A DNA stretch of 64,000 nucleotides from Eubacterium sp. (lineage in GTDB: Bacteria > Bacillota > Clostridia > Oscillospirales > Acutalibacteraceae), in NCBI GenBank assembly GCA_017450645.1, contig JAFSTE010000003.1, positions 50,241-114,240 on the forward strand, read 5' to 3'. This document shows positions 1-64,000 of the stretch, piece by piece. Numbering within the stretch: the stretch's first letter is position 1; each line of letters begins with the position of its first letter. The notes beneath the pieces were generated by a model, which saw nothing but the letters and a program-made list of their open reading frames with translations, was not told the origin of the DNA and ran no database searches. A program made the position numbers and the translations under genes.

Positions 1-1
1 T

Positions 2-1018
2 AAAGGCAGGCTTCAGTATAATAAATTCGTTGCTCTTGACGACGTCAGCTTTGAGGTCAAAAGGGGCGAAAGGCTTGCTATTTTAGGCTTTAACGGTGCG
101 GGTAAAAGTACGCTGTTAAAGACCATTGTAGGCGTTTATAAGCCCAGCGAGGGCGAGGTGTTTAAGAAGGGTGTTATTGCGCCTCTCTTAGAGCTTGGCG
201 CGGGCTTCGACCCCAACTATTCGGGTAGGGAAAATATTTTCCTCTACGGCGCTATTCTCGGCTATTCGAGGGCTTATATCGAAAGCAAGATTGACGAGAT
301 TATCGAGTTTTCGGAGCTCGGCCACTTTATCGAGGTACCGGTTAAGAACTATTCCTCGGGTATGAGGGCAAGGCTCGGCTTCTCAATCGCTACGGCGGTT
401 GACCCGGATATCCTTATTCTCGACGAGGTGCTTTCGGTAGGTGACGCTAAGTTTAAGAAAAAGAGTCTTGCTAAGGTGCGCTCTATGTTCGACAGCGGCG
501 TTACGGTGCTTTTCGTGTCGCATAATATCGACCAGGTTAAGGCTATCTGCAACAAGGCTATACTTCTTGAGCACGGCGAGGTGCTTGCTTACGGCGATGT
601 AGACACTGTTGCCGCTATCTATGAGGAAAAGACAACTCAGACTAAGGCAAAGCCCAAGAAAACCGTTGTATCTCCGATTACCAAAGCGGAGAAAAAGCAG
701 GATAAAAAGGCAAATGAGGAGCAAAAGAAATCCTTTGAAGCTATGCAGGAATTCGAGGACGAGTTCGTTAAAACTATCGCCGAAAAGGACGACCCCGACA
801 ACAGATATGAGATTTATCTCGACTTAAAGAAGAAGTTCCTTGAAGATAAGTATACTAAAGAAGAATTTGTCGACGAGGTAGCTAAGCTTACGGTCGCCGA
901 TTTAAATGCGGAGGACTCTCCGTATAAAAAGACTCAGCAGCTCACCAAGTTCGAAAAGCGCCTTGCACAGGCGAAAGAAAAAGAAAAAAGTGAAGTAAAG
1001 GAGAACGGTAATGAATAA
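2..1018 (+). CDS. ABC transporter ATP-binding protein, polysaccharide/teichoic-acid export type (5' end outside window)
   Basis: The reading frame is open from base 2, so the start codon lies upstream of the window. The visible 338 residues contain a Walker A motif GFNGAGKST (residues 29-37), the signature YSSGM and Walker B DILILDEVLSVGD. The variant signature and the long region after the ATPase fold are typical of the Wzt/TagH/RfbB subfamily, which powers export of lipid-linked polysaccharide or wall teichoic acid together with an ABC-2 permease. From about residue 210 the protein becomes a Lys/Glu-rich, probably coiled-coil tail rather than a known sugar-binding domain. The permease would be expected just upstream. 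The next gene overlaps its 3' end by 8 nt, so the two are probably co-transcribed. The family is clear; the exported substrate is not. Confidence 0.9.
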   Translation, partial: KGRLQYNKFVALDDVSFEVKRGERLAILGFNGAGKSTLLKTIVGVYKPSEGEVFKKGVIAPLLELGAGFDPNYSGRENIFLYGAILGYSRAYIESKIDEIIEFSELGHFIEVPVKNYSSGMRARLGFSIATAVDPDILILDEVLSVGDAKFKKKSLAKVRSMFDSGVTVLFVSHNIDQVKAICNKAILLEHGEVLAYGDVDTVAAIYEEKTTQTKAKPKKTVVSPITKAEKKQDKKANEEQKKSFEAMQEFEDEFVKTIAEKDDPDNRYEIYLDLKKKFLEDKYTKEEFVDEVAKLTVADLNAEDSPYKKTQQLTKFEKRLAQAKEKEKSEVKENGNE

Positions 1019-1385
1019 TCAGTACCCTCAGCAGCAGGATTACCAGCGTTATAATCAAAATCCGTACCCCCAGCAACAGTATCAGCAGTATCCCCAACAG
1101 CCGCAGTACACTGTAAATAATTATCAGCAGTACGACCCGACCAAAGAGGTTATGAGCGTCGGCAGCTATATATTAATGTTTATTTTAAGCAGTATTCCGG
1201 TTATTAATGTGATTTGCTGGATTGTGTGGCTTATAAGCCCTAACACAAATAAGAATAAAAAGAATTTCATTATAGCAACTATCGTTATGGCGATTTTAAG
1301 CGCAGTATTAAGCGTTGTTGCTATTGCGGTGCTCGCAGCCCTCGGCGTGAGCGCGTCGGATATCGACTTTTCAAATATGATGTAA
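1011..1385 (+). CDS. small membrane protein with Gln/Tyr/Pro-rich N-terminus
   Basis: This 124-residue protein overlaps the end of the ABC ATPase gene by 8 nt and has a good upstream GGAG ribosome site inside that gene. The first ~40 residues are low-complexity, rich in Q, Y, P and N with repeated YPQQ units. Two hydrophobic segments follow, at about residues 50-73 and 85-111. It resembles the many short clostridial membrane proteins with a disordered Q/P/Y-rich cytoplasmic head; I do not recognise a family with a known function. A strong terminator follows directly. Co-transcription with the export ATPase suggests an envelope role, but that is inference. Confidence 0.75.
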   Translation: MNNQYPQQQDYQRYNQNPYPQQQYQQYPQQPQYTVNNYQQYDPTKEVMSVGSYILMFILSSIPVINVICWIVWLISPNTNKNKKNFIIATIVMAILSAVLSVVAIAVLAALGVSASDIDFSNMM

Positions 1386-1390
1386 AATTA

Positions 1391-1425
1391 AAAGCGGTAC
1401 AGCTACAAGGCTGTACCGCTTTTTG
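1391..1425 (+). terminator. intrinsic terminator
   Basis: A perfect 10-bp stem (AGCGGTACAG at 1393-1402 with CTGTACCGCT at 1411-1420), 8-nt loop and T-run closes the operon ending at 1385. It may also act for yebC, which ends at 1433 on the other strand. Confidence 0.9.
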
Positions 1426-1432
1426 TTATGCG

Positions 1433-2176
1433 TTATCCTTCGTATTCGTCTTCGTTTTCCCAGTTGTGGTAGATGTTCTGGACATCCTCGTTGTCGTCGA
1501 ACATATCTATCATCTTAGACATCTTTTTCATATCGTCCTCGCTCTCAAGGCGGGTGTAGGTCGAGGGGATGTACGCCGCCTCGGACGACACGATTGTGTA
1601 GCCCTTTGCCTCGAGGTCGTCACGCACAAGACCTATGTCGTTAGGCTCGGTGCGGATTTCAAAAATATCCTCCTCGTCGGTGAGGAAGTCGGTTGCGCCC
1701 GCTTCGAGTGCGTCCTCCATAAGTGTGTCCTCGTCAATATCCTCTTTTTCGATGATAATAACGCCCTGGCGTGAGAACATAAAGGTTACGGAACCGGGGT
1801 TACCCATATTTCCGCCCGCCTTGTCGAAGTAGTGCCTTACCTCGCCTGCGGTGCGGTTGCGGTTATCCGTAAGCGCCTCAACTACTACAGCTACGCCGCT
1901 CGGACCGTATCCCTCGTAAACAATCTCTTCGTAGTTTGTGTTGTCGGTATCGCCCGCAGCCTTTTTAAGCATACGCTCGATATTGTCGTTAGGTACATTG
2001 TTCTGCTTAGCCTTCGCGATAACATCACGCAGCTTCGCGTTGTTGTTCGGGTCGGGTCCGCCGTTCTTAACCGCAACGGCAAGCTCTCTGCCGATTTTAG
2101 TAAATACCTTTGCTCTTGCAGCGTCGTTAGCACCCTTCTTACGCTTAATAGTGCTCCATTTATTATGTCCGCTCAT
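1433..2176 (-). CDS. yebC: YebC/PmpR family transcription/translation factor
   Basis: The 247-residue product begins MSGHNKWSTIKRKKGAND, the hallmark of the YebC/PmpR/TACO1 family, and keeps its full usual length. Conserved stretches include KAKQNNVPNDNIERMLKKA and the acidic segment GATDFLTDEEDIFEI. Members are described as DNA-binding regulators and, more recently, as factors that help ribosomes through difficult (proline-rich) stretches. The gene stands alone on the minus strand. The ATG at 2176 gives the family's standard N-terminus, with an AAGGA ribosome site upstream. Family assignment is secure; which of the two roles applies here cannot be told from sequence. Confidence 0.95.
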   Translation of the reverse strand: MSGHNKWSTIKRKKGANDAARAKVFTKIGRELAVAVKNGGPDPNNNAKLRDVIAKAKQNNVPNDNIERMLKKAAGDTDNTNYEEIVYEGYGPSGVAVVVEALTDNRNRTAGEVRHYFDKAGGNMGNPGSVTFMFSRQGVIIIEKEDIDEDTLMEDALEAGATDFLTDEEDIFEIRTEPNDIGLVRDDLEAKGYTIVSSEAAYIPSTYTRLESEDDMKKMSKMIDMFDDNEDVQNIYHNWENEDEYEG

Positions 2177-2290
2177 ACAGTCAGTCCTTCCTTATATAAA
2201 ACTTATAATATTATATCATATTATATATGTTGCTTCAAGGATTTTTTACAGGTGTTGACAAGGTAAAATATTAGGTTTATACTTTTATCG

Positions 2291-3106
2291 GTGATTAAAA
2301 TGAAAAAAATTGCGGTTCTTAACGACATATCGGGCTTCGGTCGCTGCTCGCTTTCGGCGGCGCTGCCGATTATATCCGCTTTTGGTATTCAGTGCTGCCC
2401 GCTTCCAACGGGCGTGTACTCTAACCAGACGGGGTACGACAGCTTTAAAAGCGTTGACCTTACCGATTGTATTACACCCTTTGCAAGCGAGTGGAAAAAG
2501 CTCGGCGCGCGCTTTGACGCGATAATAGTCGGCTTTGTCACAAGTGAGGAGCAGGGGAGAGAGCTTCAAAAGTTTATAGCCGATTTTAAGCAGGACGCCC
2601 TGCTTGTCGTTGACCCGATTATGGCGGACGACGGCGAGATGTACAAGGGCTTTACTAAAGAGCGTGTTGACGCGGTTTGCGCCCTTGCAAAAAGCGCAGA
2701 TGTTATTACGCCTAACCTCACCGAGCTTTGCGTTTTGTGCGGCAGGGAGTACAGCGAAAGCCTCAGCACCGACGATGTTAGGGAAATGTCGGCACTAACG
2801 GGCGTTAAAACCGTTGTAACTACGGGAATTAAGAGCGAGCGCGAAGTGATTACCACCGTATATAATAACGGCGAATTCGAGGTGATTACGGCGCCGAAAA
2901 TGGGCGAGAGCTTCTCGGGTACGGGCGATATTATGGTGAGCTATGTCACCGCCGAATTAGTGCGCGGTACGGATGTCTTTACCGCCGCTGAAAACGCGAC
3001 CGACTTCATAACCCGCGCAATCGCCGAAACGCTTAAAGAAAACGAAATCACCCCCTACCGTGCAGAAGGCATATACTTTGAAAAGGTATTAAATTCGATA
3101 AAATAA
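2291..3106 (+). CDS. pyridoxamine/pyridoxal kinase family protein
   Basis: This 271-residue protein belongs to the ribokinase-like PdxK/PdxY family, which phosphorylates B6 vitamers in the PLP salvage pathway. Visible family features are the N-terminal motif VLNDISGFGRCSL, the substrate-side segment QTGYDSF, the mid-protein VDPIMADDGEMY, and the C-terminal anion-hole/catalytic motif FSGTGDIMVSY, where the Asp of GTGD is the expected catalytic base. A GTG at 2291 and an ATG at 2300 are both possible starts; the ATG gives the more usual N-terminus (KKIAVLND). The gene is monocistronic; a candidate small RNA is encoded just downstream on the opposite strand. Confidence 0.88.
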   Translation: MIKMKKIAVLNDISGFGRCSLSAALPIISAFGIQCCPLPTGVYSNQTGYDSFKSVDLTDCITPFASEWKKLGARFDAIIVGFVTSEEQGRELQKFIADFKQDALLVVDPIMADDGEMYKGFTKERVDAVCALAKSADVITPNLTELCVLCGREYSESLSTDDVREMSALTGVKTVVTTGIKSEREVITTVYNNGEFEVITAPKMGESFSGTGDIMVSYVTAELVRGTDVFTAAENATDFITRAIAETLKENEITPYRAEGIYFEKVLNSIK

Positions 3107-3132
3107 AACATATTAAATAAGCGCAACCAAAG

Positions 3133-3232
3133 AAAAAGACCCGAGCATAGCACTCGGGTCTTCCCCTCTCTGTCTATAACAAACTATAGGAGGACAGGTT
3201 ACCACAGACGGTTGCGGCTCCGTCTGTGGTGT
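3133..3232 (-). ncRNA. candidate stand-alone structured RNA, about 100 nt
   Basis: A consensus promoter on the minus strand (3240-3268) points at this stretch, which has no ORF. In transcript order it holds: a strong hairpin with arms ACCACAGACG and CGTCTGTGGT (3201-3230); a short middle hairpin with arms CTGTC and GACAG around a purine-poor loop (about 3168-3197); and a GC-rich terminator hairpin (GACCCGAG / CTCGGGTC, 3138-3160) followed by a U-run at 3133-3137. Promoter, compact folded body and terminator make an independent RNA gene likely. I could not match it to 6S RNA, SRP RNA, tmRNA or a known riboswitch. It could also terminate readthrough from the kinase gene. Confidence 0.6.
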
Positions 3233-3239
3233 AATAGTA

Positions 3240-3268
3240 ATTATACTCAAAAATATCTAAAATGTCAA
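3240..3268 (-). promoter_or_regulatory. consensus sigma-A promoter of the candidate RNA
   Basis: On the minus strand TTGACA (3263-3268) and TATAAT (3240-3245) are separated by exactly 17 bp. Both hexamers match consensus perfectly. Transcription should begin near 3232. Confidence 0.8.
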
Positions 3269-3387
3269 GCCAAAAGTTAATAATTATTCGTCAATTTTAA
3301 CAAATGGATATATATACATTCTTTTGTGCATAAACGGCTCATTTATGTATAAATACCCCTAAAATTACACAAATTGTCTATAAACTA

Positions 3388-3436
3388 TTGACATAGAACA
3401 ACCGTTCGATTAATATTAATAATGGAAATGATTTCC
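3388..3436 (+). promoter_or_regulatory. promoter with LexA-type SOS box in its spacer, plus a downstream palindrome
   Basis: TTGACA (3388-3393), a 17-bp spacer and TAATAT (3411-3416) form a promoter for the following gene pair. The spacer contains GAAC-AACC-GTTC (3396-3407), an exact match to the Gram-positive SOS box core GAAC-N4-GTTC. The same 12-mer lies upstream of dinB at 57401-57412. A second inverted repeat, GGAAAT-G-ATTTCC (3424-3436), sits at the expected start of transcription and may be a further operator. Confidence 0.8.
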
Positions 3437-3479
3437 ACTCGCTCATTTCCCGAAATTTAATATGAAAGAAGGGCAGAAG

Positions 3480-3701
3480 ATGTCGATTGATGAATTGGCT
3501 CGTGATTACGAGCGGCAGTATAACATCCTGTCAGCCAAGATGGACGCGCTAAGACCGCTTTTGTGCGTCTACACCGGCAAGGATTTGTATCTGCTTAGAA
3601 AACGAATTAAGATTTATTACGATATGGCTTGTGAATGCAAAAACACTGCATCTCTGCTGAAAGGCTATTACGGGGAGGGTGAGCTTGATGGATGTTCTTG
3701 A
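3480..3701 (+). CDS. small helical protein of unknown function in an SOS-type operon
   Basis: The product is about 73 residues, starting MSIDELARDYERQYN. An in-frame ATG at 3462 would add six residues, but the ATG at 3480 is preceded at good distance by AGAAGGG and is preferred. The sequence is predicted helical and charged, with a heptad-like start and a Cys-containing C-terminal half (YYDMACECKNTASLLKGYY). I do not recognise a family. Its last codons overlap the start of the sigma-region-4-like gene by 14 nt, so translation of the two is probably coupled. The promoter has a LexA-type box, which suggests induction on DNA damage. A partner or antagonist of the next protein is possible but unproven. 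Confidence 0.65.
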   Translation: MSIDELARDYERQYNILSAKMDALRPLLCVYTGKDLYLLRKRIKIYYDMACECKNTASLLKGYYGEGELDGCS

Positions 3702-4011
3702 TAAGTTTTATTACTCGCCGAGCTTTGACGAGTCCGACAGTAAGGGCGCTGAATTTGCAAAGCGCAAGGCGATATCCCTTGTACTAAATCAGATTATGGA
3801 CCGAGAGCTTACAAAAAAGCAGTGCCTGTGTCTTAAGTACAAGTATCTTTATAACAAAACCCAGTCCGAGATAGCCGAAATTATGGGTATCAGTCAGCCT
3901 ACGGTCTCGCGTCATATTAACGCCGCTAAGGACATAGTTAATAACGAGCTTAGCTACTGCTACCTCGCGCTGACAAAAGGTATTAACGAGTACGAAAATT
4001 ACATAAACTAA
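3688..4011 (+). CDS. sigma-70 region 4-like DNA-binding protein
   Basis: The 107-residue product ends in a clear sigma-70 region 4-type helix-turn-helix: LTKKQCLCLKYKYLYNK, then QSEIAEIMGISQPTVSRHI. There is no region 2, so it cannot be a complete sigma factor. It is more likely a small activator, repressor or phage-like regulator of the kind often annotated as a sigma-70 family protein. The start is placed at ATG 3688 because GGGGAGG (3672-3678) lies 9 nt upstream; a GTG at 3679 touches that site. It is co-transcribed with the preceding small gene from the SOS-box promoter, and a terminator follows. Its targets are unknown; the palindrome at 3424-3436 is a candidate autoregulatory site. Confidence 0.78.
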   Translation: MDVLDKFYYSPSFDESDSKGAEFAKRKAISLVLNQIMDRELTKKQCLCLKYKYLYNKTQSEIAEIMGISQPTVSRHINAAKDIVNNELSYCYLALTKGINEYENYIN

Positions 4012-4012
4012 C

Positions 4013-4043
4013 AAAAAGGAGCTGTCAACGACGGCTCCTTTTA
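4013..4043 (+). terminator. intrinsic terminator
   Basis: AAAGGAGC (4015-4022) pairs with GCTCCTTT (4034-4041), followed by a short T-rich end. It closes the SOS-type gene pair. Confidence 0.8.
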
Positions 4044-4151
4044 TCAAACAACTCACCAAGGCTATTCGCGGGATTTCTCCACCTTGGTTTTAAATGTTTG
4101 TTGTTTTCTTTTTATACTATGAAAAAAATATTTGTTTTGTTAATTATTTTA

Positions 4152-4180
4152 TTGAAATGTGATTTTTTGTGTGCTAAAAT
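4152..4180 (+). promoter_or_regulatory. promoter of iolG
   Basis: TTGAAA (4152-4157), 17-bp spacer, TAAAAT (4175-4180), 36 bp before the iolG ATG at 4217. Confidence 0.6.
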
Positions 4181-4216
4181 AAAGTGATAAATTATTATTT
4201 TAGAGAGGTAAATACT

Positions 4217-5230
4217 ATGACAAAACTTAAGGTTGGCATTATCGGTGCAGGCAGAATCGGTCAGGTTCACGCAAAATCAATTACATACCATATCCCTCAG
4301 GCTGAGATTGTTGCTATCAGCGATATTTTTGTTGACGGCGCGAAAAAGGTTGCTGAGGAACTCGGTATCCCGAATTACTATCAGGACTATCACGAGATTT
4401 TAAATAATCCCGAGATTGACGCGGTTCTTATCTGTTCATCAACTGATACTCACGCTGATATCGCTTGTGAGGCTGCTGAGGCAGGTAAGCACATTTTCTG
4501 CGAAAAGCCCGTTGACCTCACGATAGCTAAGATTAAAAAGGTTATCGAAACTGTTGACAAGGCAGGCGTTAAGCTCCAGATAGGCTTTAACAGACGCTAT
4601 GACCACAACTTTGCACATATCAAGGCTCTTGCTAACGAGGGCAAGCTCGGCGACCTGCAGATTATTAAGATTACATCACGCGACCCCGAGGCACCTCCTG
4701 TAAACTATGTTAAGGTATCGGGCGGTATCTTCCTCGATATGACAGTGCATGATTTTGATATGGCTCGCTTTATCGGCGGCGAGGTTGAAGAGGTTTACGC
4801 TAACGCTACGGTTATGGTTGACCCTGCTATCGGCGAGTGCGGCGATGTTGATACTGCGCTTGTTGCCCTTAAGTTTAAGAGCGGCGCAATCGGCGTTATT
4901 GATAACTGCCGCAGAGCTTGCTACGGCTACGACCAGAGACTCGAGGTATTCGGCTCGGGCGGTCAGGCATCTGCTGCTAACGACACTCCGACTAATGTGT
5001 CCTATATTAACGAGAACGGTAATGTAACCGACAAGCCTCTCTATTTCTTCCTCGAGAGATATATGCAGTCCTTCGTTGACGAGATGACTGAGTTTGTAAA
5101 CGCGGTTGTAAACGACGTTGACACAAAGACCACAGTAAACGACGGTCTTGAGGCTTTGCGTCTCGGTCTTGCGGCTAAGCTTTCCGTAGCAGAGCACAGA
5201 CCCGTTAAACTCGACGAAATCGAGCTGTAA
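4217..5230 (+). CDS. iolG: inositol 2-dehydrogenase / Gfo-Idh-MocA oxidoreductase
   Basis: This 337-residue enzyme has an N-terminal Rossmann fold (GIIGAGRIGQVHAKSI) and the Gfo/Idh/MocA signature CEKPVDLT, whose Lys is the usual active-site residue. Later come GFNRRYDHNF and the GGIFLDMTVHDFDMARF segment with Asp and His residues expected in the sugar site. The family oxidises myo-inositol with NAD+ to scyllo-inosose, the first step of inositol breakdown. The ATG at 4217 is chosen over an upstream one because AGAGGT precedes it and it gives the family N-terminus. iolD and iolE follow, which strongly supports IolG over a generic sugar dehydrogenase. The intergenic space after it is filled by a palindromic repeat. 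Confidence 0.9.
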   Translation: MTKLKVGIIGAGRIGQVHAKSITYHIPQAEIVAISDIFVDGAKKVAEELGIPNYYQDYHEILNNPEIDAVLICSSTDTHADIACEAAEAGKHIFCEKPVDLTIAKIKKVIETVDKAGVKLQIGFNRRYDHNFAHIKALANEGKLGDLQIIKITSRDPEAPPVNYVKVSGGIFLDMTVHDFDMARFIGGEVEEVYANATVMVDPAIGECGDVDTALVALKFKSGAIGVIDNCRRACYGYDQRLEVFGSGGQASAANDTPTNVSYINENGNVTDKPLYFFLERYMQSFVDEMTEFVNAVVNDVDTKTTVNDGLEALRLGLAAKLSVAEHRPVKLDEIEL

Positions 5231-5231
5231 A

Positions 5232-5420
5232 ATTGCTTGAGCAAAGCGAGAATCTGATTTGGCGCCCCTGCCAAGGGGAGCTGTCACCAAGTGACTGAGG
5301 GGTGGTCAACGCCTTTTAAAAGGTGTTAAAAAATACAGTTGTTTGGTTTTAGTATTCGTTAAATCGAGCGACCATCCCTCCACCACTTCGTGGTCCCCCT
5401 CCCTTTAGCAAGGGAGGCAA
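5232..5420. repeat. composite palindromic intergenic repeat, copy A
   Basis: About 190 bp between iolG and iolD with no gene. The left arm (GGCGCCCCTGCCAAGGGGAG through GACTGAGGGGTGGTC) and right arm (GACCATCCCTCC through TCCCTTTAGCAAGGGAGG) are imperfect inverted copies of one another, each with smaller internal hairpins, around a ~70-bp centre containing TTGTTTGGTTTTAGTATTCG. Related copies lie at 7295-7594 and 22930-23116, and a left-end fragment near 59719. Confidence 0.85.
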
Positions 5421-5440
5421 TAATGATAGGAGATTATACT

Positions 5441-7294
5441 ATGAAAAGAGAAAGACTTACTATGTCACAGGCGCTTGTTAAGTTCCTTGACAACCAGTAT
5501 ATTGAAGTTGATGGCGTAGAGAGTAAATTCATCAGCGGTATGTTCGGCATTTTCGGCCACGGCTGCGTTGTGGGCGTTGGTCAGGCTCTTGAGCAGGGCG
5601 GACATAACCTCACCTTCTTCCAGGGCAAAAACGAGCAGAATATGGCTCTTGCAGCTGTTGCTTATGCAAAGCAGATGGACAGAAAGGCGATTATCCCCTG
5701 CGTGTCCTCAATCGGACCCGGCGCTACCAATATGGTAACAGCCTGCGGTTGCGCAACTGCAAACAGAATTCCGCTTCTCGTTCTGCCCGGCGACACCTTT
5801 GCGTGCCGTCAGCCCGACCCTGTTTTGCAGCAGGCGGAGTTTTTTGACAACTACGGCAGAACCGTTACAGACGCGTTTAAGGGCGTTTGCCATTATTTTG
5901 ACAGAATTTTACGACCCGAGCAGCTTATGACAGCCTGCATTAACGCAATGCGCGTGCTCACCGACCCTGCGGATACGGGCGCCGTTTGCCTTGCTATGCC
6001 CCAGGATGTTGAGGGTGAGGCTTACGATTACCCCGAACATTTCCTCGCAAAGAGGGTTTGGCATATTGACCGCAGACCGATTAGTAATTCTCAGCTCGAC
6101 AGAGCTGTTGAGCTTATCAAAGCTTCTGAAAAGCCCATTATCGTTTGCGGCGGCGGCGTGCGTTATTCCGCTGCGGAAAAAGAGCTTCTCGCTCTTGCGG
6201 AAAAATGCAATATCCCGATTACCGAAACTCAGGCAGGCAAGGGTCTTATCGACTGGAAGCACCCGCTTAACCTCGGCGGTATCGGCGTAACAGGCGGCAA
6301 GGCTGCCAACGTTATCGGACGCGACGCAGACCTTGTAATCGGTGTCGGCACAAGATTTACAGATTTTACAACCTCGTCAAAGTGGCTCTTTAAAGAGGAC
6401 AGAAGGGTGCTTGGCATCAACATCTGCCCGTTTGACGCTTACAAGATGGACGCAGAGGCTATCGTTGCCGATGCACGCGAGGCGATTAAGGCTATCGACG
6501 GCGCTCTCGGCGATTACAAAACAGCCTACACTACAGAGATTGAGGCTGCTAAAACCGAGTGGGACGCTATTGTTGACGACTACTATACCAAAGAGCTTGA
6601 GGGCGGCCTTAACCAGACTCTTGCGCTTGGCATCATTAACGAGTTTATGGACAGTGAGGATATTGCTCTCGGCTCTGCAGGCTCGCTCCCGGGCGATATG
6701 CAGCGCCTGTTCAGACCAAAGGCACGCGGCACATATCATATGGAATACGGTTATTCCAATATGGGCTACGAGGTTAACGGCGCGCTCGGCGCTAAGCTTG
6801 CAAAGCCCGAGGCAGAGGTTTATACCTTCTGCGGCGACGGCTCCTTCCTTATGGGCCACAGCGAGCTTTACACTGCTTTGCAGGAAGGGCTTAAGATTAA
6901 CGTCTGCCTGTTTGACAACCTCGGCTGGGGCTGTATCGAAAACCTGCAAAACAATCAGGGTACAGATACCTTCGGTACTGTTTTCCGCGCAAGAAATCCA
7001 AAAACGGGTATGCTTGACGGCGCTGATATGACTGTTGACTTTGCAAAAATTGCAGAGGGCTACGGCGCTAAAGGATATTCCATCCACAATTCTGCAGAGC
7101 TTCGTGCAGCGCTTGAGGACGCTAAGAAGCAGACTAAGGCTTGCTTATTTGACATCAAAGTTCTTCCTAAGACAATGACCCCCGGCTTTGAGAGCTGGTG
7201 GCGTGTAGGCGTTGCCGAGGTTTCAAAGAGCGAAACAGTAGCGGCGGCGTACAAAGAAATGCAAGAGAACATTAATAAAACTTTTGATTATTAA
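5441..7294 (+). CDS. iolD: 3D-(3,5/4)-trihydroxycyclohexane-1,2-dione hydrolase
   Basis: This 617-residue ThDP-dependent enzyme opens the cyclohexane ring in the third step of myo-inositol degradation. It shows the acetolactate-synthase-like layout: N-terminal pyrimidine-binding domain with the activating Glu region FFQGKNEQNMALAA, central domain (VVCGGGVRYSAAEKE-type segment), and C-terminal diphosphate-binding domain with the metal motif GDGSFLMGHSELYTALQ followed by NLGWGCIENLQ. The length is near the family norm. ATG 5441 is preferred over in-frame ATGs at 5390 and 5423 because AGGAG at 5427-5431 sits before it and the upstream ones fall inside the repeat. It lies between iolG and iolE, each separated by copies of the same repeat. 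Confidence 0.93.
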   Translation: MKRERLTMSQALVKFLDNQYIEVDGVESKFISGMFGIFGHGCVVGVGQALEQGGHNLTFFQGKNEQNMALAAVAYAKQMDRKAIIPCVSSIGPGATNMVTACGCATANRIPLLVLPGDTFACRQPDPVLQQAEFFDNYGRTVTDAFKGVCHYFDRILRPEQLMTACINAMRVLTDPADTGAVCLAMPQDVEGEAYDYPEHFLAKRVWHIDRRPISNSQLDRAVELIKASEKPIIVCGGGVRYSAAEKELLALAEKCNIPITETQAGKGLIDWKHPLNLGGIGVTGGKAANVIGRDADLVIGVGTRFTDFTTSSKWLFKEDRRVLGINICPFDAYKMDAEAIVADAREAIKAIDGALGDYKTAYTTEIEAAKTEWDAIVDDYYTKELEGGLNQTLALGIINEFMDSEDIALGSAGSLPGDMQRLFRPKARGTYHMEYGYSNMGYEVNGALGAKLAKPEAEVYTFCGDGSFLMGHSELYTALQEGLKINVCLFDNLGWGCIENLQNNQGTDTFGTVFRARNPKTGMLDGADMTVDFAKIAEGYGAKGYSIHNSAELRAALEDAKKQTKACLFDIKVLPKTMTPGFESWWRVGVAEVSKSETVAAAYKEMQENINKTFDY

Positions 7295-7594
7295 ATTGTT
7301 TGAGCGAAGCGAGTAACTGATTTGGCGCCCCTGCCAAGGGGAGCTGTCACGTCCAAACGGGGACCACGAAAAATCGTTAGATTTTTTGGGGAGAGGAGAA
7401 ACATATGGAGTGTTCATTAGTATTTTGTTTGCAAAATGCTCCGAACACATAATATGTTTGGACGAGACTGAGGGGTGGTCAATGCCTTTTAGAAGGTGTT
7501 GAAAATATGATTGCTTGGTTTTAGTTTTCGTCAAATCGTGCGACCATCCCTCCACCGCAAGCGGTCCCCCTCCCTTTAGCAAGGGAGGCAATAA
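7295..7594. repeat. composite palindromic intergenic repeat, copy B, interrupted by a nested element
   Basis: The same arms and centre as copy A lie between iolD and iolE, beginning ATTGTTTGAGCGAAGCGAG and ending CCTTTAGCAAGGGAGGCA. The left arm is broken after GAGCTGTCAC by a 113-bp insertion (7351-7463). An open frame across it on the minus strand is not considered a gene. Confidence 0.85.
7351..7463. mobile_element. 113-bp nested palindromic insertion (MITE-like)
   Basis: The insertion has perfect 8-bp terminal inverted repeats, GTCCAAAC at 7351-7358 and GTTTGGAC at 7456-7463, and is rich in internal inverted repeats (ATATG near both ends, GTGTTC/GAACAC, GCATTTTGC-type stem). It is absent from the other copies of the host repeat, which continue directly from GTCAC to GACTGAGG or GACAGAGG. 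It is too short to encode a transposase, and no clear target duplication is visible. Confidence 0.6.
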
Positions 7595-7622
7595 GGTTAA
7601 AAAATGACGAAGGAGAAATTCT

Positions 7623-8522
7623 ATGTTAAATCCAGATAAAGTTAAACTTGCAATCGCACCTATCGGCTGGACTAATGACGATATGCCCGACCTCGGTGCA
7701 GAAAACACATTTGAGCAGTGCATCAGCGAGATGGCGCTCGCAGGCTTTAAGGGCTCAGAAATCGGTAATAAATACCCCGCAGACCCCGATGTATTAAAGC
7801 CGTATCTTGATATCAGAGGACTTCAGATTTGTAACGCGTGGTTCTCGTCGTTCCTTACCTCTAAGCCTTATGAGGAAACAATCGATGCTTTTAAGGCACA
7901 CGCTGATAAGCTCTATAAGCTCGGCGCAAGAGTAATCGGCGCGTCGGAGCAGGGTAACTCAATCCAGGGCGACCTTACTAAGTCAATCCTCGACGAAAAG
8001 CCTTACTACACCGACGAGCAGTGGGCTATCGTTGCCAAGGGCTTTAACGAGATGGGCGCGTACGCAAAGAGCAAGGGTATGTACTTTACGGTGCATCACC
8101 ATATGGGTACCGGCGTTCAGACAGTTGAAGAGATTGATAAGCTTATGGAAATCACTGACCCCGAGCTTGTGTACCTTCTTTTTGACTCGGGTCACCTTAC
8201 CTTTGCGGGTATCGACCCTGTTCCCGTACTTAAAAAGTATGTTAACAGGATTAAGCATGTTCACCTTAAGGATGTACGCCTTGATGTTTATAATAATCAG
8301 GTTGTACCGCAGCATATGAGCTTCCTCGACGCAGTTCGCGCAGGTGTGTTCACTGTGCCCGGTGACGGCGATGTTGACTTTAAGCCGATTTTCGATATCC
8401 TTGCCGATAACGATTACGAAGGCTGGGTTGTTGTAGAAGCTGAGCAGGACCCTGCAAAGGCTAACCCGTTTGAGTACGCAGTTAAGGCGAGAAAGTATAT
8501 CCGCGAAACAGCAGGACTCTAA
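7623..8522 (+). CDS. iolE: myo-inosose-2 dehydratase
   Basis: This 299-residue TIM-barrel protein of the xylose isomerase-like family dehydrates scyllo-inosose, the second step in myo-inositol catabolism. The N-terminal segment [15 protein letters not shown] is characteristic of IolE. Metal-site and substrate segments include [33 protein letters not shown] and a C-terminal [11 protein letters not shown]. Its ATG is preceded by GAAGGAGAAA at ideal distance. It ends the IolG-IolD-IolE set; iolB, iolC, iolJ and an inositol transporter are not in the window, so the pathway is completed elsewhere or the set serves only part of it. A terminator follows. Confidence 0.93.
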
Positions 8523-8536
8523 AAAACGCATAAATA

Positions 8537-8571
8537 AAAAGCTCCCGAAAGAATTTTCTTTCGGGAGCTTT
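8537..8571. terminator. bidirectional terminator between iolE and lepB
   Basis: AAGCTCCCGAAAG and its complement CTTTCGGGAGCTT enclose a short loop. A-runs on the left and T-runs on the right let it serve both converging genes. Confidence 0.85.
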
Positions 8572-8579
8572 ATTTGTTA

Positions 8580-9257
8580 TCAGTCAAATTTTCTGATGTC
8601 GGTAAACGGGAAGTAGCAGAACTTCGCCTTGCCGATAATCAAATCCTTGTGGACATAATTTGTTGATGTCCAGTAGCGTGAGTCAACAGAGCTTTCGCGG
8701 TTATCACCCATAACAAAGTAGCTGTCCTCGGGTACCTCGTACGGTCCCCAGTTGCCCGTAGGCTCGCACGCGGTGATAAAGTCGTCGCGTGTCTGGGTTG
8801 ATTTACCGTTTTTGTCCGTTACATAAACAACGCCGTTTACTATGTTAACCGTTTCGCCGGGTAAGCCTATAATACGCTTGATGTAGTATTCCTTGTCGTT
8901 GCCCTTTGCGACCTCGTCGGGCGCTTTAAATATGATAATATCATATCTCTCGGGCTCGTGGAAATTGTACTCGATTCTGCTTGCGATAATTCTGTCCTTT
9001 TCCTGAATTGTGTTAAGCATAGAGCCTGTCGGCACAATCGCGTTAGCAAAGATAAATGTCTTAAGCAGCATCGCAACTATAAGTGCAATAACTATCGGAA
9101 GGATAAATTCAAAGGCTTCGCGAGCCGTTGATTTAGGCTTCTCCTCCTTGCCGTCTTTTTTATTCTCTTTTTTTGTAGCCACAGCACCGCAGGAGTTGCA
9201 GATAAACTTATCTCCGTCCTTTTTGATGTCCTGGCTGCCGCATTTTTTACATGTCAT
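8580..9257 (-). CDS. lepB: signal peptidase I with an N-terminal zinc ribbon
   Basis: This 225-residue membrane protease removes signal peptides from secreted proteins. A transmembrane segment (about 50-70) is followed by the catalytic Ser79 in VPTGSM and the general-base Lys127 in YYIKRIIGLPGE; the GDNRESSVDSRYW box is also present. Unusually, residues 1-23 form a CxxC...CxxC zinc ribbon (Cys3, Cys6, Cys20, Cys23), followed by a Lys-rich linker. This head would lie in the cytoplasm. Catalytic residues are intact, so activity is expected. The window's many signal-peptide proteins are plausible substrates. The glycosidase-like gene lies 13 bp upstream on the same strand. Confidence 0.93.
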   Translation of the reverse strand: MTCKKCGSQDIKKDGDKFICNSCGAVATKKENKKDGKEEKPKSTAREAFEFILPIVIALIVAMLLKTFIFANAIVPTGSMLNTIQEKDRIIASRIEYNFHEPERYDIIIFKAPDEVAKGNDKEYYIKRIIGLPGETVNIVNGVVYVTDKNGKSTQTRDDFITACEPTGNWGPYEVPEDSYFVMGDNRESSVDSRYWTSTNYVHKDLIIGKAKFCYFPFTDIRKFD

Positions 9258-9270
9258 ATCGTCGCGTCCT

Positions 9271-11169
9271 TTATACAGTAAATTTTAATATTACGCACTC
9301 GTATGCGTGCAGTGTTAAGTCGAATTTGTCGCCGTATGAGAAGGTGTCGTCGGTTTCGTTTACCGAAAGGCTGTAGATGTTTTCGCGTCTTGCGCCCTCA
9401 AGATTTTCGGGAACACCCATAAGCTTGTTGAGCGTAAGGGTGAGCGAGGTCTTTTCGTCGCTCGGATTTCTGAGCGCGATTATGCCCTCGTTTTCGTCGC
9501 TCCACGATACAAAGCCGTAAATATTCTCCTCGCAGGGATTGCCGCCGATAAATGTGCAGTTCTTAAGAATGTGCTGGCACTCCTCTTTAAACTTCAGCGC
9601 TTTTGAAAGGGAAGCGCGCTTGTTGTCGTCGAGATTAGCCATTGTCATATCCAGCTTAACCTGCGACGCGCCCTGAGCCATCTTCCACATAACATAAGCG
9701 TAAAACTCGTCGTTGCTGAGGTTGTTTGCGCTCAGCTTAACCTCGTAGCAGTCAGCCTTAGCCTGCGAAGCGTGGTAGCACCTTGTGTAGAAATAAGCCG
9801 TGTCCTCATAGGTGAGCTTCTTGTTAAGCGCCGAGATTTCGTCGTTTTTGTAATCGCACTCAAACGAAGCCACGCCGTTTTCACAAAAGGCGTTAGCCCA
9901 CTGACGCCACCAGGGTGACAGGTTGTAAAGTGAGTTTAGCACAATAGTAATATCGGGATTTACGCTGCGAAGCTTTTTCAAAAGCTCAATGCGGCGCTCC
10001 ACCAAATCGGTTACAAAATACATATTGTTCTTGCCGCCGCAGGTGTGGTCGTGGCTCTCGTCGGTACAAACTATCTGCTCGTTAATGCCGAAAGCAAGCT
10101 CGACATAACCGAGGTTGTTGTTAGCCACTGCAGCGCATAAAAACTCCGCGAGCTTGTCGTTATAGCGCGCGCTCGCACAGCAAAGCTCCTTGCTGTCGCT
10201 CTTGATAAATCCGTCGCCCGCTTTTTGCAGCTTTTTGGCAAGCTTTGAGTCGATAGCCGCGTTAAGCGAAATACCGAGCTGCGCCGCGTTGTCCGCACAG
10301 GCAGAGCTGAGCTCGCTTAAGCCGTTGGGGAAATTCTTGTTAAAGCCGAGCGCCTTAGCTCTGTCGTCGAGCCAGCACTCGCTGCCCTCGATAAAGCTGT
10401 CGATATGCGGCATATCGGGAGTATTAAAGCTCTTCAAAGCGTTGTCGCAAAGTGACGCGAGCTGCTGCGAGTTAGTTCTCTTAGCGCTCTCGCTCTCGTA
10501 AAAGCTGAATTGCAGCGGAGAGTTAAGGCTGATTGTGTCGATATAATCATAAAACGCCCTTTGCATCTCCTGCATAGTGTTGTCTTTGCCGCCGCCGATA
10601 ACAGTTACGGGGCATTTGAAATCCTTGCCGACATTTTTGCCGATATAGTATCTTATCTGGCCCGCGCCGTGAATAATCTTGCTGTCAACAGCAGGACTTT
10701 CGCAGCCGAAAAACAGACTGTCGATATAAAACGGCTGACCGAGCGACATCACATAATCCTCGTTTTCCTTATGGGTTGCGGGGTCGATACCAAAATGCGT
10801 TTTCGAGTTAATAATACCCACATTTTCAAGGAATACGCGGTCGATAACCTTGTCGTTATTCTGGCTAATAGTAATCTGTTTACAGATTGTGTTGCCGTCC
10901 TCGTGAATCCAGTATTCGAGCGTAACGGTAGTGCCGAGATTCTCGTCAAAAATAAACTTAAGCTTGTTGTTCTCCTCACTGCTCGAAAGAACGGGGAGTC
11001 CCTTTGAGGACACCTCGCTGCCGTCGGTGAAAAAGATTACAAACTCACATCCGTTGCCGTCGGGCACGAAGCCCATATCCGAGATTTTGTTATGAATCTG
11101 GCTGGCATAAAAATTACCGTTAGTGATTTTAAATTCGCGTTTTAATTTGTTACTTTCGAGTTTGAACAT
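9271..11169 (-). CDS. putative glycoside hydrolase-like protein
   Basis: The 632-residue product has no signal peptide. Its N-terminal ~230 residues look like a beta-sandwich, the middle (about 250-530) reads as a TIM-barrel-like region with segments such as CTDESHDHTCGG, TIVLNSLYNLSPWWRQW and FECDYKNDEIS, and the C-terminal ~80 residues resemble the beta domain of alpha-galactosidase-type enzymes (ECVILKF ending). This three-part layout recalls GH36/GH31-like families, but I could not identify a standard catalytic motif with confidence. ATG 11169 is preferred because CGGAG lies upstream; the longer frame runs into heptamer repeats. It lies directly upstream of lepB on the same strand. Confidence 0.6.
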   Translation of the reverse strand: MFKLESNKLKREFKITNGNFYASQIHNKISDMGFVPDGNGCEFVIFFTDGSEVSSKGLPVLSSSEENNKLKFIFDENLGTTVTLEYWIHEDGNTICKQITISQNNDKVIDRVFLENVGIINSKTHFGIDPATHKENEDYVMSLGQPFYIDSLFFGCESPAVDSKIIHGAGQIRYYIGKNVGKDFKCPVTVIGGGKDNTMQEMQRAFYDYIDTISLNSPLQFSFYESESAKRTNSQQLASLCDNALKSFNTPDMPHIDSFIEGSECWLDDRAKALGFNKNFPNGLSELSSACADNAAQLGISLNAAIDSKLAKKLQKAGDGFIKSDSKELCCASARYNDKLAEFLCAAVANNNLGYVELAFGINEQIVCTDESHDHTCGGKNNMYFVTDLVERRIELLKKLRSVNPDITIVLNSLYNLSPWWRQWANAFCENGVASFECDYKNDEISALNKKLTYEDTAYFYTRCYHASQAKADCYEVKLSANNLSNDEFYAYVMWKMAQGASQVKLDMTMANLDDNKRASLSKALKFKEECQHILKNCTFIGGNPCEENIYGFVSWSDENEGIIALRNPSDEKTSLTLTLNKLMGVPENLEGARRENIYSLSVNETDDTFSYGDKFDLTLHAYECVILKFTV

Positions 11170-11199
11170 AGTTATTACTCCGTTTTGTATTCTCCTTCG

Positions 11200-11227
11200 A
11201 GTCTCAAGTCTCAAGTCTCAAGTCTCA
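11200..11227. repeat. heptamer tandem repeat (AGTCTCA x4)
   Basis: Four perfect copies of AGTCTCA lie downstream of the S23-type gene. A complementary set, CTTGAGA units, lies on the other side of that gene at 11669-11696, so the gene is bracketed by inverted heptamer arrays. Confidence 0.9.
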
Positions 11228-11269
11228 AGGATTACGGGCAAAGCCCGTGTAGTTATTTCATTTGATTAA

Positions 11270-11608
11270 TCATTTTTGATAGCATTTTGCGTATTTCATC
11301 ACACAATTCAAATAATGGGCGCGTTTGATTATTTGAAAAAAACCAATCCTTTCGCCTAATATAAGTTGTGTTTCAAGCTCTGATAAAGAGCCGCGAGAAA
11401 TAGCCAAAAAGTGAGAAAACTCGTTTTTTGAGTTTCTGCCGTGACCTTCTGCAATATTGGAAGGGATAGAAATAGCGCTTCGTCTTATTTGGTCAGATAA
11501 ACAATATCTTTCATTTGAAGGCAAAGTTTTTATAAGTTCATATGCTTTTTCAGAAAGAAGCATACTTTTTTGCCAAACGATTAATTCTTTGTAATCTTTA
11601 TAAGACAT
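11270..11608 (-). CDS. four helix bundle protein (S23/23S rRNA intervening-sequence family)
   Basis: The 112-residue product, starting MSYKDYKELIVWQKS, is a standard member of the S23/IVP family: WQKSMLLSEKAYELIKTLP, then SDQIRRSAISIPSNIAEGHGR, then FLAISRGSLSELETQL. The family was first found inside 23S rRNA intervening sequences and later as stand-alone genes; related proteins (Avd) act with diversity-generating retroelements. No rRNA or reverse transcriptase is present here. An ATG four codons upstream is possible, but MSYKD is the common start. Flanking inverted heptamer arrays (11200-11227, 11669-11696) suggest the gene arrived as a small mobile unit. Its cellular role is not established. 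Confidence 0.88.
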   Translation of the reverse strand: MSYKDYKELIVWQKSMLLSEKAYELIKTLPSNERYCLSDQIRRSAISIPSNIAEGHGRNSKNEFSHFLAISRGSLSELETQLILGERIGFFQIIKRAHYLNCVMKYAKCYQK

Positions 11609-11668
11609 CTCAATTACCACTCTTTAATAATTGTGTACTAATTAGCCTTAGCGTTTCAAGTTTTAAAG

Positions 11669-11696
11669 CTTGAGACTTGAGACTCAAAACTTGAGA
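11669..11696. repeat. heptamer tandem repeat (CTTGAGA type)
   Basis: Three CTTGAGA units and one variant (CTCAAAA) in register at 7 bp, in inverted orientation relative to the AGTCTCA array at 11200-11227. Confidence 0.8.
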
Positions 11697-11702
11697 CTGA
11701 AT

Positions 11703-11960
11703 TTATAATTCTTCTTTAATTTCTTCTAACGCTTGCGCGAGCTGGTCGGGGCAGGAAGTGCCTTTGAAGTTACAGTCGATGCCCTTAAGCGTGGATATTA
11801 CTTCGTCGATATCCTTGCCCTTAACAAGCGCTGATATGCCCTTAAGGTTGCCGTTGCAACCGCCTACAAAGGATACAGAATTTATAGTATTGTCATTTTC
11901 GTTAACATCTACGGTAATCTGCCTTGAGCAAACACCGTACGGGGTGTAATTAAAAGTCAT
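11703..11960 (-). CDS. TSCPD domain protein (TIGR03905 type)
   Basis: This 85-residue protein carries the signature GTSCPDQLAQAL near its C-terminus and the segment FVGGCNGNLKGISALVKG. It matches the short stand-alone TSCPD family common in Clostridia; a related domain ends some class II ribonucleotide reductases. Three Cys residues (in GVCSR, GGCNG, DCNFKGTSCPD context) suggest a metal or redox site. Its function is not established. It lies downstream of rplL, but a terminator at 12050-12087 separates them, so it probably has its own promoter. Confidence 0.88.
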   Translation of the reverse strand: MTFNYTPYGVCSRQITVDVNENDNTINSVSFVGGCNGNLKGISALVKGKDIDEVISTLKGIDCNFKGTSCPDQLAQALEEIKEEL

Positions 11961-12049
11961 TATAAAACCCTCTTTTATAATTTTATCCTATATATTATAC
12001 ATTTAAATTATTTATAATTCAATAACAAATTATTAAATATATTAAAATA

Positions 12050-12087
12050 AAAAACAACCGCCTGACAAAATGCCAAACGGTTGTTTG
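12050..12087 (-). terminator. terminator of the rplJ-rplL operon
   Basis: AACAACCG (12053-12060) pairs with CGGTTGTT (12078-12085), with a run of T in the minus-strand transcript. It lies 24 bp after the rplL stop codon. Confidence 0.85.
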
Positions 12088-12110
12088 TTTTTATGGAATG
12101 TAAAGCTAAA

Positions 12111-12488
12111 TTATTTAAGCTCAACAGTAGCGCCGGCTTCCTCAAGCTTAGTCTTGAGTTCCTCAGCGTCAGCTGCGGGCATAGCCTCTTTAACTGTTGA
12201 AGGAGCGCCGTCAACGAGTTCCTTAGCTTCCTTAAGGCCAAGACCTGTAGCCTCACGAACTGCCTTGATAACTGCGATTTTCTGTGCGCCTGCTGATGCA
12301 AGAACTACATCAAATTCTGACTTCTCTTCAGCTGCTGCTGCGCCACCCTCTGCAGGTGCTGCTACTGCTACTGCTGCTGCAGCGCTTACGCCGAATTCTT
12401 CTTCTACTGCTGATACGAGCTCTGAAAGCTCAAGAACTGTGAGCTCTTTAAGAGCGTCAACAATTGCTGTAACTTTTTCTGATGCCAT
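12111..12488 (-). CDS. rplL: 50S ribosomal protein L7/L12
   Basis: The 125-residue acidic, Ala-rich product is a full-length L7/L12: N-terminal dimerisation region ([19 protein letters not shown]), Ala/Glu hinge, and C-terminal domain with [25 protein letters not shown]-type helix and loop. It forms the ribosomal stalk together with L10 and recruits translation factors. It follows rplJ by 36 bp and is co-transcribed from the promoter at 13408-13436. A terminator lies between it and the next gene, so rpoB, the usual neighbour, is not adjacent. Confidence 0.97.
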
Positions 12489-12524
12489 TTTAATTTCCTC
12501 CGTAAAATTAGTTTAATTTAATAA

Positions 12525-13193
12525 TTATTCTGCTGATTCTTCAGCCTTTGCTTCCTCTGCGGGAGCCTCTTCTGCTGCGGGAGCTTCTTCAGCTGCAGGA
12601 GCCTCAGCCTCTGCCGGTGCTTCCTCAGCCTTTGCCTCTTCTGCTGCAGGTGCCTCCTCTGCGGGAGCTTCTGCCTTCTCCTCAGGTTCACAAGCTTCAA
12701 CGCCGCCCTTATCTACGATAGCCTGAACGCCACGCGCAAATGCTGCGATAGGTGCATTGAATACGCTGCAAACTGTTGCGAGAAGAACTTCTCTTGAAGG
12801 TAACTTAGCAAGAGATACAATCTTTGCGTTGTCGATAATTTCGCCGTCAAGATAACCTGTCTTGATAGTGAAATTGTCGTGACCTTCTGCGTACTTGTTG
12901 AGGATACGAGCTGCTGCTACGTAATCGTCAACACTTGTTGCAACTGCGGTTGTGCCTTCTACAACAGAGTTATCGATTGTAAGACCTGCGTCCTCAGCCG
13001 CACGGGCAAGGATAGAGTTCTTAACTACTGTGTATACAACATTAGCCTCACGAAGCTCTCTTCTGAGCTTGGTGTCGTCCTCAACATTGATACCCTTGTA
13101 GTCAACGATAACGCCTGCGCAAGAATCTTTAAGTCTCTGAGAAAGCTCTGCAACCTGCTGCTTTTTCTTTTCAAGAACTACTGTACTTGGCAT
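12525..13193 (-). CDS. rplJ: 50S ribosomal protein L10 with acidic C-terminal tail
   Basis: The first ~172 residues are a normal L10 (VLEKKKQQVAELSQRLKDS, VVDYKGINVEDDTKLRRELRE, LPSREVLLATVCSVFNAPI), which anchors L7/L12 dimers to the ribosome. The protein is 222 residues because of a ~50-residue low-complexity tail of Glu, Ala and Pro with a few Lys, beginning around ACEPEEKAEAP. Bacterial L10 normally ends near residue 165-180. The tail follows the helices that bind L7/L12, so it would project from the stalk base. Expression should be controlled by the L10 leader at 13268-13400, where L10 binds its own mRNA. Confidence 0.96.
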   Translation of the reverse strand: MPSTVVLEKKKQQVAELSQRLKDSCAGVIVDYKGINVEDDTKLRRELREANVVYTVVKNSILARAAEDAGLTIDNSVVEGTTAVATSVDDYVAAARILNKYAEGHDNFTIKTGYLDGEIIDNAKIVSLAKLPSREVLLATVCSVFNAPIAAFARGVQAIVDKGGVEACEPEEKAEAPAEEAPAAEEAKAEEAPAEAEAPAAEEAPAAEEAPAEEAKAEESAE

Positions 13194-13267
13194 TTACTTT
13201 ACCTCCATAATTATTTGCCAAAGCAAGCTTTGGACTTTGGAGCTATTCATCCATACATATAGAAAAT

Positions 13268-13400
13268 GCATTCCCAAAGAGTATGGGAATGCATAACATT
13301 ACAAATTAAGCTTGGTAATGCTCATTCCTCGGCAGGCGATGGGAGCTATCGCACCCCTGCTTACATCCAAAAGGATACCTGCTGTCTTTGGTTGAACAGC
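13268..13400 (-). promoter_or_regulatory. ribosomal protein L10 leader RNA with attenuator hairpin
   Basis: Read on the minus strand, the leader contains CAAAGACAGCAGG followed after a hairpin region by CCTGCCGAGG, the conserved L10-leader signature. It then has a terminator-like hairpin with arms GCATTCCCA and TGGGAATGC (13268-13292) and a T-rich end. In this family L10 (with L7/L12) binds the leader to repress its own operon. The gap to the rplJ start (13193) holds a ribosome site GGAGG. Confidence 0.88.
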
Positions 13401-13407
13401 GAAAACT

Positions 13408-13436
13408 ATTATAATGTATATAATATTATTTGTCAA
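13408..13436 (-). promoter_or_regulatory. promoter of rplJ-rplL
   Basis: TTGACA (13431-13436) and TATAAT (13408-13413) on the minus strand, 17-bp spacer, both perfect. It places the start at about 13400, directly before the L10 leader. Confidence 0.85.
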
Positions 13437-13549
13437 GTGTTTTTATTTGATATTTGCAGATTGATTTTTTACAGTTTTTTAAATTTTTAAATATTTTTAA
13501 AGCTTAGTTCACAATTCTATTATATTATAAGCAAAAGGGAGTGTGATTT

Positions 13550-16018
13550 ATGAAACGAATAATGTCGTTGCTGCTGTCGCTGCTAACGCTGCTAAGCGTT
13601 TTATCAGGCTATAGCATTAATGCTTTTGCGCTTGATAAAAAAGGTCTTGCGGGCGAAAACTCAGTCTATACCTTTAATTCTGCTACCGGCGTGCTGACTA
13701 TCAGCGGCAGGGGTGAAGTGTTTGATTTTGATTGGGCTGAGGATGACGGGCTGTGGGACGAATCACCGTTTAACAGTAACAGTAAGATAAAAAAGGTTAT
13801 TATAAAAAACGGAATAACGGGCGTTCGCGCTTTTGCGTTTAATAACTGTGTTGCGCTAAAAAGTATTACGCTTCCTAAAAGCTTTAAACATATTAATTGC
13901 AACTCGTTTGAGGGCTGCCCCGCGCTTGAAACCATAAAAGTATCTAAAGATAATCCTAAGTTTGACAGCAGGAATAACTGTAACGCGATAATAAACACCA
14001 AGCAAAACCGTCTTGTTAAAGGCAGTAACAAAACAATTATTCCCGACACTGTAGAAAGAATCGCTTTTAACTCGTTTCATAACTGCAAAAAGCTGAAAAA
14101 AATACATATCCCTAAAAGTGTTATCCGTATAGAAAGCGGTGCTTTTTCGGGCAATTCTGCTGTTGAAACAATAACTGTTGATAAGGATAACAAATATTAC
14201 TCTGCACCAAACGGCTGTAATGCCGTTATTAACGATAAAAACTGGCTTACGGTCGGCTGTAAAAACACTGTTATACCTGATTACGTTAAGGGCATTTATG
14301 ACTCTGCGTTTGCAGACTGCAAGGGTTTAAAGAGTATAACTTTAGGCAGTAAATTTACAGGCAGCATAACTGCCTATAAATTCAGAGGATGTAACGCTCT
14401 AAACAGTATAAAAGTATCTGCAGACAACCCGAAATACGATAGCCGTGATAATTGCAACGCCATTATTGAAACTGAAACGAATACACTTTTGGCAGGCTGT
14501 AAAACAACAATTATTCCCGACACTGTTGAAACGCTGGGCGACTATGCGTTGGCAGGCGATTACACCTGCTGCGACCTGACCGGGATTGATATTCCGAGCA
14601 GCGTTACCTATATTAATAAATATGCTTTTCATAATTGTAAAAAGCTGAATAAAGTAAAACTACCCGATAATCTGGAAACCATTGACTTAGGCGTATTTGA
14701 AGGATGTACGGCAATTGAAAGTCTTAAACTTCCTAAAAAGCTAAGGGTATTGTCGGACAATGCGTTTCATAAATGCAGTAAGTTAAAAAGCATAGATTTT
14801 CCCGATAAGCTCGAATACATCGGCTCAGGTGCTTTTACCGCATGCAGGAGTTTGCAGAGCATTTATGTGGGCAAAAACCTTTCCAGAATTAAAATGAGCG
14901 CGTTTTCGTATTGCCCAAAGCTCAGTAAAATCTCGGTAAGTCCGCAAAATACTGTTTACGACAGCAGAAAAAACTGCAACGCTATTGTTAAAACAAAGAT
15001 AAATGCAATTATGCTTGGTTGCAAAAATACCACTATACCAACAAGCGTTAAGCGTATTTATGAAAGTGCATTTAAGGGCTGTAAGAGCCTTGAAAGCATA
15101 GAAATACCCGATACAGTAATAAATATCGGAGACGGCGCCTTTGCGGATTGTATAAGGCTTAAGAGTGTTAAATTACCAAAAAGACTAAATACTGTTCAGT
15201 CTAATTTGTTTTCGGGGTGCAAAGCTCTTAAAAAAATCACTATCCCGGCAAGTGTTGATAAGATTAACGAATACGCGTTTTCAAACTGCCCGAGACTTAA
15301 AAGTATTAAGGTTTCAAAAAGCAACAAAACCCTTGACAGCAGAAATAACTGCAACGCAGTTGTAATAACAAAAACCGATACTCTTATAGTCGGTTGCACC
15401 GGAACTGCAATCCCAAAAAGCGTTAAGACAATCGGCAAGAATGCGTTTGCAGGCTGCACGGGACTTAAGCGGATAACCGTTCCGTACGGAGTTGAAAAAA
15501 TTGATACTTACGCATTCCTGGGTTGTAATAAGCTTGTAAGTGTTTCAATAAAAAAGTCAATAAAAAGCATCGAACCTGCAGCATTCAGCGGGTGCGACAA
15601 GCTGACCGCCGTTTATTATTCGGGCAGCTGCTCCGACTGGCAGGATATTGATATTGCGTATAAGTGGAGAAATAATGAGATGGGTCCGTTTTTGACAAAC
15701 GGCATGCTAAAAAAGGCGGTTGTATTTTATAATTCCTCGCCACTTAAAGTTAAAAGTACAAAGCCGGTTACAAAGGGCTTTAAGGTTAAATGGAGCAAGC
15801 TTGGCGGCGCTAAGGGCTATCAGATTCAGTACAGCACAAGCAGCAGCTTTAAAAACGCCAAAAGGCTTACCGTAAAGGGCAACAAAACCTTTACCAAAAC
15901 AGTTAAAAAGCTAAAGAAAAACAAAAAGTACTATGTCAGAGTCAGGGGTTACAAAACTAAAAAATCAATTAAAACCTTCGGTGCTTGGTCACAGTATAAA
16001 ACTGTTAAAACCAATTAA
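13550..16018 (+). CDS. secreted BspA-like leucine-rich-repeat protein with C-terminal FN3-like module (paralog 1)
   Basis: The 822-residue protein has a signal peptide (MKRIMSLLLSLLTLLSV...NAFA) and an N-terminal segment with TFNSATGVLTISGRGEVFDF. It then has about 15-20 BspA/TpLRR-type repeats of the form IPxSVxxIxxxAFxxCxxLKxI. Five repeats carry an extra block containing DSRxNCNAI and GCxxTxIP. A basic fibronectin-III-like module ends the protein (about 720-822, KGYQIQYSTSSSF, YYVRVRGYK). Such proteins bind host or bacterial surface ligands; ligand unknown. It has GGGAG before the ATG. It lies divergent from the rplJ leader and is a close paralog of the gene at 16594, inserted inside the ribosomal gene cluster. 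Confidence 0.88.
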   Translation: MKRIMSLLLSLLTLLSVLSGYSINAFALDKKGLAGENSVYTFNSATGVLTISGRGEVFDFDWAEDDGLWDESPFNSNSKIKKVIIKNGITGVRAFAFNNCVALKSITLPKSFKHINCNSFEGCPALETIKVSKDNPKFDSRNNCNAIINTKQNRLVKGSNKTIIPDTVERIAFNSFHNCKKLKKIHIPKSVIRIESGAFSGNSAVETITVDKDNKYYSAPNGCNAVINDKNWLTVGCKNTVIPDYVKGIYDSAFADCKGLKSITLGSKFTGSITAYKFRGCNALNSIKVSADNPKYDSRDNCNAIIETETNTLLAGCKTTIIPDTVETLGDYALAGDYTCCDLTGIDIPSSVTYINKYAFHNCKKLNKVKLPDNLETIDLGVFEGCTAIESLKLPKKLRVLSDNAFHKCSKLKSIDFPDKLEYIGSGAFTACRSLQSIYVGKNLSRIKMSAFSYCPKLSKISVSPQNTVYDSRKNCNAIVKTKINAIMLGCKNTTIPTSVKRIYESAFKGCKSLESIEIPDTVINIGDGAFADCIRLKSVKLPKRLNTVQSNLFSGCKALKKITIPASVDKINEYAFSNCPRLKSIKVSKSNKTLDSRNNCNAVVITKTDTLIVGCTGTAIPKSVKTIGKNAFAGCTGLKRITVPYGVEKIDTYAFLGCNKLVSVSIKKSIKSIEPAAFSGCDKLTAVYYSGSCSDWQDIDIAYKWRNNEMGPFLTNGMLKKAVVFYNSSPLKVKSTKPVTKGFKVKWSKLGGAKGYQIQYSTSSSFKNAKRLTVKGNKTFTKTVKKLKKNKKYYVRVRGYKTKKSIKTFGAWSQYKTVKTN

Positions 16019-16024
16019 AATATT

Positions 16025-16054
16025 AAAAGCAATCGCAAAAGCGATTGCTTTTTA
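16025..16054. terminator. terminator after LRR paralog 1
   Basis: AAAAGCAATCGC-AAAA-GCGATTGCTTTT with T-run. The same hairpin follows paralog 2 at 19069-19098, consistent with duplication. Confidence 0.85.
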
Positions 16055-16062
16055 AATGTCTG

Positions 16063-16325
16063 TTATTCAGCAGCCTTAGCAAGGTCTCCCTTTGCGAATA
16101 CTGCAACTCTTACGTCCTTACCTGTACCGTTTGGCAGTACAACGGCGCCGCGTACCCGCTGGTCAGCGTGACGCGATTCAACGCCAAGACGAACGTGTAC
16201 CTCAACGGTTTCGTCAAACTTTGCCTTTGCTGTTTGTGATACAAGGTCAAGAGCCTCTTTAGTTGTGTATAAATTTGTACGGTCAATAAGCTTTGCACCG
16301 TCTGTATATTTTTTCCGTGTTTCAT
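16063..16325 (-). pseudogene. internally deleted, frameshifted copy of rplA
   Basis: This stretch matches the rplA gene at 19107-19811 at both ends but lacks 441 bp of its middle and 3' half. It keeps the ribosome site, the ATG (16325), most of the first ~85 codons with mainly conservative changes, and the last two Ala codons, Glu and stop. The junction reads TTCAGCAGCCTTAGC. In intact rplA the 8-mer TCAGCAGC occurs both at 19111-19118 and 19552-19559, so the deletion joined these two repeats. A one-base loss near codon 6 (TATTTCTTTCC became TATTTTTTCC) shifts the frame. Upstream sequence to about 16352 is also duplicated. Confidence 0.92.
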
Positions 16326-16432
16326 TATAAATTACCTCCAGTGGTTAATCGGCTTTGCCTCGCACAATTATGAACTCGATATTAAAACAATGAACAAACT
16401 TTGTTATAACTGTAAACAATTTTGCAGCTGTA

Positions 16433-16462
16433 TTGACATCAAATGTTAGGAGGGTATATAAT
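16433..16462 (+). promoter_or_regulatory. promoter of LRR paralog 2
   Basis: TTGACA (16433-16438), 18-bp spacer, TATAAT (16457-16462), about 130 bp before the ATG at 16594. It lies just beyond the duplicated rplA leader. Confidence 0.65.
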
Positions 16463-16522
16463 GATTATGCTGGACAAATTCAATAATATATGACTATTAT
16501 TTGCGTGTATTATTGAGTTGTT

Positions 16523-16566
16523 GCAGCGGTGGGCTAATTTTGCCCATAGCTGCATTTTGCTTTTTT
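16523..16566 (+). terminator. terminator-like hairpin in the 5' UTR of LRR paralog 2
   Basis: GCAGC and GGGC arms (16523-16534) pair with GCCC and GCTGC (16542-16553), followed by ATTTTGCTTTTTT. Its position between promoter and start codon suggests attenuation; no leader ligand class was recognised. Confidence 0.6.
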
Positions 16567-16593
16567 CAAAACTAATGAAAGGGAGTGAGATTT

Positions 16594-19062
16594 ATGAAAA
16601 AAGTGATTTCCATATTTTTATCGGCATTGATGCTGCTTAGCATTTTGTCAGTATTTAGTATTAACGCCTATGCGGCTGACAAAAAAGGTTTAGCTGGTAA
16701 AAATGCAACCTACACCTTTAATTCGTCAACGGGCGTGCTGACTATCAGCGGCAAAGGTAAAATATTTGATTTTGATTGGGCTAAGGATGACGAAGCCTGG
16801 GACGAATCACCGTTTTACAACAACAAAAAGATAAAAAAGATTGTAATTAAAAACGGTATTACAGGTATTAATGGCTTTGCGTTTTGTAACTGCACAGGGC
16901 TGAAAAGCATTTCAATCCCCAAGAGTGTTAAAAACATTTATGCAAGCGCTTTTGAGGGCTGCACCTCTATAACAAGCATTAAGGTCAGCAAAAAGAACAA
17001 GGTGTATGACAGCAGAAATGATTGTAATGCTATTATCAATACCAGAACAAAAAGACTGGTAAAGGGTTGTAATACTACCGTTATACCCGATACGGTTAAA
17101 AGTATTGAATACTACGCTTTTCAAAACTGTACAAAGCTCAAAAAGATTCATATTCCCAAAAGTGTAAAATATATTGATGAAAATGCGTTTGAAAATACAC
17201 CTGCGCTTGAAAAAATAACTGTTGCTAAGGGTAACGAAAACTATTACAGCAAAAAGGGCAGTAATGCAATTATCACAAAAGACCGTCGCATTGTTGTCGG
17301 CTGCAAAAATACTGTTATTCCCGACAACGTCAGGGGTATTTACGACTCAGCCTTTATTAACTGCAAGGGGTTGAAAAGCATTAAACTCGGCAGTAAGTTT
17401 AAGGACGATATCGGCTCTTATACCTTTAGGGGATGCTATAATCTTGAAAGCATTAAGGTATCAAAGGATAACCCGATATACGACAGCAGAAACAACTGCA
17501 ACGCTGTTATTAAAACAGCTTCAAACACGCTTGTTGTTGCTTGTAAAAATACGGTTATCCCCAACACGGTTGAAACCATTGGTAATTATGCTTTTTCAAG
17601 CCAAAATACCTGCCGCGATATTACTAAGATAAAAATCCCCGACAGCGTAACATATATTAACTGGTGCGCTTTTTATTCCTGCAAAAAGCTAAAGAGCGTT
17701 ACTTTTTCTAAAAATCTTGATATTATAGACTGCGGCGCATTTGACGGCTGCACCGCGCTTGAAAGCATTAACCTGCCCGAAAAGCTTAGAATTATTGCAC
17801 GCGGTGCATTCCATAATTGCCGAAAGCTTAAAAGCATCACTTTTCCCGACAGTCTTAAGCATATCGGTGTATCTTCTTTTGCCGCTTGCAGCAATCTTAA
17901 AAGTATATATATCGGCAAAAACATACAGTCGGTTAAAATGAGCGCATTTTCATATTGCCCCAAGCTTGAAAAAATTGAGGTCAGCCCCGAAAATACGACT
18001 TATGACAGCAGGGATAATTGCAACGCTATAGTCAGAACAAATATAAATGCGATTATGCTTGGCTGCAAAAATACTGTTATCCCGTCAAGCGTTACAACTA
18101 TTTTTAACAGCGCGTTCAGAGGCTGTAAAGAGCTTGAAAGTATAGAAATCCCTGAAAATATAACAACTATTAAAGTCGGCGCTTTTGCCGACTGCGTAAG
18201 CCTTACGGACATTAAGCTTCCGAGCGGGCTTGAAGTAATAGATTCTCATATGTTTGAAGGCTGTACAAGCTTAAAAAAGATTTATATTCCTAAATCTGTT
18301 AACAGTATCAGAGAGTATGCGTTTTCAGACTGCCCTAAGTTAAAGGTAATTGAGGTTTCTGACGAAAACGAAACCTTTGACAGCAGGGATAACTGCAATG
18401 CTGTTATAGATACCCAAACCAACACACTTGTAGCGGGCTGCACCGGCACAACTATTCCAGAAAGTGTAAAAACTATTGGCAAATCTGCCTTTACCAATTG
18501 CAAGGGACTTAAAGATATTACTATCCCTTACGGTGTAGAAACCATTAAAAGGTACTCTTTCTCAAGCTGTACAGACCTTAGGAGCGTTACTTTTAAAAAA
18601 TCACTTAAAAAAATTGAGCCCCAAGTGTTTACTAATTGCGTTAAGCTAAAAAGCATATATTATTCGGGTACACGCACCAATTGGGGAAAAATTGATATTG
18701 ATTACAAATATATAGAAGACGAATTAGGTACGTATTACACAAACGGCATGCTCAAAAAGGCGGTTGTATTTTATAATTCCTCGCCTCTTAAAGTTAAAAG
18801 TACAAAGCCGGTTACAAAGGGCTTTAAGGTTAAATGGAGCAAGCTAGGCGGCGCTAAGGGATATCAGATTCAGTACAGCACAAGTAGCAGCTTTAAAAAC
18901 GCCAAAAGGCTTACCGTAAAGGGCAACAAAACCTTTACCAAAACAGTTAAAAAGCTAAAGAAAAACAAAAAGTACTATGTCAGAGTCAGGGGTTACAAAA
19001 TCAAAAAAACAATTAAAACCTTCGGCGCTTGGTCACAGTATAAAACTGTTAAAACCAAATAA
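16594..19062 (+). CDS. secreted BspA-like leucine-rich-repeat protein with C-terminal FN3-like module (paralog 2)
   Basis: Also 822 residues, this protein matches paralog 1 in order: signal peptide (MKKVISIFLSALMLLSIL...AYA), TFNSSTGVLTISGKGKIFDF segment, BspA-type LRRs with five DSRxNCNAI-type blocks, and a basic FN3-like C-terminal module. ATG 16594 is chosen over a GTG at 16585 because AAAGGGAG precedes it, as in paralog 1. The LRR parts have diverged clearly, whereas the last ~310 bp are nearly identical between the paralogs, suggesting recent gene conversion or selection on that module. Together with the broken rplA copy, this shows a tandem duplication of an LRR-rplA unit. The ligand is unknown. 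Confidence 0.88.
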   Translation: MKKVISIFLSALMLLSILSVFSINAYAADKKGLAGKNATYTFNSSTGVLTISGKGKIFDFDWAKDDEAWDESPFYNNKKIKKIVIKNGITGINGFAFCNCTGLKSISIPKSVKNIYASAFEGCTSITSIKVSKKNKVYDSRNDCNAIINTRTKRLVKGCNTTVIPDTVKSIEYYAFQNCTKLKKIHIPKSVKYIDENAFENTPALEKITVAKGNENYYSKKGSNAIITKDRRIVVGCKNTVIPDNVRGIYDSAFINCKGLKSIKLGSKFKDDIGSYTFRGCYNLESIKVSKDNPIYDSRNNCNAVIKTASNTLVVACKNTVIPNTVETIGNYAFSSQNTCRDITKIKIPDSVTYINWCAFYSCKKLKSVTFSKNLDIIDCGAFDGCTALESINLPEKLRIIARGAFHNCRKLKSITFPDSLKHIGVSSFAACSNLKSIYIGKNIQSVKMSAFSYCPKLEKIEVSPENTTYDSRDNCNAIVRTNINAIMLGCKNTVIPSSVTTIFNSAFRGCKELESIEIPENITTIKVGAFADCVSLTDIKLPSGLEVIDSHMFEGCTSLKKIYIPKSVNSIREYAFSDCPKLKVIEVSDENETFDSRDNCNAVIDTQTNTLVAGCTGTTIPESVKTIGKSAFTNCKGLKDITIPYGVETIKRYSFSSCTDLRSVTFKKSLKKIEPQVFTNCVKLKSIYYSGTRTNWGKIDIDYKYIEDELGTYYTNGMLKKAVVFYNSSPLKVKSTKPVTKGFKVKWSKLGGAKGYQIQYSTSSSFKNAKRLTVKGNKTFTKTVKKLKKNKKYYVRVRGYKIKKTIKTFGAWSQYKTVKTK

Positions 19063-19068
19063 AAAATA

Positions 19069-19098
19069 AAAAGCAATCGCAAAAGCGATTGCTTTTTA
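19069..19098. terminator. terminator between LRR paralog 2 and rplA
   Basis: AAAAGCAATCGC-AAAA-GCGATTGCTTTT, flanked by A and T runs, so it can serve both convergent genes. It is duplicated from or to 16025-16054. Confidence 0.85.
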
Positions 19099-19106
19099 AA
19101 TGTCTG

Positions 19107-19811
19107 TTATTCAGCAGCGTTTGAGCCTACCTTATTCGGGTTGATTCTTACGCCGGGGCCCATTGTTGAAGCAACTGCGCAGGACTTGATGTACTGTCCC
19201 TTTGCTGCTTCCGGCTTAGCCTTGATGATAGCGTCGAGGAGAGTGTTGAAGTTCTCCATAAGCTTGTCTGTACCAAACGAAACCTTACCGATTGGGCAGT
19301 GAATAATATTTGTTTTGTCAAGACGGTATTCAATCTTACCTGCCTTAGCCTCCTGAACAGCCTTAGCAACATCGGGTGTTACCGTGCCAGCCTTAGGTGA
19401 CGGCATAAGACCACGAGGACCGAGAACCTTACCGAGTCTACCAACGAATCCCATCATATCGGGAGAAGCGATAGCTACATCGAAGTCCATCCAGCCGCCC
19501 TGAATCTTAGTAACGAGGTCAGCATCGCCGACTACATCTGCGCCTGCCTCCTCAGCAGCCTTAGCAAGGTCGCCCTTAGCGAAAACTGCAACTCTTACAT
19601 CCTTACCTGTACCGTTAGGAAGTACAACAGCGCCGCGAACCTGCTGGTCAGCGTGACGGGAGTCAACGCCGAGACGAACATGAACCTCAACGGTTTCGTC
19701 GAACTTAGCCTTAGCGGTCTGACCTACAAGGTCAAGAGCCTCTTTAGTTGTGTATAAATTTGTACGGTCAATAAGCTTTGCACCGTCTGTATATTTCTTT
19801 CCGTGTTTCAT
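19107..19811 (-). CDS. rplA: 50S ribosomal protein L1
   Basis: The 234-residue product is a full-length L1: N-terminal domain with [20 protein letters not shown], central domain with [24 protein letters not shown], and C-terminal part with [20 protein letters not shown]. It binds 23S rRNA at the L1 stalk and helps move tRNA from the E site. It follows rplK by 47 bp with a GGAGG ribosome site. In most Firmicutes rplJ comes next; here two plus-strand LRR genes and a broken rplA copy intervene, so transcription should stop at the hairpin at 19069-19098. Confidence 0.97.
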
Positions 19812-19858
19812 ATAAATTACCTCCAGTGGTTAATCGGATTTTTCCTCCCACAAGGGAA

Positions 19859-20284
19859 TTAGTCTTCTACTACTATACCCATGCTGCGAGCTGTACCTGC
19901 TATCATTGACATAGCGGATTCGATGTTTGCAGCGTTAAGGTCGGGCATTTTTGTCTCAGCAATCTTCTGTACATCAGCCTTGGATATTGTTGCAACCTTG
20001 TCCTTGTTAGGAACACCTGATGCCTTGTCAATACCGCAAGCCTTCTTAATAAGAACTGCTGCAGGCGGTGTCTTTGTTACGAATGTGAATGAACGGTCCT
20101 CATAAACTGTGATTACAACAGGGATGATAAGACCTGCGTCATTCTTTGTTCTGTCGTTAAACTCTTTTGTGAAAGCTACGATGTTAACACCGTGCTGACC
20201 GAGTGCAGGACCAACCGGTGGCGCCGGTGTTGCTTTGCCTGCAGGGATTTGAAGTTTAATTAAACCTACTACCTTTTGAGCCAT
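19859..20284 (-). CDS. rplK: 50S ribosomal protein L11
   Basis: The 141-residue product begins [20 protein letters not shown] and contains [14 protein letters not shown], the family signature. The C-terminal rRNA-binding domain has [13 protein letters not shown]-like and [11 protein letters not shown] segments. L11 forms the base of the GTPase-associated centre with L10 and is needed for RelA activation in species that have it. It has AGGAGG before the ATG and lies between nusG and rplA as usual. Confidence 0.97.
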
Positions 20285-20411
20285 AATTATTTCCTCCTAA
20301 ATAATGTGGTAAATTGCGGAGAAAAACGAAAAATCGTTTTATTCCTCCCACTCATAAGATGATATAAATACCACCTTACGGTAAATGCGGCATAGCCGCT
20401 GATTACTTAAA

Positions 20412-20936
20412 TTAGTCTTTAACCTTTTCAAGCTGGTCAAGCTCGAAATCAACGGATGTATCTCTGCCGAACATCGATACAGTAACCTGTACGCTGTTAT
20501 TAGCAGCGTCGATAGAATCAACTGTACCCGAAAAGCCTTCGAGCGGTCCGTCGATAACGTTAACCGTGTCGCCAACCTCGTAGTTGACTTCAACAGATAC
20601 CTTTTCTACGCCGAGGTTCTTAATCTCTTCCTCGGTGAGCGGTACAGGCTTACCCTCAGGGCCTACAAAGCCTGCGCAGCCTCTTGTGTTACGAACTACA
20701 TACCAGGTGTCGTCAGTCATAACCATTTTAATAAGAAGGTAAGAGGGGAATATCTTTCTCTCGTACTCTTTCTTAGTGCCGTCGTCCTTAACCTCGACTA
20801 CTGTTTCCGTAGGAACAATAATCTCCTGAATAAGGTCGGACAGGTTACGGTTTTGCACCTTTAGCTTAAGGTCGCTTGCAACCTTGTTTTCGTAACCCGA
20901 AAAGGTATGGGCAACATACCATTTTGCTTCTTCCAT
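20412..20936 (-). CDS. nusG: transcription elongation factor NusG
   Basis: The 174-residue product has the N-terminal NGN domain (KWYVAHTFSGYENKVA, FPSYLLIKMVMTDDTWYVVRNTRGCAGFVG) and the C-terminal KOW domain (VGDTVNVIDGPLEGFSGTVDSID). It binds RNA polymerase and couples transcription to translation or termination. Length and both domains are standard. It lies 11 bp after secE and 127 bp before rplK; the intervening gap holds no gene, only AT-rich sequence and ribosome-site-like motifs. Confidence 0.97.
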   Translation of the reverse strand: MEEAKWYVAHTFSGYENKVASDLKLKVQNRNLSDLIQEIIVPTETVVEVKDDGTKKEYERKIFPSYLLIKMVMTDDTWYVVRNTRGCAGFVGPEGKPVPLTEEEIKNLGVEKVSVEVNYEVGDTVNVIDGPLEGFSGTVDSIDAANNSVQVTVSMFGRDTSVDFELDQLEKVKD

Positions 20937-20947
20937 AATAAGCCTCC

Positions 20948-21367
20948 TTATTCGGCAGCTTTTGTGGTTGTTTCGGTTGTTGCAGCAGTAGTGTCAGCCT
21001 CAGTAGACTCTTCGAGAGCCTCTGCGGTTGTCTGTTCGGTTGTTTCCTCTGCAGCAGCAGTCGTTGTAGTTGTCTCTGCAAGGTTTTTAATACCCTTCAT
21101 ACCGGCTGAAAGCGCCTGGTCAATACCGAAGATTATTACACCGAGAATAAGAATTACTACGAGAACTACAATAGTGTTCTTAAATACTTCTTTAGCTTTA
21201 GGCCAGATTACCTTTTTGCCCTCGCTTCTTACGCTCTTGAAAAATGCCGCCATTGACTTGAAGGGGTTCTTTTTAGCCTTTTTATCAGACTTTTTGTCAG
21301 ACTTTTTACCCGACTTGCTGTCGGATTTTTTAGCAGCTGACTTTTTATTCTTCTTATCTTCAGCCAT
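20948..21367 (-). CDS. secE: preprotein translocase subunit SecE with Thr-rich tail
   Basis: The 139-residue protein has a Lys/Ser-rich cytoplasmic head, the conserved SecE motif (SVRSEGKKVIWPKAKEVFKN) and one transmembrane segment (about 65-84). SecE stabilises SecY in the secretion channel. Most SecE proteins end shortly after the membrane segment. This one continues for about 45 residues of Thr, Glu and Ala (starting ETTTTTAAAEETTEQ). With usual topology the tail lies outside the membrane, resembling the Thr-rich linkers of secreted clostridial proteins. ATG 21367 follows GGAGG; a longer frame to 21427 overlaps rpmG and is rejected. Confidence 0.93.
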   Translation of the reverse strand: MAEDKKNKKSAAKKSDSKSGKKSDKKSDKKAKKNPFKSMAAFFKSVRSEGKKVIWPKAKEVFKNTIVVLVVILILGVIIFGIDQALSAGMKGIKNLAETTTTTAAAEETTEQTTAEALEESTEADTTAATTETTTKAAE

Positions 21368-21381
21368 TTTTCTCCCTCCGC

Positions 21382-21531
21382 TTACTTTGTTTCTCTGTGA
21401 AGAGTGTGCTTCTTGCAGAATGGACAATACTTGTTCATCTCAAGTCTGTCTGGTGTGTTTTTCTTGTTTTTCATTGTGTTGTAGTTGCGTTGTTTGCATT
21501 CAGTGCATGCTAAAGTTATCTTAACTCTCAT
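21382..21531 (-). CDS. rpmG: 50S ribosomal protein L33
   Basis: This short gene translates to 49 residues starting [17 protein letters not shown], with two CxxC pairs (CTEC, CPFC) of the zinc-binding type of L33 and the C-terminal [10 protein letters not shown] typical of the family. AGGAGG stands 7-8 nt before the ATG. It heads the rpmG-secE-nusG-rplK-rplA operon, the usual order in Firmicutes, and its stop lies 14 bp before secE. Confidence 0.96.
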
Positions 21532-21644
21532 TTTGGCACCTCCTATTTAAATTTCGATGAATATCTCCCTCGTCGTCTTTAATACAACGCATATTAAAGC
21601 ATTCAAATTGGGCAAAAAAATAAAACCCAAAACGAGGTATAGAC

Positions 21645-21673
21645 AATATACCACAATGCGCCCTAATAGTCAA
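21645..21673 (-). promoter_or_regulatory. promoter of the rpmG-secE-nusG-rplK-rplA operon
   Basis: TTGACT (21668-21673) and TATATT (21645-21650) on the minus strand with a 17-bp spacer. The resulting 5' UTR of about 105 nt is AT-rich and contains CCTCGT / ACGAGG arms. Confidence 0.7.
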
Positions 21674-21832
21674 GCACTTTTTTAAAGTATTTTTAATTTA
21701 CCTTTATATAGTAATTATAAGGAATTATTACACAATATATGTAAGCGAAAAATGGCGCCCGCTTAAAAATGCTTGCTTTTTGGGACGATTTATATTAGTA
21801 TTGTAGGGAAGTTTAAATTATTGAGGATGTTT

Positions 21833-22939
21833 ATGGACACTGTAATAATAGGCGGCGGCGCGTCCGGAATTGTATGCGCCATAAGAATAAAACAGAATAA
21901 TCCCGACATTAATGTTACGGTGCTCGAGCATCTTGATGAAGCGTGTAAAAAAATTCACGCCACAGGCAACGGCAGGTGTAACATCACTAATAAAAATGCC
22001 GACGGATTTGAGGTAACAAGGGACTTTTTTGAGTCTATCGGTCTTATGCTGCGCGACAGTGGCGAGGGCAGGTGCTACCCCTATTCAAATCAGGCGTCGA
22101 GCGTTGTGTGCGTTATGCTTTCGGCTTGCGAAAAGCTGGGCGTTAAAATCGTTACTAATTGTGATGTAAAAAAGATTGAAAAGCTTGAAAATCAGTTTAA
22201 TATTTTCAGCGACAAGGGCGTTTTTATCTGCGATAATTTAGTGCTTGCAACGGGCGGCAGGGCGCAAAGTTCGCTCGGCTCGGATGGCAGCGGATACGAG
22301 CTTGCAAAAACCTTTGGACACACCGTTTCTCAGCTTTCACCCGCGCTGGTGCAGCTTAAATCCTCAACCAAAAATTGCAGGGCGCTCAAGGGCGTGCGCG
22401 CAAAGTGTAACGTAAGGATAGAAACTAACGGCACCGTTACGGGCGAGGAATTCGGAGAACTGCTTTTTACCGAGTACGGACTAAGCGGAATTGTTATAAT
22501 GAATTTAAGCGAAAAAATCAGCGACCTTAAGCTGAAAAGCGGCGAGGAGAGAAGCCTTGCGGTCATTGATTTTGTACCCGAAATGAGCGAGCAGGAGCTA
22601 AACGAGCACTACGCTAAGTTCCATAGCTTTGACGGTATTTTACCGCATAAGCTGTGCGCGATTTTGTCGCGTCAGACCGACGGAGATGTGTCGAAAATCG
22701 CTAAATATATGAAGAACTGGCGCGTGATTATTACGGGCACGAAGGGCTATGAATATGCCCAGATTACAAAGGGCGGCGTTAAGCGCGACGAGCTTGACGA
22801 AAGCTTTGAGTCTAAACTCTGCGACAACCTTTACATAATCGGCGAGCTTACCGATAATCAGTATAAATGCGGCGGATTTAACCTCGACTTCGCCTTTAAC
22901 AGCGGAATCAAAGCAGCCGATAAGATTGCGCGAGCGTAG
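21833..22939 (+). CDS. HI0933-like flavoprotein (NAD(P)/FAD-dependent oxidoreductase)
   Basis: The 368-residue product has an N-terminal dinucleotide-binding motif (TVIIGGGASGIVCAIRI) and the HI0933/BaiN-family motif CKKIHATGNGRCNITN. The C-terminus GELTDNQYKCGGFNLDFAFNSGIKA is the family's FAD-contacting end. ATG 21833 is chosen because TGAGG precedes it and the motif starts immediately. Related clostridial BaiN-type proteins are flavoproteins of mostly unknown substrate. The next gene, after a repeat element, is another FAD protein; co-regulation is possible, but the repeat intervenes. Confidence 0.88.
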   Translation: MDTVIIGGGASGIVCAIRIKQNNPDINVTVLEHLDEACKKIHATGNGRCNITNKNADGFEVTRDFFESIGLMLRDSGEGRCYPYSNQASSVVCVMLSACEKLGVKIVTNCDVKKIEKLENQFNIFSDKGVFICDNLVLATGGRAQSSLGSDGSGYELAKTFGHTVSQLSPALVQLKSSTKNCRALKGVRAKCNVRIETNGTVTGEEFGELLFTEYGLSGIVIMNLSEKISDLKLKSGEERSLAVIDFVPEMSEQELNEHYAKFHSFDGILPHKLCAILSRQTDGDVSKIAKYMKNWRVIITGTKGYEYAQITKGGVKRDELDESFESKLCDNLYIIGELTDNQYKCGGFNLDFAFNSGIKAADKIARA

Positions 22940-23116
22940 CGAGAAACTGATTTGCTCCCCTTGTTAAAGGGGAGATGTCACGAAGTGACAGAGGGGATGC
23001 TCAACGCCTTTTAAGAGGTGTTGAAAATCTGATTGCTTGGTTTTAGTATTCGTTAAATCGAGCGACCATCCCTCCACCGCAAGCGGTCCCCCTCCCTTTG
23101 GCAAGGGAGGCAATAA
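22930..23116. repeat. composite palindromic intergenic repeat, copy C
   Basis: It has the same architecture as copies A and B: left arm GCTCCCCTTGTTAAAGGGGA with TGTCACGAAGTGACAGAGGG, centre with GATTGCTTGGTTTTAGTATTCG, right arm GACCATCCCTCCACCGCAAG through CCCTTTGGCAAGGGAGG. It fills the space between two flavoprotein genes and starts within the last codons of the first. Confidence 0.85.
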
Positions 23117-23126
23117 GGATAAAAAT

Positions 23127-24722
23127 ATGATTAGAATTAACGAACTTAAGCTGTCGCTCGACGACTGCGAGGAGCTTTTGCGCCGGAAGGCGGCAAAGGC
23201 TCTTAAAATTAACGAAAAGTACATAAAAAGCCTTACGATTTTCAAAAAAAGCGTTGACGCAAGGCGCAAGGACGATGTTCATTTTACCTACAGCGTCGAT
23301 GTTGAAATCGCGCTCGACGAGCAGCAGATTGTAAGGAAATGCAAGTCGAACAAGGTTAGTATCGTTACGCCCTATGTCTACGAAAAGCCCGAAAATAAAA
23401 GGGTTTCGGACTTTCGTCCCGTTATTGTAGGCTTCGGTCCTGCGGGTATGCTCGCGGGTATCGTGCTTGCCGAAGCGGGTCTGCGCCCGATAATTTTAGA
23501 GCGCGGCAAGGACATTGACTCAAGACAAAAAGATGTTAACGAATTCTGGACAAAGGCTAAGCTCGACGAGGAGTCTAATGTGCAGTTCGGCGAGGGCGGC
23601 GCTGGCACTTTTTCGGACGGTAAGCTCACTACGGGCATAAAAAGTCCGTTTATCCGCAAGGTCTTGCAGGAGCTTTACGAGGCGGGCGCGCCCGAAGAAA
23701 TATTGTATTCGTCTAAGCCGCATATCGGCACCGACAGGCTTGCTGTTGTGGTTAAAAATATCCGCAAAAAGATTGAGCGCCTCGGCGGCGAAGTGCTGCT
23801 TGAATGCAAGCTTGAAAAGCTGCACGTTGCAAACGGTTTTGTGCACGGCGTCAGGTATACGCACCGCGGTGAAACCGTTGATATAGAGACCGACAGCGTA
23901 ATTATGGCTATCGGTCACAGTGCGCGCGACACCGTTGAAATGCTGTATAATCTCGGCGTTGAAATTCTTCAAAAACCGTTTTCGGTAGGCGCGAGAATTG
24001 AGCACCCGCAGAGCCTTATTAACAAGGCGCAGTATGGTAAATTTGCGGGGCATAAAGCGCTTGGCGCAGCGGATTATAAGCTTTCGTGCCACGGCTTGCA
24101 CGAAAGGGGAGCGTACACATTTTGTATGTGTCCCGGCGGTACGGTTGTAGCTGCCGCGAGCGAAAAGGGCGGCGTTATCGTAAACGGTATGAGCTCGCTT
24201 GCGCGCGACGGCGAAAACGCAAATTCAGCGCTTCTTGTAGGTATTGAGCCAAAGGATTTTCCAAGCGAGCACCCGCTTGCAGGCATATACTATCAGCGTG
24301 AGATTGAAAACAGGGCGTTCGAGCTTGCGGGCGGCGATTACAAAGCTCCTGCGCAGCTTGTCGGCGACTTCCTTAAAAATGAAAAAAGCGCCGCTCTCGG
24401 CGATGTTGAGCCGACATATCCTATCGGCGTAACGCTTACTAATCTCGGCGACTGTCTGCCCGAAAAGGTAACGCACACAATGCGTTCGGCGATTGCAGAG
24501 ATGGACAAAAAGCTGAACGGTTTTGCGCTTTACGACGCGGTACTGACCGCTCCCGAAACGAGGAGCTCAAGCTCCGTTCGCATTGTTCGTGACGAGTTTT
24601 TGCAGTGCAATATTATGGGCGTCTATCCCTGCGGTGAAGGCGCGGGATATGCGGGCGGCATAGTGTCCGCAGCGGTGGACGGCATTAAATGCGCGCACGC
24701 CGTACTAAGCGACGAGCACTGA
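23127..24722 (+). CDS. FAD-dependent protein / NAD(P)-FAD oxidoreductase
   Basis: The 531-residue product begins MIRINELKLSLDDCEELLRR, an N-terminal ~90-residue region typical of this clostridial family, then an FAD-binding motif (PVIVGFGPAGMLAGIVLAEAG). Further family features are NVQFGEGGAGTFSDGKLTTG, GHSARDTVEMLYNLGVE and the C-terminal GVYPCGEGAGYAGGIVSAAVDG. It is the widespread 'FAD-dependent protein' (YtfP-related) family, whose substrate is unknown. The start at 23127 has AAGGA upstream; the earlier in-frame ATG lies in the repeat and is rejected. Confidence 0.88.
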   Translation: MIRINELKLSLDDCEELLRRKAAKALKINEKYIKSLTIFKKSVDARRKDDVHFTYSVDVEIALDEQQIVRKCKSNKVSIVTPYVYEKPENKRVSDFRPVIVGFGPAGMLAGIVLAEAGLRPIILERGKDIDSRQKDVNEFWTKAKLDEESNVQFGEGGAGTFSDGKLTTGIKSPFIRKVLQELYEAGAPEEILYSSKPHIGTDRLAVVVKNIRKKIERLGGEVLLECKLEKLHVANGFVHGVRYTHRGETVDIETDSVIMAIGHSARDTVEMLYNLGVEILQKPFSVGARIEHPQSLINKAQYGKFAGHKALGAADYKLSCHGLHERGAYTFCMCPGGTVVAAASEKGGVIVNGMSSLARDGENANSALLVGIEPKDFPSEHPLAGIYYQREIENRAFELAGGDYKAPAQLVGDFLKNEKSAALGDVEPTYPIGVTLTNLGDCLPEKVTHTMRSAIAEMDKKLNGFALYDAVLTAPETRSSSSVRIVRDEFLQCNIMGVYPCGEGAGYAGGIVSAAVDGIKCAHAVLSDEH

Positions 24723-24723
24723 G

Positions 24724-24754
24724 AGCTATGAGCTATGAGCTGTGAGCTATGAGC
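24724..24754. repeat. heptamer tandem repeat (AGCTATG type)
   Basis: Four units in 7-bp register (AGCTATG, AGCTATG, AGCTGTG, AGCTATG) directly after the FAD gene's stop codon. It has the same period as the arrays around the S23 gene, with a different unit. Confidence 0.85.
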
Positions 24755-24784
24755 CTGTGGGTACTCGCTGCACTCGTACAATAA

Positions 24785-24819
24785 GTTAAAAAAAGGTGTG
24801 GGCAAATCCACACCTTTTA
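24785..24819. terminator. bidirectional terminator
   Basis: AAAAGGTGTGG and CCACACCTTTT arms with a 6-nt loop and flanking A/T runs, between converging genes ending at 24722 and 24823. Confidence 0.85.
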
Positions 24820-24822
24820 ATA

Positions 24823-25416
24823 TTATTGATTTTGATTATCTCTTTTCATCTGTTTTTTAAGCACTGTAATTATTCTTACAATCGCTGTAGAAAGCACGAG
24901 GTTTACGGCGAGTTCAACGAGGAAGTTTAGTCCTACAACGCCTGTGATTAGGAACTTACCTGCGTTTTCTACTCCTGCCGCAGCAGCCCACTCGTTAATA
25001 ATCGGCATAAAGAATAACAGACAGCCGATAACGAAAATTCCCGTGTTCACAACAGGTGCGGTAATACCCGATACGATAACCGCAACAAGAGTGTTCTTCT
25101 TTTCAAGTCCCTTGAAAACCGCCGCTGCCGCAACGCCTGCAAGCGCACCTTTAAGAAGTACGGTGACAACTGTTCCAACCGGATTAAGCGCTAAAAACGG
25201 AGCCGCGTCGCCGCTGATAAGTACGGCGATACCGAATGCAAGACCGAGCCACGCGCCCGCGCCTATGCCGTAAAGCGCTGCGCCGATAATGATAGGCGCA
25301 AGTGTAAGTGTGATTGAGAATACGCCGAACTTAATAGCCGCGCCCGTGAGCTGTAAAACAACCACGATTGCGGTAAAAAGACCGAGTCCCACAACCATTT
25401 TTGTGTTTTTTTTCAT
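24823..25416 (-). CDS. ECF transporter S component, substrate unknown
   Basis: The 197-residue protein is highly hydrophobic with about six membrane segments and the small-residue-rich stretches (IIIGAALYGIGAGAWLG, LKGALAGVAAAAVF) of substrate-binding S components of energy-coupling-factor vitamin transporters. The signature-like end of helix 1 is absent, so the vitamin cannot be assigned with confidence; pantothenate or another cofactor precursor is possible. It would work with a shared EcfAA'T module encoded elsewhere. It has its own consensus promoter (25517-25544) and a 90-nt 5' UTR with hairpins. Confidence 0.82.
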   Translation of the reverse strand: MKKNTKMVVGLGLFTAIVVVLQLTGAAIKFGVFSITLTLAPIIIGAALYGIGAGAWLGLAFGIAVLISGDAAPFLALNPVGTVVTVLLKGALAGVAAAAVFKGLEKKNTLVAVIVSGITAPVVNTGIFVIGCLLFFMPIINEWAAAAGVENAGKFLITGVVGLNFLVELAVNLVLSTAIVRIITVLKKQMKRDNQNQ

Positions 25417-25516
25417 ATTTACTTTTCCTTTCTGCTACTGTTCCGACATAAGCGCCAAACACAAAGCGCCGCCGCCCGAGGAATGTTATTTTCCTCTGTG
25501 GATACAATGCGAGTAT

Positions 25517-25544
25517 ATTATACTCTAAATTTTGCGCTTGTCAA
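25517..25544 (-). promoter_or_regulatory. promoter and folded leader of the ECF S component
   Basis: TTGACA (25539-25544), 16-bp spacer, TATAAT (25517-25522) on the minus strand. The transcript leader (about 25510 to 25417) contains a perfect GAGGAA/TTCCTC hairpin and a GC-rich GGCGGCGGCGC segment. S-component genes often sit under vitamin riboswitches, but I could not match this leader to TPP, FMN, cobalamin, preQ1 or folate classes. Confidence 0.65.
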
Positions 25545-25644
25545 CCGCAAATAGTTATATAATTGTAATAAAATTGAAACTTGAAATATATCTTTAATTA
25601 TTGTACTATAACAGTGTATGACTGTATAATATTCGGAGGTTACT

Positions 25645-27222
25645 ATGGGTACTTATAAGCTAACGGGGCGCGAGTCGCTCGGCGTTGAGTTCGGCTCAAC
25701 AAGAATTAAAGCTGTACTGATTGATGAGGAGTGTAACCCCATCGCGTCAGGCGGATATAACTGGGAAAACCAGCTTGTTGACGGCATATGGACTTATCCG
25801 CTCTCGCAGGTCTGGGAGGGCTTGCAGAGCGCGTACAGCGAGCTTAACGAGGAGGTAAACGCAAAGTACGGCGAGTATATTACCACGCTGTCCTCGATAG
25901 GCTTTTCGGCTATGATGCACGGCTATCTCCCGTTTGATAAGGATGGTGAGCAGCTCGCTGAGTTCAGAACCTGGAGAAATACTATTACGGGCGACGCCGC
26001 AGCAAAGCTTACCGACCTTTTAAAGTTTAATATCCCTCAGCGCTGGAGCATAGCGCATTTGTATCAGGCGATTTTAAACGGCGAGGAGCACACTAAGGAT
26101 ATCGCTTTTCTTACAACCCTTGCGGGATATGTTCACTATAAGCTAAGCGGTCAGAAGGTGCTTGGCGTGGGCGAGGCTTCGGGTATGTTCCCGATTGACA
26201 GCGCAACGGGTGATTACAACAGCGAAATGCTCGATAAATTCAGCAACCTTGACGATGTTAAATCGTGCGGCTGGAATATTCGCGACATTCTGCCGAAAGT
26301 CCTTTCGGCAGGCGAAAACGCAGGCACGCTTACAGCCGAGGGCGCTGCGCTTCTTGATACAAGCTCAAGGCTGCAGCCCGGCGCGCTTATGTGTCCGCCC
26401 GAGGGCGACGCAGGTACGGGTATGGTTGCCACAAACAGCGTAACGGTACGCACCGGTAACGTCAGCGCAGGCACCTCAATTTTTGCTATGGTTGTGCTCG
26501 AAAAGCCGCTTTCGGATGTGTACGAGGAGATTGATATTGTAACTACTCCTACCGGCAAGGATGTTGCTATGGTGCACTGTAATAACTGCTGTACCGACCT
26601 TGACTACTGGGTGAATATTTTTGCCGAGTTTGCAAAGGCAAGCGGCAGCGATATGCCGAAATATAAGATTTATGACCTCCTTTACGAGAGCGCGCTTGAC
26701 GGCGACGCCGACTGCGGCGGAGTGCTTAACTTTAACTACTTTTCGGGCGAGCCGGTGTCTCACACCGACGATGGCAGACCGATGTTCCTGAGAACGCAGG
26801 GCAGTACCTTTAACCTGCCGAACTTCTTCAGGGCGCAGATTTACAGCACTATGTCGACTCTTAAAATGGGTATGAAAATCCTCGAAAAAGAGGATGTTAA
26901 AATAGATAAACTCACCGGCCACGGCGGTCTGTTTAAGACACCCGTTGTAGGTCAGCGCCTTATGGCGGGAGCTATGAACGCACCCGTGTCCGTTATGGAA
27001 ACAGCGGGCGAGGGCGGCGCGTGGGGCATCGCAGTGCTTGCAAGATACGCCTTTGACAGCAAGGGCGAAACGCTTGAAGCCTTTCTCGAAAACGAGGTGT
27101 TCTCTAAGTACAAGAGCACCACTATCGAGCCTGAGCAAAGCGATGTCGACGGCTTTAACGAGTATATGAAACTTTATGAAAAAGCGCTTGCAGTAGAGAG
27201 AGCTGCATACGAAAACATTTAA
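25645..27222 (+). CDS. araB: L-ribulokinase (FGGY family)
   Basis: The 525-residue protein is an FGGY-family carbohydrate kinase: N-terminal phosphate-binding segment [17 protein letters not shown], central [15 protein letters not shown] and FRTWRNT segments, and C-terminal ATP-domain motifs ([35 protein letters not shown]). Phosphorylation of L-ribulose is inferred from its place before araA and araD; by sequence alone xylulokinase-like activity would also be possible. A CGGAGG site precedes the ATG. A TATAAT lies at 25625-25630 with a weak -35 at 25601. araA begins 16 bp downstream. Confidence 0.88.
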
Positions 27223-27237
27223 CGAAAGGATATAATT

Positions 27238-28707
27238 ATGGCTATTAAGGATTATGAATTTTGGTTTGTAGTAGGTACTCAGTTCCTCTACGGCGAGGAC
27301 ATTTTTGAAACTATCGACGCGCACAGCAAGGAGATGGCTGCTGCCTGGAGCGAAAAGCTTTCGTGTAAGGTTGTTGCTAAGCCCTGCGTTAAGACATCTA
27401 AGGAAATCCTTGATGTTATGCAGGCTGCTAACACCTGCGAAAACTGCGCGGGCGTAATCACCTGGATGCACACTTTTTCACCTTCTAAGATGTGGATTGC
27501 GGGCTTTAACGCGCTTGAAAAGCCGTTCCTTCATGTGAACACTCAGTACAACCGCGATATCCCGTGGAACGAGATTGATATGGACTTTATGAACCTTAAC
27601 CAGTCCGCTCACGGCGACAGAGAGCACGGCTATATCACCGCGCGTATGAGAATGAAGCAAAAGGTTATCGCAGGTCACTGGCAGGACGAAACCTTCCAGA
27701 ACAAGATGGATATCTGGATGCGTGCAGCGGTAGGCGCAATGGAGTCAAGAAAGCTCAGAGTGCTTCGTATCTCCGACAATATGCGTAACGTTGCGGTTAC
27801 AGACGGCGATAAGATTGAGGCTCAGATTAAGCTCGGCTGGCAGGTAGACCACTACGGCGTTGGCGACATTATTAAGATGGTTAACGCCGTAACCGAGGAC
27901 GAGATTGACGCTCAGATGGCTGAGTACGAAGAAAATTACATTATGGATACCGACAATATCGACTCCGTAAGATATCAGGCAAGGGAAGAGGTTGCGCTTA
28001 AAAAGTTCCTTATTAAAGAGGGCTTCGGCGCGTTCCACACTAACTTTGAGGATTTGCAGGAGCTTCGTCAGCTTCCCGGTCTTGCAGCTCAGGACTTGAT
28101 GCGTCAGGGCTTCGGCTTCGGCGCGGAGGGCGACTGGAAGGTTGCGGCGCTTACCCGACTTATGAAAAAGATGGCTGAGGGTATGGACGGCGGCACCGCG
28201 TTTATGGAGGACTACACCTACCACTTTGAGCCCGGCAACGAGATGCTTCTCGGCTCGCATATGCTCGAGGTTTGCCCGACGCTCGCTTGCGAAAAGGCGA
28301 AAATTCAGGTACACCACCTCGGTATCGGCGACAGAGAGGACCCCGCGCGTCTTGTATTTAAGGCTCAGACGGGCGACGCTATCGTAGTAACCCTCGTCGA
28401 TATGGGCGACAGACTCAGAATGATTGTAAACGATGTTGAATGTAAGGAACAGGTTAACCCGATGCCTAAGCTCCCCGTAGCGGGCGTGCTGTGGAAACCG
28501 CTTCCTAATCTTCAGACCTCGGCAGAGGCTTGGATTTACGCGGGCGGCGCACATCACAGCGTACTTTCGTATTCGCTTACTGCGGAGCATATGCGCGATT
28601 TTGCGGAGATTATGGGTATTGAATTTATCCACATTAACAGCAATACTAACATCAACGACTTCAGAAAAGAGCTGTTTTTTAATGATGTTGCATATAAATT
28701 AAAATAA
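27238..28707 (+). CDS. araA: L-arabinose isomerase
   Basis: The 489-residue enzyme converts L-arabinose to L-ribulose. It starts with the family's YEFWFVVGTQFLYGED and contains the substrate/metal segments GVITWMHTFSPSKMWI, LHVNTQYNRDIPW, FGAEGDWKVAALTRL and EDYTYHFEPGNEMLLGSHMLEVCPT, with the expected Glu and His metal ligands. The length is normal. It lies in the order araB-araA-araD with short gaps and good ribosome sites, so the three genes are one operon. No araR-type regulator or arabinose transporter is present in the window. Confidence 0.97.
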   Translation: MAIKDYEFWFVVGTQFLYGEDIFETIDAHSKEMAAAWSEKLSCKVVAKPCVKTSKEILDVMQAANTCENCAGVITWMHTFSPSKMWIAGFNALEKPFLHVNTQYNRDIPWNEIDMDFMNLNQSAHGDREHGYITARMRMKQKVIAGHWQDETFQNKMDIWMRAAVGAMESRKLRVLRISDNMRNVAVTDGDKIEAQIKLGWQVDHYGVGDIIKMVNAVTEDEIDAQMAEYEENYIMDTDNIDSVRYQAREEVALKKFLIKEGFGAFHTNFEDLQELRQLPGLAAQDLMRQGFGFGAEGDWKVAALTRLMKKMAEGMDGGTAFMEDYTYHFEPGNEMLLGSHMLEVCPTLACEKAKIQVHHLGIGDREDPARLVFKAQTGDAIVVTLVDMGDRLRMIVNDVECKEQVNPMPKLPVAGVLWKPLPNLQTSAEAWIYAGGAHHSVLSYSLTAEHMRDFAEIMGIEFIHINSNTNINDFRKELFFNDVAYKLK

Positions 28708-28742
28708 TGCTTGACTTTTAACGGTAAAAGGATAAAATAGCT

Positions 28743-29453
28743 ATGTTGGAAGAACTGAAAAAAAGAGTATTTGAAGCTAATTTAAAGCTTGTTGAGTATA
28801 ATCTTGTTGTGCTCACCTGGGGCAATGTTTCGGGTATCGACAGAGAGAAGGGCTTGTTTGTAATCAAACCCTCGGGCGTACCCTACAGCACTATGACCGC
28901 TGAGGATATGGTCGTAATGGACTTAAACGGCAACAAGGTCGAGGGCGAGCTTAACCCGTCGTCCGACACACCGACCCATCTTGAGCTTTACAGAAGGTTT
29001 GAGGACATCGGCGGTATTGTACATACTCACTCGCCCTGGGCGTGTTCCTGGGCGCAGGCAGGCCGCGATGTTCCCGCTTACGGTACGACGCACGCCGATT
29101 TTGCAAACGGTGCCGTTCCCTGCACAAGAGGTCTTACCGAGGACGAGGTTAACGGCGAGTACGAGCTTAATACGGGTAAGGTTATTGTAGAGGAGTTCCA
29201 AAAGCGCGGTATTACTCCGACAGAATGTCCCGCAGTGCTTATCCACCGCCACGGACCGTTCACCTGGGGAAAGGATGAATTTAAAGCGGTTGACAATGCT
29301 CTTATTCTCGAAGAGGTTGCCAAAATGGCGTATCAGACCGAGAGCGTAGCGGCGCTCAGCTCGGACTCCGATATAGGTATCGAAGGCTATCTTCTTAACA
29401 AGCATTACCAGCGTAAGCACGGCAAAAACGCTTACTACGGTCAGAATAAATAA
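28743..29453 (+). CDS. araD: L-ribulose-5-phosphate 4-epimerase
   Basis: The 236-residue protein is a class II aldolase-fold epimerase making D-xylulose 5-phosphate, which links arabinose to the pentose phosphate pathway. Family motifs are visible: [39 protein letters not shown], the zinc-ligand stretch [16 protein letters not shown] with GTTHADF, and a later His in [11 protein letters not shown]. It ends the araBAD operon. The secreted VanW-domain gene begins only 21 bp later and may be read through from it. Confidence 0.97.
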
Positions 29454-29474
29454 TACTATGAAGGAGAAACATGT

Positions 29475-31154
29475 ATGAAAAAAGCACTTAGTATCACAAG
29501 CTCGTTATTAGTGTTTGTAATGCTTTGCAGCATCTTTTCTTTCCCCGCAGCAGCTATGGAAAGCATTGAAAATGCAGAGATTACCCTTTCAAGAACAGAG
29601 TACACATATAACGGCAAAGAACACACACCTATTGTAACTGTAAGTATTAAAAATCTTCTCGGTCAGGATGTTATTCTTACTAAGGACACCGATTATACCG
29701 TAGCTTACGGCGACAATGTTAATGCGGGCACCGCAGGCGTAACTGTTGAGGGTATCGGCAATTATGAGGGTACTGCAACTGCCGAGTTTACGGTTAAGGC
29801 GCGTAAGATTTCGGGCAAGAGCATTAAGGCTAAGCAGCTCAAAAAAGCTGTTGTAGGCGTTAACCCCAAGTATTCGCTAAAGTATAACGGCGCTGAGCTT
29901 GTAAAGGGCACCGACTACACCGTTGAGTACAAAAACATTAACAAAGCCGGCGTAAAAAGCGGTAAGGTTGTATTTACGGGTATCGGTAATTTCACCGGAA
30001 CGAAGACCATTAAGGTTAATGTTTCTCCTCGCAAGGTTACTAAATTCAAATCTAAAAGAAGAAATACAAAATCCGTTATAGTTACCTGGAAGTCTCAGAA
30101 AAAATACGGCGTAGAAAGCTATAAGGTTTACCTTTGCAACGAAAAGGGTAAAAAGACGAAGTACTACAAGACCGTCAGCAAAAACAAGGTTACTATTAAA
30201 AACCTTAAGCCCGGTACATACTGCTACATTAAGGTACGCGCTTTGGTTAAGAAGGGCAAGACCAGGGTTTACGGTAAGTACTCCGATGTTTACAGAACCA
30301 CAACTAAGCCTAAAAAGGTTGAGCTTGTAGCGGTTGCTAAGGGCACAAGCGGCAAGACTCTTATAGTTGAGTGGAAAAATGTTTCGTGCACCGGCTACGA
30401 GATTATGTACTCAACCAAAAAGGATTTTTCAAGCAAGGTTAAGGATGTTAAGTTCAATAACAGCAAGACTAAGAGATATCTCTACATCCCTAAAACCAAG
30501 AAGCATTACTATGTTAAGGTAAGAGCTTTCAGAGCTTATAACCACGGTAAAACCCATGTTTACGGCAAGTGGAGCAAAAAGTTCTCTACTAACTATTCGG
30601 TTCTTTACGCTTCTTACTCTTCGACTTATGTAAGAAACGCTGCGAGAACTAATAACTTAAGACTCGCTTGTAAGGCTATCAGCGGCACTATCGTTCAGCC
30701 CGGCGCAACCTTTAGCTTTAACGGCACAGTCGGCGAAAGAACGGCGGCTAAGGGCTATAAGGCAGCTCATGTATTCACCGGTCCTACGACTATGACTATG
30801 GGCATCGGCGGCGGCGTGTGCCAGGTTGCTTCAACAATGTTTAACGCTGCGCTTCTTGCTAACTTTAAGATTGTTGAGAGACATCAGCACGCACAGCGCG
30901 TTACATATGTACCGCTCGGCCGTGACGCTGCGATTTACTGGGGCAGCGAAAACTTCAGATTTAAGAACAACACTAAATATCCCGTTAAGATTAAGATGTG
31001 GTGCAAAAACCAGAAAATCCACTGTAATTACTACATCTGCTATAACGCTAAGCCCAAAAAGGTTAAGCTCAGAGTTTATCGTTCGGGTAACCACTTTACT
31101 CTTAAGAGAAGCGTTAACGGTAAGGTTAACTACACCTGCCGCTCGCACTATTAA
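29475..31154 (+). CDS. secreted VanW-domain protein with Ig-like and FN3-like modules
   Basis: The 559-residue protein has a signal peptide (KKALSITSSLLVFVMLCSI...AAAM). Two Ig/MBG-like repeats (about 35-105 and 110-180, each with KGTDYTVEY-type turns) follow, then two FN3-like modules (about 185-375), and a C-terminal VanW domain (about 385-535: GTIVQPGATFSFNGTVGERT, GIGGGVCQVASTMFNAAL, YWGSENFRFKNNT). VanW domains occur in vancomycin-resistance clusters and many clostridial surface proteins; their biochemical role is unclear, though a peptidoglycan-related role is often suggested. It has an AGGAG site. It lies close behind araD but is not evidently linked in function. Confidence 0.88.
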   Translation: MKKALSITSSLLVFVMLCSIFSFPAAAMESIENAEITLSRTEYTYNGKEHTPIVTVSIKNLLGQDVILTKDTDYTVAYGDNVNAGTAGVTVEGIGNYEGTATAEFTVKARKISGKSIKAKQLKKAVVGVNPKYSLKYNGAELVKGTDYTVEYKNINKAGVKSGKVVFTGIGNFTGTKTIKVNVSPRKVTKFKSKRRNTKSVIVTWKSQKKYGVESYKVYLCNEKGKKTKYYKTVSKNKVTIKNLKPGTYCYIKVRALVKKGKTRVYGKYSDVYRTTTKPKKVELVAVAKGTSGKTLIVEWKNVSCTGYEIMYSTKKDFSSKVKDVKFNNSKTKRYLYIPKTKKHYYVKVRAFRAYNHGKTHVYGKWSKKFSTNYSVLYASYSSTYVRNAARTNNLRLACKAISGTIVQPGATFSFNGTVGERTAAKGYKAAHVFTGPTTMTMGIGGGVCQVASTMFNAALLANFKIVERHQHAQRVTYVPLGRDAAIYWGSENFRFKNNTKYPVKIKMWCKNQKIHCNYYICYNAKPKKVKLRVYRSGNHFTLKRSVNGKVNYTCRSHY

Positions 31155-31170
31155 TACCTAATTTAATATG

Positions 31171-31291
31171 TCAGGGGTGCTTGATTATTCAGGCTGAGAA
31201 CATACCCGTTAAGCAGTCCGGTAATGCGGATTGAACGGACGATTAGACGATGTAATTACACCCCGTACTTTGTGCGGGGTTTGTTTTTTGG
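31171..31291 (+). promoter_or_regulatory. TPP riboswitch with terminator
   Basis: The segment CAGGGGTGC...GGCTGAGA...ATACCCGTTAA...GGTAATGCGG...GAACGGAC carries the conserved thi-box parts in order (31172-31240). An intrinsic terminator with arms ACCCCGTAC and GTGCGGGGT and a long T-run (31258-31291) follows. The gene after it is the thiamine S component thiT, as expected: bound TPP should favour termination. Confidence 0.92.
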
Positions 31292-31302
31292 AGGATAATA
31301 TT

Positions 31303-31959
31303 ATGAACAGCAAAACAAAAAGACTCACAACAACAGGTGTGCTTATCGCACTCGGAGTAATCCTTTCGTTTTTAAAGGTTTTTGAATGGCCTTTCGGCGG
31401 CTCGATAACGCTTGCAAGTATGGTGCCTATGGTGATTATCGGATATAAGTACGGCGTAAAATGGGGACTGTTTTCGGGCTTTATTTCAAGCATTCTTCAG
31501 GCAATCCTCGGCGCTACCACAACACAGGCGTTCGCCGGTATGTACGACCCCGAAAACGCTGCAGTGTCGGTTGTAAAAATCGCAGTTATGGCGTTTCTTG
31601 ATTATATAGTTGCATTTTCGGTTATCGGTCTTTCCGGTATGTTCAGGGGCAAGTTCAAAAATGACACAATCAGCATAGTTTCGGGCGCAACCTGTGTTGT
31701 TCTGCTCAGACTGCTTACACATTTTGCTTCGGGTTGGATTCTCTGGGGCAGCTATGCGGAGTGGTTTTTCACCGAAGGAATCAATAACAATTTCGGCGAA
31801 AAGGTGATGAACACCTTCTCAGGTCAGGCGCTTTCGGCTGTTTATTCGCTTATCTACAACAGCGCGTATATGCTCCCCGAACTTGTAATCACTGTGTTTG
31901 TTGTAACGGTGCTTATGACCGTAAAACCAATCAGAAAGCTCATCGTAAAAGAGGATTAA
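31303..31959 (+). CDS. thiT: thiamine ECF transporter S component
   Basis: The 218-residue membrane protein matches ThiT: FLKVFEWPFGGSITLASMVP and IGYKYGVKWGLFSGFI early, and LRLLTHFASGWILWGSYA later, containing the aromatic and charged residues that line the thiamine pocket in the family. About six membrane helices are present. It binds thiamine and works with the shared EcfAA'T motor encoded elsewhere. ATG 31303 is chosen because TTGGAGG precedes it; the longer frame runs through the riboswitch. Control by the upstream TPP riboswitch supports the substrate call. Confidence 0.95.
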   Translation: MNSKTKRLTTTGVLIALGVILSFLKVFEWPFGGSITLASMVPMVIIGYKYGVKWGLFSGFISSILQAILGATTTQAFAGMYDPENAAVSVVKIAVMAFLDYIVAFSVIGLSGMFRGKFKNDTISIVSGATCVVLLRLLTHFASGWILWGSYAEWFFTEGINNNFGEKVMNTFSGQALSAVYSLIYNSAYMLPELVITVFVVTVLMTVKPIRKLIVKED

Positions 31960-31960
31960 C

Positions 31961-31989
31961 TTGACGGATTATCGCTTTAGGCATATAAT
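31961..31989 (+). promoter_or_regulatory. promoter of the third LRR gene
   Basis: TTGACG (31961-31966), 17-bp spacer, TATAAT (31984-31989), 30 bp before the ATG at 32020. Confidence 0.75.
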
Positions 31990-32019
31990 ATTGTTACCAA
32001 TATTTGGGAGAGATGTTAT

Positions 32020-33879
32020 ATGAAAAGAATTATCGGAATAGTTTTATCTTTAGTTATGCTGCTAAGCATAGCGCCGGGGCTTAATATCACCGCGTACGCT
32101 ATGGGAAACAGCGGTTCTTGCGGTAAGACTGTTACCTATAAATTCAACGAAGAAACAGGAACTCTTACCATCAGCGGCAGCGGTAATATGAAAAATTACT
32201 CCGAAGTTGACCACGGCGACGACGATGGCTGGTACCCGAACTCACCGTTTTATAATAACAGCGACATCAAAAAAGTTGTTGTAAAAAGCGGCGTTACAAG
32301 TATCGGCAATATGGCGTTCAGAAACTGCCTGAACTTAACCACCGTAACTCTGCCCGACAGTATCAAAAGAATCGGAGATGAAGCTTTTGAAAACTGTATT
32401 AAGCTGTACAGCGTAAAGATACCCAAAAAGGTTACTTCAATCGGCGTTTCGGCGTTTGAATACTGCGCAAAAATAAAAAGCGTCAGAATACCGGGTAGCG
32501 TTAAAATCGTTAACAGCTTTGCGTTTGAAGGCTGCACTTCACTCAGCAAGATTACCGTATCAAAAGGCGTTAAGCAAATAAGGACTTCTGCATTTGAAAA
32601 CTGTAAGGCTGTGAAAAGCATTAGCCTGCCTCAGAGCGTAACCCTGCTCGACAGCTACGCGTTTGGCGGCTGCAAAAAGTTATCGTCCGTTAAGCTCGGC
32701 AGCAAAATTGCCAAAATCGGCTATGGTGTCTTTAATAAAACAGCCTTTTCGGGCGCTAAAAGGAACTGGACAAAAACCGGTCTTTACATCGGCAAATACC
32801 TTATTGATGTAAGGTCGGGCGTCAAGAATTTCTACATCAAAGCGGGCACCGAGATTGTCTGCGACAGCGCGTTTGCCGACTGCACAAAGCTGCAGAAAAT
32901 CACGTTCCCCAAGAGCGTTAAAACCGTCGGCTACTGCGCGTTTGACGGTTGTGAAAAGCTAAAGAGCGTTTATATCTGTAACCTTAAAGCATGGTGCGCG
33001 ATTGATTTTGACTATGTGTTTGCAAACCCGCTGTACTACGCACACAAGATGTACCTTAACGGCAGACTTGTAACCGACCTCAAAATCCCTAAAAAGGTTA
33101 AAACTATCAAGGACTGCGCCTTCGTCGGCGGCAGCTTCAAGAGTGCTAAGCTCCCCGACGGACTTAAAACAATCGGTAACTACGCATTTCGCAACTGCGA
33201 CAAGCTAAAGACCGTCAAGGCGGGCAAAAACATCACAAAAGTCGGCGACGAGATTTTAAACGACACCCCGTATTTTAAAAACAGCAAGCACTGGAAAAAC
33301 AAGGTGCTTTACCTCGGAAAATGCGCTATTGCAAGTAAAGAGAATATTTCCGGCAAGGTTACTATCAAGTCCGGAACCAAAGCTGTTGCTGACTATGTGT
33401 TCTTTAACAGACCTAAGATTAAAAGCGTATTCTTCCCAAAGAGCGTGGTGTATATCGGTTACTATACCTTCGGACATAACAACAAGCTCACAAGCGTTTC
33501 GGTATCGTCCGGTAATAAAAAGTTCTCCGCAAAAAACGGTGTTCTGTTTAATAAAAAGAAAACCACTCTGATTTTCTATCCGAGCGGAAATTCGAAAACA
33601 AGCTACACAATTCCTAAAACCGTAAAGAAGCTTGGTGCAGGCTCGTTTGAATACTGTAAAAAGCTTAATAAGCTCACAATCCCCAAGAGCGTTAAAACCT
33701 TTGAGGTCGGCGCTTTCGGCGACGACTCAACCATCAAAAAGATTACTTATAAGGGTAAAAAATCAGACTGGAAAAAGATTAAAATAAAACACCATTTAAA
33801 CTACGGCTCAGATATCGTATACGACGGAAACGGCGCTCTGAACTATATAGAAATAACCTGCACAAACGGAATATTATAA
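32020..33879 (+). CDS. secreted BspA-like leucine-rich-repeat protein (third copy, no FN3 module)
   Basis: The 619-residue protein shares the signal-peptide style (MKRIIGIVLSLVMLLSIAPG) and the N-terminal YKFNEETGTLTISGSGNMKNY block with the two LRR paralogs near 13.5-19 kb. It then has about 12-14 BspA-type repeats (LPDSIKRIGDEAFENC, IPKKVTSIGVSAFEYC and so on). It lacks both the DSRxNCNAI blocks and the basic FN3-like C-terminus, and ends soon after a KSDWKKIKIKHH segment and a short tail. Surface binding is the family role; the ligand is unknown. GGGAG precedes the ATG. It converges with the GH25 genes. Confidence 0.87.
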   Translation: MKRIIGIVLSLVMLLSIAPGLNITAYAMGNSGSCGKTVTYKFNEETGTLTISGSGNMKNYSEVDHGDDDGWYPNSPFYNNSDIKKVVVKSGVTSIGNMAFRNCLNLTTVTLPDSIKRIGDEAFENCIKLYSVKIPKKVTSIGVSAFEYCAKIKSVRIPGSVKIVNSFAFEGCTSLSKITVSKGVKQIRTSAFENCKAVKSISLPQSVTLLDSYAFGGCKKLSSVKLGSKIAKIGYGVFNKTAFSGAKRNWTKTGLYIGKYLIDVRSGVKNFYIKAGTEIVCDSAFADCTKLQKITFPKSVKTVGYCAFDGCEKLKSVYICNLKAWCAIDFDYVFANPLYYAHKMYLNGRLVTDLKIPKKVKTIKDCAFVGGSFKSAKLPDGLKTIGNYAFRNCDKLKTVKAGKNITKVGDEILNDTPYFKNSKHWKNKVLYLGKCAIASKENISGKVTIKSGTKAVADYVFFNRPKIKSVFFPKSVVYIGYYTFGHNNKLTSVSVSSGNKKFSAKNGVLFNKKKTTLIFYPSGNSKTSYTIPKTVKKLGAGSFEYCKKLNKLTIPKSVKTFEVGAFGDDSTIKKITYKGKKSDWKKIKIKHHLNYGSDIVYDGNGALNYIEITCTNGIL

Positions 33880-33885
33880 ATAAAT

Positions 33886-33916
33886 AGCTCATCTCGAACC
33901 GAGATGAGCTTTTGTT
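33886..33916. terminator. bidirectional terminator
   Basis: AGCTCATCTCG and CGAGATGAGCT arms with a short AAC loop and T-rich tail, between two converging genes. Confidence 0.85.
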
Positions 33917-35794
33917 TTATTTTACAGTAGCGCTGAGCGTCTTGCTGTACTTTGAATAAATCTTTGTTTTACCCTGCAGCTTGTAGGCGCGGATGCGAAC
34001 ATAATAGTTCTTTTTAGACTTAAGGTTTTTAATTATAGTTTTTACTGTTGCCTTGTCGCTGACGGTAACGGTTTTGTTGTTTTTAGCAAAGGTTTTTGAT
34101 GTGCTGTAGGTGATTTTGTAACCGCTTGCACTGTTTACCTTTTTCCACTTTACCGTAATGTGCTCCTTCGAGTAGGATTTAGCCAGCGTGATTGTAGGGG
34201 CTGCGGGGCTCGTGTAGGTGGTAAGCGATTTGCTGTACTCGCCCTTTAACAGCTTTTCGCTTTCGTCAATCTTGTATGCGCGCACTCTGTAGCGGTGCTT
34301 CGAGTTAATCTTAAGGTTTTTAGCGGTGTAGTAGTTGTGCTTTGTCTTAGCAAGATATTCGTACTTCTTGGTGCTGAAGTTATATTCGTACACCTTAAAG
34401 TACGAAGCGCCTGACTGCTCCTTCCACTTAAGCCTTATGCTGTCGGTGTTTTTAGATGTTTTTCTTAAATCAACGACTTTGCCGGGATTAGCGGTAGTAA
34501 CAAGGGGAGTACTGTATCTGCCTACATAATTAACAGAGTTCTTAACCTTAACCGCCGCAACCCTTACGGTAATGTTTGAGGACGGCTCAAGGTCGGTAAT
34601 TGTGTACTCGGTGTTCTTTGTGTTCGCGACGGTTTTATACTTCTCGCCGTCGAGCACCTGCACTCTGTACTTGGTAGCGTCGTCGTGCTTGTCCCACTTA
34701 ACCGTTACCGAGGTTTCGGTGCGGTCAATCATAATAAGGTCTTTAACCTTAGTCGGTACGATTTTAAAGGTCTTTGTAATAGCGGGGTAACAGCTGTAGT
34801 CGTTTACAAAGGTTACTATTACCTTAGCTGTGCCTATGTTGGTACAGTTTTTATATGTAAGGTAGTAATCCTCGCCCTTTATGAGCTTAATGTCGTCGTA
34901 TTTAACCGAGACTGCGGGCTTAATGATTTCACCCGTGTAGGTTCTTTCCTTTATGTCGGATACCTTGAGTTTAGATGACATCATAGCCTGCATAGGCTCA
35001 ACATAAAGGAAGTTACAGTCAACATATGTGCTGTCCATAGCGCCCTTTATTCTGCCCTTTGCGCTGTACTGCCACATCTGGTAGTTGCCCTTGTAGGTAG
35101 TGGCGCGATACATCTTAAGGTCCGACGAATAGTTAGTGTAGTGTGCGTCCCATATCGAGTACGCGTCATCGAGCTGGTCGTAGTTTAAAACATTATGTAA
35201 AAAGTCGGTGCTCGCATAAATTCCGGCAACATAGCCCTTTTCCGTAACTCTGCTGCAAAACGCCTTAGCGTTAGCGGTCATCTTCTTTTTAGTGAGCGTG
35301 CCGTTTCGCCATCTATAGTCAAGTCTGCCGTCGGATACTCCTGCAAATTCGTAGTCGAAATATACGGGTAAATCCATTGACAGCCCTTTGATTCTTTTAA
35401 GCGTGTAGTCCGCTTCTTCTTTAGCCTCGGCGGTGCTGATAGCCTGAGAGTAGAAATAAACGCCTATTTCAAGACCCTGCTCCCTTGCTTCTTTATAGTA
35501 ATCCTCGAACTTGTTGTCGGGGCAAACCGAGCCCTTGCTGCCGTAGCCTCTGTAGCCTACGCGCATAATAACAAAATCAACGCCTGCCTTTTTGATTTTT
35601 GCAAAATTGACATCGCCGTTGTGGTGCGAAATGTCGACGCCGTGCTTAACCGTGTAAGACGCCATTCTTGACTGCTGAGCGTAAGTCGCGTCCTTAAACG
35701 GACTCTTGACTCCGCCCGACGCAAACACCTCAAACGGTATCTGCACTAAAAATACAAGCGCAAGTATAAATGCAATTAATTTAGCTTTTTTCAT
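33917..35794 (-). CDS. secreted GH25 lysozyme-like protein with FN3-like repeats
   Basis: The 625-residue protein has a signal peptide, then a GH25 muramidase domain (about 40-270) with the active-site segments GVDISHHNGDVNFAKIKKAG and VYFDYEFAG, where Asp and Glu are the expected catalytic pair. An Ig-like/MBG region (about 275-355) and three FN3-like modules (to 625) follow, the last being very basic (KKNYYVRIRAYKLQG, ending YSKTLSATVK). GH25 enzymes cut the MurNAc-GlcNAc bond of peptidoglycan. The catalytic motif is intact, so activity in wall turnover or competition is plausible. It is the second gene of a GH25 pair, 16 bp after the first. Confidence 0.9.
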   Translation of the reverse strand: MKKAKLIAFILALVFLVQIPFEVFASGGVKSPFKDATYAQQSRMASYTVKHGVDISHHNGDVNFAKIKKAGVDFVIMRVGYRGYGSKGSVCPDNKFEDYYKEAREQGLEIGVYFYSQAISTAEAKEEADYTLKRIKGLSMDLPVYFDYEFAGVSDGRLDYRWRNGTLTKKKMTANAKAFCSRVTEKGYVAGIYASTDFLHNVLNYDQLDDAYSIWDAHYTNYSSDLKMYRATTYKGNYQMWQYSAKGRIKGAMDSTYVDCNFLYVEPMQAMMSSKLKVSDIKERTYTGEIIKPAVSVKYDDIKLIKGEDYYLTYKNCTNIGTAKVIVTFVNDYSCYPAITKTFKIVPTKVKDLIMIDRTETSVTVKWDKHDDATKYRVQVLDGEKYKTVANTKNTEYTITDLEPSSNITVRVAAVKVKNSVNYVGRYSTPLVTTANPGKVVDLRKTSKNTDSIRLKWKEQSGASYFKVYEYNFSTKKYEYLAKTKHNYYTAKNLKINSKHRYRVRAYKIDESEKLLKGEYSKSLTTYTSPAAPTITLAKSYSKEHITVKWKKVNSASGYKITYSTSKTFAKNNKTVTVSDKATVKTIIKNLKSKKNYYVRIRAYKLQGKTKIYSKYSKTLSATVK

Positions 35795-35810
35795 TCTTTA
35801 ATCATCCTTA

Positions 35811-36614
35811 TTATTTTCTTGAATACCAGTAGTCAATATCTACATTTTTCGAGCTTACGCCCCTGCAGCTGCCGCTTTCGCTCGCCTGCCATATGTCGTA
35901 GTAGCCGTCGTATGTAATCTCGGGGTTATAGTCGGCAACCCATATTACGCAGTCCTTATCAAGACTTCTTACATTAATCAGCGACTCGTAAACATAGGTG
36001 GAGGCGTAAAGGGCGGGGGAGTATCCCGCTTTTTTTACGACCTTGCAAAAGGCGTTAATCATATCGGTGCGGTCCTGATTAGACAGATTAGCGTGTACAA
36101 GCCTGCCTACGGGCTTACTTTTTGCGTACGCGTACTCGAAATCGTAAACCAGCGGAAGCTTAACGTTATAGTTGCGTATGTGTCGCAGCAAAAATCTTGC
36201 TTCCTCCTCGGCTTCCTCGACGGTAATTGCCTGAGAGTAAAAATACACTCCGTAGGGCACGCCGGCTCTGCCTGCCATTCGCATATTGCGTTTTGCTCTT
36301 TTATCGAGGAAAATATTGCCGTCGCTGTAACCTCTGCAGCCGACTCTTATAAACGCGAAATCTATCTCGTCAGCCGCTTTTTGCCAGTCGATTTTACCGT
36401 TGTGTGACGATACATCTATACCGTTTGCAACGCTTTTGTTAAAATCGTAAACAAAAGGCTTGTGCGTTTTATTAGCGGCGATTATCCCCGAAATTATGCC
36501 TATAAAAAGAACTGCCGAAAGTAATACGCATAGCAAAACGCGCTTGTTTTGCAGTTTTGCAGTCTTTCTTTTTGCAGTGCTCTTTTTCTTTTTCGCTCTT
36601 TTGTTTTTTGTCAT
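35811..36614 (-). CDS. membrane-anchored GH25 muramidase
   Basis: The 267-residue protein starts with a very basic cytoplasmic stretch (KKKKSTAKRKTAK), one membrane segment (about 27-47) and a GH25 domain with GIDVSSHNGKIDWQKAADE and VYDFEYAYAKS holding the catalytic acids. It lacks the FN3 repeats of its neighbour. The N-terminal anchor should place the enzyme outside the membrane, facing peptidoglycan. A promoter lies at 36638-36666 and an AAGGGA site precedes the ATG. With the downstream GH25 protein it makes a two-gene wall-hydrolase operon. Confidence 0.9.
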   Translation of the reverse strand: MTKNKRAKKKKSTAKRKTAKLQNKRVLLCVLLSAVLFIGIISGIIAANKTHKPFVYDFNKSVANGIDVSSHNGKIDWQKAADEIDFAFIRVGCRGYSDGNIFLDKRAKRNMRMAGRAGVPYGVYFYSQAITVEEAEEEARFLLRHIRNYNVKLPLVYDFEYAYAKSKPVGRLVHANLSNQDRTDMINAFCKVVKKAGYSPALYASTYVYESLINVRSLDKDCVIWVADYNPEITYDGYYDIWQASESGSCRGVSSKNVDIDYWYSRK

Positions 36615-36637
36615 AATTCTTCCCTTTATAATAATGT

Positions 36638-36666
36638 ATTTTATAATTCAAACCGGCAGTTGTCAA
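36638..36666 (-). promoter_or_regulatory. promoter of the GH25 gene pair
   Basis: TTGACA (36661-36666), 17-bp spacer, TAAAAT (36638-36643) on the minus strand. A divergent -10 (TATAAT, 36739-36744) for the GH51-like gene lies further along. Confidence 0.65.
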
Positions 36667-36775
36667 CATTATTTTGCAAAATTAACAAATTTAGAAAAAT
36701 ATTCAAATTATTTGCTTTAAAATATAGCTAATGTGTGTTATAATCGTAAAGACAAAAAATAGTGCAGGTAAAAAT

Positions 36776-39139
36776 ATGAAAAAGTTTTTTTGCGCTTTAT
36801 GCGCGTTAATTATATCGCTTACGGCGGCGTTACCCGCCTTCGCGGCTGAGAATGAAACCGTTAATATTGATAAAAACGATGTTAAAAACGAGGTCAGCCA
36901 AACGCTTTACGGCGTAAGCCTTGAGGATGTTAACTACGCTTGTGACGGCGGACTTGTGGCAAATCTTGTAAATAACGGCTCCTTTGAGGACGAGAATAAG
37001 CCCGAAAACGCCTGGATTTTTGATAATATCGAGGCTGTGCTGTCGCAGGACGACTCGCTTAACAAGAATAACCCGAATTACGAAACCTTAACCGTTGACG
37101 GCGAGGGCAGGATTGAAAATATCGGCTTTACCGAGCTTTATAAGGAAAACTCGTTTAAGTACGATTCGGGCAGCGCCGAAAAAGCGGATATGGGCTTTAA
37201 AAAGGGAAGCACCTACGACTTTTCGTGCTTTGTTAAAAATGTCGATTTTGAGGGAGCAATCAGCGTTTACCTTAACTCAAAAACTAATTCTAAAAATGTC
37301 GTTCGTCTTTCTACTAACGGCGTGTCCGCGAGCGAGTGGACTAAGCTTTCCGCCGTTTTAAAGTCGAGGGAGGACGAGGACGGCTCGCTTGTAATTGTGT
37401 TTGAGGGCGAGGGTACAATTAAGTTTGACTTTGCTACCCTTGTTCCGCAGGACAGCTACGGCAGCGGCAACGAGGAGTGGAAATATGTCAGCTTAAGAAG
37501 CGATATGTACGAAGTGCTCAAAAACCTTAACCCCTCGTTCGTACGCTTTCCGGGCGGCGCTCTTGTTGAGGGCAGGGATGTTAAGAACATCTACTCCTGG
37601 AAGGACACGATAGGCGCTTTAGAGGAGCGCAGACAGTCGGATAATATCCACTCTAAAGCTAACGGCGGCCGCTACTATGTAAACACTAACGCGATGGGAT
37701 ACCACGAGTATTTTCAGCTTTGTGAGGATTTGGGCGCAAAGGCGGTGCCCGTTGTAAATGCGGGTATGGCGAGCCAGACCGAAGGCGACTTTGCAAATCT
37801 TGTTCACGCTTACAATAAGCTAAATATGAACGACGAAGCGTGGGAGGCGTACCTTATTAACGAGCTCGGCTATGACGAGAAGGATAAAAACGGTATGGCT
37901 CAGTTTACGAGCGAGGTTGAAGCCCTCGAAATTAAGTCCAAGGCGGATTACGAAGCTAAGCTTGAGTCCCTCGTTTTAAGCCCCGACTCCGACGAGTTTA
38001 AAAATTATGTTCAGGACATACTCGACCTTGTGGAGTACGCCACCGCGTCCGCCACAACCTCTTACTGGGGCGCGTTAAGAGCTGCAAACGGCCACGAACA
38101 GCCGTTTAATCTTGACTATCTCGCAATCGGCAGCGATAATTACGGCGAGATGTATTTTAAAAATGTTAAGGCTATCTACAAAGCCGTTCACAAGCGCTAT
38201 CCTAAGCTTAAAATAGTTCTCTCCGGCTCTGCCGACGCTCAGGGCAGCGATTACGAAACGGCGCTTCAAAACGCAAATTCTAATTATAAAAAGTCGATTG
38301 TAAACGAAAATATAAATATGCCTGCAGAGTGGTTCTGTGAAAATACGGACCGCTATGACAGCTACGACAGGCAGGGCGCAGATGTCGCTGTAGGGGCGCT
38401 TTCTGTAGAGCCCGAAAAGAAAAACGAGGTGCTCAGCTGCACTAATATTCAGACTTCTTTAGCTATCGGCGCGTTCTTAACGGGCGCCGAGCGCAACAGC
38501 GATATTGTTAAAATGGTAAGCATTACACCCGCTTTTTCCAAGTACCGTGCCGGCAGCACAAACGGCGCCGAGGTGTGGTTTGACTCGCAGGATACGGCGC
38601 TTACGACCGACTATTATACTCAGCTTATGTTTGCTAACAATACGGGTACGAAGTATATCGACACCGGCTTTTCGTCGGAAAACGGTATATTCGAGAGCAC
38701 CACTGTTGACGAGTCAAAAAAGGTGCTTTATGTTAAGCTCGTAAACACAGGCAAGGCAGGTAAAATCAACATTAATCTGTCGGGATATAATTCGACTTAC
38801 GCTTCTTTAATGTCGCTAAGCCACAAGTACAAGACGGCGTATAACGATATCGGCAGGCAGGCGGCAGCTCCTAAAGAAAAGAGCGTGGAGGTTAAAAACA
38901 ACAGCCTTACCGTAAGCCTTGAAGCTAACAGCGTAAATGTTGTACGCATAGCGCTCGACGACAACAGCGGCGACAATTTTTACACCTTCCCCGACGAAAT
39001 GAAGTTAAAGACCGATAATTTTGTCCCCACCACCGCAAAGGTCGGCATGTTTGTAATCGCAGCCTGCCTTTTAGTCGGAATGGTGGCAGGATATTTAATA
39101 TATTCAAAAGTTCTTTCGAAAAACAAAAAAGGTAAATAA
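36776..39139 (+). CDS. membrane-anchored GH51 arabinofuranosidase-like protein lacking both catalytic Glu residues
   Basis: The 787-residue protein has a signal peptide (MKKFFCALCALIISLTAALP), a carbohydrate-binding-like region (about 60-230), a GH51-type TIM barrel (LNPSFVRFPGGALVEGRD is clear) and a beta domain, and ends in one membrane helix (about 757-781) with a basic tail. In GH51 enzymes the acid/base is the Glu of IGNE; here the matching segment is AIGSDNYGE, with Asp454. The nucleophile Glu of the (V)SEYA/GEFA segment corresponds to VAVGALSV, with Ala541. Fold-marking motifs survive, so the protein may bind arabinan without cutting it. A -10 box at 36739-36744 supports the ATG at 36776. 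Confidence 0.8.
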   Translation: MKKFFCALCALIISLTAALPAFAAENETVNIDKNDVKNEVSQTLYGVSLEDVNYACDGGLVANLVNNGSFEDENKPENAWIFDNIEAVLSQDDSLNKNNPNYETLTVDGEGRIENIGFTELYKENSFKYDSGSAEKADMGFKKGSTYDFSCFVKNVDFEGAISVYLNSKTNSKNVVRLSTNGVSASEWTKLSAVLKSREDEDGSLVIVFEGEGTIKFDFATLVPQDSYGSGNEEWKYVSLRSDMYEVLKNLNPSFVRFPGGALVEGRDVKNIYSWKDTIGALEERRQSDNIHSKANGGRYYVNTNAMGYHEYFQLCEDLGAKAVPVVNAGMASQTEGDFANLVHAYNKLNMNDEAWEAYLINELGYDEKDKNGMAQFTSEVEALEIKSKADYEAKLESLVLSPDSDEFKNYVQDILDLVEYATASATTSYWGALRAANGHEQPFNLDYLAIGSDNYGEMYFKNVKAIYKAVHKRYPKLKIVLSGSADAQGSDYETALQNANSNYKKSIVNENINMPAEWFCENTDRYDSYDRQGADVAVGALSVEPEKKNEVLSCTNIQTSLAIGAFLTGAERNSDIVKMVSITPAFSKYRAGSTNGAEVWFDSQDTALTTDYYTQLMFANNTGTKYIDTGFSSENGIFESTTVDESKKVLYVKLVNTGKAGKININLSGYNSTYASLMSLSHKYKTAYNDIGRQAAAPKEKSVEVKNNSLTVSLEANSVNVVRIALDDNSGDNFYTFPDEMKLKTDNFVPTTAKVGMFVIAACLLVGMVAGYLIYSKVLSKNKKGK

Positions 39140-39150
39140 GAGGTGTTATT

Positions 39151-39720
39151 ATGAATAAGAAAACAGTTGGATTTATAGTTATTGCAGCGGTAATTATTAT
39201 CGCCGCAGTCGTTGCGACCTACGCAATCACCCAGAAGAGTGCGTCTGATAATCAGGCCGCTCAGACAACTACTACCGAAACCACTACAGCACAAACTACA
39301 ACCGAAACAACTACCGAAACCACCACTGAAACGACAACCGAAACAACTACCGAGACAACGACAACCACTACCGAAACTACTACCGCGGCGGACTATAACG
39401 CGGTTATCAAGCGCGGTTACTGGTATATGTTCGACGAGGATAATGTTGCCTGCTATGTGTTTAAATTTAACGGCAAGGGCAAGGTTGACCTCGTTCAGTT
39501 TGACGAAACAAATATAGTTTACGAGGACCCGCAGTACTTCAAGGGCTACACAAACTATAAGCTCTCGGGCGACACCGTAACTATCAAAAAGATGCCTAAA
39601 ACTATGCTTATCAAAAGCCTTAATCTTACCGTTAAGGACGGTAAACTCTTTGCCGACGGCAAGGAGCTTGAAAAGCACAGCAAGGTTAAGCTTTCCTACG
39701 CTGTAGAGCATTTTTCGTAA
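39151..39720 (+). CDS. membrane-anchored protein with Thr/Glu repeat linker
   Basis: The 189-residue protein has an N-terminal membrane anchor (VGFIVIAAVIIIAAVVATYA), a ~50-residue linker of TTTE-type repeats, and a ~110-residue C-terminal domain beginning DYNAVIKRGYWYMFDEDNV and rich in beta-strand-like segments. The linker is like those joining domains of secreted proteins in Ruminococcus-type bacteria. I do not recognise the C-terminal domain; similar small domains measure as lipocalin-like in other clostridial proteins, but that is a guess. It lies 11 bp after the GH51-like gene, so the two are probably made together and both face outward. Confidence 0.78.
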   Translation: MNKKTVGFIVIAAVIIIAAVVATYAITQKSASDNQAAQTTTTETTTAQTTTETTTETTTETTTETTTETTTTTTETTTAADYNAVIKRGYWYMFDEDNVACYVFKFNGKGKVDLVQFDETNIVYEDPQYFKGYTNYKLSGDTVTIKKMPKTMLIKSLNLTVKDGKLFADGKELEKHSKVKLSYAVEHFS

Positions 39721-39721
39721 T

Positions 39722-40468
39722 ATGCAACAGCTTAAACGAAGCGAGCTCCTCTGGGGCAGCGAAGCGCTTGAAAAGATAAAAAACAGTACCGTTGCCGTTT
39801 TCGGACTCGGCGGTGTCGGCGGTAACGCTGCCGAAGCTGTCGCACGCAGCGGCGTCGGCGCTATCGACCTTATCGACGGCGACACGGTTGGTATAACTAA
39901 CCTTAACCGTCAGCTCGTTGCGCTTCACTCGACTCTCGATAAGAACAAGGCGGAGGTTATGCGCGAGCGTATTCTCGACATTAACCCCGAATGTAAGGTG
40001 CGTGCGTTTAATCTGTTTTTTGACCGAAGCACCGAGGATAAGTTCGACTTTACCGACTACGACTATGTTATCGACTGTATAGATACCGTAACCTCAAAGC
40101 TCAGGCTTGTTGAAATCTGTAACGAAAAGGGTGTGCCGATTATATCCTCGATGGGTACGGGCAACAAGCTCGACGCGTCTAAGCTCGAGGTCTGCGACAT
40201 CTCGCAAACCACCTACGACCCGCTTGCACGCGTTATGCGTAAGGAGCTTAAAAAACGCGGTATTTATACGCTCACCGTTGTTTATTCCTGCGAAAAGGCG
40301 GTTAAGCCCGACGAGGAGGAAATAAAAAAGCTGCTTGAAGCGGAGGGCTCTGCTAAGCGTACGCTACCCGCGTCATCGCCCTTTGTTCCGCCCGCAGCGG
40401 GCATAATGCTCGCCTCGAAGGTGGTCTGTGATTTGGGAGGTATTGCCTGTGGCAAGACAGCTAAGTGA
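39722..40468 (+). CDS. tcdA: tRNA threonylcarbamoyladenosine dehydratase (ThiF/E1-like)
   Basis: The 248-residue protein is an E1-like adenylating enzyme. It has the nucleotide-binding motif VAVFGLGGVGGNAAEAVARSG, the conserved DGDTVGITNLNRQLVA with its catalytic Arg, and DYVIDCIDTVTSKLRL. TcdA (CsdL/YgdL) converts t6A37 in tRNA to the cyclic form ct6A. The N-terminus RSELLWGSEALEKI and length fit TcdA better than MoeB or ThiF, which are usually near their pathway genes. Its ATG lies 1 nt after the preceding stop, and its end overlaps the ttcA-like gene by 20 nt, suggesting a tRNA-modification pair. Confidence 0.88.
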   Translation: MQQLKRSELLWGSEALEKIKNSTVAVFGLGGVGGNAAEAVARSGVGAIDLIDGDTVGITNLNRQLVALHSTLDKNKAEVMRERILDINPECKVRAFNLFFDRSTEDKFDFTDYDYVIDCIDTVTSKLRLVEICNEKGVPIISSMGTGNKLDASKLEVCDISQTTYDPLARVMRKELKKRGIYTLTVVYSCEKAVKPDEEEIKKLLEAEGSAKRTLPASSPFVPPAAGIMLASKVVCDLGGIACGKTAK

Positions 40469-41285
40469 TATTCAGCTGATAGAGCGTTCTATCATTAAAA
40501 AATACCGTAAAGAAATATGGAACCCGTTTATCGAAGGCGTTAAGAATTATCAGCTCGTAAACGACGGCGATAAAATTGCGGTGTGCATTTCGGGCGGCAA
40601 GGACAGTATGCTTATGGCAAAGCTGCTCCAGCAGCTAAAGCGCGTGAGCGACACCGATTTTGAGCTCGTTTATCTTGTTATGGACCCCGGCTATAACGCC
40701 GAAAACCGTAAGCGCATCGAGGATAACGCGAAGCGCCTTGAGATACCGATTACCGTTTTTGAAACCGAGGTTTTTGATATCGCAAACAGTGTTACCGAGT
40801 CGCCCTGCTACCTCTGCGCGAGGATGAGAAGGGGACACCTTTATGCTAAGGCTAAGGAGCTCGGCTGTAATAAAATTGCGCTCGGCCATCACTTTTCGGA
40901 TGTTATCGAAACTACGCTGCTCGGTATGTTCTACGGCTCGCAGATTCAGGCGATGCTGCCTAAACTCCACTCCACTAATTTTGAGGGTATGGAGCTTATA
41001 AGACCGATGTACTGCATCCACGAGGACGACATTATAAGGTGGTGTAAGTATAACGACCTGCACTTTATTCAGTGTGCGTGCCGTTTTACCGAAAGCTATC
41101 ATAACAGCTCCGACGGTATCGGCGAGAGTAAGCGCCAGGAGATTAAGATGCTCATTAAGGAGCTTAAAAAGACCAACCCCGATATAGAGCATAATATTTT
41201 TAAAAGCATACACGCGGTATGTCTTGACACCATGCCGGGATATAAACAAAACGGCGAGTATCACTCGTTTTTAGACATTTATTAA
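40449..41285 (+). CDS. TtcA-like tRNA thiolation protein (PP-loop ATPase)
   Basis: The 278-residue protein has the PP-loop motif KIAVCISGGKDSMLMAKLL for ATP pyrophosphorolysis, two Cys-containing segments (SPCYLCARMRRG and FIQCACRF) that could hold an Fe-S cluster, and LGHHFSDVIETTLLGMFYG typical of the TtcA/TtuA group. This group inserts sulfur into tRNA (2-thiocytidine-32 for TtcA). The start is placed at GTG 40449 because GGGAGG stands 8 nt upstream; a GTG at 40428 lies before that site. The gene overlaps tcdA by 20 nt, so translational coupling is likely. Exact target nucleotide is uncertain. Confidence 0.83.
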   Translation: MARQLSDIQLIERSIIKKYRKEIWNPFIEGVKNYQLVNDGDKIAVCISGGKDSMLMAKLLQQLKRVSDTDFELVYLVMDPGYNAENRKRIEDNAKRLEIPITVFETEVFDIANSVTESPCYLCARMRRGHLYAKAKELGCNKIALGHHFSDVIETTLLGMFYGSQIQAMLPKLHSTNFEGMELIRPMYCIHEDDIIRWCKYNDLHFIQCACRFTESYHNSSDGIGESKRQEIKMLIKELKKTNPDIEHNIFKSIHAVCLDTMPGYKQNGEYHSFLDIY

Positions 41286-41297
41286 AAGGAGAAAACA

Positions 41298-41831
41298 ATG
41301 AATATTTGGCACGACATTTCACCTAAAAGAATAAAAAAAGACCGCTTTTATGCGGTAATCGAAATTTCAAAGGGCGGCAAGAACAAGTACGAGCTCGATA
41401 AAGAAACGGGTATGCTGAAGCTCGACAGAGTGCTTTTTACCTCAACCCATTATCCCGCTAACTACGGCTTTATCCCGCGTACATATGCAAGCGATAACGA
41501 CCCGCTTGATGTTCTTGTTTTGTGCAGCGAGCGTATTCAGCCTATGACAATAGTTGAGTGTACGCCTATCGGTGTTCTTATTATGGAGGACAGCGGCGCC
41601 AGGGACGAAAAGATTATTGCTGTACCCGTTAACGACCCGAACTACAACGGATTTACAAATATCGACGAGCTGCCCGTTCACCGCTTTGACGAGATTAAGC
41701 ATTTCTTCGAGGTGTATAAGTCGCTCGAGCACGAAAAGGCTACCTCTGTAACCGAGGTTAAGCCGCGAGAGGTTGCCGAGGGCATTATTCAGAGCTGCAT
41801 TGATAACTATATCGAAAACTTCCAGATGTAA
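41298..41831 (+). CDS. ppa: inorganic pyrophosphatase
   Basis: The 177-residue product is a family I soluble pyrophosphatase. Its signature region YGFIPRTYASDNDPLDVLVL contains the metal-binding Asp residues, and KYELDKETGMLKLDRVLF supplies further active-site residues. DEKIIAVPVNDP is also conserved. It hydrolyses PPi and so pulls biosynthetic and nucleotidyl-transfer reactions, including those of the two upstream tRNA-modifying enzymes. It begins 12 bp after the ttcA-like gene with AAGGAG, so it is likely the last gene of that operon. Confidence 0.96.
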   Translation: MNIWHDISPKRIKKDRFYAVIEISKGGKNKYELDKETGMLKLDRVLFTSTHYPANYGFIPRTYASDNDPLDVLVLCSERIQPMTIVECTPIGVLIMEDSGARDEKIIAVPVNDPNYNGFTNIDELPVHRFDEIKHFFEVYKSLEHEKATSVTEVKPREVAEGIIQSCIDNYIENFQM

Positions 41832-41908
41832 ATAAATTAAAACACTTGATTTTTTACCGATATAATGTATAATTGAAATGATAAAATAATTTTAAAAGGA
41901 GTAAAACT

Positions 41909-42445
41909 ATGGCAAAGAAATACTATTGTCCCGTATGCGGATACGAAAGTGATGAACCTATCGCTGAATGCCCTATCTGCCACGCTAAGATGGCTGTAAG
42001 GGAGAACACAGACGAGCTTACTTGGGCTTCCGAGCACGTTGTAGGCATTATCGACGGCGTTGACGAAGAAATCGTACAGGGTCTTCGTGACAACTTCAAC
42101 GGCGAGTGCTCAGAGGTTGGTATGTACCTTGCTATGTCAAGGGTTGCATTCCGCGAAGGCTATCCCGAAATCGGTCTTTACTGGGAAAAGGCTGCTTTTG
42201 AAGAGGCTGACCACGCTGCAAGATTTGCTGAGATGCTCGGCGAGGTTGTAACCGACAGCACCAAAAAGAATCTCGAAATGAGAGTTGCTGCAGAAAACGG
42301 CGCAACCCAGGGCAAAACCGACCTTGCAAAGAAAGCAAAGGCTCTCGGCCTTGACGCTATCCACGACACAGTGCATGAAATGGCACGCGACGAAGCGAGA
42401 CACGGTAAAGCGTTTGAAGGCTTACTTAAGAGATACTTCGGTTAA
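41909..42445 (+). CDS. rbr: reverse rubrerythrin (rubredoxin domain first)
   Basis: The 178-residue protein has an N-terminal rubredoxin-like Fe site ([18 protein letters not shown], two CxxC pairs) followed by a ferritin-like diiron domain with the Glu/ExxH ligands in [26 protein letters not shown] and [15 protein letters not shown]. The order is reversed relative to classical rubrerythrin, a form common in Clostridia, where it works as an NADH-linked peroxidase or oxygen-defence protein. This supports an anaerobic host. AAAGGAG precedes the ATG. The DUF4177 gene follows within 19 bp. Confidence 0.93.
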
Positions 42446-42463
42446 TAGCTCAGGAGAACACAT

Positions 42464-42664
42464 ATGCAGTATGCAACATCTCAGGTAGTACTTAAGGAAA
42501 AGTTTATCGGCCATAACGCAAGAAATCTTTCGGAGCTCGACAACGAGCTTAACAAGTGGGCGCAGCAGGGCTGGACGCTCCACACAATGACCACCACGGT
42601 TGCGGGTAACACCGGACTTGGCGGCGGCGATAGAACAGTATTTACTTTGGTTTTCTACCGTTAA
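42464..42664 (+). CDS. DUF4177 small protein
   Basis: The 66-residue protein contains LSELDNELNKWAQQGWTLHTM and ends VFTLVFYR, the pattern of the DUF4177 family (short alpha/beta proteins often with a WE..L and GW motif). No function is known. Its GGAGAA site and 18-bp gap from the rubrerythrin gene suggest co-transcription, perhaps a link to oxidative stress. A terminator hairpin (42678-42706) follows. Confidence 0.8.
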   Translation: MQYATSQVVLKEKFIGHNARNLSELDNELNKWAQQGWTLHTMTTTVAGNTGLGGGDRTVFTLVFYR

Positions 42665-42677
42665 CAAAATCAAAAAA

Positions 42678-42706
42678 CGCTCGCGGACTATTCCGCGGGC
42701 GGTTTT
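42678..42706 (+). terminator. intrinsic terminator after the rubrerythrin operon
   Basis: CGCTCGCGG pairs with CCGCGGGCG, followed by TTTTATTTTT. A second small hairpin (GCCTGC/GCAGGT) with a T-run lies directly after it. Confidence 0.75.
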
Positions 42707-42763
42707 ATTTTTGCCTGCTTTATTGCAGGTTGCTTTTTTTTATGACATATGCTAAAATGAAAT

Positions 42764-42890
42764 TGCCAAAACACATCACAAGTGAATATTTATCGCACGT
42801 AGAAGTATGCTGTTTTTATCTGTTTTGATAAAAATGCATGCTCTGATTTGCATACTTTTACTGCGTGTATTATATGTGATGTGTTTGGCG
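42764..42890. repeat. 127-bp near-perfect palindromic element
   Basis: The outer arms TGCCAAAACACATCACA and TGTGATGTGTTTGGCG are inverted copies. Nested inside are GTAGAAGTATGC with GCATACTTTTAC and a central TTTTTATC/GATAAAAA stem, so the whole stretch folds into one long interrupted hairpin. No ORF is present. It lies between a terminator and the lipoprotein gene and could be a MITE-like element or a large 5' UTR structure. Confidence 0.7.
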
Positions 42891-42964
42891 ACAGTTGAGC
42901 TATGCGTTTTTTATGCGTAGCTTCGGCTGCGCATTTTTTATTTCAAAAAAGAAGAGGTTTGATT

Positions 42965-43654
42965 ATGAAAAAGAAAGGTTTAATATCAATAGTATCAATT
43001 GTTCTTGCGGTTGGCTTTATTCTTTCCGCCTGCAGCAGCGCTCCGTCGTTAACAAAAACGACCTGGCTTTATAACGGCAGAGAAGATGTTGAAATAATGT
43101 TTAATAAAGATAATACGGGTGTTTATAATGGCGAGGATATTAAATGGAACGAATCAGAATCGGGCATCTTAACGTTAAATTTCGATATGGGTTCAAAACA
43201 GCAGTATAATGCTGTCGAAATTGATAAAGACGCTGTTGTGTACTTAGGCGTTCCGGACGCATCTTACGACAACCAAGGCTTTCTTGTGAGCAAAGAAACA
43301 GCAAAATATGATATTGCAAAGCTTCAAAACTATATGGTTGCCAACGCAACGGATTTTGACGGCGCAAAAATTGAAAAAGATTATAATAATAACTCCGTCA
43401 GTGCTGTGAAAGAGTATTGCGGAAAGTTCGTGATTGCAGAAGGCGAGATAAAAAGCATGGATGATTCAGGCGACCCCGCAGTGTTCATTCGCGCTCAGGA
43501 TATGTACAACACCAAAGTTTACCTTAGTGACGACGACTTTGCAAAGGTTTCTGTTGGTCAGACAATTAAAGTTGTCGGTATGATCAGTATGTTAGAAAGC
43601 TTTATCGACTCTTTAGGGTATGTTGCTGTTTCTCCCGCATTTATAATTGAATAA
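42965..43654 (+). CDS. lipoprotein with C-terminal OB-fold-like domain
   Basis: The 229-residue protein has a lipoprotein signal ending in the lipobox LSACSS, so it should be lipid-anchored outside the membrane. Residues ~25-115 form a beta-rich domain (KTTWLYNGREDVEIMFNKDN, then a lipocalin-like series). The C-terminal half (about 130-229: VSAVKEYCGKFVIAEGEIKS through GQTIKVVGMISM) resembles the OB-fold tRNA_anti-like domain seen in other lipoproteins. Function is unknown. ATG 42965 is chosen because GAAGAGG precedes it and it opens the signal peptide directly. A terminator follows at 43665-43690. Confidence 0.8.
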   Translation: MKKKGLISIVSIVLAVGFILSACSSAPSLTKTTWLYNGREDVEIMFNKDNTGVYNGEDIKWNESESGILTLNFDMGSKQQYNAVEIDKDAVVYLGVPDASYDNQGFLVSKETAKYDIAKLQNYMVANATDFDGAKIEKDYNNNSVSAVKEYCGKFVIAEGEIKSMDDSGDPAVFIRAQDMYNTKVYLSDDDFAKVSVGQTIKVVGMISMLESFIDSLGYVAVSPAFIIE

Positions 43655-43664
43655 TAACAAAGCT

Positions 43665-43690
43665 AAAAGCAGAGGCGCACCTCTGCTTTT
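43665..43690 (+). terminator. intrinsic terminator
   Basis: AAAAGCAGAGG and CCTCTGCTTTT arms with a CGCA loop, followed by T-rich sequence. Confidence 0.85.
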
Positions 43691-43731
43691 GTTGTTCAAT
43701 TATTTTAAGTCTTAAATATAACAGACTTTAC

Positions 43732-44163
43732 TTAATTTACAGGTTTTCCGTATTCTCTTGTCATAGCAGCTACGGAAACAATCCATTGTTTTCCGAATTT
43801 GCATACATCAATGCCATTCCTGAGTTTGCCGTAGGCAACAGCTTTGCGAAGCGTGCTTTCGTTTAAGCCCCATAGAGTTGTTGCATCGCTGAACGCCATC
43901 AGACCGTCAAACGGAGTTTCAACCGTAACGCCGTTTTCAAAAAGTTCATCACAAGAAATATCAATATCGTCATTCCAAACGATTCCATATCCACCGACAT
44001 CGGTTTCTACAGATGAAAATAACTCAGCACTTTCAAGTGCTTTGAATGCGGCATATTTCTGCATAAGGGGTTTAACATCATAAATCTTTGTAATCCCTTC
44101 TGCAAACTGAATGCTTAATTTAAAATCCGGAATTGCATTTACGCTTTTTACCTTATGAAACAT
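43732..44163 (-). CDS. DUF2442 protein with C-terminal HTH-like region
   Basis: The 143-residue protein begins with a DUF2442 domain (about 1-85: VKSVNAIPDFKLSIQFAEG, YDVKPLMQKYAAFKALES, IVWNDDIDISCDELFENG). It continues with a ~55-residue stretch (LMAFSDATTLWGLNESTLRK, KFGKQWIVSVAAMTREYG) that looks like a helix-turn-helix or excisionase-type DNA-binding part. DUF2442 proteins are usually paired with DUF4160 partners, as here, in a toxin-antitoxin-like arrangement whose biochemistry is poorly known. It follows the DUF4160 gene by 14 bp. The palindromic operator in their promoter would suit autoregulation by this protein. Confidence 0.83.
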   Translation of the reverse strand: MFHKVKSVNAIPDFKLSIQFAEGITKIYDVKPLMQKYAAFKALESAELFSSVETDVGGYGIVWNDDIDISCDELFENGVTVETPFDGLMAFSDATTLWGLNESTLRKAVAYGKLRNGIDVCKFGKQWIVSVAAMTREYGKPVN

Positions 44164-44177
44164 ATGTTCACCTCCAA

Positions 44178-44432
44178 TTATTCAAGCGGTTCAATCTTTT
44201 TAAAATCCTGTGTTTCCCACATTTCTTTAAGCTCGTCTTTGTGGAGATTAATCCATTCTCTTACCATTGCGAGTGCTTTTGGTGGAAGCTCGCCTTCAAG
44301 AACTTCACCTGTCATAAAATCTATTGCAGCAACATCCTCGTTATATATTGCGTGGATATGCGGCGGATTATGCTCACTTTGTAAAAAATACATTCTGATT
44401 ATTATTCCGTAGAATCTTGATAATACCGGCAC
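44178..44432 (-). CDS. DUF4160 protein
   Basis: The 84-residue protein begins at a GTG (44432) with AGGAGG upstream. It shows the DUF4160 pattern: PVLSRFYGIIIRMYF, EHNPPHIHAIYNEDVAAIDF, TGEVLEGELPPKALAMVREW, HKDELKEMW, ending KKIEPLE. The conserved PPHxHA stretch suggests a catalytic or metal site. It is the first gene of a pair with DUF2442. A longer frame to 44483 exists but crosses the promoter and operator. Such pairs are common in mobile and accessory DNA; which of the two would be a toxin is not known. Confidence 0.83.
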   Translation of the reverse strand: MPVLSRFYGIIIRMYFLQSEHNPPHIHAIYNEDVAAIDFMTGEVLEGELPPKALAMVREWINLHKDELKEMWETQDFKKIEPLE

Positions 44433-44454
44433 GATAACACCTCCTTGCATTATT

Positions 44455-44483
44455 ATAATATCACGATATAGTGATATTGTCAA
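44455..44483 (-). promoter_or_regulatory. promoter with palindromic operator for the DUF4160-DUF2442 pair
   Basis: On the minus strand TTGACA (44478-44483), 17-bp spacer and TATTAT (44455-44460). The spacer and -10 are covered by a perfect inverted repeat, AATATCAC (44457-44464) and GTGATATT (44471-44478) with a 6-bp centre. A protein bound there would block RNA polymerase. Confidence 0.8.
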
Positions 44484-44508
44484 GGGACTGATAATATATC
44501 CCGGTTAT

Positions 44509-44537
44509 TTGACTTTTTGCTGTAAATGATCTATAAT
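44509..44537 (+). promoter_or_regulatory. promoter of the secreted-protein gene at 44568
   Basis: TTGACT (44509-44514), 17-bp spacer, TATAAT (44532-44537), divergent from the DUF4160 promoter. Confidence 0.75.
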
Positions 44538-44567
44538 TAAGGTATCAATTTTAAAGGAGAGAATTTT

Positions 44568-45329
44568 ATGAAAAAATCATTATCATTACTTTTATCGCTC
44601 GTAATGCTGTTTTCGGTGTTTGCGATTGGTAACACAAATGCGTATGCCGCAACTACAATTAAATCCAACAAGGATTATACGGTTACATTTAATGAGAATA
44701 CAAGCAAAAAGACATTTAAGTACAAAGTTCCGTCAGGTAGCGATTGTTTTTATGTAAAGGTAACTGCCATTAAAAACGGTATGGCAATCTGTACTGCAAA
44801 AGCACATAACAAGGCTTTTGTATTGTGCGACCTTGACGAAGGCGTTAATAAATTCGGCGGATATACATATGCCAAGGGTACGATGATTACAATCAAACTT
44901 GAAGAAAACGCAGGTCTTTGGGATGGCGACTATACAAAATATAAAATCAGAATCATACGCACCAAGCCTAAAAACTTTGAAAAAGAGAGCAATAACACAA
45001 AGAAAAAGGCTAACAAGCTTAAGCTGAAGGTTACAAAATCAGGTTATGTATTTGAAGGCGACAATAATGATTTCTGGGTGTTCAAGGCTCCTAAAACAGG
45101 TAAGTACAAGATTTCTGTTGTATGCGCAAGCGAAGAAGGAAGAGTTGACGCATACGCTTACAGAGGAAACAAGCGAGTGAATTCCGTACTTGCTTATGCC
45201 GGCGACGGTTACCAGAGAGTATTCACCGGCAAGGTTAAAAAGGGCAAGAAAATTCATATTAAGTTAAGTTATGAAATTGGCTCGTTGTACGGTCCAATGA
45301 AATACAAAATCATTGTTAAAAAAGCATAA
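44568..45329 (+). CDS. secreted basic protein with PPC-like C-terminal domain
   Basis: The 253-residue protein has a signal peptide (KKSLSLLLSLVMLFSVFAIG...AYA) very similar in style to those of the LRR proteins. Two beta-rich halves follow. The second (about 140-253: FEKESNNTKKKANKL, then FWVFKAPKTGKYKISVV, and KIHIKLSYEIGSL) resembles a bacterial pre-peptidase C-terminal domain, a jelly-roll fold often used for binding on secreted enzymes. There is no catalytic domain, so a binding or structural role outside the cell is likely. AAAGGAG precedes the ATG; a terminator follows at 45339-45367. Confidence 0.78.
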   Translation: MKKSLSLLLSLVMLFSVFAIGNTNAYAATTIKSNKDYTVTFNENTSKKTFKYKVPSGSDCFYVKVTAIKNGMAICTAKAHNKAFVLCDLDEGVNKFGGYTYAKGTMITIKLEENAGLWDGDYTKYKIRIIRTKPKNFEKESNNTKKKANKLKLKVTKSGYVFEGDNNDFWVFKAPKTGKYKISVVCASEEGRVDAYAYRGNKRVNSVLAYAGDGYQRVFTGKVKKGKKIHIKLSYEIGSLYGPMKYKIIVKKA

Positions 45330-45338
45330 TTAATTATT

Positions 45339-45367
45339 AAAGGCTGTTTTAATTAACAGCCTTTTTT
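45339..45367 (+). terminator. intrinsic terminator
   Basis: AAAGGCTGTT and AACAGCCTTT arms with a run of six T. Confidence 0.9.
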
Positions 45368-45460
45368 GTGCTTATTGAACAAATATTAGATATAATTAAC
45401 AACAAAATACTAAGATTGTTCAAAAAATAACAGCGGTTTTCACAAAGATAAATTTCAATA

Positions 45461-45656
45461 TTGACAAAACGGGTTAGTTTGGTGTAACCTTTACTTGTAA
45501 GGCAAAGGGGTCTTTGAGGAAACTCGAAGACCCCACTTTACTTTTTAATTCAAATACAGTTTCAGGCAACGGAGTCTTTGGGATTAAACTCAAAGACTCT
45601 TTTTCTTTAGTAAGTGGGCAAGGGCGTCCTTTTGTGCTTAGCACAGGAGGGCGCCT
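45461..45656 (+). promoter_or_regulatory. glnA leader: promoter and three hairpins with exchangeable strands
   Basis: TTGACA (45461-45466) with a weak -10 near 45485 precedes three hairpins. Hairpin 1 is 45507-45534 (GGGGTCTTTGAG/CTCGAAGACCCC). Hairpin 2 is 45572-45599 (GAGTCTTTG/CAAAGACTC) followed by CTTTTTCTTT, a proper terminator. Hairpin 3 is 45621-45656 (GGGCGTCC.../...GGAGGGCGCC). The 5' strand of hairpin 1 contains GTCTTTGAG, which can pair perfectly with CTCAAAGAC in the 3' strand of the terminator, so an antiterminator fold is possible. It lies before the 55-aa ORF and glnA. Confidence 0.65.
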
Positions 45657-45678
45657 TCACTGTTTCGGAGGTGATTAT

Positions 45679-45846
45679 ATGTGTAATGACAATAATGTAA
45701 GCAATATTTCAAAAATCAACTTTTGCGGTGAGCCGCAGGTGCAAAAGCACAAAATGCCGCATCTGAGAAGCAGTTATGAAATGGCGTTTTACGGCAACGA
45801 CAGCTGGGAGGACGAATACTGCTTCAACACCACAAGCTGGGACTGA
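45679..45846 (+). CDS. 55-residue leader-type protein before glnA
   Basis: An ATG with a strong GGAGGTGA site 5-6 nt upstream opens a 55-codon frame: it starts MCNDNNVSNISKINFCGEPQ and ends YCFNTTSWD. The product has three Cys, is acidic at the C-terminus, and matches no family I know. It lies between the hairpin leader and glnA, 40 bp before the glnA ATG. It could be a small protein acting on glutamine synthetase or a translated leader; nothing in the sequence decides. A longer frame from 45514 runs through the hairpins and is not used. Confidence 0.6.
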   Translation: MCNDNNVSNISKINFCGEPQVQKHKMPHLRSSYEMAFYGNDSWEDEYCFNTTSWD

Positions 45847-45886
45847 GCGGTAACTGACATCACAATCATTTTTAGGAGGAAATATA

Positions 45887-47227
45887 ATGAGTATGACAAA
45901 GGAACAAATCTTAAAGGATGCAAAAGAAAATAACGTAGAATTCGTAAGGCTTCAGTTCACCGACCTTTTCGGAAGAATGAAGAATGTTGCAATTACACTT
46001 TCGCAGCTTGAAAAAGCGCTCGACAACGAGTGTATGTTTGACGGCTCGTCAATCGACGGCTTTGTAAGAATCGACGAGAGCGATATGTATCTCCACCCCG
46101 ATTATAATACATGGGCAATCGTACCCTGGAGAAAGCACCAGCAAATCCGCACCGGCAGACTTATCTGTTCGGTATACAAAGCAGATAACAAAACACCGTT
46201 TGAGGGCGACCCGAGAAACGTACTTATTAAGGTTATGGAGGAAGCTAAGAAGCTCGGCTACGGCTTTAACGTAGGTCCCGAGTGCGAGTTCTTCCTCTTC
46301 AAGCTTGACGAGGACGGAAAGCCAACAACTCAAACCTGTGACGAGGCGGGCTACTTTGACCTCAACCCGATTGACCACGGCGAAAACTGCCGTCGCGATA
46401 TCTGCTTAGCGCTCGAGGATATGGGCTACACGATTGAGGCTTCTCACCACGAGGTTGCAGAGGGTCAGCACGAGATTGACTTCCAGTTCGGCGACGGACT
46501 TCTCACAGCCGACAGAGTTATGACCTTCAAGCACGTTGTAAAGACCTATGCAACAAAGCACAACCTTCATGCAACCTTTATGCCAAAGCCGATTTACGGC
46601 ATCAACGGCAGCGGTATGCATACCAATATGAGCCTTTACAATATCGAAACAGGCGCAAACGTGTTTGACGACCCCGACGGCGAGCTCGGACTTTCAAAAG
46701 AAGCATATGCGTTTATCGCAGGTATTATGGAGCATATCAAGGGTATCGCGGTGTTCTCAAACCCGACGGTAAACTCTTACAAAAGACTTGTTCCGGGTTA
46801 CGAAGCACCGAGCTATCTCGTATGGTCAACATCTAACAGAAGCTGTCTTGTTCGTATCCCCGCTTCAAGAGGCAAGGGCACAAGAGTTGAGCTTCGTTGT
46901 CCCGACCCGACCTGCAACCCCTATCTCGAAATGGCGCTCTGCCTTGCAGCAGGTCTTGACGGCATCAAGAGAGGACTTACACCAAAGCCTGCATACGACG
47001 AAAACGTATTTGTGCTTTCGGACGAGGAGCTTAAAAATGAAGGTATCGACTGCCTGCCCGGTTCATTAGAGGAGGCAATTGTAGAAGCAGAAAAAGACCC
47101 GTTCATCAAGGAAACACTCGGCGCTCATGTTTACGACAACTACATCGAGGGCAAAAAGCGTGAATGGGACGAATACAGAAAGCAAATCAGTCAGTGGGAA
47201 GTTGACAGATATATGATTAACCACTAA
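45887..47227 (+). CDS. glnA: glutamine synthetase, type I
   Basis: The 446-residue enzyme makes glutamine from glutamate, ammonia and ATP. It has the beta-grasp N-terminus ([17 protein letters not shown]), the latch [18 protein letters not shown], metal-ligand segments [11 protein letters not shown] and [13 protein letters not shown], the ATP-side [18 protein letters not shown] and the flap region [19 protein letters not shown]. The short form without a 25-residue insert and without an adenylylation loop corresponds to the GSI-alpha type of Firmicutes, controlled by feedback and partner proteins. AGGAGG precedes the ATG. The leader upstream and the Amt-PII gene downstream point to nitrogen-responsive control. 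Confidence 0.97.
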
Positions 47228-47253
47228 AAAACTTTCTGTTTATTTGCGTGAAT

Positions 47254-47390
47254 CGGGGCAGGCGGAAGCTTGCGGCTTAATATCTGCTTGCCCCGTTCTC
47301 TCTTCCTAAAAGGGGGGTACTCCTCCTGCCTTTACAATTCCCGGACTGCGATAGTATGCCCGGAATGGGGGAGTATTCCGCTTTAGGAAG
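47254..47390 (+). promoter_or_regulatory. structured intergenic region before the Amt-PII gene
   Basis: Two structures lie here. The first, 47254-47295, pairs CGGGGCAGGCGG with CTGCTTGCCCCG and has only a weak T-run. The second, 47302-47390, is a long hairpin: CTTCCTAAA with TTTAGGAAG, GGTACTCCTCC with GGGGGAGTATTCC, and an inner CCCGG stem. The amt ribosome site (TTGGAGG) begins 10 nt after the second. A cis-regulatory RNA is suspected; I could not name a class. Confidence 0.55.
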
Positions 47391-47413
47391 ATATAACTTT
47401 GGAGGATAAAACA

Positions 47414-49174
47414 ATGAGCGATTCACTCTTATCCGCTGTTTCGGACAGCGTGTTCGGCGTTTGGTTCTTGATAGGCGCTGCGCTCGTATTCTTTATGCAG
47501 TGCGGCTTTGCCATGGTCGAAAGCGGCTTTACAAGAGCAAAAAACGCCGGCAATATTATTATGAAAAACCTTATGGATTTCTGTATCGGCGCGGTTATGT
47601 TCATCCTGCTCGGCTTCGGGCTTATGATGGGCGAGGAGTGCCTCGGAGGTCTTGTGGGTATGCCGACTCTCGGCGTGTTCACCGACTATGCACATTTTGA
47701 CTGGTCGAACTTTGTGTTCAACCTCGTTTTCTGCGCAACGGCGGCTACAATCGTTTCGGGCGCTATGGCAGAGAGAACTAAGTTTTCAGCCTATTGCATT
47801 TATTCGGCAGTGATTTCGGCTGTGGTTTACCCCGTTGAAGCGGGCTGGATCTGGAACGGCGACGGCTGGCTTGCACAGCTCGGCTTCCATGATTTTGCGG
47901 GCTCTACCGCTATTCATATGGTCGGCGGTATCGCGGCGTTTATCGGCGCGGCAATCCTCGGTCCGCGTATCGGTAAGTATAAAACCGATAAAAAGACCGG
48001 CAAAAAGGTTGCCCGCGCAATCCCCGGTCATAACCTCACTATAGGCGCTTTAGGCGTGTTTATTCTGTGGTTTGGCTGGTACGGCTTTAACGGCGCTGCG
48101 GCAACAGATACCGATATGCTTGCAAGCATATTCGTTACAACAACGCTTGCACCTTCTATCGCAACGGTTGTTACTATGATATTCACATGGCTTAAGGACG
48201 GCAAGCCCGATGTTTCGATGAGCCTTAACGCCTCGCTTGCAGGTCTTGTAGCTATTACGGCGCCCTGCGACTGTACGGACGCGCTCGGTTCAATTATTAT
48301 CGGCGCTGTTTCGGGTATTATCGTAGTTGTTGCAGTTGAGTTTATTGATAAAAAATTACATATTGACGACCCCGTCGGTGCCTGCGCGGTACATCTTGCA
48401 AACGGCATCTGGGGTACATTCGCAGTCGGTCTGTTCTCAACGGGAGCAGACGGCGTCGGCAAGGGCTTGTTTTACGGCGGCGGCTTTAAGCAGCTCGGTA
48501 TTCAGGCGATTGGATTTCTTTCGGTTGCGGCGTGGACGGTTTGCACAATGCTTATTGTGTTCGCTGTAATCAATAAGGTTCACGGACTCCGCGTAAGTAA
48601 GGAAGAGGAGATTAAAGGTCTCGACGCGACGGAGCATAACCTCCCGTCAGCGTATGCGGACTTTATGCCCGCTATGGCGTTCGCGACCTCCGCTTCTATG
48701 AAGGCGGCGCTCCCCGAAGCAAAGGGAGTTACCGGCGCTCCGACAGCACCTGTCGAGCCTGTTGAAAGGGCAGTCCCCGTCGAGTCCTACATCACTAAGA
48801 GTAAGCCGACTCTCACCAAAATCGTTATGGTGTTCAGCCCCGCCCGCTTTGAGGATGTTAAGGAAGCGATGAACGACATCGGCGTTACCGGTATGACCGT
48901 AACTAATGTTATGGGCTGCGGCGTTCAGAAGGGCCACGATATCAGAAAGTACCGTGGCGTCGAGATTGAGGAAATGAACCTCAATCCTAAAATGAAGCTC
49001 GAAATGGTAGTTTCCGCCGTTCCCGTTTCGGATGTTGTCGAGGCGGCACGCAGAGTGCTCTATACCGGCAATATCGGCGACGGCAAAATCTTTATCTATG
49101 AAGTTGACGATGTAGTAAAAGTTCGTACAGGCGAACACGGCTATGACGCCCTTCAGGGCGAAGATGATATTTAA
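47414..49174 (+). CDS. ammonium transporter fused to a PII signalling domain
   Basis: The 586-residue protein has an Amt/Rh transporter of about 11 membrane helices (residues ~10-415: CGFAMVESGFTRAKNAGNIIMKNL, FHDFAGSTAIHMVGGIAAF, and the pore His region of GVHLANGIWGTF type). A linker and a PII (GlnB-type) domain (~465-586) follow. The PII part has IVMVFSPARFEDVKEAM, GCGVQKGHDIRKYRGVEI, and GDGKIFIYEVDDVVKVRTGE, so the ATP-binding residues look present. The T-loop lacks the uridylylated Tyr51: the segment reads YRGVEIEEMNL. Fusion would tether PII at the channel's cytoplasmic face, blocking or opening it according to 2-oxoglutarate and ATP/ADP. TTGGAGG precedes ATG 47414. Confidence 0.93.
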   Translation: MSDSLLSAVSDSVFGVWFLIGAALVFFMQCGFAMVESGFTRAKNAGNIIMKNLMDFCIGAVMFILLGFGLMMGEECLGGLVGMPTLGVFTDYAHFDWSNFVFNLVFCATAATIVSGAMAERTKFSAYCIYSAVISAVVYPVEAGWIWNGDGWLAQLGFHDFAGSTAIHMVGGIAAFIGAAILGPRIGKYKTDKKTGKKVARAIPGHNLTIGALGVFILWFGWYGFNGAAATDTDMLASIFVTTTLAPSIATVVTMIFTWLKDGKPDVSMSLNASLAGLVAITAPCDCTDALGSIIIGAVSGIIVVVAVEFIDKKLHIDDPVGACAVHLANGIWGTFAVGLFSTGADGVGKGLFYGGGFKQLGIQAIGFLSVAAWTVCTMLIVFAVINKVHGLRVSKEEEIKGLDATEHNLPSAYADFMPAMAFATSASMKAALPEAKGVTGAPTAPVEPVERAVPVESYITKSKPTLTKIVMVFSPARFEDVKEAMNDIGVTGMTVTNVMGCGVQKGHDIRKYRGVEIEEMNLNPKMKLEMVVSAVPVSDVVEAARRVLYTGNIGDGKIFIYEVDDVVKVRTGEHGYDALQGEDDI

Positions 49175-49351
49175 ATCGCATCTTTTTCTGCTATATTGCG
49201 TTACGCCGAAAATAAGGTCCGGTCATATATCGTATATGCTCCCGTCGCCCTGATTATCGGCAGGCTATGTCTGACGAAAAAATCTACTGATTTATAAAAA
49301 ATAAACGGGCGGATTTTATCCGCCCATAAGTCATATAAAGGAAGAGAGAAA
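49175..49351 (+). other. 177-bp intergenic region before asnB
   Basis: No gene is seen. It contains CGGTCATATATCGTATATG, resembling common clostridial intergenic sequence, and a hairpin GGGCGGATTTTATCCGCCC (49302-49325) just before the asnB ribosome site AAGGAAGAG. The hairpin lacks a T-run, so it is not a clear terminator. Confidence 0.5.
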
Positions 49352-50935
49352 ATGTGTTCTATAATGGGTTATTGCAGCCCTGAGGCTGATTTAAAAGTTT
49401 TTAAAAAGGGCTTTGTCCGCACTAAATCGCGCGGACCTGATGATAGTAGAATTATTGAAACGAAAAGCGGAATTCTCGGCTTTCACCGTCTTGCGATTAT
49501 GGGGCTGACGCCTACGGGTATGCAGCCTTTTGAGCTTGACGGAAGCTATGTCGTTTGTAACGGCGAGCTTTACGGCTTTGAAAAGGAGAGGGAGCTGCTT
49601 AAACAAAAGGGCTACACCTTTAAGTCGGACAGCGATTGCGAAATTCTGCTTCCTATGTATTTTGAATACGGCACCGATATGTTTGAAAAACTCGACGCCG
49701 AATTCGCCTGCATTATCTACGACGGCAAAACCGGCGAGTATATTGCAGCGCGTGACCCTATCGGTATTCGTCCGCTGTACTACGGCTATGACGACGCCGG
49801 TAAAATCCTTTTTGCAAGCGAAGCGAAAAACCTTGTAGGTCTTGCAAAAAAGATAACGCCGTTCCCGCCGGGACATTACTATAAAAACGGCGCGTTCATC
49901 TGCTACCGCGACATCGCGAGAGCACATACGATTTGTAAGGACGATGTAGAAACGGCTTGCGAAACAATAAGAGTAAAGCTTACCGAGGGTATCAAAAAGC
50001 GCCTTGTGTCCGACGCGAAAGTTGGCTTTTTGCTTTCGGGCGGCCTTGACTCCTCGCTTGTCTGTGCTATTGCCTCAGCCGAGAGCGATAAACCGATTGA
50101 AACCTTTGCTATCGGTATGAGCGAGGACGCTATCGACCTTAAATACGCAAGGCAGGTTGCCGAGTTTATAGGCAGCCACCATACCGAAGTATTTATGACT
50201 CCGAGCGAGGTTATTTCGTCGCTTGAGGAGTTAATCCACCTTCTCGGAACATACGATATTACAACCATCCGCGCAAGCGTTGGTATGTACCTTGTCTGCA
50301 AGGCTATACACGAAACTACCGACATCCGCGTGCTTCTTACCGGCGAGATTTCAGACGAGCTTTTCGGTTATAAGTACACCGATTTTGCTCCGTCGGCAGA
50401 GGCGTTCCAGCAGGAAGCCGAAAAGCGTGTCAGAGAGCTGCATATGTACGATGTGCTTCGCGCCGACCGTTGTATTTCGGTAAACTCGCTCGAAGCGCGT
50501 GTGCCTTTCGGCGACCTTGATTTTGTGCGCTATGTTATGGACCTTGACCCAGAGATTAAAATCAACAAATACGGCAAGGGTAAATACCTCCTGCGCCACG
50601 CCTTTGAGGGCAGGGAGCTGCTTCCGGATTCTATTCTGTGGCGTGAAAAGGCTGCCTTCTCCGACGCGGTAGGACATTCAATGGTCGACTACCTTAAGGA
50701 GTACGCCGAGGAGCAATACACTGACGAGGAGTTCGAGAAGCTAAGGCTTAAATACGACCACGCTCAGCCCTTTACTAAGGAGTCGCTCCTTTACCGCGAG
50801 ATATTCGAGAAATACTACCCCGGCCAGTCTGAAATGGTCGTTGATTTCTGGATGCCGAACAAAGAGTGGGAGGGTTGTGATGTAAATGACCCGTCAGCGC
50901 GTGTGCTGTCAAACTACGGCGAAAGCGGCAAGTAA
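49352..50935 (+). CDS. asnB: asparagine synthetase B, glutamine-hydrolysing
   Basis: The 527-residue enzyme has an N-terminal class II glutaminase domain with nucleophile Cys2 (MCSIMGYCSPEAD), RGPDDS, HRLAIMGLTPTGMQP and CNGELY motifs. The C-terminal synthetase domain has the PP-loop VGFLLSGGLDSSLVCAIAS and TGEISDELFGYKYTDFAPS, then the C-terminal REKAAFSDAVG. It transfers glutamine amide nitrogen to aspartate with ATP. It stands between the Amt-PII gene and the glutamate synthase genes and fits the nitrogen-assimilation block. It has AAGGAAGAG upstream. Confidence 0.95.
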   Translation: MCSIMGYCSPEADLKVFKKGFVRTKSRGPDDSRIIETKSGILGFHRLAIMGLTPTGMQPFELDGSYVVCNGELYGFEKERELLKQKGYTFKSDSDCEILLPMYFEYGTDMFEKLDAEFACIIYDGKTGEYIAARDPIGIRPLYYGYDDAGKILFASEAKNLVGLAKKITPFPPGHYYKNGAFICYRDIARAHTICKDDVETACETIRVKLTEGIKKRLVSDAKVGFLLSGGLDSSLVCAIASAESDKPIETFAIGMSEDAIDLKYARQVAEFIGSHHTEVFMTPSEVISSLEELIHLLGTYDITTIRASVGMYLVCKAIHETTDIRVLLTGEISDELFGYKYTDFAPSAEAFQQEAEKRVRELHMYDVLRADRCISVNSLEARVPFGDLDFVRYVMDLDPEIKINKYGKGKYLLRHAFEGRELLPDSILWREKAAFSDAVGHSMVDYLKEYAEEQYTDEEFEKLRLKYDHAQPFTKESLLYREIFEKYYPGQSEMVVDFWMPNKEWEGCDVNDPSARVLSNYGESGK

Positions 50936-50968
50936 ATAATTTTAACCTTTAGGAAAGAGAGATAACAT

Positions 50969-52069
50969 ATGTTAAAAGAAGGACAAGTAAGGATTCCGTC
51001 GGGTTGTGCGATTGCGGCTATTATTGACCGTAAGGGCGGCTTAATTAACGGCTCTGAGATTATTAAGTCCATCTCGCTTATGCACGACCGCTCAAACGGC
51101 TTGGGCGGCGGCTTTGCAGCTTACGGAATTTACCCTGAACATAAGGACGATTACGCTTTTCATATCTTTTATGAAAATGCCGACGCGCACCGTAAATGCG
51201 AGGAATTTTTGTTTAAGCATTTTAATATCGACGCGGCTGAGCGTATCCCGACAAAAACAATTCCGACTATCGAAAACGGACCTGATATCTGGCGCTATTT
51301 CGGCAGAGTTAACAGAGTCCGTATGAAAAACTCGCGCCTTGACGAGGGCGAATATGTAGTACAGTGCGTAACTAAGGTAAACGCTGCCTACGACGGCGCG
51401 TACATCTTTTCCTCGGGTAAGAATATGGGCTGCTTTAAGGCGGTCGGCTACCCCGAGGATGTAGGTGAGTTTTATATGCTCGACCAGTACGACGCGTATC
51501 TCTGGACGGCGCACGGAAGATTCCCGACTAACACACCCGGTTGGTGGGGCGGTGCTCACCCGTTTAACATCCTCGACTGGTCAATCGTTCACAACGGCGA
51601 GATTTCGAGCTACGACGCTAACCGCCGCTATATTGAGCAGTTCGGCTATAAATGTACTATGCAGACGGACACCGAGGTTATTACATATCTGTTTGACCAC
51701 CTTATCCGTCACCATAATCTGCCCGCAAATGTTGCGGCGGATGTTTTAACCGCGCCCGAATGGGACGAGATAGACAGAATGGAGCCCGATAAAAAGGAGT
51801 ATTTTACTAACCTTCGCGCTATCTACAGCGGTGCGCTTGTGAACGGCCCGTTCTCTGTTATCCTCGGTTCGAATAAAGGTCTGCTTGCAATTAACGACAG
51901 ACTTAAGCTGCGCTCGCTCACTGCCGCAACCAAGGGTAGCAGGGCGTATTTTGCAAGCGAGGAGAGCGCTATCAGAATTATCTGTCCCGACCCCGATAAA
52001 GTGTGGTCGGTAAGCGGCGCCGACCCGGTGTTTGTGCCGCTTGAGATTGACGAGAAGGAGGATGAATAA
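50969..52069 (+). CDS. glutamate synthase glutaminase subunit (class II amidotransferase domain)
   Basis: The 366-residue protein is the separate glutaminase part of a split glutamate synthase. It has SGCAIAAIIDRKGGL (the Cys at 13 is the likely nucleophile after N-terminal processing, or the processing-free equivalent), AHGRFPTNTPGWWGGAHPF, SIVHNGEISSYDANR and DTEVITYLFDHL, all typical of GltS/PurF-type glutaminases. It frees ammonia from glutamine for the FMN subunit encoded next. The N-terminus extends 12 residues before the Cys, which is unusual since class II nucleophiles are normally residue 2; a propeptide would have to be removed. The stop is 1 nt before the next ATG. Confidence 0.88.
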   Translation: MLKEGQVRIPSGCAIAAIIDRKGGLINGSEIIKSISLMHDRSNGLGGGFAAYGIYPEHKDDYAFHIFYENADAHRKCEEFLFKHFNIDAAERIPTKTIPTIENGPDIWRYFGRVNRVRMKNSRLDEGEYVVQCVTKVNAAYDGAYIFSSGKNMGCFKAVGYPEDVGEFYMLDQYDAYLWTAHGRFPTNTPGWWGGAHPFNILDWSIVHNGEISSYDANRRYIEQFGYKCTMQTDTEVITYLFDHLIRHHNLPANVAADVLTAPEWDEIDRMEPDKKEYFTNLRAIYSGALVNGPFSVILGSNKGLLAINDRLKLRSLTAATKGSRAYFASEESAIRIICPDPDKVWSVSGADPVFVPLEIDEKEDE

Positions 52070-52070
52070 T

Positions 52071-53576
52071 ATGGCAGTTAATTTTATCCCCCGAAGATTT
52101 ACCGTAGTACGCGACAAGGAGCTTTGTATCAACTGCGGCTGTTGCGTAAGGCAGTGCTCTAACGAGTGCCACTACTTTGCAGACGACGAAAAAACCGTGC
52201 TTGTCAACTCTAATTCCTGCGTGGCGTGCCATCGCTGCGTGGATTTGTGCCCGACAGGCGCTTTGAGAATAGAAAAATATGTTTGCGATTACCGCGACAA
52301 CGCAAACTGGACCCCGCAGTATCAGCAGGAAATCTGTCGCCAGGCGGAAACGGGCGGCGTACTGCTGTCGGGTATGGGCACCCCTAAACCGTACCCGATT
52401 TACTGGGATAAAATCCTGCTTAATGCGTCCCAGGTAACTAACCCGTCCATTGACCCGCTGCGCGAGCCTATGGAAATAAGGACGATTTTAGGCAGTAAGC
52501 CCGAAAAAATGACCGTAGAAAAGAAGGGCAAATCGACCGTTGAAATGCCGCCGCAGATTATGCTCGAAACGCCGATTATGTTCTCGGCTATGAGCTTTGG
52601 CTCAATCAGCTTAAACGCCCAGAAAACGCTTGCTATGGCGGCTAAAAATCTCGGTACGCTATTTAATACGGGCGAGGGCGGACTCCACCCCGACCTGAAG
52701 GACTACACCGATTACGCAATAGTTCAGGTTGCGTCGGGTCGTTTCGGCGTACATAAAGAGTATCTTCAAAGCGCACGCTTTGTTGAAATAAAAATAGGCC
52801 AGGGCGCTAAGCCCGGTATCGGCGGACATCTTCCGGGCGAAAAGGTTAATGTAGAGGTTTCTAACGCCCGTATGATTCCCGAGGGCAGCGACGCTATTTC
52901 ACCCGCGCCGCACCACGATATTTACTCTATTGAGGATTTGCGCCAGCTAATCTGGTCGCTTAAGCAGGCTACGGAAAACAAAAAGCCCGTTTCTGTTAAA
53001 ATCGCAGCCGTTCACAATGTTGCCGCAATCGCTTCGGGCTGCGCGAGAGCGGGCGCGGATATAGTTGTTATCGACGGTTTTCGCGGCGGTACGGGAGCTG
53101 CGCCTACAAGAATCAGAGATAATGTAGGTATTCCTATTGAGCTTGCGCTCGCGGCAGCTGACCAAAGGCTTCGCGACGAGGGTATCCGCTCACGCGTTTC
53201 GCTTGTAGCGGCAGGCTCGTTCAGATGCTCTGCGGATATTGTTAAGGCGATTGCTCTCGGCGCTGACGCGTGCTACTGCGCTTCGGCTCCGCTTATTGCT
53301 ATGGGCTGCCATATGTGCCAGACCTGTAATACGGGTAAGTGTAACTGGGGTATCGCGACTCAGCGTCCCGAGCTTACTAAGCGACTTAATCCCGATATTA
53401 TGCACGAGCGCGTTGAAAATCTTATCAACGCGTGGAACCACGAAATTAAAGAGATTATGGGCGGTATGGGTATCAACTCGGTTGACTCCCTGCGCGGCAA
53501 CAGACTTATGCTAAGGGGTATCGGTTTAACCGAAAAAGAGCTTGAAATCCTCGGCATTAAACACGCGGGCGAATAG
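52071..53576 (+). CDS. glutamate synthase FMN/Fe-S subunit (archaeal-type GltB)
   Basis: The 501-residue protein begins with a double [4Fe-4S] ferredoxin domain (CINCGCCVRQCSNECHYF and CVACHRCVDLCPTGAL), followed by the GltS FMN barrel: MFSAMSFGSISLNAQKTLAM, FNTGEGGLHPD, KIGQGAKPGIGGHLPGEK, VDGFRGGTGAAPTRI. A Cys-rich 3Fe-4S-type loop is CHMCQTCNTGKCNWGIATQRP. It makes glutamate from 2-oxoglutarate and ammonia. ATG 52071 follows the previous stop at once with GGAGG. Such a protein equals the central part of plant and E. coli GltB, with the glutaminase and GXGXG parts on separate genes here. Confidence 0.93.
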   Translation: MAVNFIPRRFTVVRDKELCINCGCCVRQCSNECHYFADDEKTVLVNSNSCVACHRCVDLCPTGALRIEKYVCDYRDNANWTPQYQQEICRQAETGGVLLSGMGTPKPYPIYWDKILLNASQVTNPSIDPLREPMEIRTILGSKPEKMTVEKKGKSTVEMPPQIMLETPIMFSAMSFGSISLNAQKTLAMAAKNLGTLFNTGEGGLHPDLKDYTDYAIVQVASGRFGVHKEYLQSARFVEIKIGQGAKPGIGGHLPGEKVNVEVSNARMIPEGSDAISPAPHHDIYSIEDLRQLIWSLKQATENKKPVSVKIAAVHNVAAIASGCARAGADIVVIDGFRGGTGAAPTRIRDNVGIPIELALAAADQRLRDEGIRSRVSLVAAGSFRCSADIVKAIALGADACYCASAPLIAMGCHMCQTCNTGKCNWGIATQRPELTKRLNPDIMHERVENLINAWNHEIKEIMGGMGINSVDSLRGNRLMLRGIGLTEKELEILGIKHAGE

Positions 53577-53587
53577 GAGGTAAGGCT

Positions 53588-54028
53588 ATGAAAAGAGTAT
53601 ATGCTAAAGAAGAACTTTGCCTTAACTGCCGTCTTTGCGAGGTCTATTGTAAAACCGCTCATTCCGAGTCTAAGGATGTCTTAAAGGCAAATAAATACGA
53701 GGAGCCTGCACCCGTTTCGCGAGTTACGGTGTGCGGCGACAATATGCTTTCGGCGGCGGTTAACTGCCGCCACTGCGAGAATCCTAAATGCGTTGAAGCG
53801 TGCATTACGGGCGCTATGCAAAAGGACGAAAAAACGGGCATCGTGTCCGTTGACGAAAACAAGTGTATCGGCTGTATGACCTGCCTTGCGGTGTGTCCGT
53901 TCGGCTGTATCAAGACCGGAAAATTCGCTGTTAAATGCGATTTGTGCCAGGGCGAGGATGAGCCTGCCTGCGTTAAGAATTGCCCGAACCGCGCGCTTGT
54001 ATATATGGATTTGGGAGGTGCTGAGTAA
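53588..54028 (+). CDS. 4Fe-4S ferredoxin-type electron carrier of glutamate synthase
   Basis: The 146-residue protein has a Cys pattern for several [4Fe-4S] clusters: CLNCRLCEVYCKTAH, CRHCENPKCVEACITGA, CIGCMTCLAVCPFGCI and CDLCQGEDEPACVKNCP, typical of the HycB/CooF-like four-cluster family. It probably carries electrons between the flavoprotein encoded next and the FMN/Fe-S subunit. AGGAGG lies before the ATG. Its stop overlaps the next start by one base (TAATG), which supports coupled translation. Confidence 0.9.
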   Translation: MKRVYAKEELCLNCRLCEVYCKTAHSESKDVLKANKYEEPAPVSRVTVCGDNMLSAAVNCRHCENPKCVEACITGAMQKDEKTGIVSVDENKCIGCMTCLAVCPFGCIKTGKFAVKCDLCQGEDEPACVKNCPNRALVYMDLGGAE

Positions 54029-55293
54029 TGAAATATGTTATTATCGGCGCTTCTGCGGCAGGACTCAGCTGTGCTGAACAGATTAGAAAAGAGGACAAAA
54101 ACGCATCTGTAACAATTCTTACTAAAGAGGCGTACCTCCCGTACAGCCGACCTTCAATAAGCTACTACCTTAAGGGCGTTGTCAGGGAGCGCGATATGTT
54201 CCTTCGCAAGCCGTCTTACTATAAGCAAAACGGTATTGAAATCGTAACCTCCGCCGAGGTTAAGGCGATTGACACAAAGTCAAAAACCGTCAAGGCGGGC
54301 AGAAAAACTTACTCTTACGACAAGCTGTGCCTTTGCACCGGCTCTAAGCCTTTTGTGCCGCCTATGAAAAATGTTGACGGCAAGGATAACGCGCTGACGT
54401 TCCTCGACCTTGACAGCACTAAGGCGGTCAAAGCAAAGGCAAATGAAAACACAAAAGCCGTTGTTATCGGCGCGGGACTTATCGGTATGAAGGCTGCCGA
54501 AGGATTATCCAAAATCTGTAAGAGCGTGGACGTCGTTGAGCTTTCGCCACGCATTCTGCCGTCGATTCTCGACGCTAAATCCTCTAAGGGCGTAAAAAAG
54601 TATATTGAGGATAACGGCGATATTACCTTCCACCTCGGCGACACAGTTACCGAGGCGAAAAGCAAGGGCAGGCACATAACCTCCGTCGTGCTTAAAAGCG
54701 GCAGGGAGCTCGAGTGCGATTTGCTTATTCTCGCTGTCGGCGTGCGCCCCGAAACCACGCTTGCCGATGCCGCAGGGCTTAAGGTCGACAGGGGAATCAT
54801 CGTGGATTCTCAGACTATGCAAACAAGCGACCCCGACATTTTTGCTGCGGGCGACTGTACCGTTTCTGTCGATATGCTCGACGGCTCGAAAAAGATTATC
54901 GCCCTTTGGGTTAACGCTGTTCAACAGGGTAAAATTGCCGGCTCGCAGATGGCGGGCGGCGGCGAAACGCTCGGCGGTTCGTATGCGGTTAACGCTATAG
55001 ATTTTTACGGCTTGCGTATCTGCACCTGCGGACTGATTAACGCCGCGGGCGAGCGGTATAAAGATGTAATTAAGCAAGACGGCGATAAGTATAAGCGCCT
55101 GATTTTTGAGGGCGACAGGCTTGTCGGATTTGTGCTGATTAACTCGAGCGAAAACGCCGGAATTTACACGAGCCTTATTGAAAACAAAACGGATTTATCT
55201 ACGCTTGACGGCGATATTACCGATACGCCAACGCTGTTTTTGTTTGACAAAACCACAAGGCAAAATAAGCTGAAAGGAGAGCTTGAACAATGA
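54028..55293 (+). CDS. NAD(P)/FAD-dependent oxidoreductase of the glutamate synthase cluster
   Basis: The 421-residue flavoprotein has an FAD-binding N-terminus (VIIGASAAGLSCAEQIRKED), an NAD-binding motif (VVIGAGLIGMKAAEGL) and FAAGDCTVSVDML for FAD. It belongs to the class I pyridine nucleotide disulfide oxidoreductase fold of NADH oxidase/NirB type and has no redox CxxxxC disulfide in the first domain. It would take electrons from NAD(P)H and pass them through the ferredoxin subunit to GltS. It differs from the classical GltD small subunit. It overlaps its neighbours by 1 and 4 nt. Confidence 0.88.
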   Translation: MKYVIIGASAAGLSCAEQIRKEDKNASVTILTKEAYLPYSRPSISYYLKGVVRERDMFLRKPSYYKQNGIEIVTSAEVKAIDTKSKTVKAGRKTYSYDKLCLCTGSKPFVPPMKNVDGKDNALTFLDLDSTKAVKAKANENTKAVVIGAGLIGMKAAEGLSKICKSVDVVELSPRILPSILDAKSSKGVKKYIEDNGDITFHLGDTVTEAKSKGRHITSVVLKSGRELECDLLILAVGVRPETTLADAAGLKVDRGIIVDSQTMQTSDPDIFAAGDCTVSVDMLDGSKKIIALWVNAVQQGKIAGSQMAGGGETLGGSYAVNAIDFYGLRICTCGLINAAGERYKDVIKQDGDKYKRLIFEGDRLVGFVLINSSENAGIYTSLIENKTDLSTLDGDITDTPTLFLFDKTTRQNKLKGELEQ

Positions 55294-56024
55294 GTATTAC
55301 AGCAGGACTTCGCAGATACGAAGAGATAAACAGGGAAGTCAGTCAAGAGCTTCTTTCAAAAGATAAAGCCGTTATTAAGGATGTTAACGGTCAGCGCTAT
55401 ATCGGCTGCGCGCTTGATAGCGGAAAGACGGTCGAGATTTACGGTACCGCGGGTAACGACCTTGCGTGTATGCTGAGCGGCGGCAAGGTTGTCCTTTACG
55501 GCAACGGTCAGGACGCCGTCGGTAACACTATGGGCGGCGGCGAAATCATAATTCACGGTCATACCGGCGACGCGCTCGGTTACGGTATGCGCGACGGACA
55601 GATTTATATCCGCGACAATGTTTCGTGCCGCGGCGGTATTCATATGAAGGAGTTTAGGGAGATGAAGCCCGTCCTCGTTATCGGCGAAAACGCGGGCTCG
55701 TTCCTCGGCGAATATATGGCAGGCGGTACAATCGTGCTGCTCGGTCTGCATATGAAACGCGGCGATAAGCTGTTCGGTACGCACTGCGCGTCGGGAATGC
55801 ACGGCGGTAAAATCTTTGTGCGCGGCAGCTTCCCTAAGGAGAATTTGTCGCCTAATATTAAGGTGGTAAGCCTTAGCGCAGAGGACGAAAAAGAGCTTAC
55901 GACTTATGTGAAAAACTACTGCAAATTCTTTGGTGAGGATTACGACAGCATAATGTCTAAGCCGTTCAAAAAGCTTATCCCCGCCACCTCGCGACCGTAT
56001 GCTAACCTGTATACGCCTAACTGA
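55290..56024 (+). CDS. glutamate synthase GXGXG (C-terminal) subunit
   Basis: The 244-residue protein contains a right-handed beta-helix typical of the GltB C-terminal domain, with GGGEIIIHGHTGDALGYGM, YIRDNVSCRGGIHM and GGTIVLLGLHMKRGDKLFG, the GXGXG-type repeat. In GltB the domain links the ammonia tunnel and the FMN site. Start ATGA overlaps the preceding stop by 4 nt. It completes the five-gene set (glutaminase, FMN/Fe-S, ferredoxin, flavoprotein, GXGXG) and is followed by a terminator. The set as a whole is a split, archaeal-type glutamate synthase. Confidence 0.9.
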   Translation: MSITAGLRRYEEINREVSQELLSKDKAVIKDVNGQRYIGCALDSGKTVEIYGTAGNDLACMLSGGKVVLYGNGQDAVGNTMGGGEIIIHGHTGDALGYGMRDGQIYIRDNVSCRGGIHMKEFREMKPVLVIGENAGSFLGEYMAGGTIVLLGLHMKRGDKLFGTHCASGMHGGKIFVRGSFPKENLSPNIKVVSLSAEDEKELTTYVKNYCKFFGEDYDSIMSKPFKKLIPATSRPYANLYTPN

Positions 56025-56048
56025 TTTAAACTTAATACATATTATATA

Positions 56049-56075
56049 ATGGGCTGTCAGACAGCCCATTTTTAT
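56049..56075 (+). terminator. intrinsic terminator after the glutamate synthase operon
   Basis: ATGGGCTGT and ACAGCCCAT arms with a 3-nt loop, followed by TTTTTATTTT. Confidence 0.9.
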
Positions 56076-56152
56076 TTTATCCACTTCATTTTTTTGAGCA
56101 AAAAACAAAGCAAACGCCAGTGTTTTTTAGCGTTTGCTATGATGCTCTGATT

Positions 56153-57385
56153 TTATGCGAAGTAGCCTATGGGGTGGATTGTGTGCTCGATACGGGGGTT
56201 AAATTCGTTGAGCCCGCCCGAATTAAGCTGGCAGGCCCGCTGTATGCAAAAATGCCCGAAACGCCCGCGCAGGGTGTCGATTGTGTTTTCGAGCTCCTCC
56301 ATTTTTTCGCGCTTAAGGGCTTTGCCCGCAAAGTCGAACTGCTCAAAGTATTCGAAGTCGAATTCGCTTACCGAAACGCCGATTGAGCGTATGTTAGCGC
56401 CCCAGTTGTAATTTTCCTTAAAAAGCTGCATCGCGGCGTCAAGTATTTCGGTACTAAGGTTGGTTGGGACTGCGAGCTTTTTCTGGCGGGTAAAGCTGAA
56501 CAGCTTTGTGTCCCTTACCGAAATAGTAACCGTCCTGCCCTTTAAGCCCTGCTCGCGCAGCCTTTCGGCAACGCTTTCGCAAAGCACTCTGTACACCGCG
56601 GCGACATCAGCGTCGTTTACTAAGTCGCGCGGCGTGGTGGTGGAGTTGCCTACGCTTTTGACATCGCGTATCTGGTCCTTGTGCATTACGGGCATATCGT
56701 CAAGCCCGTTTGAAAAGCGGTGCAGCGTGTCGCCGTTTTTGCCGAAAACCTTTCGTAAAAAATCAACATCAGTGTTTGCAAGCTCGCCGATGGTATTAAT
56801 GCCGTAGTACGCGAGCTTTTTTGTTGTTGAACGCCCGACAAACAGCAAATCTGACGCGGGGAGGGGAAAGGCGATATCCTTGTAGTTATCCCTGCCTATT
56901 CGCGTAATCGCGTCGGGCTTTTTGTAGTCCGAGCCGAGCTTTGCAAAAATTTTGTTAAAGCTGACCCCGATACTGACCGTTATACCAAGCTCAAATTTTA
57001 TCCTCTGCCGTATCTCCTCGGCAATCTCCATACCGCTTGAGGTGTTGCCCGTAACATCAATCCAGCTCTCGTCAAGTCCGAAGGGCTCGATATATTCGCT
57101 GTAGTCCTCGTACACCTTGCGGCAAAGCTTAGAAAACCGCAGATAGAGCGGGTAATTAGGCGGTACGACAACAAGCTCGGGGCATTTTTGCATAGCCTGC
57201 CAAATCGGCTCGCCAACGGTTAAATTGTATTTAGAGGCTATTTCGTTTTTAGTAAGAATTATACCGTGTCTCGTTTCGGGGTTACCGCCTACCGCAACGG
57301 GCTTGTCGCGTATTTCGGGGCGGTAAAGACATTCTACCGAGGCGTAAAACTTGTTACAGTCTATGTGTAAAATCGTTCTGTCCAT
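56153..57385 (-). CDS. dinB: DNA polymerase IV (Y-family)
   Basis: The 410-residue protein is a Y-family translesion polymerase. It has ILHIDCNKFYASVECLY with the first catalytic Asp, VAVGGNPETRHGIILTKN, and the second acidic site YIEPFGLDESWIDVTG, then ISVGVSFNKIFAKLGSDYKKPDA. A thumb helix-hairpin-helix (FVGRSTTKKLAYYGI), and little-finger domain follow. It replicates past damaged bases at low fidelity. The ATG lies 7 nt after AAGGAG. Two SOS boxes in its promoter (57401-57447) indicate LexA control. A beta-clamp motif is not obvious at the C-terminus. Confidence 0.95.
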   Translation of the reverse strand: MDRTILHIDCNKFYASVECLYRPEIRDKPVAVGGNPETRHGIILTKNEIASKYNLTVGEPIWQAMQKCPELVVVPPNYPLYLRFSKLCRKVYEDYSEYIEPFGLDESWIDVTGNTSSGMEIAEEIRQRIKFELGITVSIGVSFNKIFAKLGSDYKKPDAITRIGRDNYKDIAFPLPASDLLFVGRSTTKKLAYYGINTIGELANTDVDFLRKVFGKNGDTLHRFSNGLDDMPVMHKDQIRDVKSVGNSTTTPRDLVNDADVAAVYRVLCESVAERLREQGLKGRTVTISVRDTKLFSFTRQKKLAVPTNLSTEILDAAMQLFKENYNWGANIRSIGVSVSEFDFEYFEQFDFAGKALKREKMEELENTIDTLRGRFGHFCIQRACQLNSGGLNEFNPRIEHTIHPIGYFA

Positions 57386-57400
57386 ATTTTTTACTCCTTA

Positions 57401-57447
57401 GAACAACCGTTCGATATAATTATAATACAACATTTGTTCTAAGTCAA
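57401..57447 (-). promoter_or_regulatory. dinB promoter with two LexA-type SOS boxes
   Basis: TTGACT (57442-57447), 17-bp spacer, TATAAT (57419-57424) on the minus strand. Box 1, GAAC-AAAT-GTTG (57428-57439), lies in the spacer exactly where the box lies in the 3388-3416 promoter. Box 2, GAAC-N4-GTTC (57401-57412), lies just after the start of transcription; on the plus strand it is the same 12-mer as at 3396-3407. Confidence 0.85.
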
Positions 57448-57569
57448 GCCGCATATATTGTGCATAATCATATATAGATATACAATTTTTTGTTGCAATA
57501 TAAGTAAAATAGTGATATTATATAGATTATTGTAATGTAATGACTGATGCTTTTTGAGGAGGACTTGGT

Positions 57570-58826
57570 ATGAAAGCATATAAGGATATGACTAAAGAGG
57601 AGCTTTGTGCGGAAAAAGAAGCCCTTTTAAAAAGATTTGAAGATTATAAGGCTATGGGTTTAAAGCTCGATATGTCGCGCGGTAAGCCCTCTAAGGAGCA
57701 GCTCGATATTTCTATGAAGCTGCTTGACTATACCGATTATATCGAGGACGGTATCGACCTCAGAAACTACGGTATCCTCGACGGTATCCCGAGCTGTAAA
57801 AAGCTTTTTGCCGACCTGCTTGGTGTTGAGCCGAAAAACATACTTATGGGTCCGAACGCGAGCCTTTCGCTTATGTTCGACTATATCGCTCAGTGCTATT
57901 CGCACGGCGTACTCGGCTGCACTCCCTGGAGCAAGTTGCCCGAGGTTAAGTTCCTCTGTCCCGTACCCGGCTACGACAGACACTTTACTATTCTTGAATA
58001 CTTTAATATCAAGATGATTAATGTCGATATGAAGGACGACGGTCCCGATATGGACGCTATTGAGGAGCTTGTTAAGGACGAGAGCGTTAAGGGTATGTTC
58101 TGTGTTCCTAAATATTCAAACCCGCAGGGAATTACTTTTTCTGACGAGGTTGTTAAGCGTATCGCGGCGCTTAAGCCCGCTGCCGAGGACTTCAGGGTTA
58201 TCTGGGACAACGCTTATATTATTCACGAGATTTATGACGAGGGCGACGAGCTTCTTAATATATTCGATGTTCTGCCCGAGTACGGTAACGAGGATATGGT
58301 AATCGAGGTTTGCTCGACCTCTAAGATGACCTTCCCCGGCGCAGGTATCTCCGCGCTTGCGGCGAGCGAAGCTAATATAGCGGACATTTTAAAGCGCCTT
58401 AACGCGCAGACTATCAGTTACGATAAAATGAATCAGCACAGACACGCTGAGTTCTTCGGCGACCTTGAGGGTATGAAGGCGCATATGAAAAAGCACGCAG
58501 CGCTTATGAAGCCTAAGTTCGAGATGGTGCTCAACCACCTTCAAAACGAGCTTGGCGGCAAGGGTGTTGCAAGCTGGATTGAGCCGCGCGGCGGTTACTT
58601 TATCAGCCTTGATGTTATGCCCGGCTGCGCTAAGAGAGTCGGCGAGCTTTGTAAGGAGGCGGGCGTTACGCTCACATCGGTCGGCGCTACCTATCCTTAC
58701 GGCAAGGACCCCAAGGACAGCAATATCCGTATTGCGCCGTCGCTTCCGCCTGTTAACGAGCTTGATATCGCGTCGCAGATTCTTTGCGTAAGCGTTAAGC
58801 TTGCCTGCCTTGAGAAGCTGATATGA
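57570..58826 (+). CDS. class Ic aspartate aminotransferase (PLP-dependent)
   Basis: The 418-residue protein matches the less common class Ic aspartate aminotransferase (the Alanine_aminotransf family PF12897 of Corynebacterium and Clostridia). It has MSRGKPSKEQLDISMKLLD at the start, YGILDGIPSCKKLFADLLG, PKYSNPQGITFSDEVV and the PLP-Lys region EVCSTSKMTFPGAGISALA. A C-terminal GGYFISLDVMPGC segment and the Arg for substrate in NIRIAPSLPPV follow. It links glutamate to aspartate, so it fits the adjacent nitrogen genes (aspartate feeds AsnB). GAGGAGG lies before the ATG. Confidence 0.9.
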   Translation: MKAYKDMTKEELCAEKEALLKRFEDYKAMGLKLDMSRGKPSKEQLDISMKLLDYTDYIEDGIDLRNYGILDGIPSCKKLFADLLGVEPKNILMGPNASLSLMFDYIAQCYSHGVLGCTPWSKLPEVKFLCPVPGYDRHFTILEYFNIKMINVDMKDDGPDMDAIEELVKDESVKGMFCVPKYSNPQGITFSDEVVKRIAALKPAAEDFRVIWDNAYIIHEIYDEGDELLNIFDVLPEYGNEDMVIEVCSTSKMTFPGAGISALAASEANIADILKRLNAQTISYDKMNQHRHAEFFGDLEGMKAHMKKHAALMKPKFEMVLNHLQNELGGKGVASWIEPRGGYFISLDVMPGCAKRVGELCKEAGVTLTSVGATYPYGKDPKDSNIRIAPSLPPVNELDIASQILCVSVKLACLEKLI

Positions 58827-59614
58827 TGAACAGAATCGGTGCTTCAACCTCGTGCTTTTACCCGCTCGAAACGGAAAAGGCGCTTGGCAAGGTAATTGAT
58901 ATCGGCTTTAAAAATGCGGAAATATTCTTTAATTCCTCGTCGGAGCTTGAGGAGCCCTTTGTTAAAAAAATGAGGGAGCAGGCTGACGACGGCGGAGTAA
59001 ATATTCTTAGCATTCACCCGTTTTCGTCGTTTATTGAAAACACCTGCATTTTCGGCGAGTACGAAAGGCGGTACGAGGATTTTATCGACCTTTATAAAAA
59101 GCATTTTCACGCCGCTGCGCTTCTCGGCGCGGACATCGCGGTTATTCACGGCGCGCTCGCGGTGCAAAAAAGGAATATCCCCGAGGAGCATTATTTTGAG
59201 CGCTTTGCAAAGCTTATGGAAATAGGCAGGGCAGAGGGCGTAAGAGTGTGCCAGGAAAATGTTGTGCGCTTTCGCTCGCAGAGTACGGACTTTTGTAAGC
59301 GTATGAAAAATGTGCTCGGCGACGATTTAAAGTTCGTTTTTGATGTTAAGCAGTCAATCCGTTCGGGCTACGACCCGTTCGACTTTTTAAACGAGATTAA
59401 GGACGATGTCGTTCATATCCATATAAGCGATAATAACGCCACCGACGACTGCCTGCCGCCCGGCAAGGGAAGCTTTGATTTTAAAAAGCTGTTTGCCACG
59501 ATGGACGGCGCGGGCTACAACGGCGGCTATGTAATTGAGATTTACTCTAAAGGGCTCGAGGTCGAAAAAGAGCTTATAAAGAGTAAAGAGTATTTTGATA
59601 CGATGTTTAAATAG
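58823..59614 (+). CDS. sugar phosphate isomerase/epimerase family protein
   Basis: The 263-residue TIM-barrel protein is in the xylose isomerase-like/AP endonuclease 2 family: IGASTSCFYPLETEKALGKV, HPFSSFIENTCIF, VIHGALAVQK, VCQENVVRF, FVFDVKQSIRSGYDPFDF, VHIHISDNNATDDCLPPGKG and a C-terminal EIYSKG. Conserved Glu, Asp and His residues in these segments would bind a divalent metal. The substrate is unknown. Its ATG overlaps the stop of the aminotransferase gene (ATGATGA), so it is co-translated with it. No sugar gene is nearby. Confidence 0.85.
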   Translation: MMNRIGASTSCFYPLETEKALGKVIDIGFKNAEIFFNSSSELEEPFVKKMREQADDGGVNILSIHPFSSFIENTCIFGEYERRYEDFIDLYKKHFHAAALLGADIAVIHGALAVQKRNIPEEHYFERFAKLMEIGRAEGVRVCQENVVRFRSQSTDFCKRMKNVLGDDLKFVFDVKQSIRSGYDPFDFLNEIKDDVVHIHISDNNATDDCLPPGKGSFDFKKLFATMDGAGYNGGYVIEIYSKGLEVEKELIKSKEYFDTMFK

Positions 59615-59799
59615 CAGGGCTTCAAGTGTTGAACTTTCGGGCAGGCACAAAGACCTGCCCCTACATATTCTCGCAGTAATGAAAAATCGTAGGGGAGCGT
59701 CTCCGCGCGCTCCCGATAATTGTTTGAGCGAAGCGAGTAACCAATGGCTTAAAACCTAACACTTAAAACTCAAAACCAAAATTAAATAAGGATAACAAT
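59615..59799. repeat. intergenic repeat remnants
   Basis: The 185-bp gap has no gene. It holds GGGCAGGCACAAAGACCTGCCC (hairpin), GTAGGGGAGCGTCTCCGCGC with GCGCTCCC-type arms, and TTGTTTGAGCGAAGCGAGTAAC, which is the left end of the composite repeat copy B. A degenerate AAAACT/AAAACC short repeat follows before the next ribosome site. Confidence 0.7.
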
Positions 59800-60687
59800 A
59801 TGAATAAATTAAGCAACAAGTCAAAGGGAATAATATGCATACTCCTCTCCGCGCTGTGCTTTAGCGGAATGAGTTCGTTTATTAACCTTTCGGGCGATTT
59901 ACCAACGCCGCAAAAGGTCTTTTTCCGCAACCTTGTCGCTTTTTTTATTGCAAGCTTTATGCTGATTAAAAACCACGAGAGCTTTAAACCGCATAAGGGT
60001 TGCCTTCCGTACCACCTTATACGCTCGGGCGTGGGACTGCTCGGTGTGTTCGGTAACTTTTACGCAACGACGCATATGGCACATACCGCAGACGCAGCTA
60101 TGCTAAACAAAATGTCGCCGTTTTTTACGCTTATATTCTCGGCGATATTCCTTAAAGAAAAGGTAAAGTTTAAGCAGGGCGTGGCAATCGTAGGCGCGTT
60201 TTTGGGCGCGATGCTTGTAATTAAACCGACCTTTAGTAATGTCGAGCTTTTGCCGTCGCTTGCGGGCTTTATCGGCGGAGTCGGCGCAGGCGCAGCCTAT
60301 ACCGCGGTGCGCCATATGGGCAATAAGGGCGAAAACGGACGCTTTACCGTGTTCTTTTTCTCGGCGTTTTCGCTTGCCGTTACAGCGCCTTACCTTATAT
60401 TTAACTACCACCCTATGAGCGGTAAACAGCTTTTGTATCTGCTGCTTGTCGGCGTATGCGCTGCGGGCGGTCAGTTCGGTATAACCGCGGCGTATACTTT
60501 TGCGCCGAGCAGAGAGATTTCGGTTTACGACTACTCTAATATTATTTTTACCGCGATAGAGGGTTATTTCTTCCTCGGTCACCAGATACCCGATATGTAC
60601 TCTATTGTGGGTTATATTGTAATCTGTTCAATGGCTGTTTGGATGTTTATCTACAACAACAAGGAGCCGTCGCTCAAAAAGACTTAA
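59800..60687 (+). CDS. EamA-family (DMT) transporter
   Basis: The 295-residue protein has about ten membrane helices in two EamA repeats (residues ~10-145 and ~155-285), e.g. LLSALCFSGMSSFINLSG, NKMSPFFTLIFSAIFLKEKV in the first and EISVYDYSNIIFTAIEGYFFLG in the second. Members export metabolites such as amino acids, purines or nucleotide sugars; the substrate here is unknown. The start ATG follows AAGGATAACA. It stands alone, flanked by repeat remnants and nrdR. Confidence 0.88.
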   Translation: MNKLSNKSKGIICILLSALCFSGMSSFINLSGDLPTPQKVFFRNLVAFFIASFMLIKNHESFKPHKGCLPYHLIRSGVGLLGVFGNFYATTHMAHTADAAMLNKMSPFFTLIFSAIFLKEKVKFKQGVAIVGAFLGAMLVIKPTFSNVELLPSLAGFIGGVGAGAAYTAVRHMGNKGENGRFTVFFFSAFSLAVTAPYLIFNYHPMSGKQLLYLLLVGVCAAGGQFGITAAYTFAPSREISVYDYSNIIFTAIEGYFFLGHQIPDMYSIVGYIVICSMAVWMFIYNNKEPSLKKT

Positions 60688-60784
60688 AAACATCAATATA
60701 TTGTTGTAAAGTAAAAAGCTTGCATTTTTCTATATATTGTGTTATAATGTACAGCGTAGTAACTTTTTGAGGAGGATTATCACT

Positions 60785-61234
60785 ATGAAATGTCCGTTTT
60801 GTTCATTTACAGACAGCAAGGTTATCGACTCTCGCCCCACGGACGAGAATGAGCGTATCAGACGCAGAAGAGAGTGCCTGCAGTGCGGCAAAAGATTTAC
60901 TACATACGAGATTATAGAGGATGTCCCGATTATTGTTATTAAGAAGGATAAGTCCCGCGAGGTATTCGACCGCAATAAGATTTTAAAGGGTATGCTGCGT
61001 GCGTGCGAAAAAAGGCATGTTACTATTAACGACCTTGAAACTAAGATTTCCGAGATTGAAACTTCGCTTCAGTCCTCGGTTGACAGAGAGGTTACCTCGG
61101 CAAAAATCGGCGAGCTTATTATGGAAAAGCTTAAGGAGATTGACGAGGTCGCTTATGTACGCTTTGCATCTGTATATAAAGAGTTCGACTCTGCGGAATC
61201 CTTCCGCGAAGAGCTTGCTAAGCTTAACGATTAA
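60785..61234 (+). CDS. nrdR: NrdR transcriptional repressor of ribonucleotide reductase genes
   Basis: The 149-residue protein has an N-terminal zinc ribbon ([18 protein letters not shown]...[12 protein letters not shown], with CxxC pairs) and an ATP-cone domain ([27 protein letters not shown]). NrdR represses nrd genes through ATP/dATP-sensitive DNA binding to NrdR boxes; its target operons are not in the window. ATG 60785 is preferred over a longer frame because GAGGAGG precedes it. A terminator follows at 61259-61290. Confidence 0.96.
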
Positions 61235-61258
61235 TTATTTAATAGACACTTTTGTTTT

Positions 61259-61290
61259 ACCGCTCGGTTTGCGCCGGGCGGTTTTTTGTG
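61259..61290 (+). terminator. intrinsic terminator after nrdR
   Basis: ACCGCTCGG pairs with CCGGGCGGT around TTTGCG, followed by TTTTTTG. Confidence 0.85.
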
Positions 61291-61349
61291 CATATTAACA
61301 TAATCGTTTATTTACGAGTTGTACAAATTGGATAAAATGCCAAAAAATA

Positions 61350-61378
61350 TTGAATTAATGTGACAAAAATGGTAAAAT
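61350..61378 (+). promoter_or_regulatory. promoter of the Big2-domain gene
   Basis: TTGAAT (61350-61355), 17-bp spacer, TAAAAT (61373-61378), 35 bp before ATG 61413. Confidence 0.6.
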
Positions 61379-61412
61379 GTAATTACCAAAAAAATATGAT
61401 GGGGGATGTGTT

Positions 61413-62531
61413 ATGAAAGGCACGAAAAAAATTATTGTAATGATAGCTGTTATTATGGCTGTCGCAGTGTTCGCACCCGGTTTTCAGGGTACATTCGATA
61501 CCGGTATTACTTCTAATACTGTTGTTGAAGCACAGGCTGCAACAATTAAGCTTAATAAGAAAAAGGCTACTCTTATCAAGGGTAAGACCGTTAAGCTTAA
61601 GGTAAAGGGTACTAAGAAAAAGGTTAAGTGGACATCAAGCAACAAAAAGGTAGCAACAGTTACTAAAAAGGGTCTTGTAAAGGCTAAGAAAAAGGGTAAG
61701 GCTACCATCACCGCTAAGGTTGCAGGCAAGAAATTAAAGTGTAAGATTACTGTTGAAACACCTAAAATTTCTGCAACAAAGACATCTATTGTTATCTTTA
61801 AGACTAAGACAATTAAGATGAGCGGAACAACTCAGACCGTTAAGTGGTCAACAAGTAACTCTAAGGTTGCGGCAATCAAGAAGAACGGCAAATACGGCGT
61901 TAAGATTACTGCTAAAAAGGTTGGTACAGCAACAGTTACCGCAAAAGTAGGCGGCAAGAAGTACACCTGTAAGGTTACAGTAGCCGACACCAAAAAAGGT
62001 CAGAAGATGACCAAACTTAAAAACTTTATTAATCAGTACGGCGAAACCGCTACCGACGGTACAAAGTTCATCTATTTTAGCACATACTACATAGATGATA
62101 ATCAAAATAGAACAGACTATGAAACCCAGATGTGGTTTGAGGGCGATTCGCTTATTTGCAGCGAATATTGGACATACTCAAATGGCTTTGTTGATTCTAT
62201 CATTGTCGAGATTCAAAAATATAAATCCGATGTTTACGCCCAATACTGCTATTTTGATGAAGCTGAAAAATATAAACCGGAGTATCTTTGCGCTGCTTTC
62301 AGAGATTCTTCTTTCGAGGGCATGTATTATGAGGGCTATATTGAATTTGATTTCGACCCGCTTGATATGTCAGACGAGGCTATGAGCGATTATGATGCTT
62401 ACAACAGCGATGCTAACAAGCTGCTGTTCTGGGCAATTAAGGACAGCAACGAGCTTATCACTCAAGTTTTCAGAACTGGCGTTACAATGGCTGATTTAGG
62501 ATTCACCGGTTTCCTTTATTATGATGCTTAA
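61413..62531 (+). CDS. secreted protein with two Ig-like (Big2) domains
   Basis: The 372-residue protein has a signal peptide (MKGTKKIIVMIAVIMAVAVF...AQA). Two very basic Big2-like Ig domains follow (about 40-115 and 115-190): VKWTSSNKKVATVTKKGLVKAKKKGKATI and VKWSTSNSKVAAIKK with GTATVTAKVGGKKYTC. The C-terminal ~180 residues (TKLKNFINQYGETA onwards) are acidic and aromatic with no recognised family. The opposite charge of the two halves suggests wall anchoring by the basic part and display of the other. GGGGGAT precedes the ATG. Confidence 0.85.
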   Translation: MKGTKKIIVMIAVIMAVAVFAPGFQGTFDTGITSNTVVEAQAATIKLNKKKATLIKGKTVKLKVKGTKKKVKWTSSNKKVATVTKKGLVKAKKKGKATITAKVAGKKLKCKITVETPKISATKTSIVIFKTKTIKMSGTTQTVKWSTSNSKVAAIKKNGKYGVKITAKKVGTATVTAKVGGKKYTCKVTVADTKKGQKMTKLKNFINQYGETATDGTKFIYFSTYYIDDNQNRTDYETQMWFEGDSLICSEYWTYSNGFVDSIIVEIQKYKSDVYAQYCYFDEAEKYKPEYLCAAFRDSSFEGMYYEGYIEFDFDPLDMSDEAMSDYDAYNSDANKLLFWAIKDSNELITQVFRTGVTMADLGFTGFLYYDA

Positions 62532-62542
62532 TTAGTTTTGGG

Positions 62543-62579
62543 TTGCTCTTAGTAAAACGAATTGTTTTATTAAGAGCAA
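62543..62579 (+). terminator. hairpin between the last two genes
   Basis: TTGCTCTTAgTAAAAC and GTTTTATTAAGAGCAA form a long stem. There is no T-run after it, so termination is uncertain. Confidence 0.5.
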
Positions 62580-62600
62580 TTCTGATTTATGGAGTAAAAT

Positions 62601-63779
62601 ATGTTTAGTAAAAAAACAAATGCGTTGAGTCTGATTTTGGCATTGCTTATGCTCGTAAGCGTATTGCCAAACCGTAGTCTCACGGCACAGGCAAAGGATA
62701 AAGAACTAACAATGTATGTTGACGATACGGCAACTATATATGCCGATGTAGGATTTGATTATGTCTATGGCTCTGCCTTTTGGTCGTCTAATTCACCGGC
62801 TGTGCGTATTACATCGCGGTATGAAACGCACTGCGATATCAGGGCGGACGAGATTACCGACGGAATGACAGCAATTATTACCTGCCAATACAAAGTTGAA
62901 ATGACAAGCGGTTGGAAAAAAACAGAGTTATTTAACTGCTACGTTACTGTAGTAGGTCGCGACCCGACTGACATTACCATTACTCCGGAAAGGGAAAAAA
63001 CAAATCCGGGCATAAATGTAGGTTTGTCAGTGTCTGTTGAACCGCTTAATGCCGAGCGTAATATTACTTGGGATGTGTATAAACACGCAACATCAGATAT
63101 TGCAAGCTCGGATGATATTGTAGTACTCGACAGGGGTAGTGGATTTTTGTTATCCCAGCGGTATGTAATCAAGCCCAAAAAAATCGGTGCATACGATATT
63201 GTAGCAACAACTGCCAATGGTCTTACGGCAAAATGTCAAATTACTGTAGTTAAACCTGATGTTAGGCTTACTAAAACAAAATATGTTTATAACGGCAATG
63301 TAAAAAAGCCTGGCATAGAATATGTTAAAATGTACGATGGCAGCGTTGTCGATAAATCAGAATACACCGTTAAATATTCAAAAGGCCGCAAGGCAGTAGG
63401 ACGGCATACGGTAACCGTTAGTTTTGATAATAAGTACGCAGGGCATCCGTATTACTGGGGCAATATTACAAAAAGCTTTATTATAGTTCCCAAAGGCACC
63501 AAAATTACCAAGGTTACCAAAAAGAAAAAAGGCTTTATTGTTAAGTGGAAAAAGCGCAAAACGCAAACCACAGGCTACCAAATTGCCTACAGCAGAAACA
63601 AAAAGTTTAAAAAAGGAACGGTTAAAGCCATTAAGGTATCTAACAAAAAAACAAGCAAAAAGATATCCAAACTTAAATCCAAAAAGAAGTACTATGTTAA
63701 AATCCGCACTTATAAAAAGGTTAAAGGCAAGTACTATTACTCCTCTTGGTCTAAGGTTAAAACCGTTAAAACAAAATAG
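62601..63779 (+). CDS. secreted protein with Ig-like domain and basic C-terminal FN3-like module
   Basis: The 392-residue protein has a signal peptide (about 1-31), two Ig-like parts (about 35-220: ATIYADVGFDYVYGSAFWSS and ITITPEREKTNPGINVGLS), and an MBG/Ig-like repeat (about 222-300: VRLTKTKYVYNGNVKKPGI). A strongly basic FN3-like module ends the protein (TGYQIAYSRNKKFKKG, KKYYVKIRTYKK, ending WSKVKTVKTK). The last residues nearly match the ends of the two LRR paralogs. No enzyme domain is present, so it is probably a surface adhesin or wall-associated protein. A short hairpin (63781-63818) follows. Confidence 0.83.
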   Translation: MFSKKTNALSLILALLMLVSVLPNRSLTAQAKDKELTMYVDDTATIYADVGFDYVYGSAFWSSNSPAVRITSRYETHCDIRADEITDGMTAIITCQYKVEMTSGWKKTELFNCYVTVVGRDPTDITITPEREKTNPGINVGLSVSVEPLNAERNITWDVYKHATSDIASSDDIVVLDRGSGFLLSQRYVIKPKKIGAYDIVATTANGLTAKCQITVVKPDVRLTKTKYVYNGNVKKPGIEYVKMYDGSVVDKSEYTVKYSKGRKAVGRHTVTVSFDNKYAGHPYYWGNITKSFIIVPKGTKITKVTKKKKGFIVKWKKRKTQTTGYQIAYSRNKKFKKGTVKAIKVSNKKTSKKISKLKSKKKYYVKIRTYKKVKGKYYYSSWSKVKTVKTK

Positions 63780-64000
63780 AAAAATCCCTGCTCTTAGGGT
63801 GGGCAACTAAGGGATTTTGCAGCCTCAAAAACCATCTTTTCGCGTAATACTGCATTAAAAATGCTCGGAATAAACAAATTATTCCTGCGCTTTTTGCCTT
63901 GTGTTACACAAAAATCTAAATTTTTGAGGTGCAAAGCAATTTTGAAATAGCAATTTTTCGTTAGAACAATGAACAAAGAAGGGTTAAGGCTGACGCCTTA
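63780..64000. other. terminal intergenic region
   Basis: After the last gene there is a hairpin (AAAATCCCT at 63781-63789 with AGGGATTTT at 63810-63818) that may terminate it. The rest is AT-rich without a convincing gene; a 60-codon minus-strand frame (63794-63976) has no clear ribosome site and overlaps the hairpin. Confidence 0.5.

Follow-up and report, generated by a model that had tools for sequence, protein, structure and literature searches.

A gene transfer agent (GTA) of a gut Firmicute, FpGTA of Faecalibacterium prausnitzii, was reported in January 2026 (PMC12946183). As the accessible part of that report describes it, the genes lie in two places. FpGTA I is an operon of about 10.5 kb that encodes TerS, TerL, portal, scaffold and capsid and has no replication genes, and FpGTA II, in another place, supplies baseplate, tail fibre, endolysin and holin. 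The particles are about 40 nm in size, have no identifiable tails and hold about 9 kb of DNA, packaging of which was shown. In the same accessible part, SOS induction is only suggested and no regulator is named, and the word LexA is absent from the paper's main text (PMC12946183).

In the excerpts available on Caulobacter, the LexA-like protein RogA represses gafYZ, and of the two products GafY activates the GTA cluster and GafZ acts on it as an anti-terminator (PMC9632790, PMC11150451). RogA is described there as being without the catalytic residues of LexA, and GafY as resembling domain IV of DnaA (PMC9632790). PBSX of Bacillus subtilis, again from an excerpt, is an SOS-induced defective phage that packages host DNA and has a small sigma-like factor, Xpf (PMC4243946).

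Here I consider two small overlapping genes, P1 and P2, found in a 64-kb stretch of DNA (the window) from a genome of 2.08 Mb that is 87% complete. I read the titles of the named loci bearing P1 as placing this genome in the Eubacterium coprostanoligenes group. The best reading of the pair, argued from comparison of sequences, is that it would be a LexA-controlled activator of a gene-transfer-agent-like element, to which I infer the link. None of the literature matches listed describes P1-P2 or a Firmicute GTA that LexA controls.

The P1-P2 operon and its promoter

The promoter of the pair is sigma-A-like (3388..3416, plus strand), with TTGACA at -35 (3388-3393), a spacer of 17 bp and TAATAT at -10 (3411-3416), a layout found again in relatives. 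Within the spacer sits a perfect LexA-type box, GAACAACCGTTC (3396..3407), just where the first-pass annotation had placed GAAC-N4-GTTC, and named relatives show it to be conserved. The two-gene unit which that annotation described also holds up. P1 (3480..3701, plus strand) encodes a protein of 73 aa, predicted to be a helical hairpin, and the Shine-Dalgarno region of P1, GAAAGAAGGGCAGAAG, is retained in many relatives. P2 (3688..4011, plus strand) encodes a protein of 107 aa with a helix-turn-helix (HTH) like that of sigma-70 region 4 and no other part of a sigma factor. The end of P1 and the start of P2 overlap by 14 bases, and a terminator-like hairpin with a T run, recognized by eye, lies 3' of P2 (4014..4043, plus strand).

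Relatives of P1 come from 63 named loci, which include strain ATCC 51222 and are otherwise mostly MAGs, many of them from gut or rumen. P1 and P2 overlap in 51 of these loci and are at most 30 bases apart in nine more, the start of P2 being estimated from alignment. Within the genus, the pair is found in two main chromosomal settings, with no constant neighbor as far as gene names can be judged by eye. It is because the genes overlap or lie close in relatives, and nothing else accompanies them constantly in those two neighborhoods, that the pair appears autonomous. That 3388-4011 is an autonomous LexA-controlled operon, which would encode a two-protein regulator, is well supported by conservation.

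The window alone could not have made this case. It holds two perfect boxes against an expectation of 0.85, and at least as many occur in 19 of 100 shuffles; the window by itself therefore proves little and the proof lies in conservation. The whole genome has 12 perfect sites, below the 71 of a backwards control pattern. Two of the 12, those of P1-P2 and dinB, are in evident promoters, and three (L004, L006, L009) lie within long reading frames. At sites L003, L005 and L010, a frame of at least 80 aa begins no more than 250 bp downstream.

The relatives give a different picture. In the 350 bp that precede P1, 42 of the 63 named loci have a perfect best site, 15 have one with one mismatch, three with two and three with three. 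A reversed-pattern control at the same loci gives no perfect site, three with one mismatch, 37 with two, 21 with three and two that are worse, and shuffles of the upstream regions yield 0.2 perfect boxes. When the promoter is placed by its -35 and -10 alone, which could be scored in 63 of 64 loci (the named loci and the window), the box at the fixed place is perfect in 40, has one mismatch in 14 and more mismatches in nine. Columns of the half-sites carry 1.0-1.8 bits and the inner four 0.7-1.3, against only 0.07-0.45 for twelve columns upstream of the -35.

The pattern TTGAC-N3-GAAC-N4-GTTC-N3-TA, at most one mismatch allowed, occurs in 61 of 80 genomes of the genus, mostly once per genome. 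A genome scan for the box in promoters had been suggested at the outset, and the scan as run finds the places concentrated at the P1-P2 operon: 59 of 69 are just upstream of P2 (same strand, within 900 bases), as are 43 of the 45 exact ones, in a count made without the G084 match and two weak second P2 matches (G013:C3, G054:C8). The two exact places away from P2 precede a dinB-like gene (G013) and a small frame (G029). The latter is a LexA-type promoter of the same kind (L138, G029:C8:211981), and the frame begins MQVRTNETNSH. At P2 itself, the pattern is absent from nine P2-bearing genomes, and the box is weakened in G005, G013 and G045. P2 has relatives in 68 of the 80 genomes (weak in G053) and one weak match in the other 68 genomes searched; a P2 scan of genome contigs gave no match.

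LexA, dinB and recA

The window contains a second gene under such a box. dinB (about 56153-57385, minus strand) has a promoter with TTGACT at 57442-57447 and TATAAT at 57419-57424 (minus strand), and in its spacer, at the position that the P1-P2 box occupies in its own, is GAACAAATGTTG (57428..57439, minus strand), one mismatch from the consensus. A second dinB box (57401..57412, minus strand) is identical to the 12-mer at 3396-3407. Both likenesses to the P1-P2 promoter had been pointed out before, and both are confirmed. A genome devoid of LexA had been named as one finding that would tell against SOS control. LexA is there: lexA of the window's own genome scores 220.8 bits, and 72 of the 80 genomes of the genus have LexA.

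Boxes before lexA and recA had been asked for as well, with a divided outcome (loci L043, L107 and L143-L201). The lexA promoters bear a weak but conserved box that overlaps the -35, in the degenerate form GNAC-N4-GTTTGAC in 23 of 30 loci and as ATAC-N4-GTTTGAC in three more. recA usually carries a LexA box. Here 31 recA loci were tried and 29 scored (three of the 29 with less than 100 bp upstream), and none of the 29 has a perfect box upstream, for which reason recA seems to lie outside the regulon; it was dropped as a marker of it. At P1-P2, the conserved Gram-positive box GAAC-N4-GTTC is placed where it would block the promoter, as in a LexA regulon. The operator is of LexA type, and lexA is probably self-regulated. 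LexA of B. subtilis is reported, in the accessible part of one study, to have bound three gut-metagenome sites in vitro (PMC3998124).

A hairpin in the leader

A perfect palindrome at 3424-3436 had been assigned to the start of transcription. The palindrome is real, but relatives keep a larger hairpin of the 5'-UTR that encloses it, GGAAATGA / TCATTTCC (3424..3450, plus strand), with the loop motif CCACTC at 3435-3440. It makes better sense as one part of an RNA hairpin that is conserved, a reading that replaced the idea of a palindromic operator at the transcription start. The loop in relatives is CCACTC or CCGCCC. After four of 64 promoters were dropped for low score, the motif was found in 41 of 60 UTRs, in 31 of them within the predicted loop, with a mean fold z-score of only -0.9. 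It occurs in the last 70 bases at 34 of 63 loci, compared to 0.5 in shuffles. Among 17 of the 60 leaders, all seven consensus pairs show two-sided changes, a covariation tilted in favor of the structure by the choice of these 17 for CCACTC. The window's leader taken alone has a fold z-score of 0.35, no better than shuffles, and Rfam has no match for the P1-P2 leader.

Another stretch of the window, 3127-3290 (minus strand), may be a small RNA or a repeat. It has two hairpins and also CTATAGGAGGACAGGTTACC, a sequence that occurs once in the window, and pieces similar to it precede P1 in some relatives (L029, L040). At 13253-13409 (minus strand), Rfam recognizes the leader of ribosomal protein L10 (RF00557, 56 bits).

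P1 and P2 beyond the genus

A profile search finds P1 in 39 of 398 genomes of the family (27 of 135 genera). A wider profile finds it in 70 of 394 genomes of the order (37 of 168 genera), and in the class it is present in eight of 391 genomes, of which one lies outside the order and gave a weak match. Remote loci were counted only for matches with a fetched locus, and same-genus loci and L217 (the same place as L223) were left out, which gives 38; L206 and L208 are near the genus. Co-occurrence of the two genes had been proposed as a check, and it holds in part: a P2-like gene adjoins or overlaps P1 in 27 of the 38, and P1 has no adjacent P2 in the other 11. A perfect box lies within 250 bp upstream of P1 in 13 of the 38, the reversed controls giving 0 and 1 and shuffles 0.07.

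That P1-P2 would act as a damage-induced regulatory switch is strongly supported, because the box, the promoter layout and the pair are conserved in the genus, the box before P1 recurs in other genera, and LexA is present. The first-pass annotation had left the targets of such a switch blank, and a gene-transfer-agent-like cluster is now proposed for them.

An origin of the pair in an ICE or plasmid was suspected initially on the ground of ICE proteins that I took to be similar to P1-P2, and was rejected. The neighbors in 17 wider contexts are mainly chromosomal housekeeping genes (by eye), one context (L259) having phage-tail genes also; P1 has no plasmid match, and the search with P1-P2 found no relatives in viral contigs.

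A phage-derived cluster in the genus

The window's genome contains, at C29:3595-14069 (L325), a cluster of about 10.5 kb running from TerS to a tail fibre. The order is TerS, TerL, portal, phrog_16951, a small protein, major capsid, small genes, baseplate hub, Baseplate_J and a fibre-like gene. Twelve of its proteins were compared with PHROGs and/or Pfam and the remaining ones judged by eye. The matches are TerL (1e-47), portal (3e-126), phrog_16951 (4e-89), major capsid (2e-74), hub (1e-4) and Baseplate_J (6e-38), TerS being called by position and by similarity to other clusters. The ORFs listed for L325 and L326 showed no gene for an integrase, for replication or for a sheath, tube or tape measure. 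The cluster thus has the structural and packaging genes of a phage without those for integration or replication, as a GTA does.

Baseplate_J is found in 73 of the 80 genomes of the genus, as a single match in 66 of the 73. The order TerS-TerL-portal-protease-capsid-hub-baseplate-fibre is kept in all 51 clusters opened, which represent 50 of those 73 genomes plus G085, considering genes on the baseplate strand only. All six core genes are present in 45 of the 51, and the remaining six clusters run off their contigs. Next to the tail end, 34 clusters have the host gene DUF1015. Given the constant gene order and the DUF1015 flank, the cluster is best taken to be a domesticated element passed on vertically, with the conserved place expected of a GTA.

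Viral contigs gave 45 loci with TerL relatives, many of them copies of the cluster and none with P1, P2 or LexA nearby. Faecal scaffolds labelled bacteriophage or viral that carry the cluster or lexA-P1 are MT835590.1 (L272), MT835508.1 (L420), MT835769.1 (L422), MT835952.1 (L423) and IMG/VR loci from L375. They are likely misfiled chromosomal pieces, several being set amid bacterial housekeeping genes. MT835552.1 (L421) is more like an ordinary phage.

The region upstream of terS has conserved signals of its own, counted in the same sequences from which their patterns were written. One is a dyad, TATAGC-N8-GCTATA or TTATGC-N9-GCATAA (spacings of 5-11 and a single mismatch allowed), which is in 28 of 44 regions, as compared to 0.8 in shuffles, and by eye often overlaps a -10-like TATAAA. 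A leader loop motif, e.g. CCATTAGTG or CCTATAGGTG, is in 33 of the 44, as compared to 2.2 in shuffles. At least five pairs close the loop in 27 of the 33, and four of the 33 conform to the rule for a terminator with a T-rich tail. No box, dyad or operator shared by the P1-P2 and terS promoters was seen.

A proposed link between the pair and the cluster

I propose the cluster as the target of P1-P2 on three grounds. The first is the neighborhood in G085, which has a homologous cluster. P1, behind a perfect box of its own, is separated from its fibre end by about 1.8 kb and one gene, and lexA (57% identity) is about 4 kb beyond the other end.

The second is that P2-like genes head lysis operons. 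P2 was sought elsewhere in nine genomes with a lone P1, among them G460, where another P1 does stand next to P2; in six of the nine, a perfect box immediately precedes the best P2-like gene. In five of seven regions opened, the P2-like gene is followed by one for a GH25 endolysin (Pfam E 2e-33 to 2e-39; G085 1.5e-25). Three of these five regions have a holin (Phage_holin_5_2, about 1e-19 to 3e-19), and three have a fibre-like gene with a collagen repeat, for which PHROG tail-fibre matches are weak (one tested). The GH25 operons of G234, G405 and G460 have the perfect box and those of G335 and G085 do not. The P2-like genes within lysis operons encode 135-208 aa, longer than P2, and some score barely above ordinary sigma proteins of the same genomes. 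A scan of viral contigs for the fibre-like protein found no match. The regions of G088 and G278 (L279, L276) have, behind a perfect box, a P2-HTH_3 fusion and no lysis genes. The second HTH of the fusion is of Cro/C1 type (Pfam, L276), and phosphopentomutase-like genes adjoin it (by eye).

The third ground is co-occurrence. P2 and Baseplate_J are both found in 66 genomes of the genus, P2 only in two, Baseplate_J only in seven and neither in five (Fisher p 5.9e-4, uncorrected for relatedness). The two genomes with P2 only are incomplete ones (67% and 79%). Baseplate_J is without a detected P2 in G004, G010, G017, G022, G046, G051 (a partial match) and G071, and two of these seven nevertheless have the dyad or the loop motif before terS (L351, L361).

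I consider the choice of target to be well founded; its weak point is the want of linkage in the window's genus, where P1-P2 lies apart from the cluster. The model as a whole, in which LexA-controlled P1-P2 would switch on a domesticated phage-like operon, seems to me reasonably probable.

Other roles for the pair

P1-P2 might instead be an SOS operon with another job, for example a damage checkpoint that blocks division or modulates RecA or a polymerase, with P1 as the effector and P2 regulating. Seven of the 11 remote P1 genes without an adjacent P2 stand behind a perfect LexA box. MT835590 has a P1 gene (profile E 5e-23), preceded by a perfect box, in the place directly after lexA that division inhibitors occupy in other bacteria. 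MT835590 is a faecal GenBank scaffold labelled bacteriophage and is, to judge by its pyrH/frr-like genes (by eye), a chromosomal piece. Yet P1 resembles no known effector. Its model is an antiparallel helical hairpin (pLDDT 88) with no significant family, structure or PADLOC match, and by eye its sequence has no membrane-like segment. The P2-like genes in lysis operons and the closeness of P1 to the phage-like cluster in G085 also count against a checkpoint. I regard a checkpoint as unlikely.

The resemblance of P2 to phage proteins invites another view, that the pair is what remains of a regulator of late genes in a prophage and, though LexA still controls it, now serves only its own promoter or unrelated genes. 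The model of P2 is a five-helix protein with a region-4-like HTH (pLDDT 95), which matches Pfam Sigma70_r4 (5e-8) and NCBIfam sigma70-ECF (44.3 bits, cut-off 42.9). In PHROG it matches sigma-like activators of phages, and foldseek returns phage region-4 proteins (E 0.005 and above); the P2-like genes fit such a descent as well. P1 is better conserved than P2 at the same loci. Present selection on the pair is argued for by 18 invariant columns of P1 across 22 chosen sequences and by a promoter kept in 59 genomes. (The alignments comprise 22 P1 and 18 P2 of 30 sequences, near-duplicates and weakly placed ones omitted by eye and GTG or TTG starts read as M; two further alignments, of 19 and 13 sequences, were hand-chosen.) The phage-like cluster is itself conserved. 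The view of the pair as a relic is improbable.

Still more doubtful is a split sigma factor, such as SigO-RsoA of Bacillus, with P1 as region 2. The genes are adjacent and overlap, and where a sigma-70 factor has regions 2 and 4, P2 has region 4 only. P1, however, has no match to a region-2 family and no sigma structure among the best 50 of its 265 structure matches, and it occurs without a neighboring P2; the idea was rejected for want of a region-2 signal in P1. Two small genes that overlap, with a DNA-binding fold in one product, might also bring to mind an SOS-controlled module for toxin-antitoxin action or defence, but this was rejected as highly improbable, since PADLOC offers no described family for P1 and for P2 only weak matches over the HTH (E 6e-4 and above), and P1 is alone in several genera.

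How the switch might work

Returning to P1-P2 as the activator pair of the cluster, LexA on the box between -35 and -10 would block RNA polymerase. DNA damage would lead to cleavage of LexA and so to the synthesis of P1 and P2, which most likely would switch on the C29 phage-like operon elsewhere on the chromosome, and damaged cells would then produce small capsids filled with host DNA. P2 probably would act at the conserved dyad and -10 region upstream of terS. By analogy with GafY and GafZ, P1, P2 or the two together may help RNA polymerase through the conserved hairpin of the terS leader. Particles might be released by the endolysin and holin genes, which in some genera are behind LexA boxes.

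A bolder claim is that gut Oscillospirales possess a GTA that answers directly to LexA and that P1-P2, as an activator/antiterminator pair, represents a new family of GTA regulators. I would put the chances of this claim as evenly poised. Under it, LexA would hold the lysis-and-fibre operon as well in some genera, and DNA damage would cause part of the population to package its chromosome and lyse.

Comparison with known systems

The C29 cluster is likely the counterpart of FpGTA I, matched by description: the two are of like size and content and both apparently lack a tail, as far as a comparison of descriptions goes. Compared in the same way, FpGTA II and the operons headed by P2-like genes in sister genera are alike in their endolysin, holin and fibre-like content. 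The window's genus differs from FpGTA in having the baseplate genes in the first operon, no second operon having been located there, and in offering a candidate regulator, P1-P2, under direct LexA control. If the pair is truly tied to the cluster, then it supplies what a system of the FpGTA type would need: a switch, an inducer (DNA damage, including that by antibiotics) and a gene by which to mark species. DNA damage would then be linked to gene exchange in the gut.

The nearest precedent in Firmicutes is PBSX with Xpf, which shares SOS induction, packaging of host DNA and a small sigma-like factor. PBSX is one locus with its repressor Xre, while P1-P2 stands apart from the cluster with a LexA box before it, and baseplate genes are seen without sheath, tube or tape measure. 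UviA, of the Clostridium perfringens plasmid pIP404, is damage-induced and is a full group-5 sigma factor; it has in common with P1-P2 that a sigma-like regulator responds to damage, and differs in being a full sigma factor on a plasmid.

RogA-GafYZ is similar to the proposed model in its logic. In each there is a repressor of the LexA type, a two-gene activator pair, a GTA cluster elsewhere, and activation together with anti-termination. The parts differ: here the repressor would be LexA itself and P2 resembles sigma region 4, and I claim no homology. If the model is true, P1-P2 would provide, beside RogA-GafYZ, a second and independent case of a LexA-type repressor placed over a two-gene activator of a GTA.
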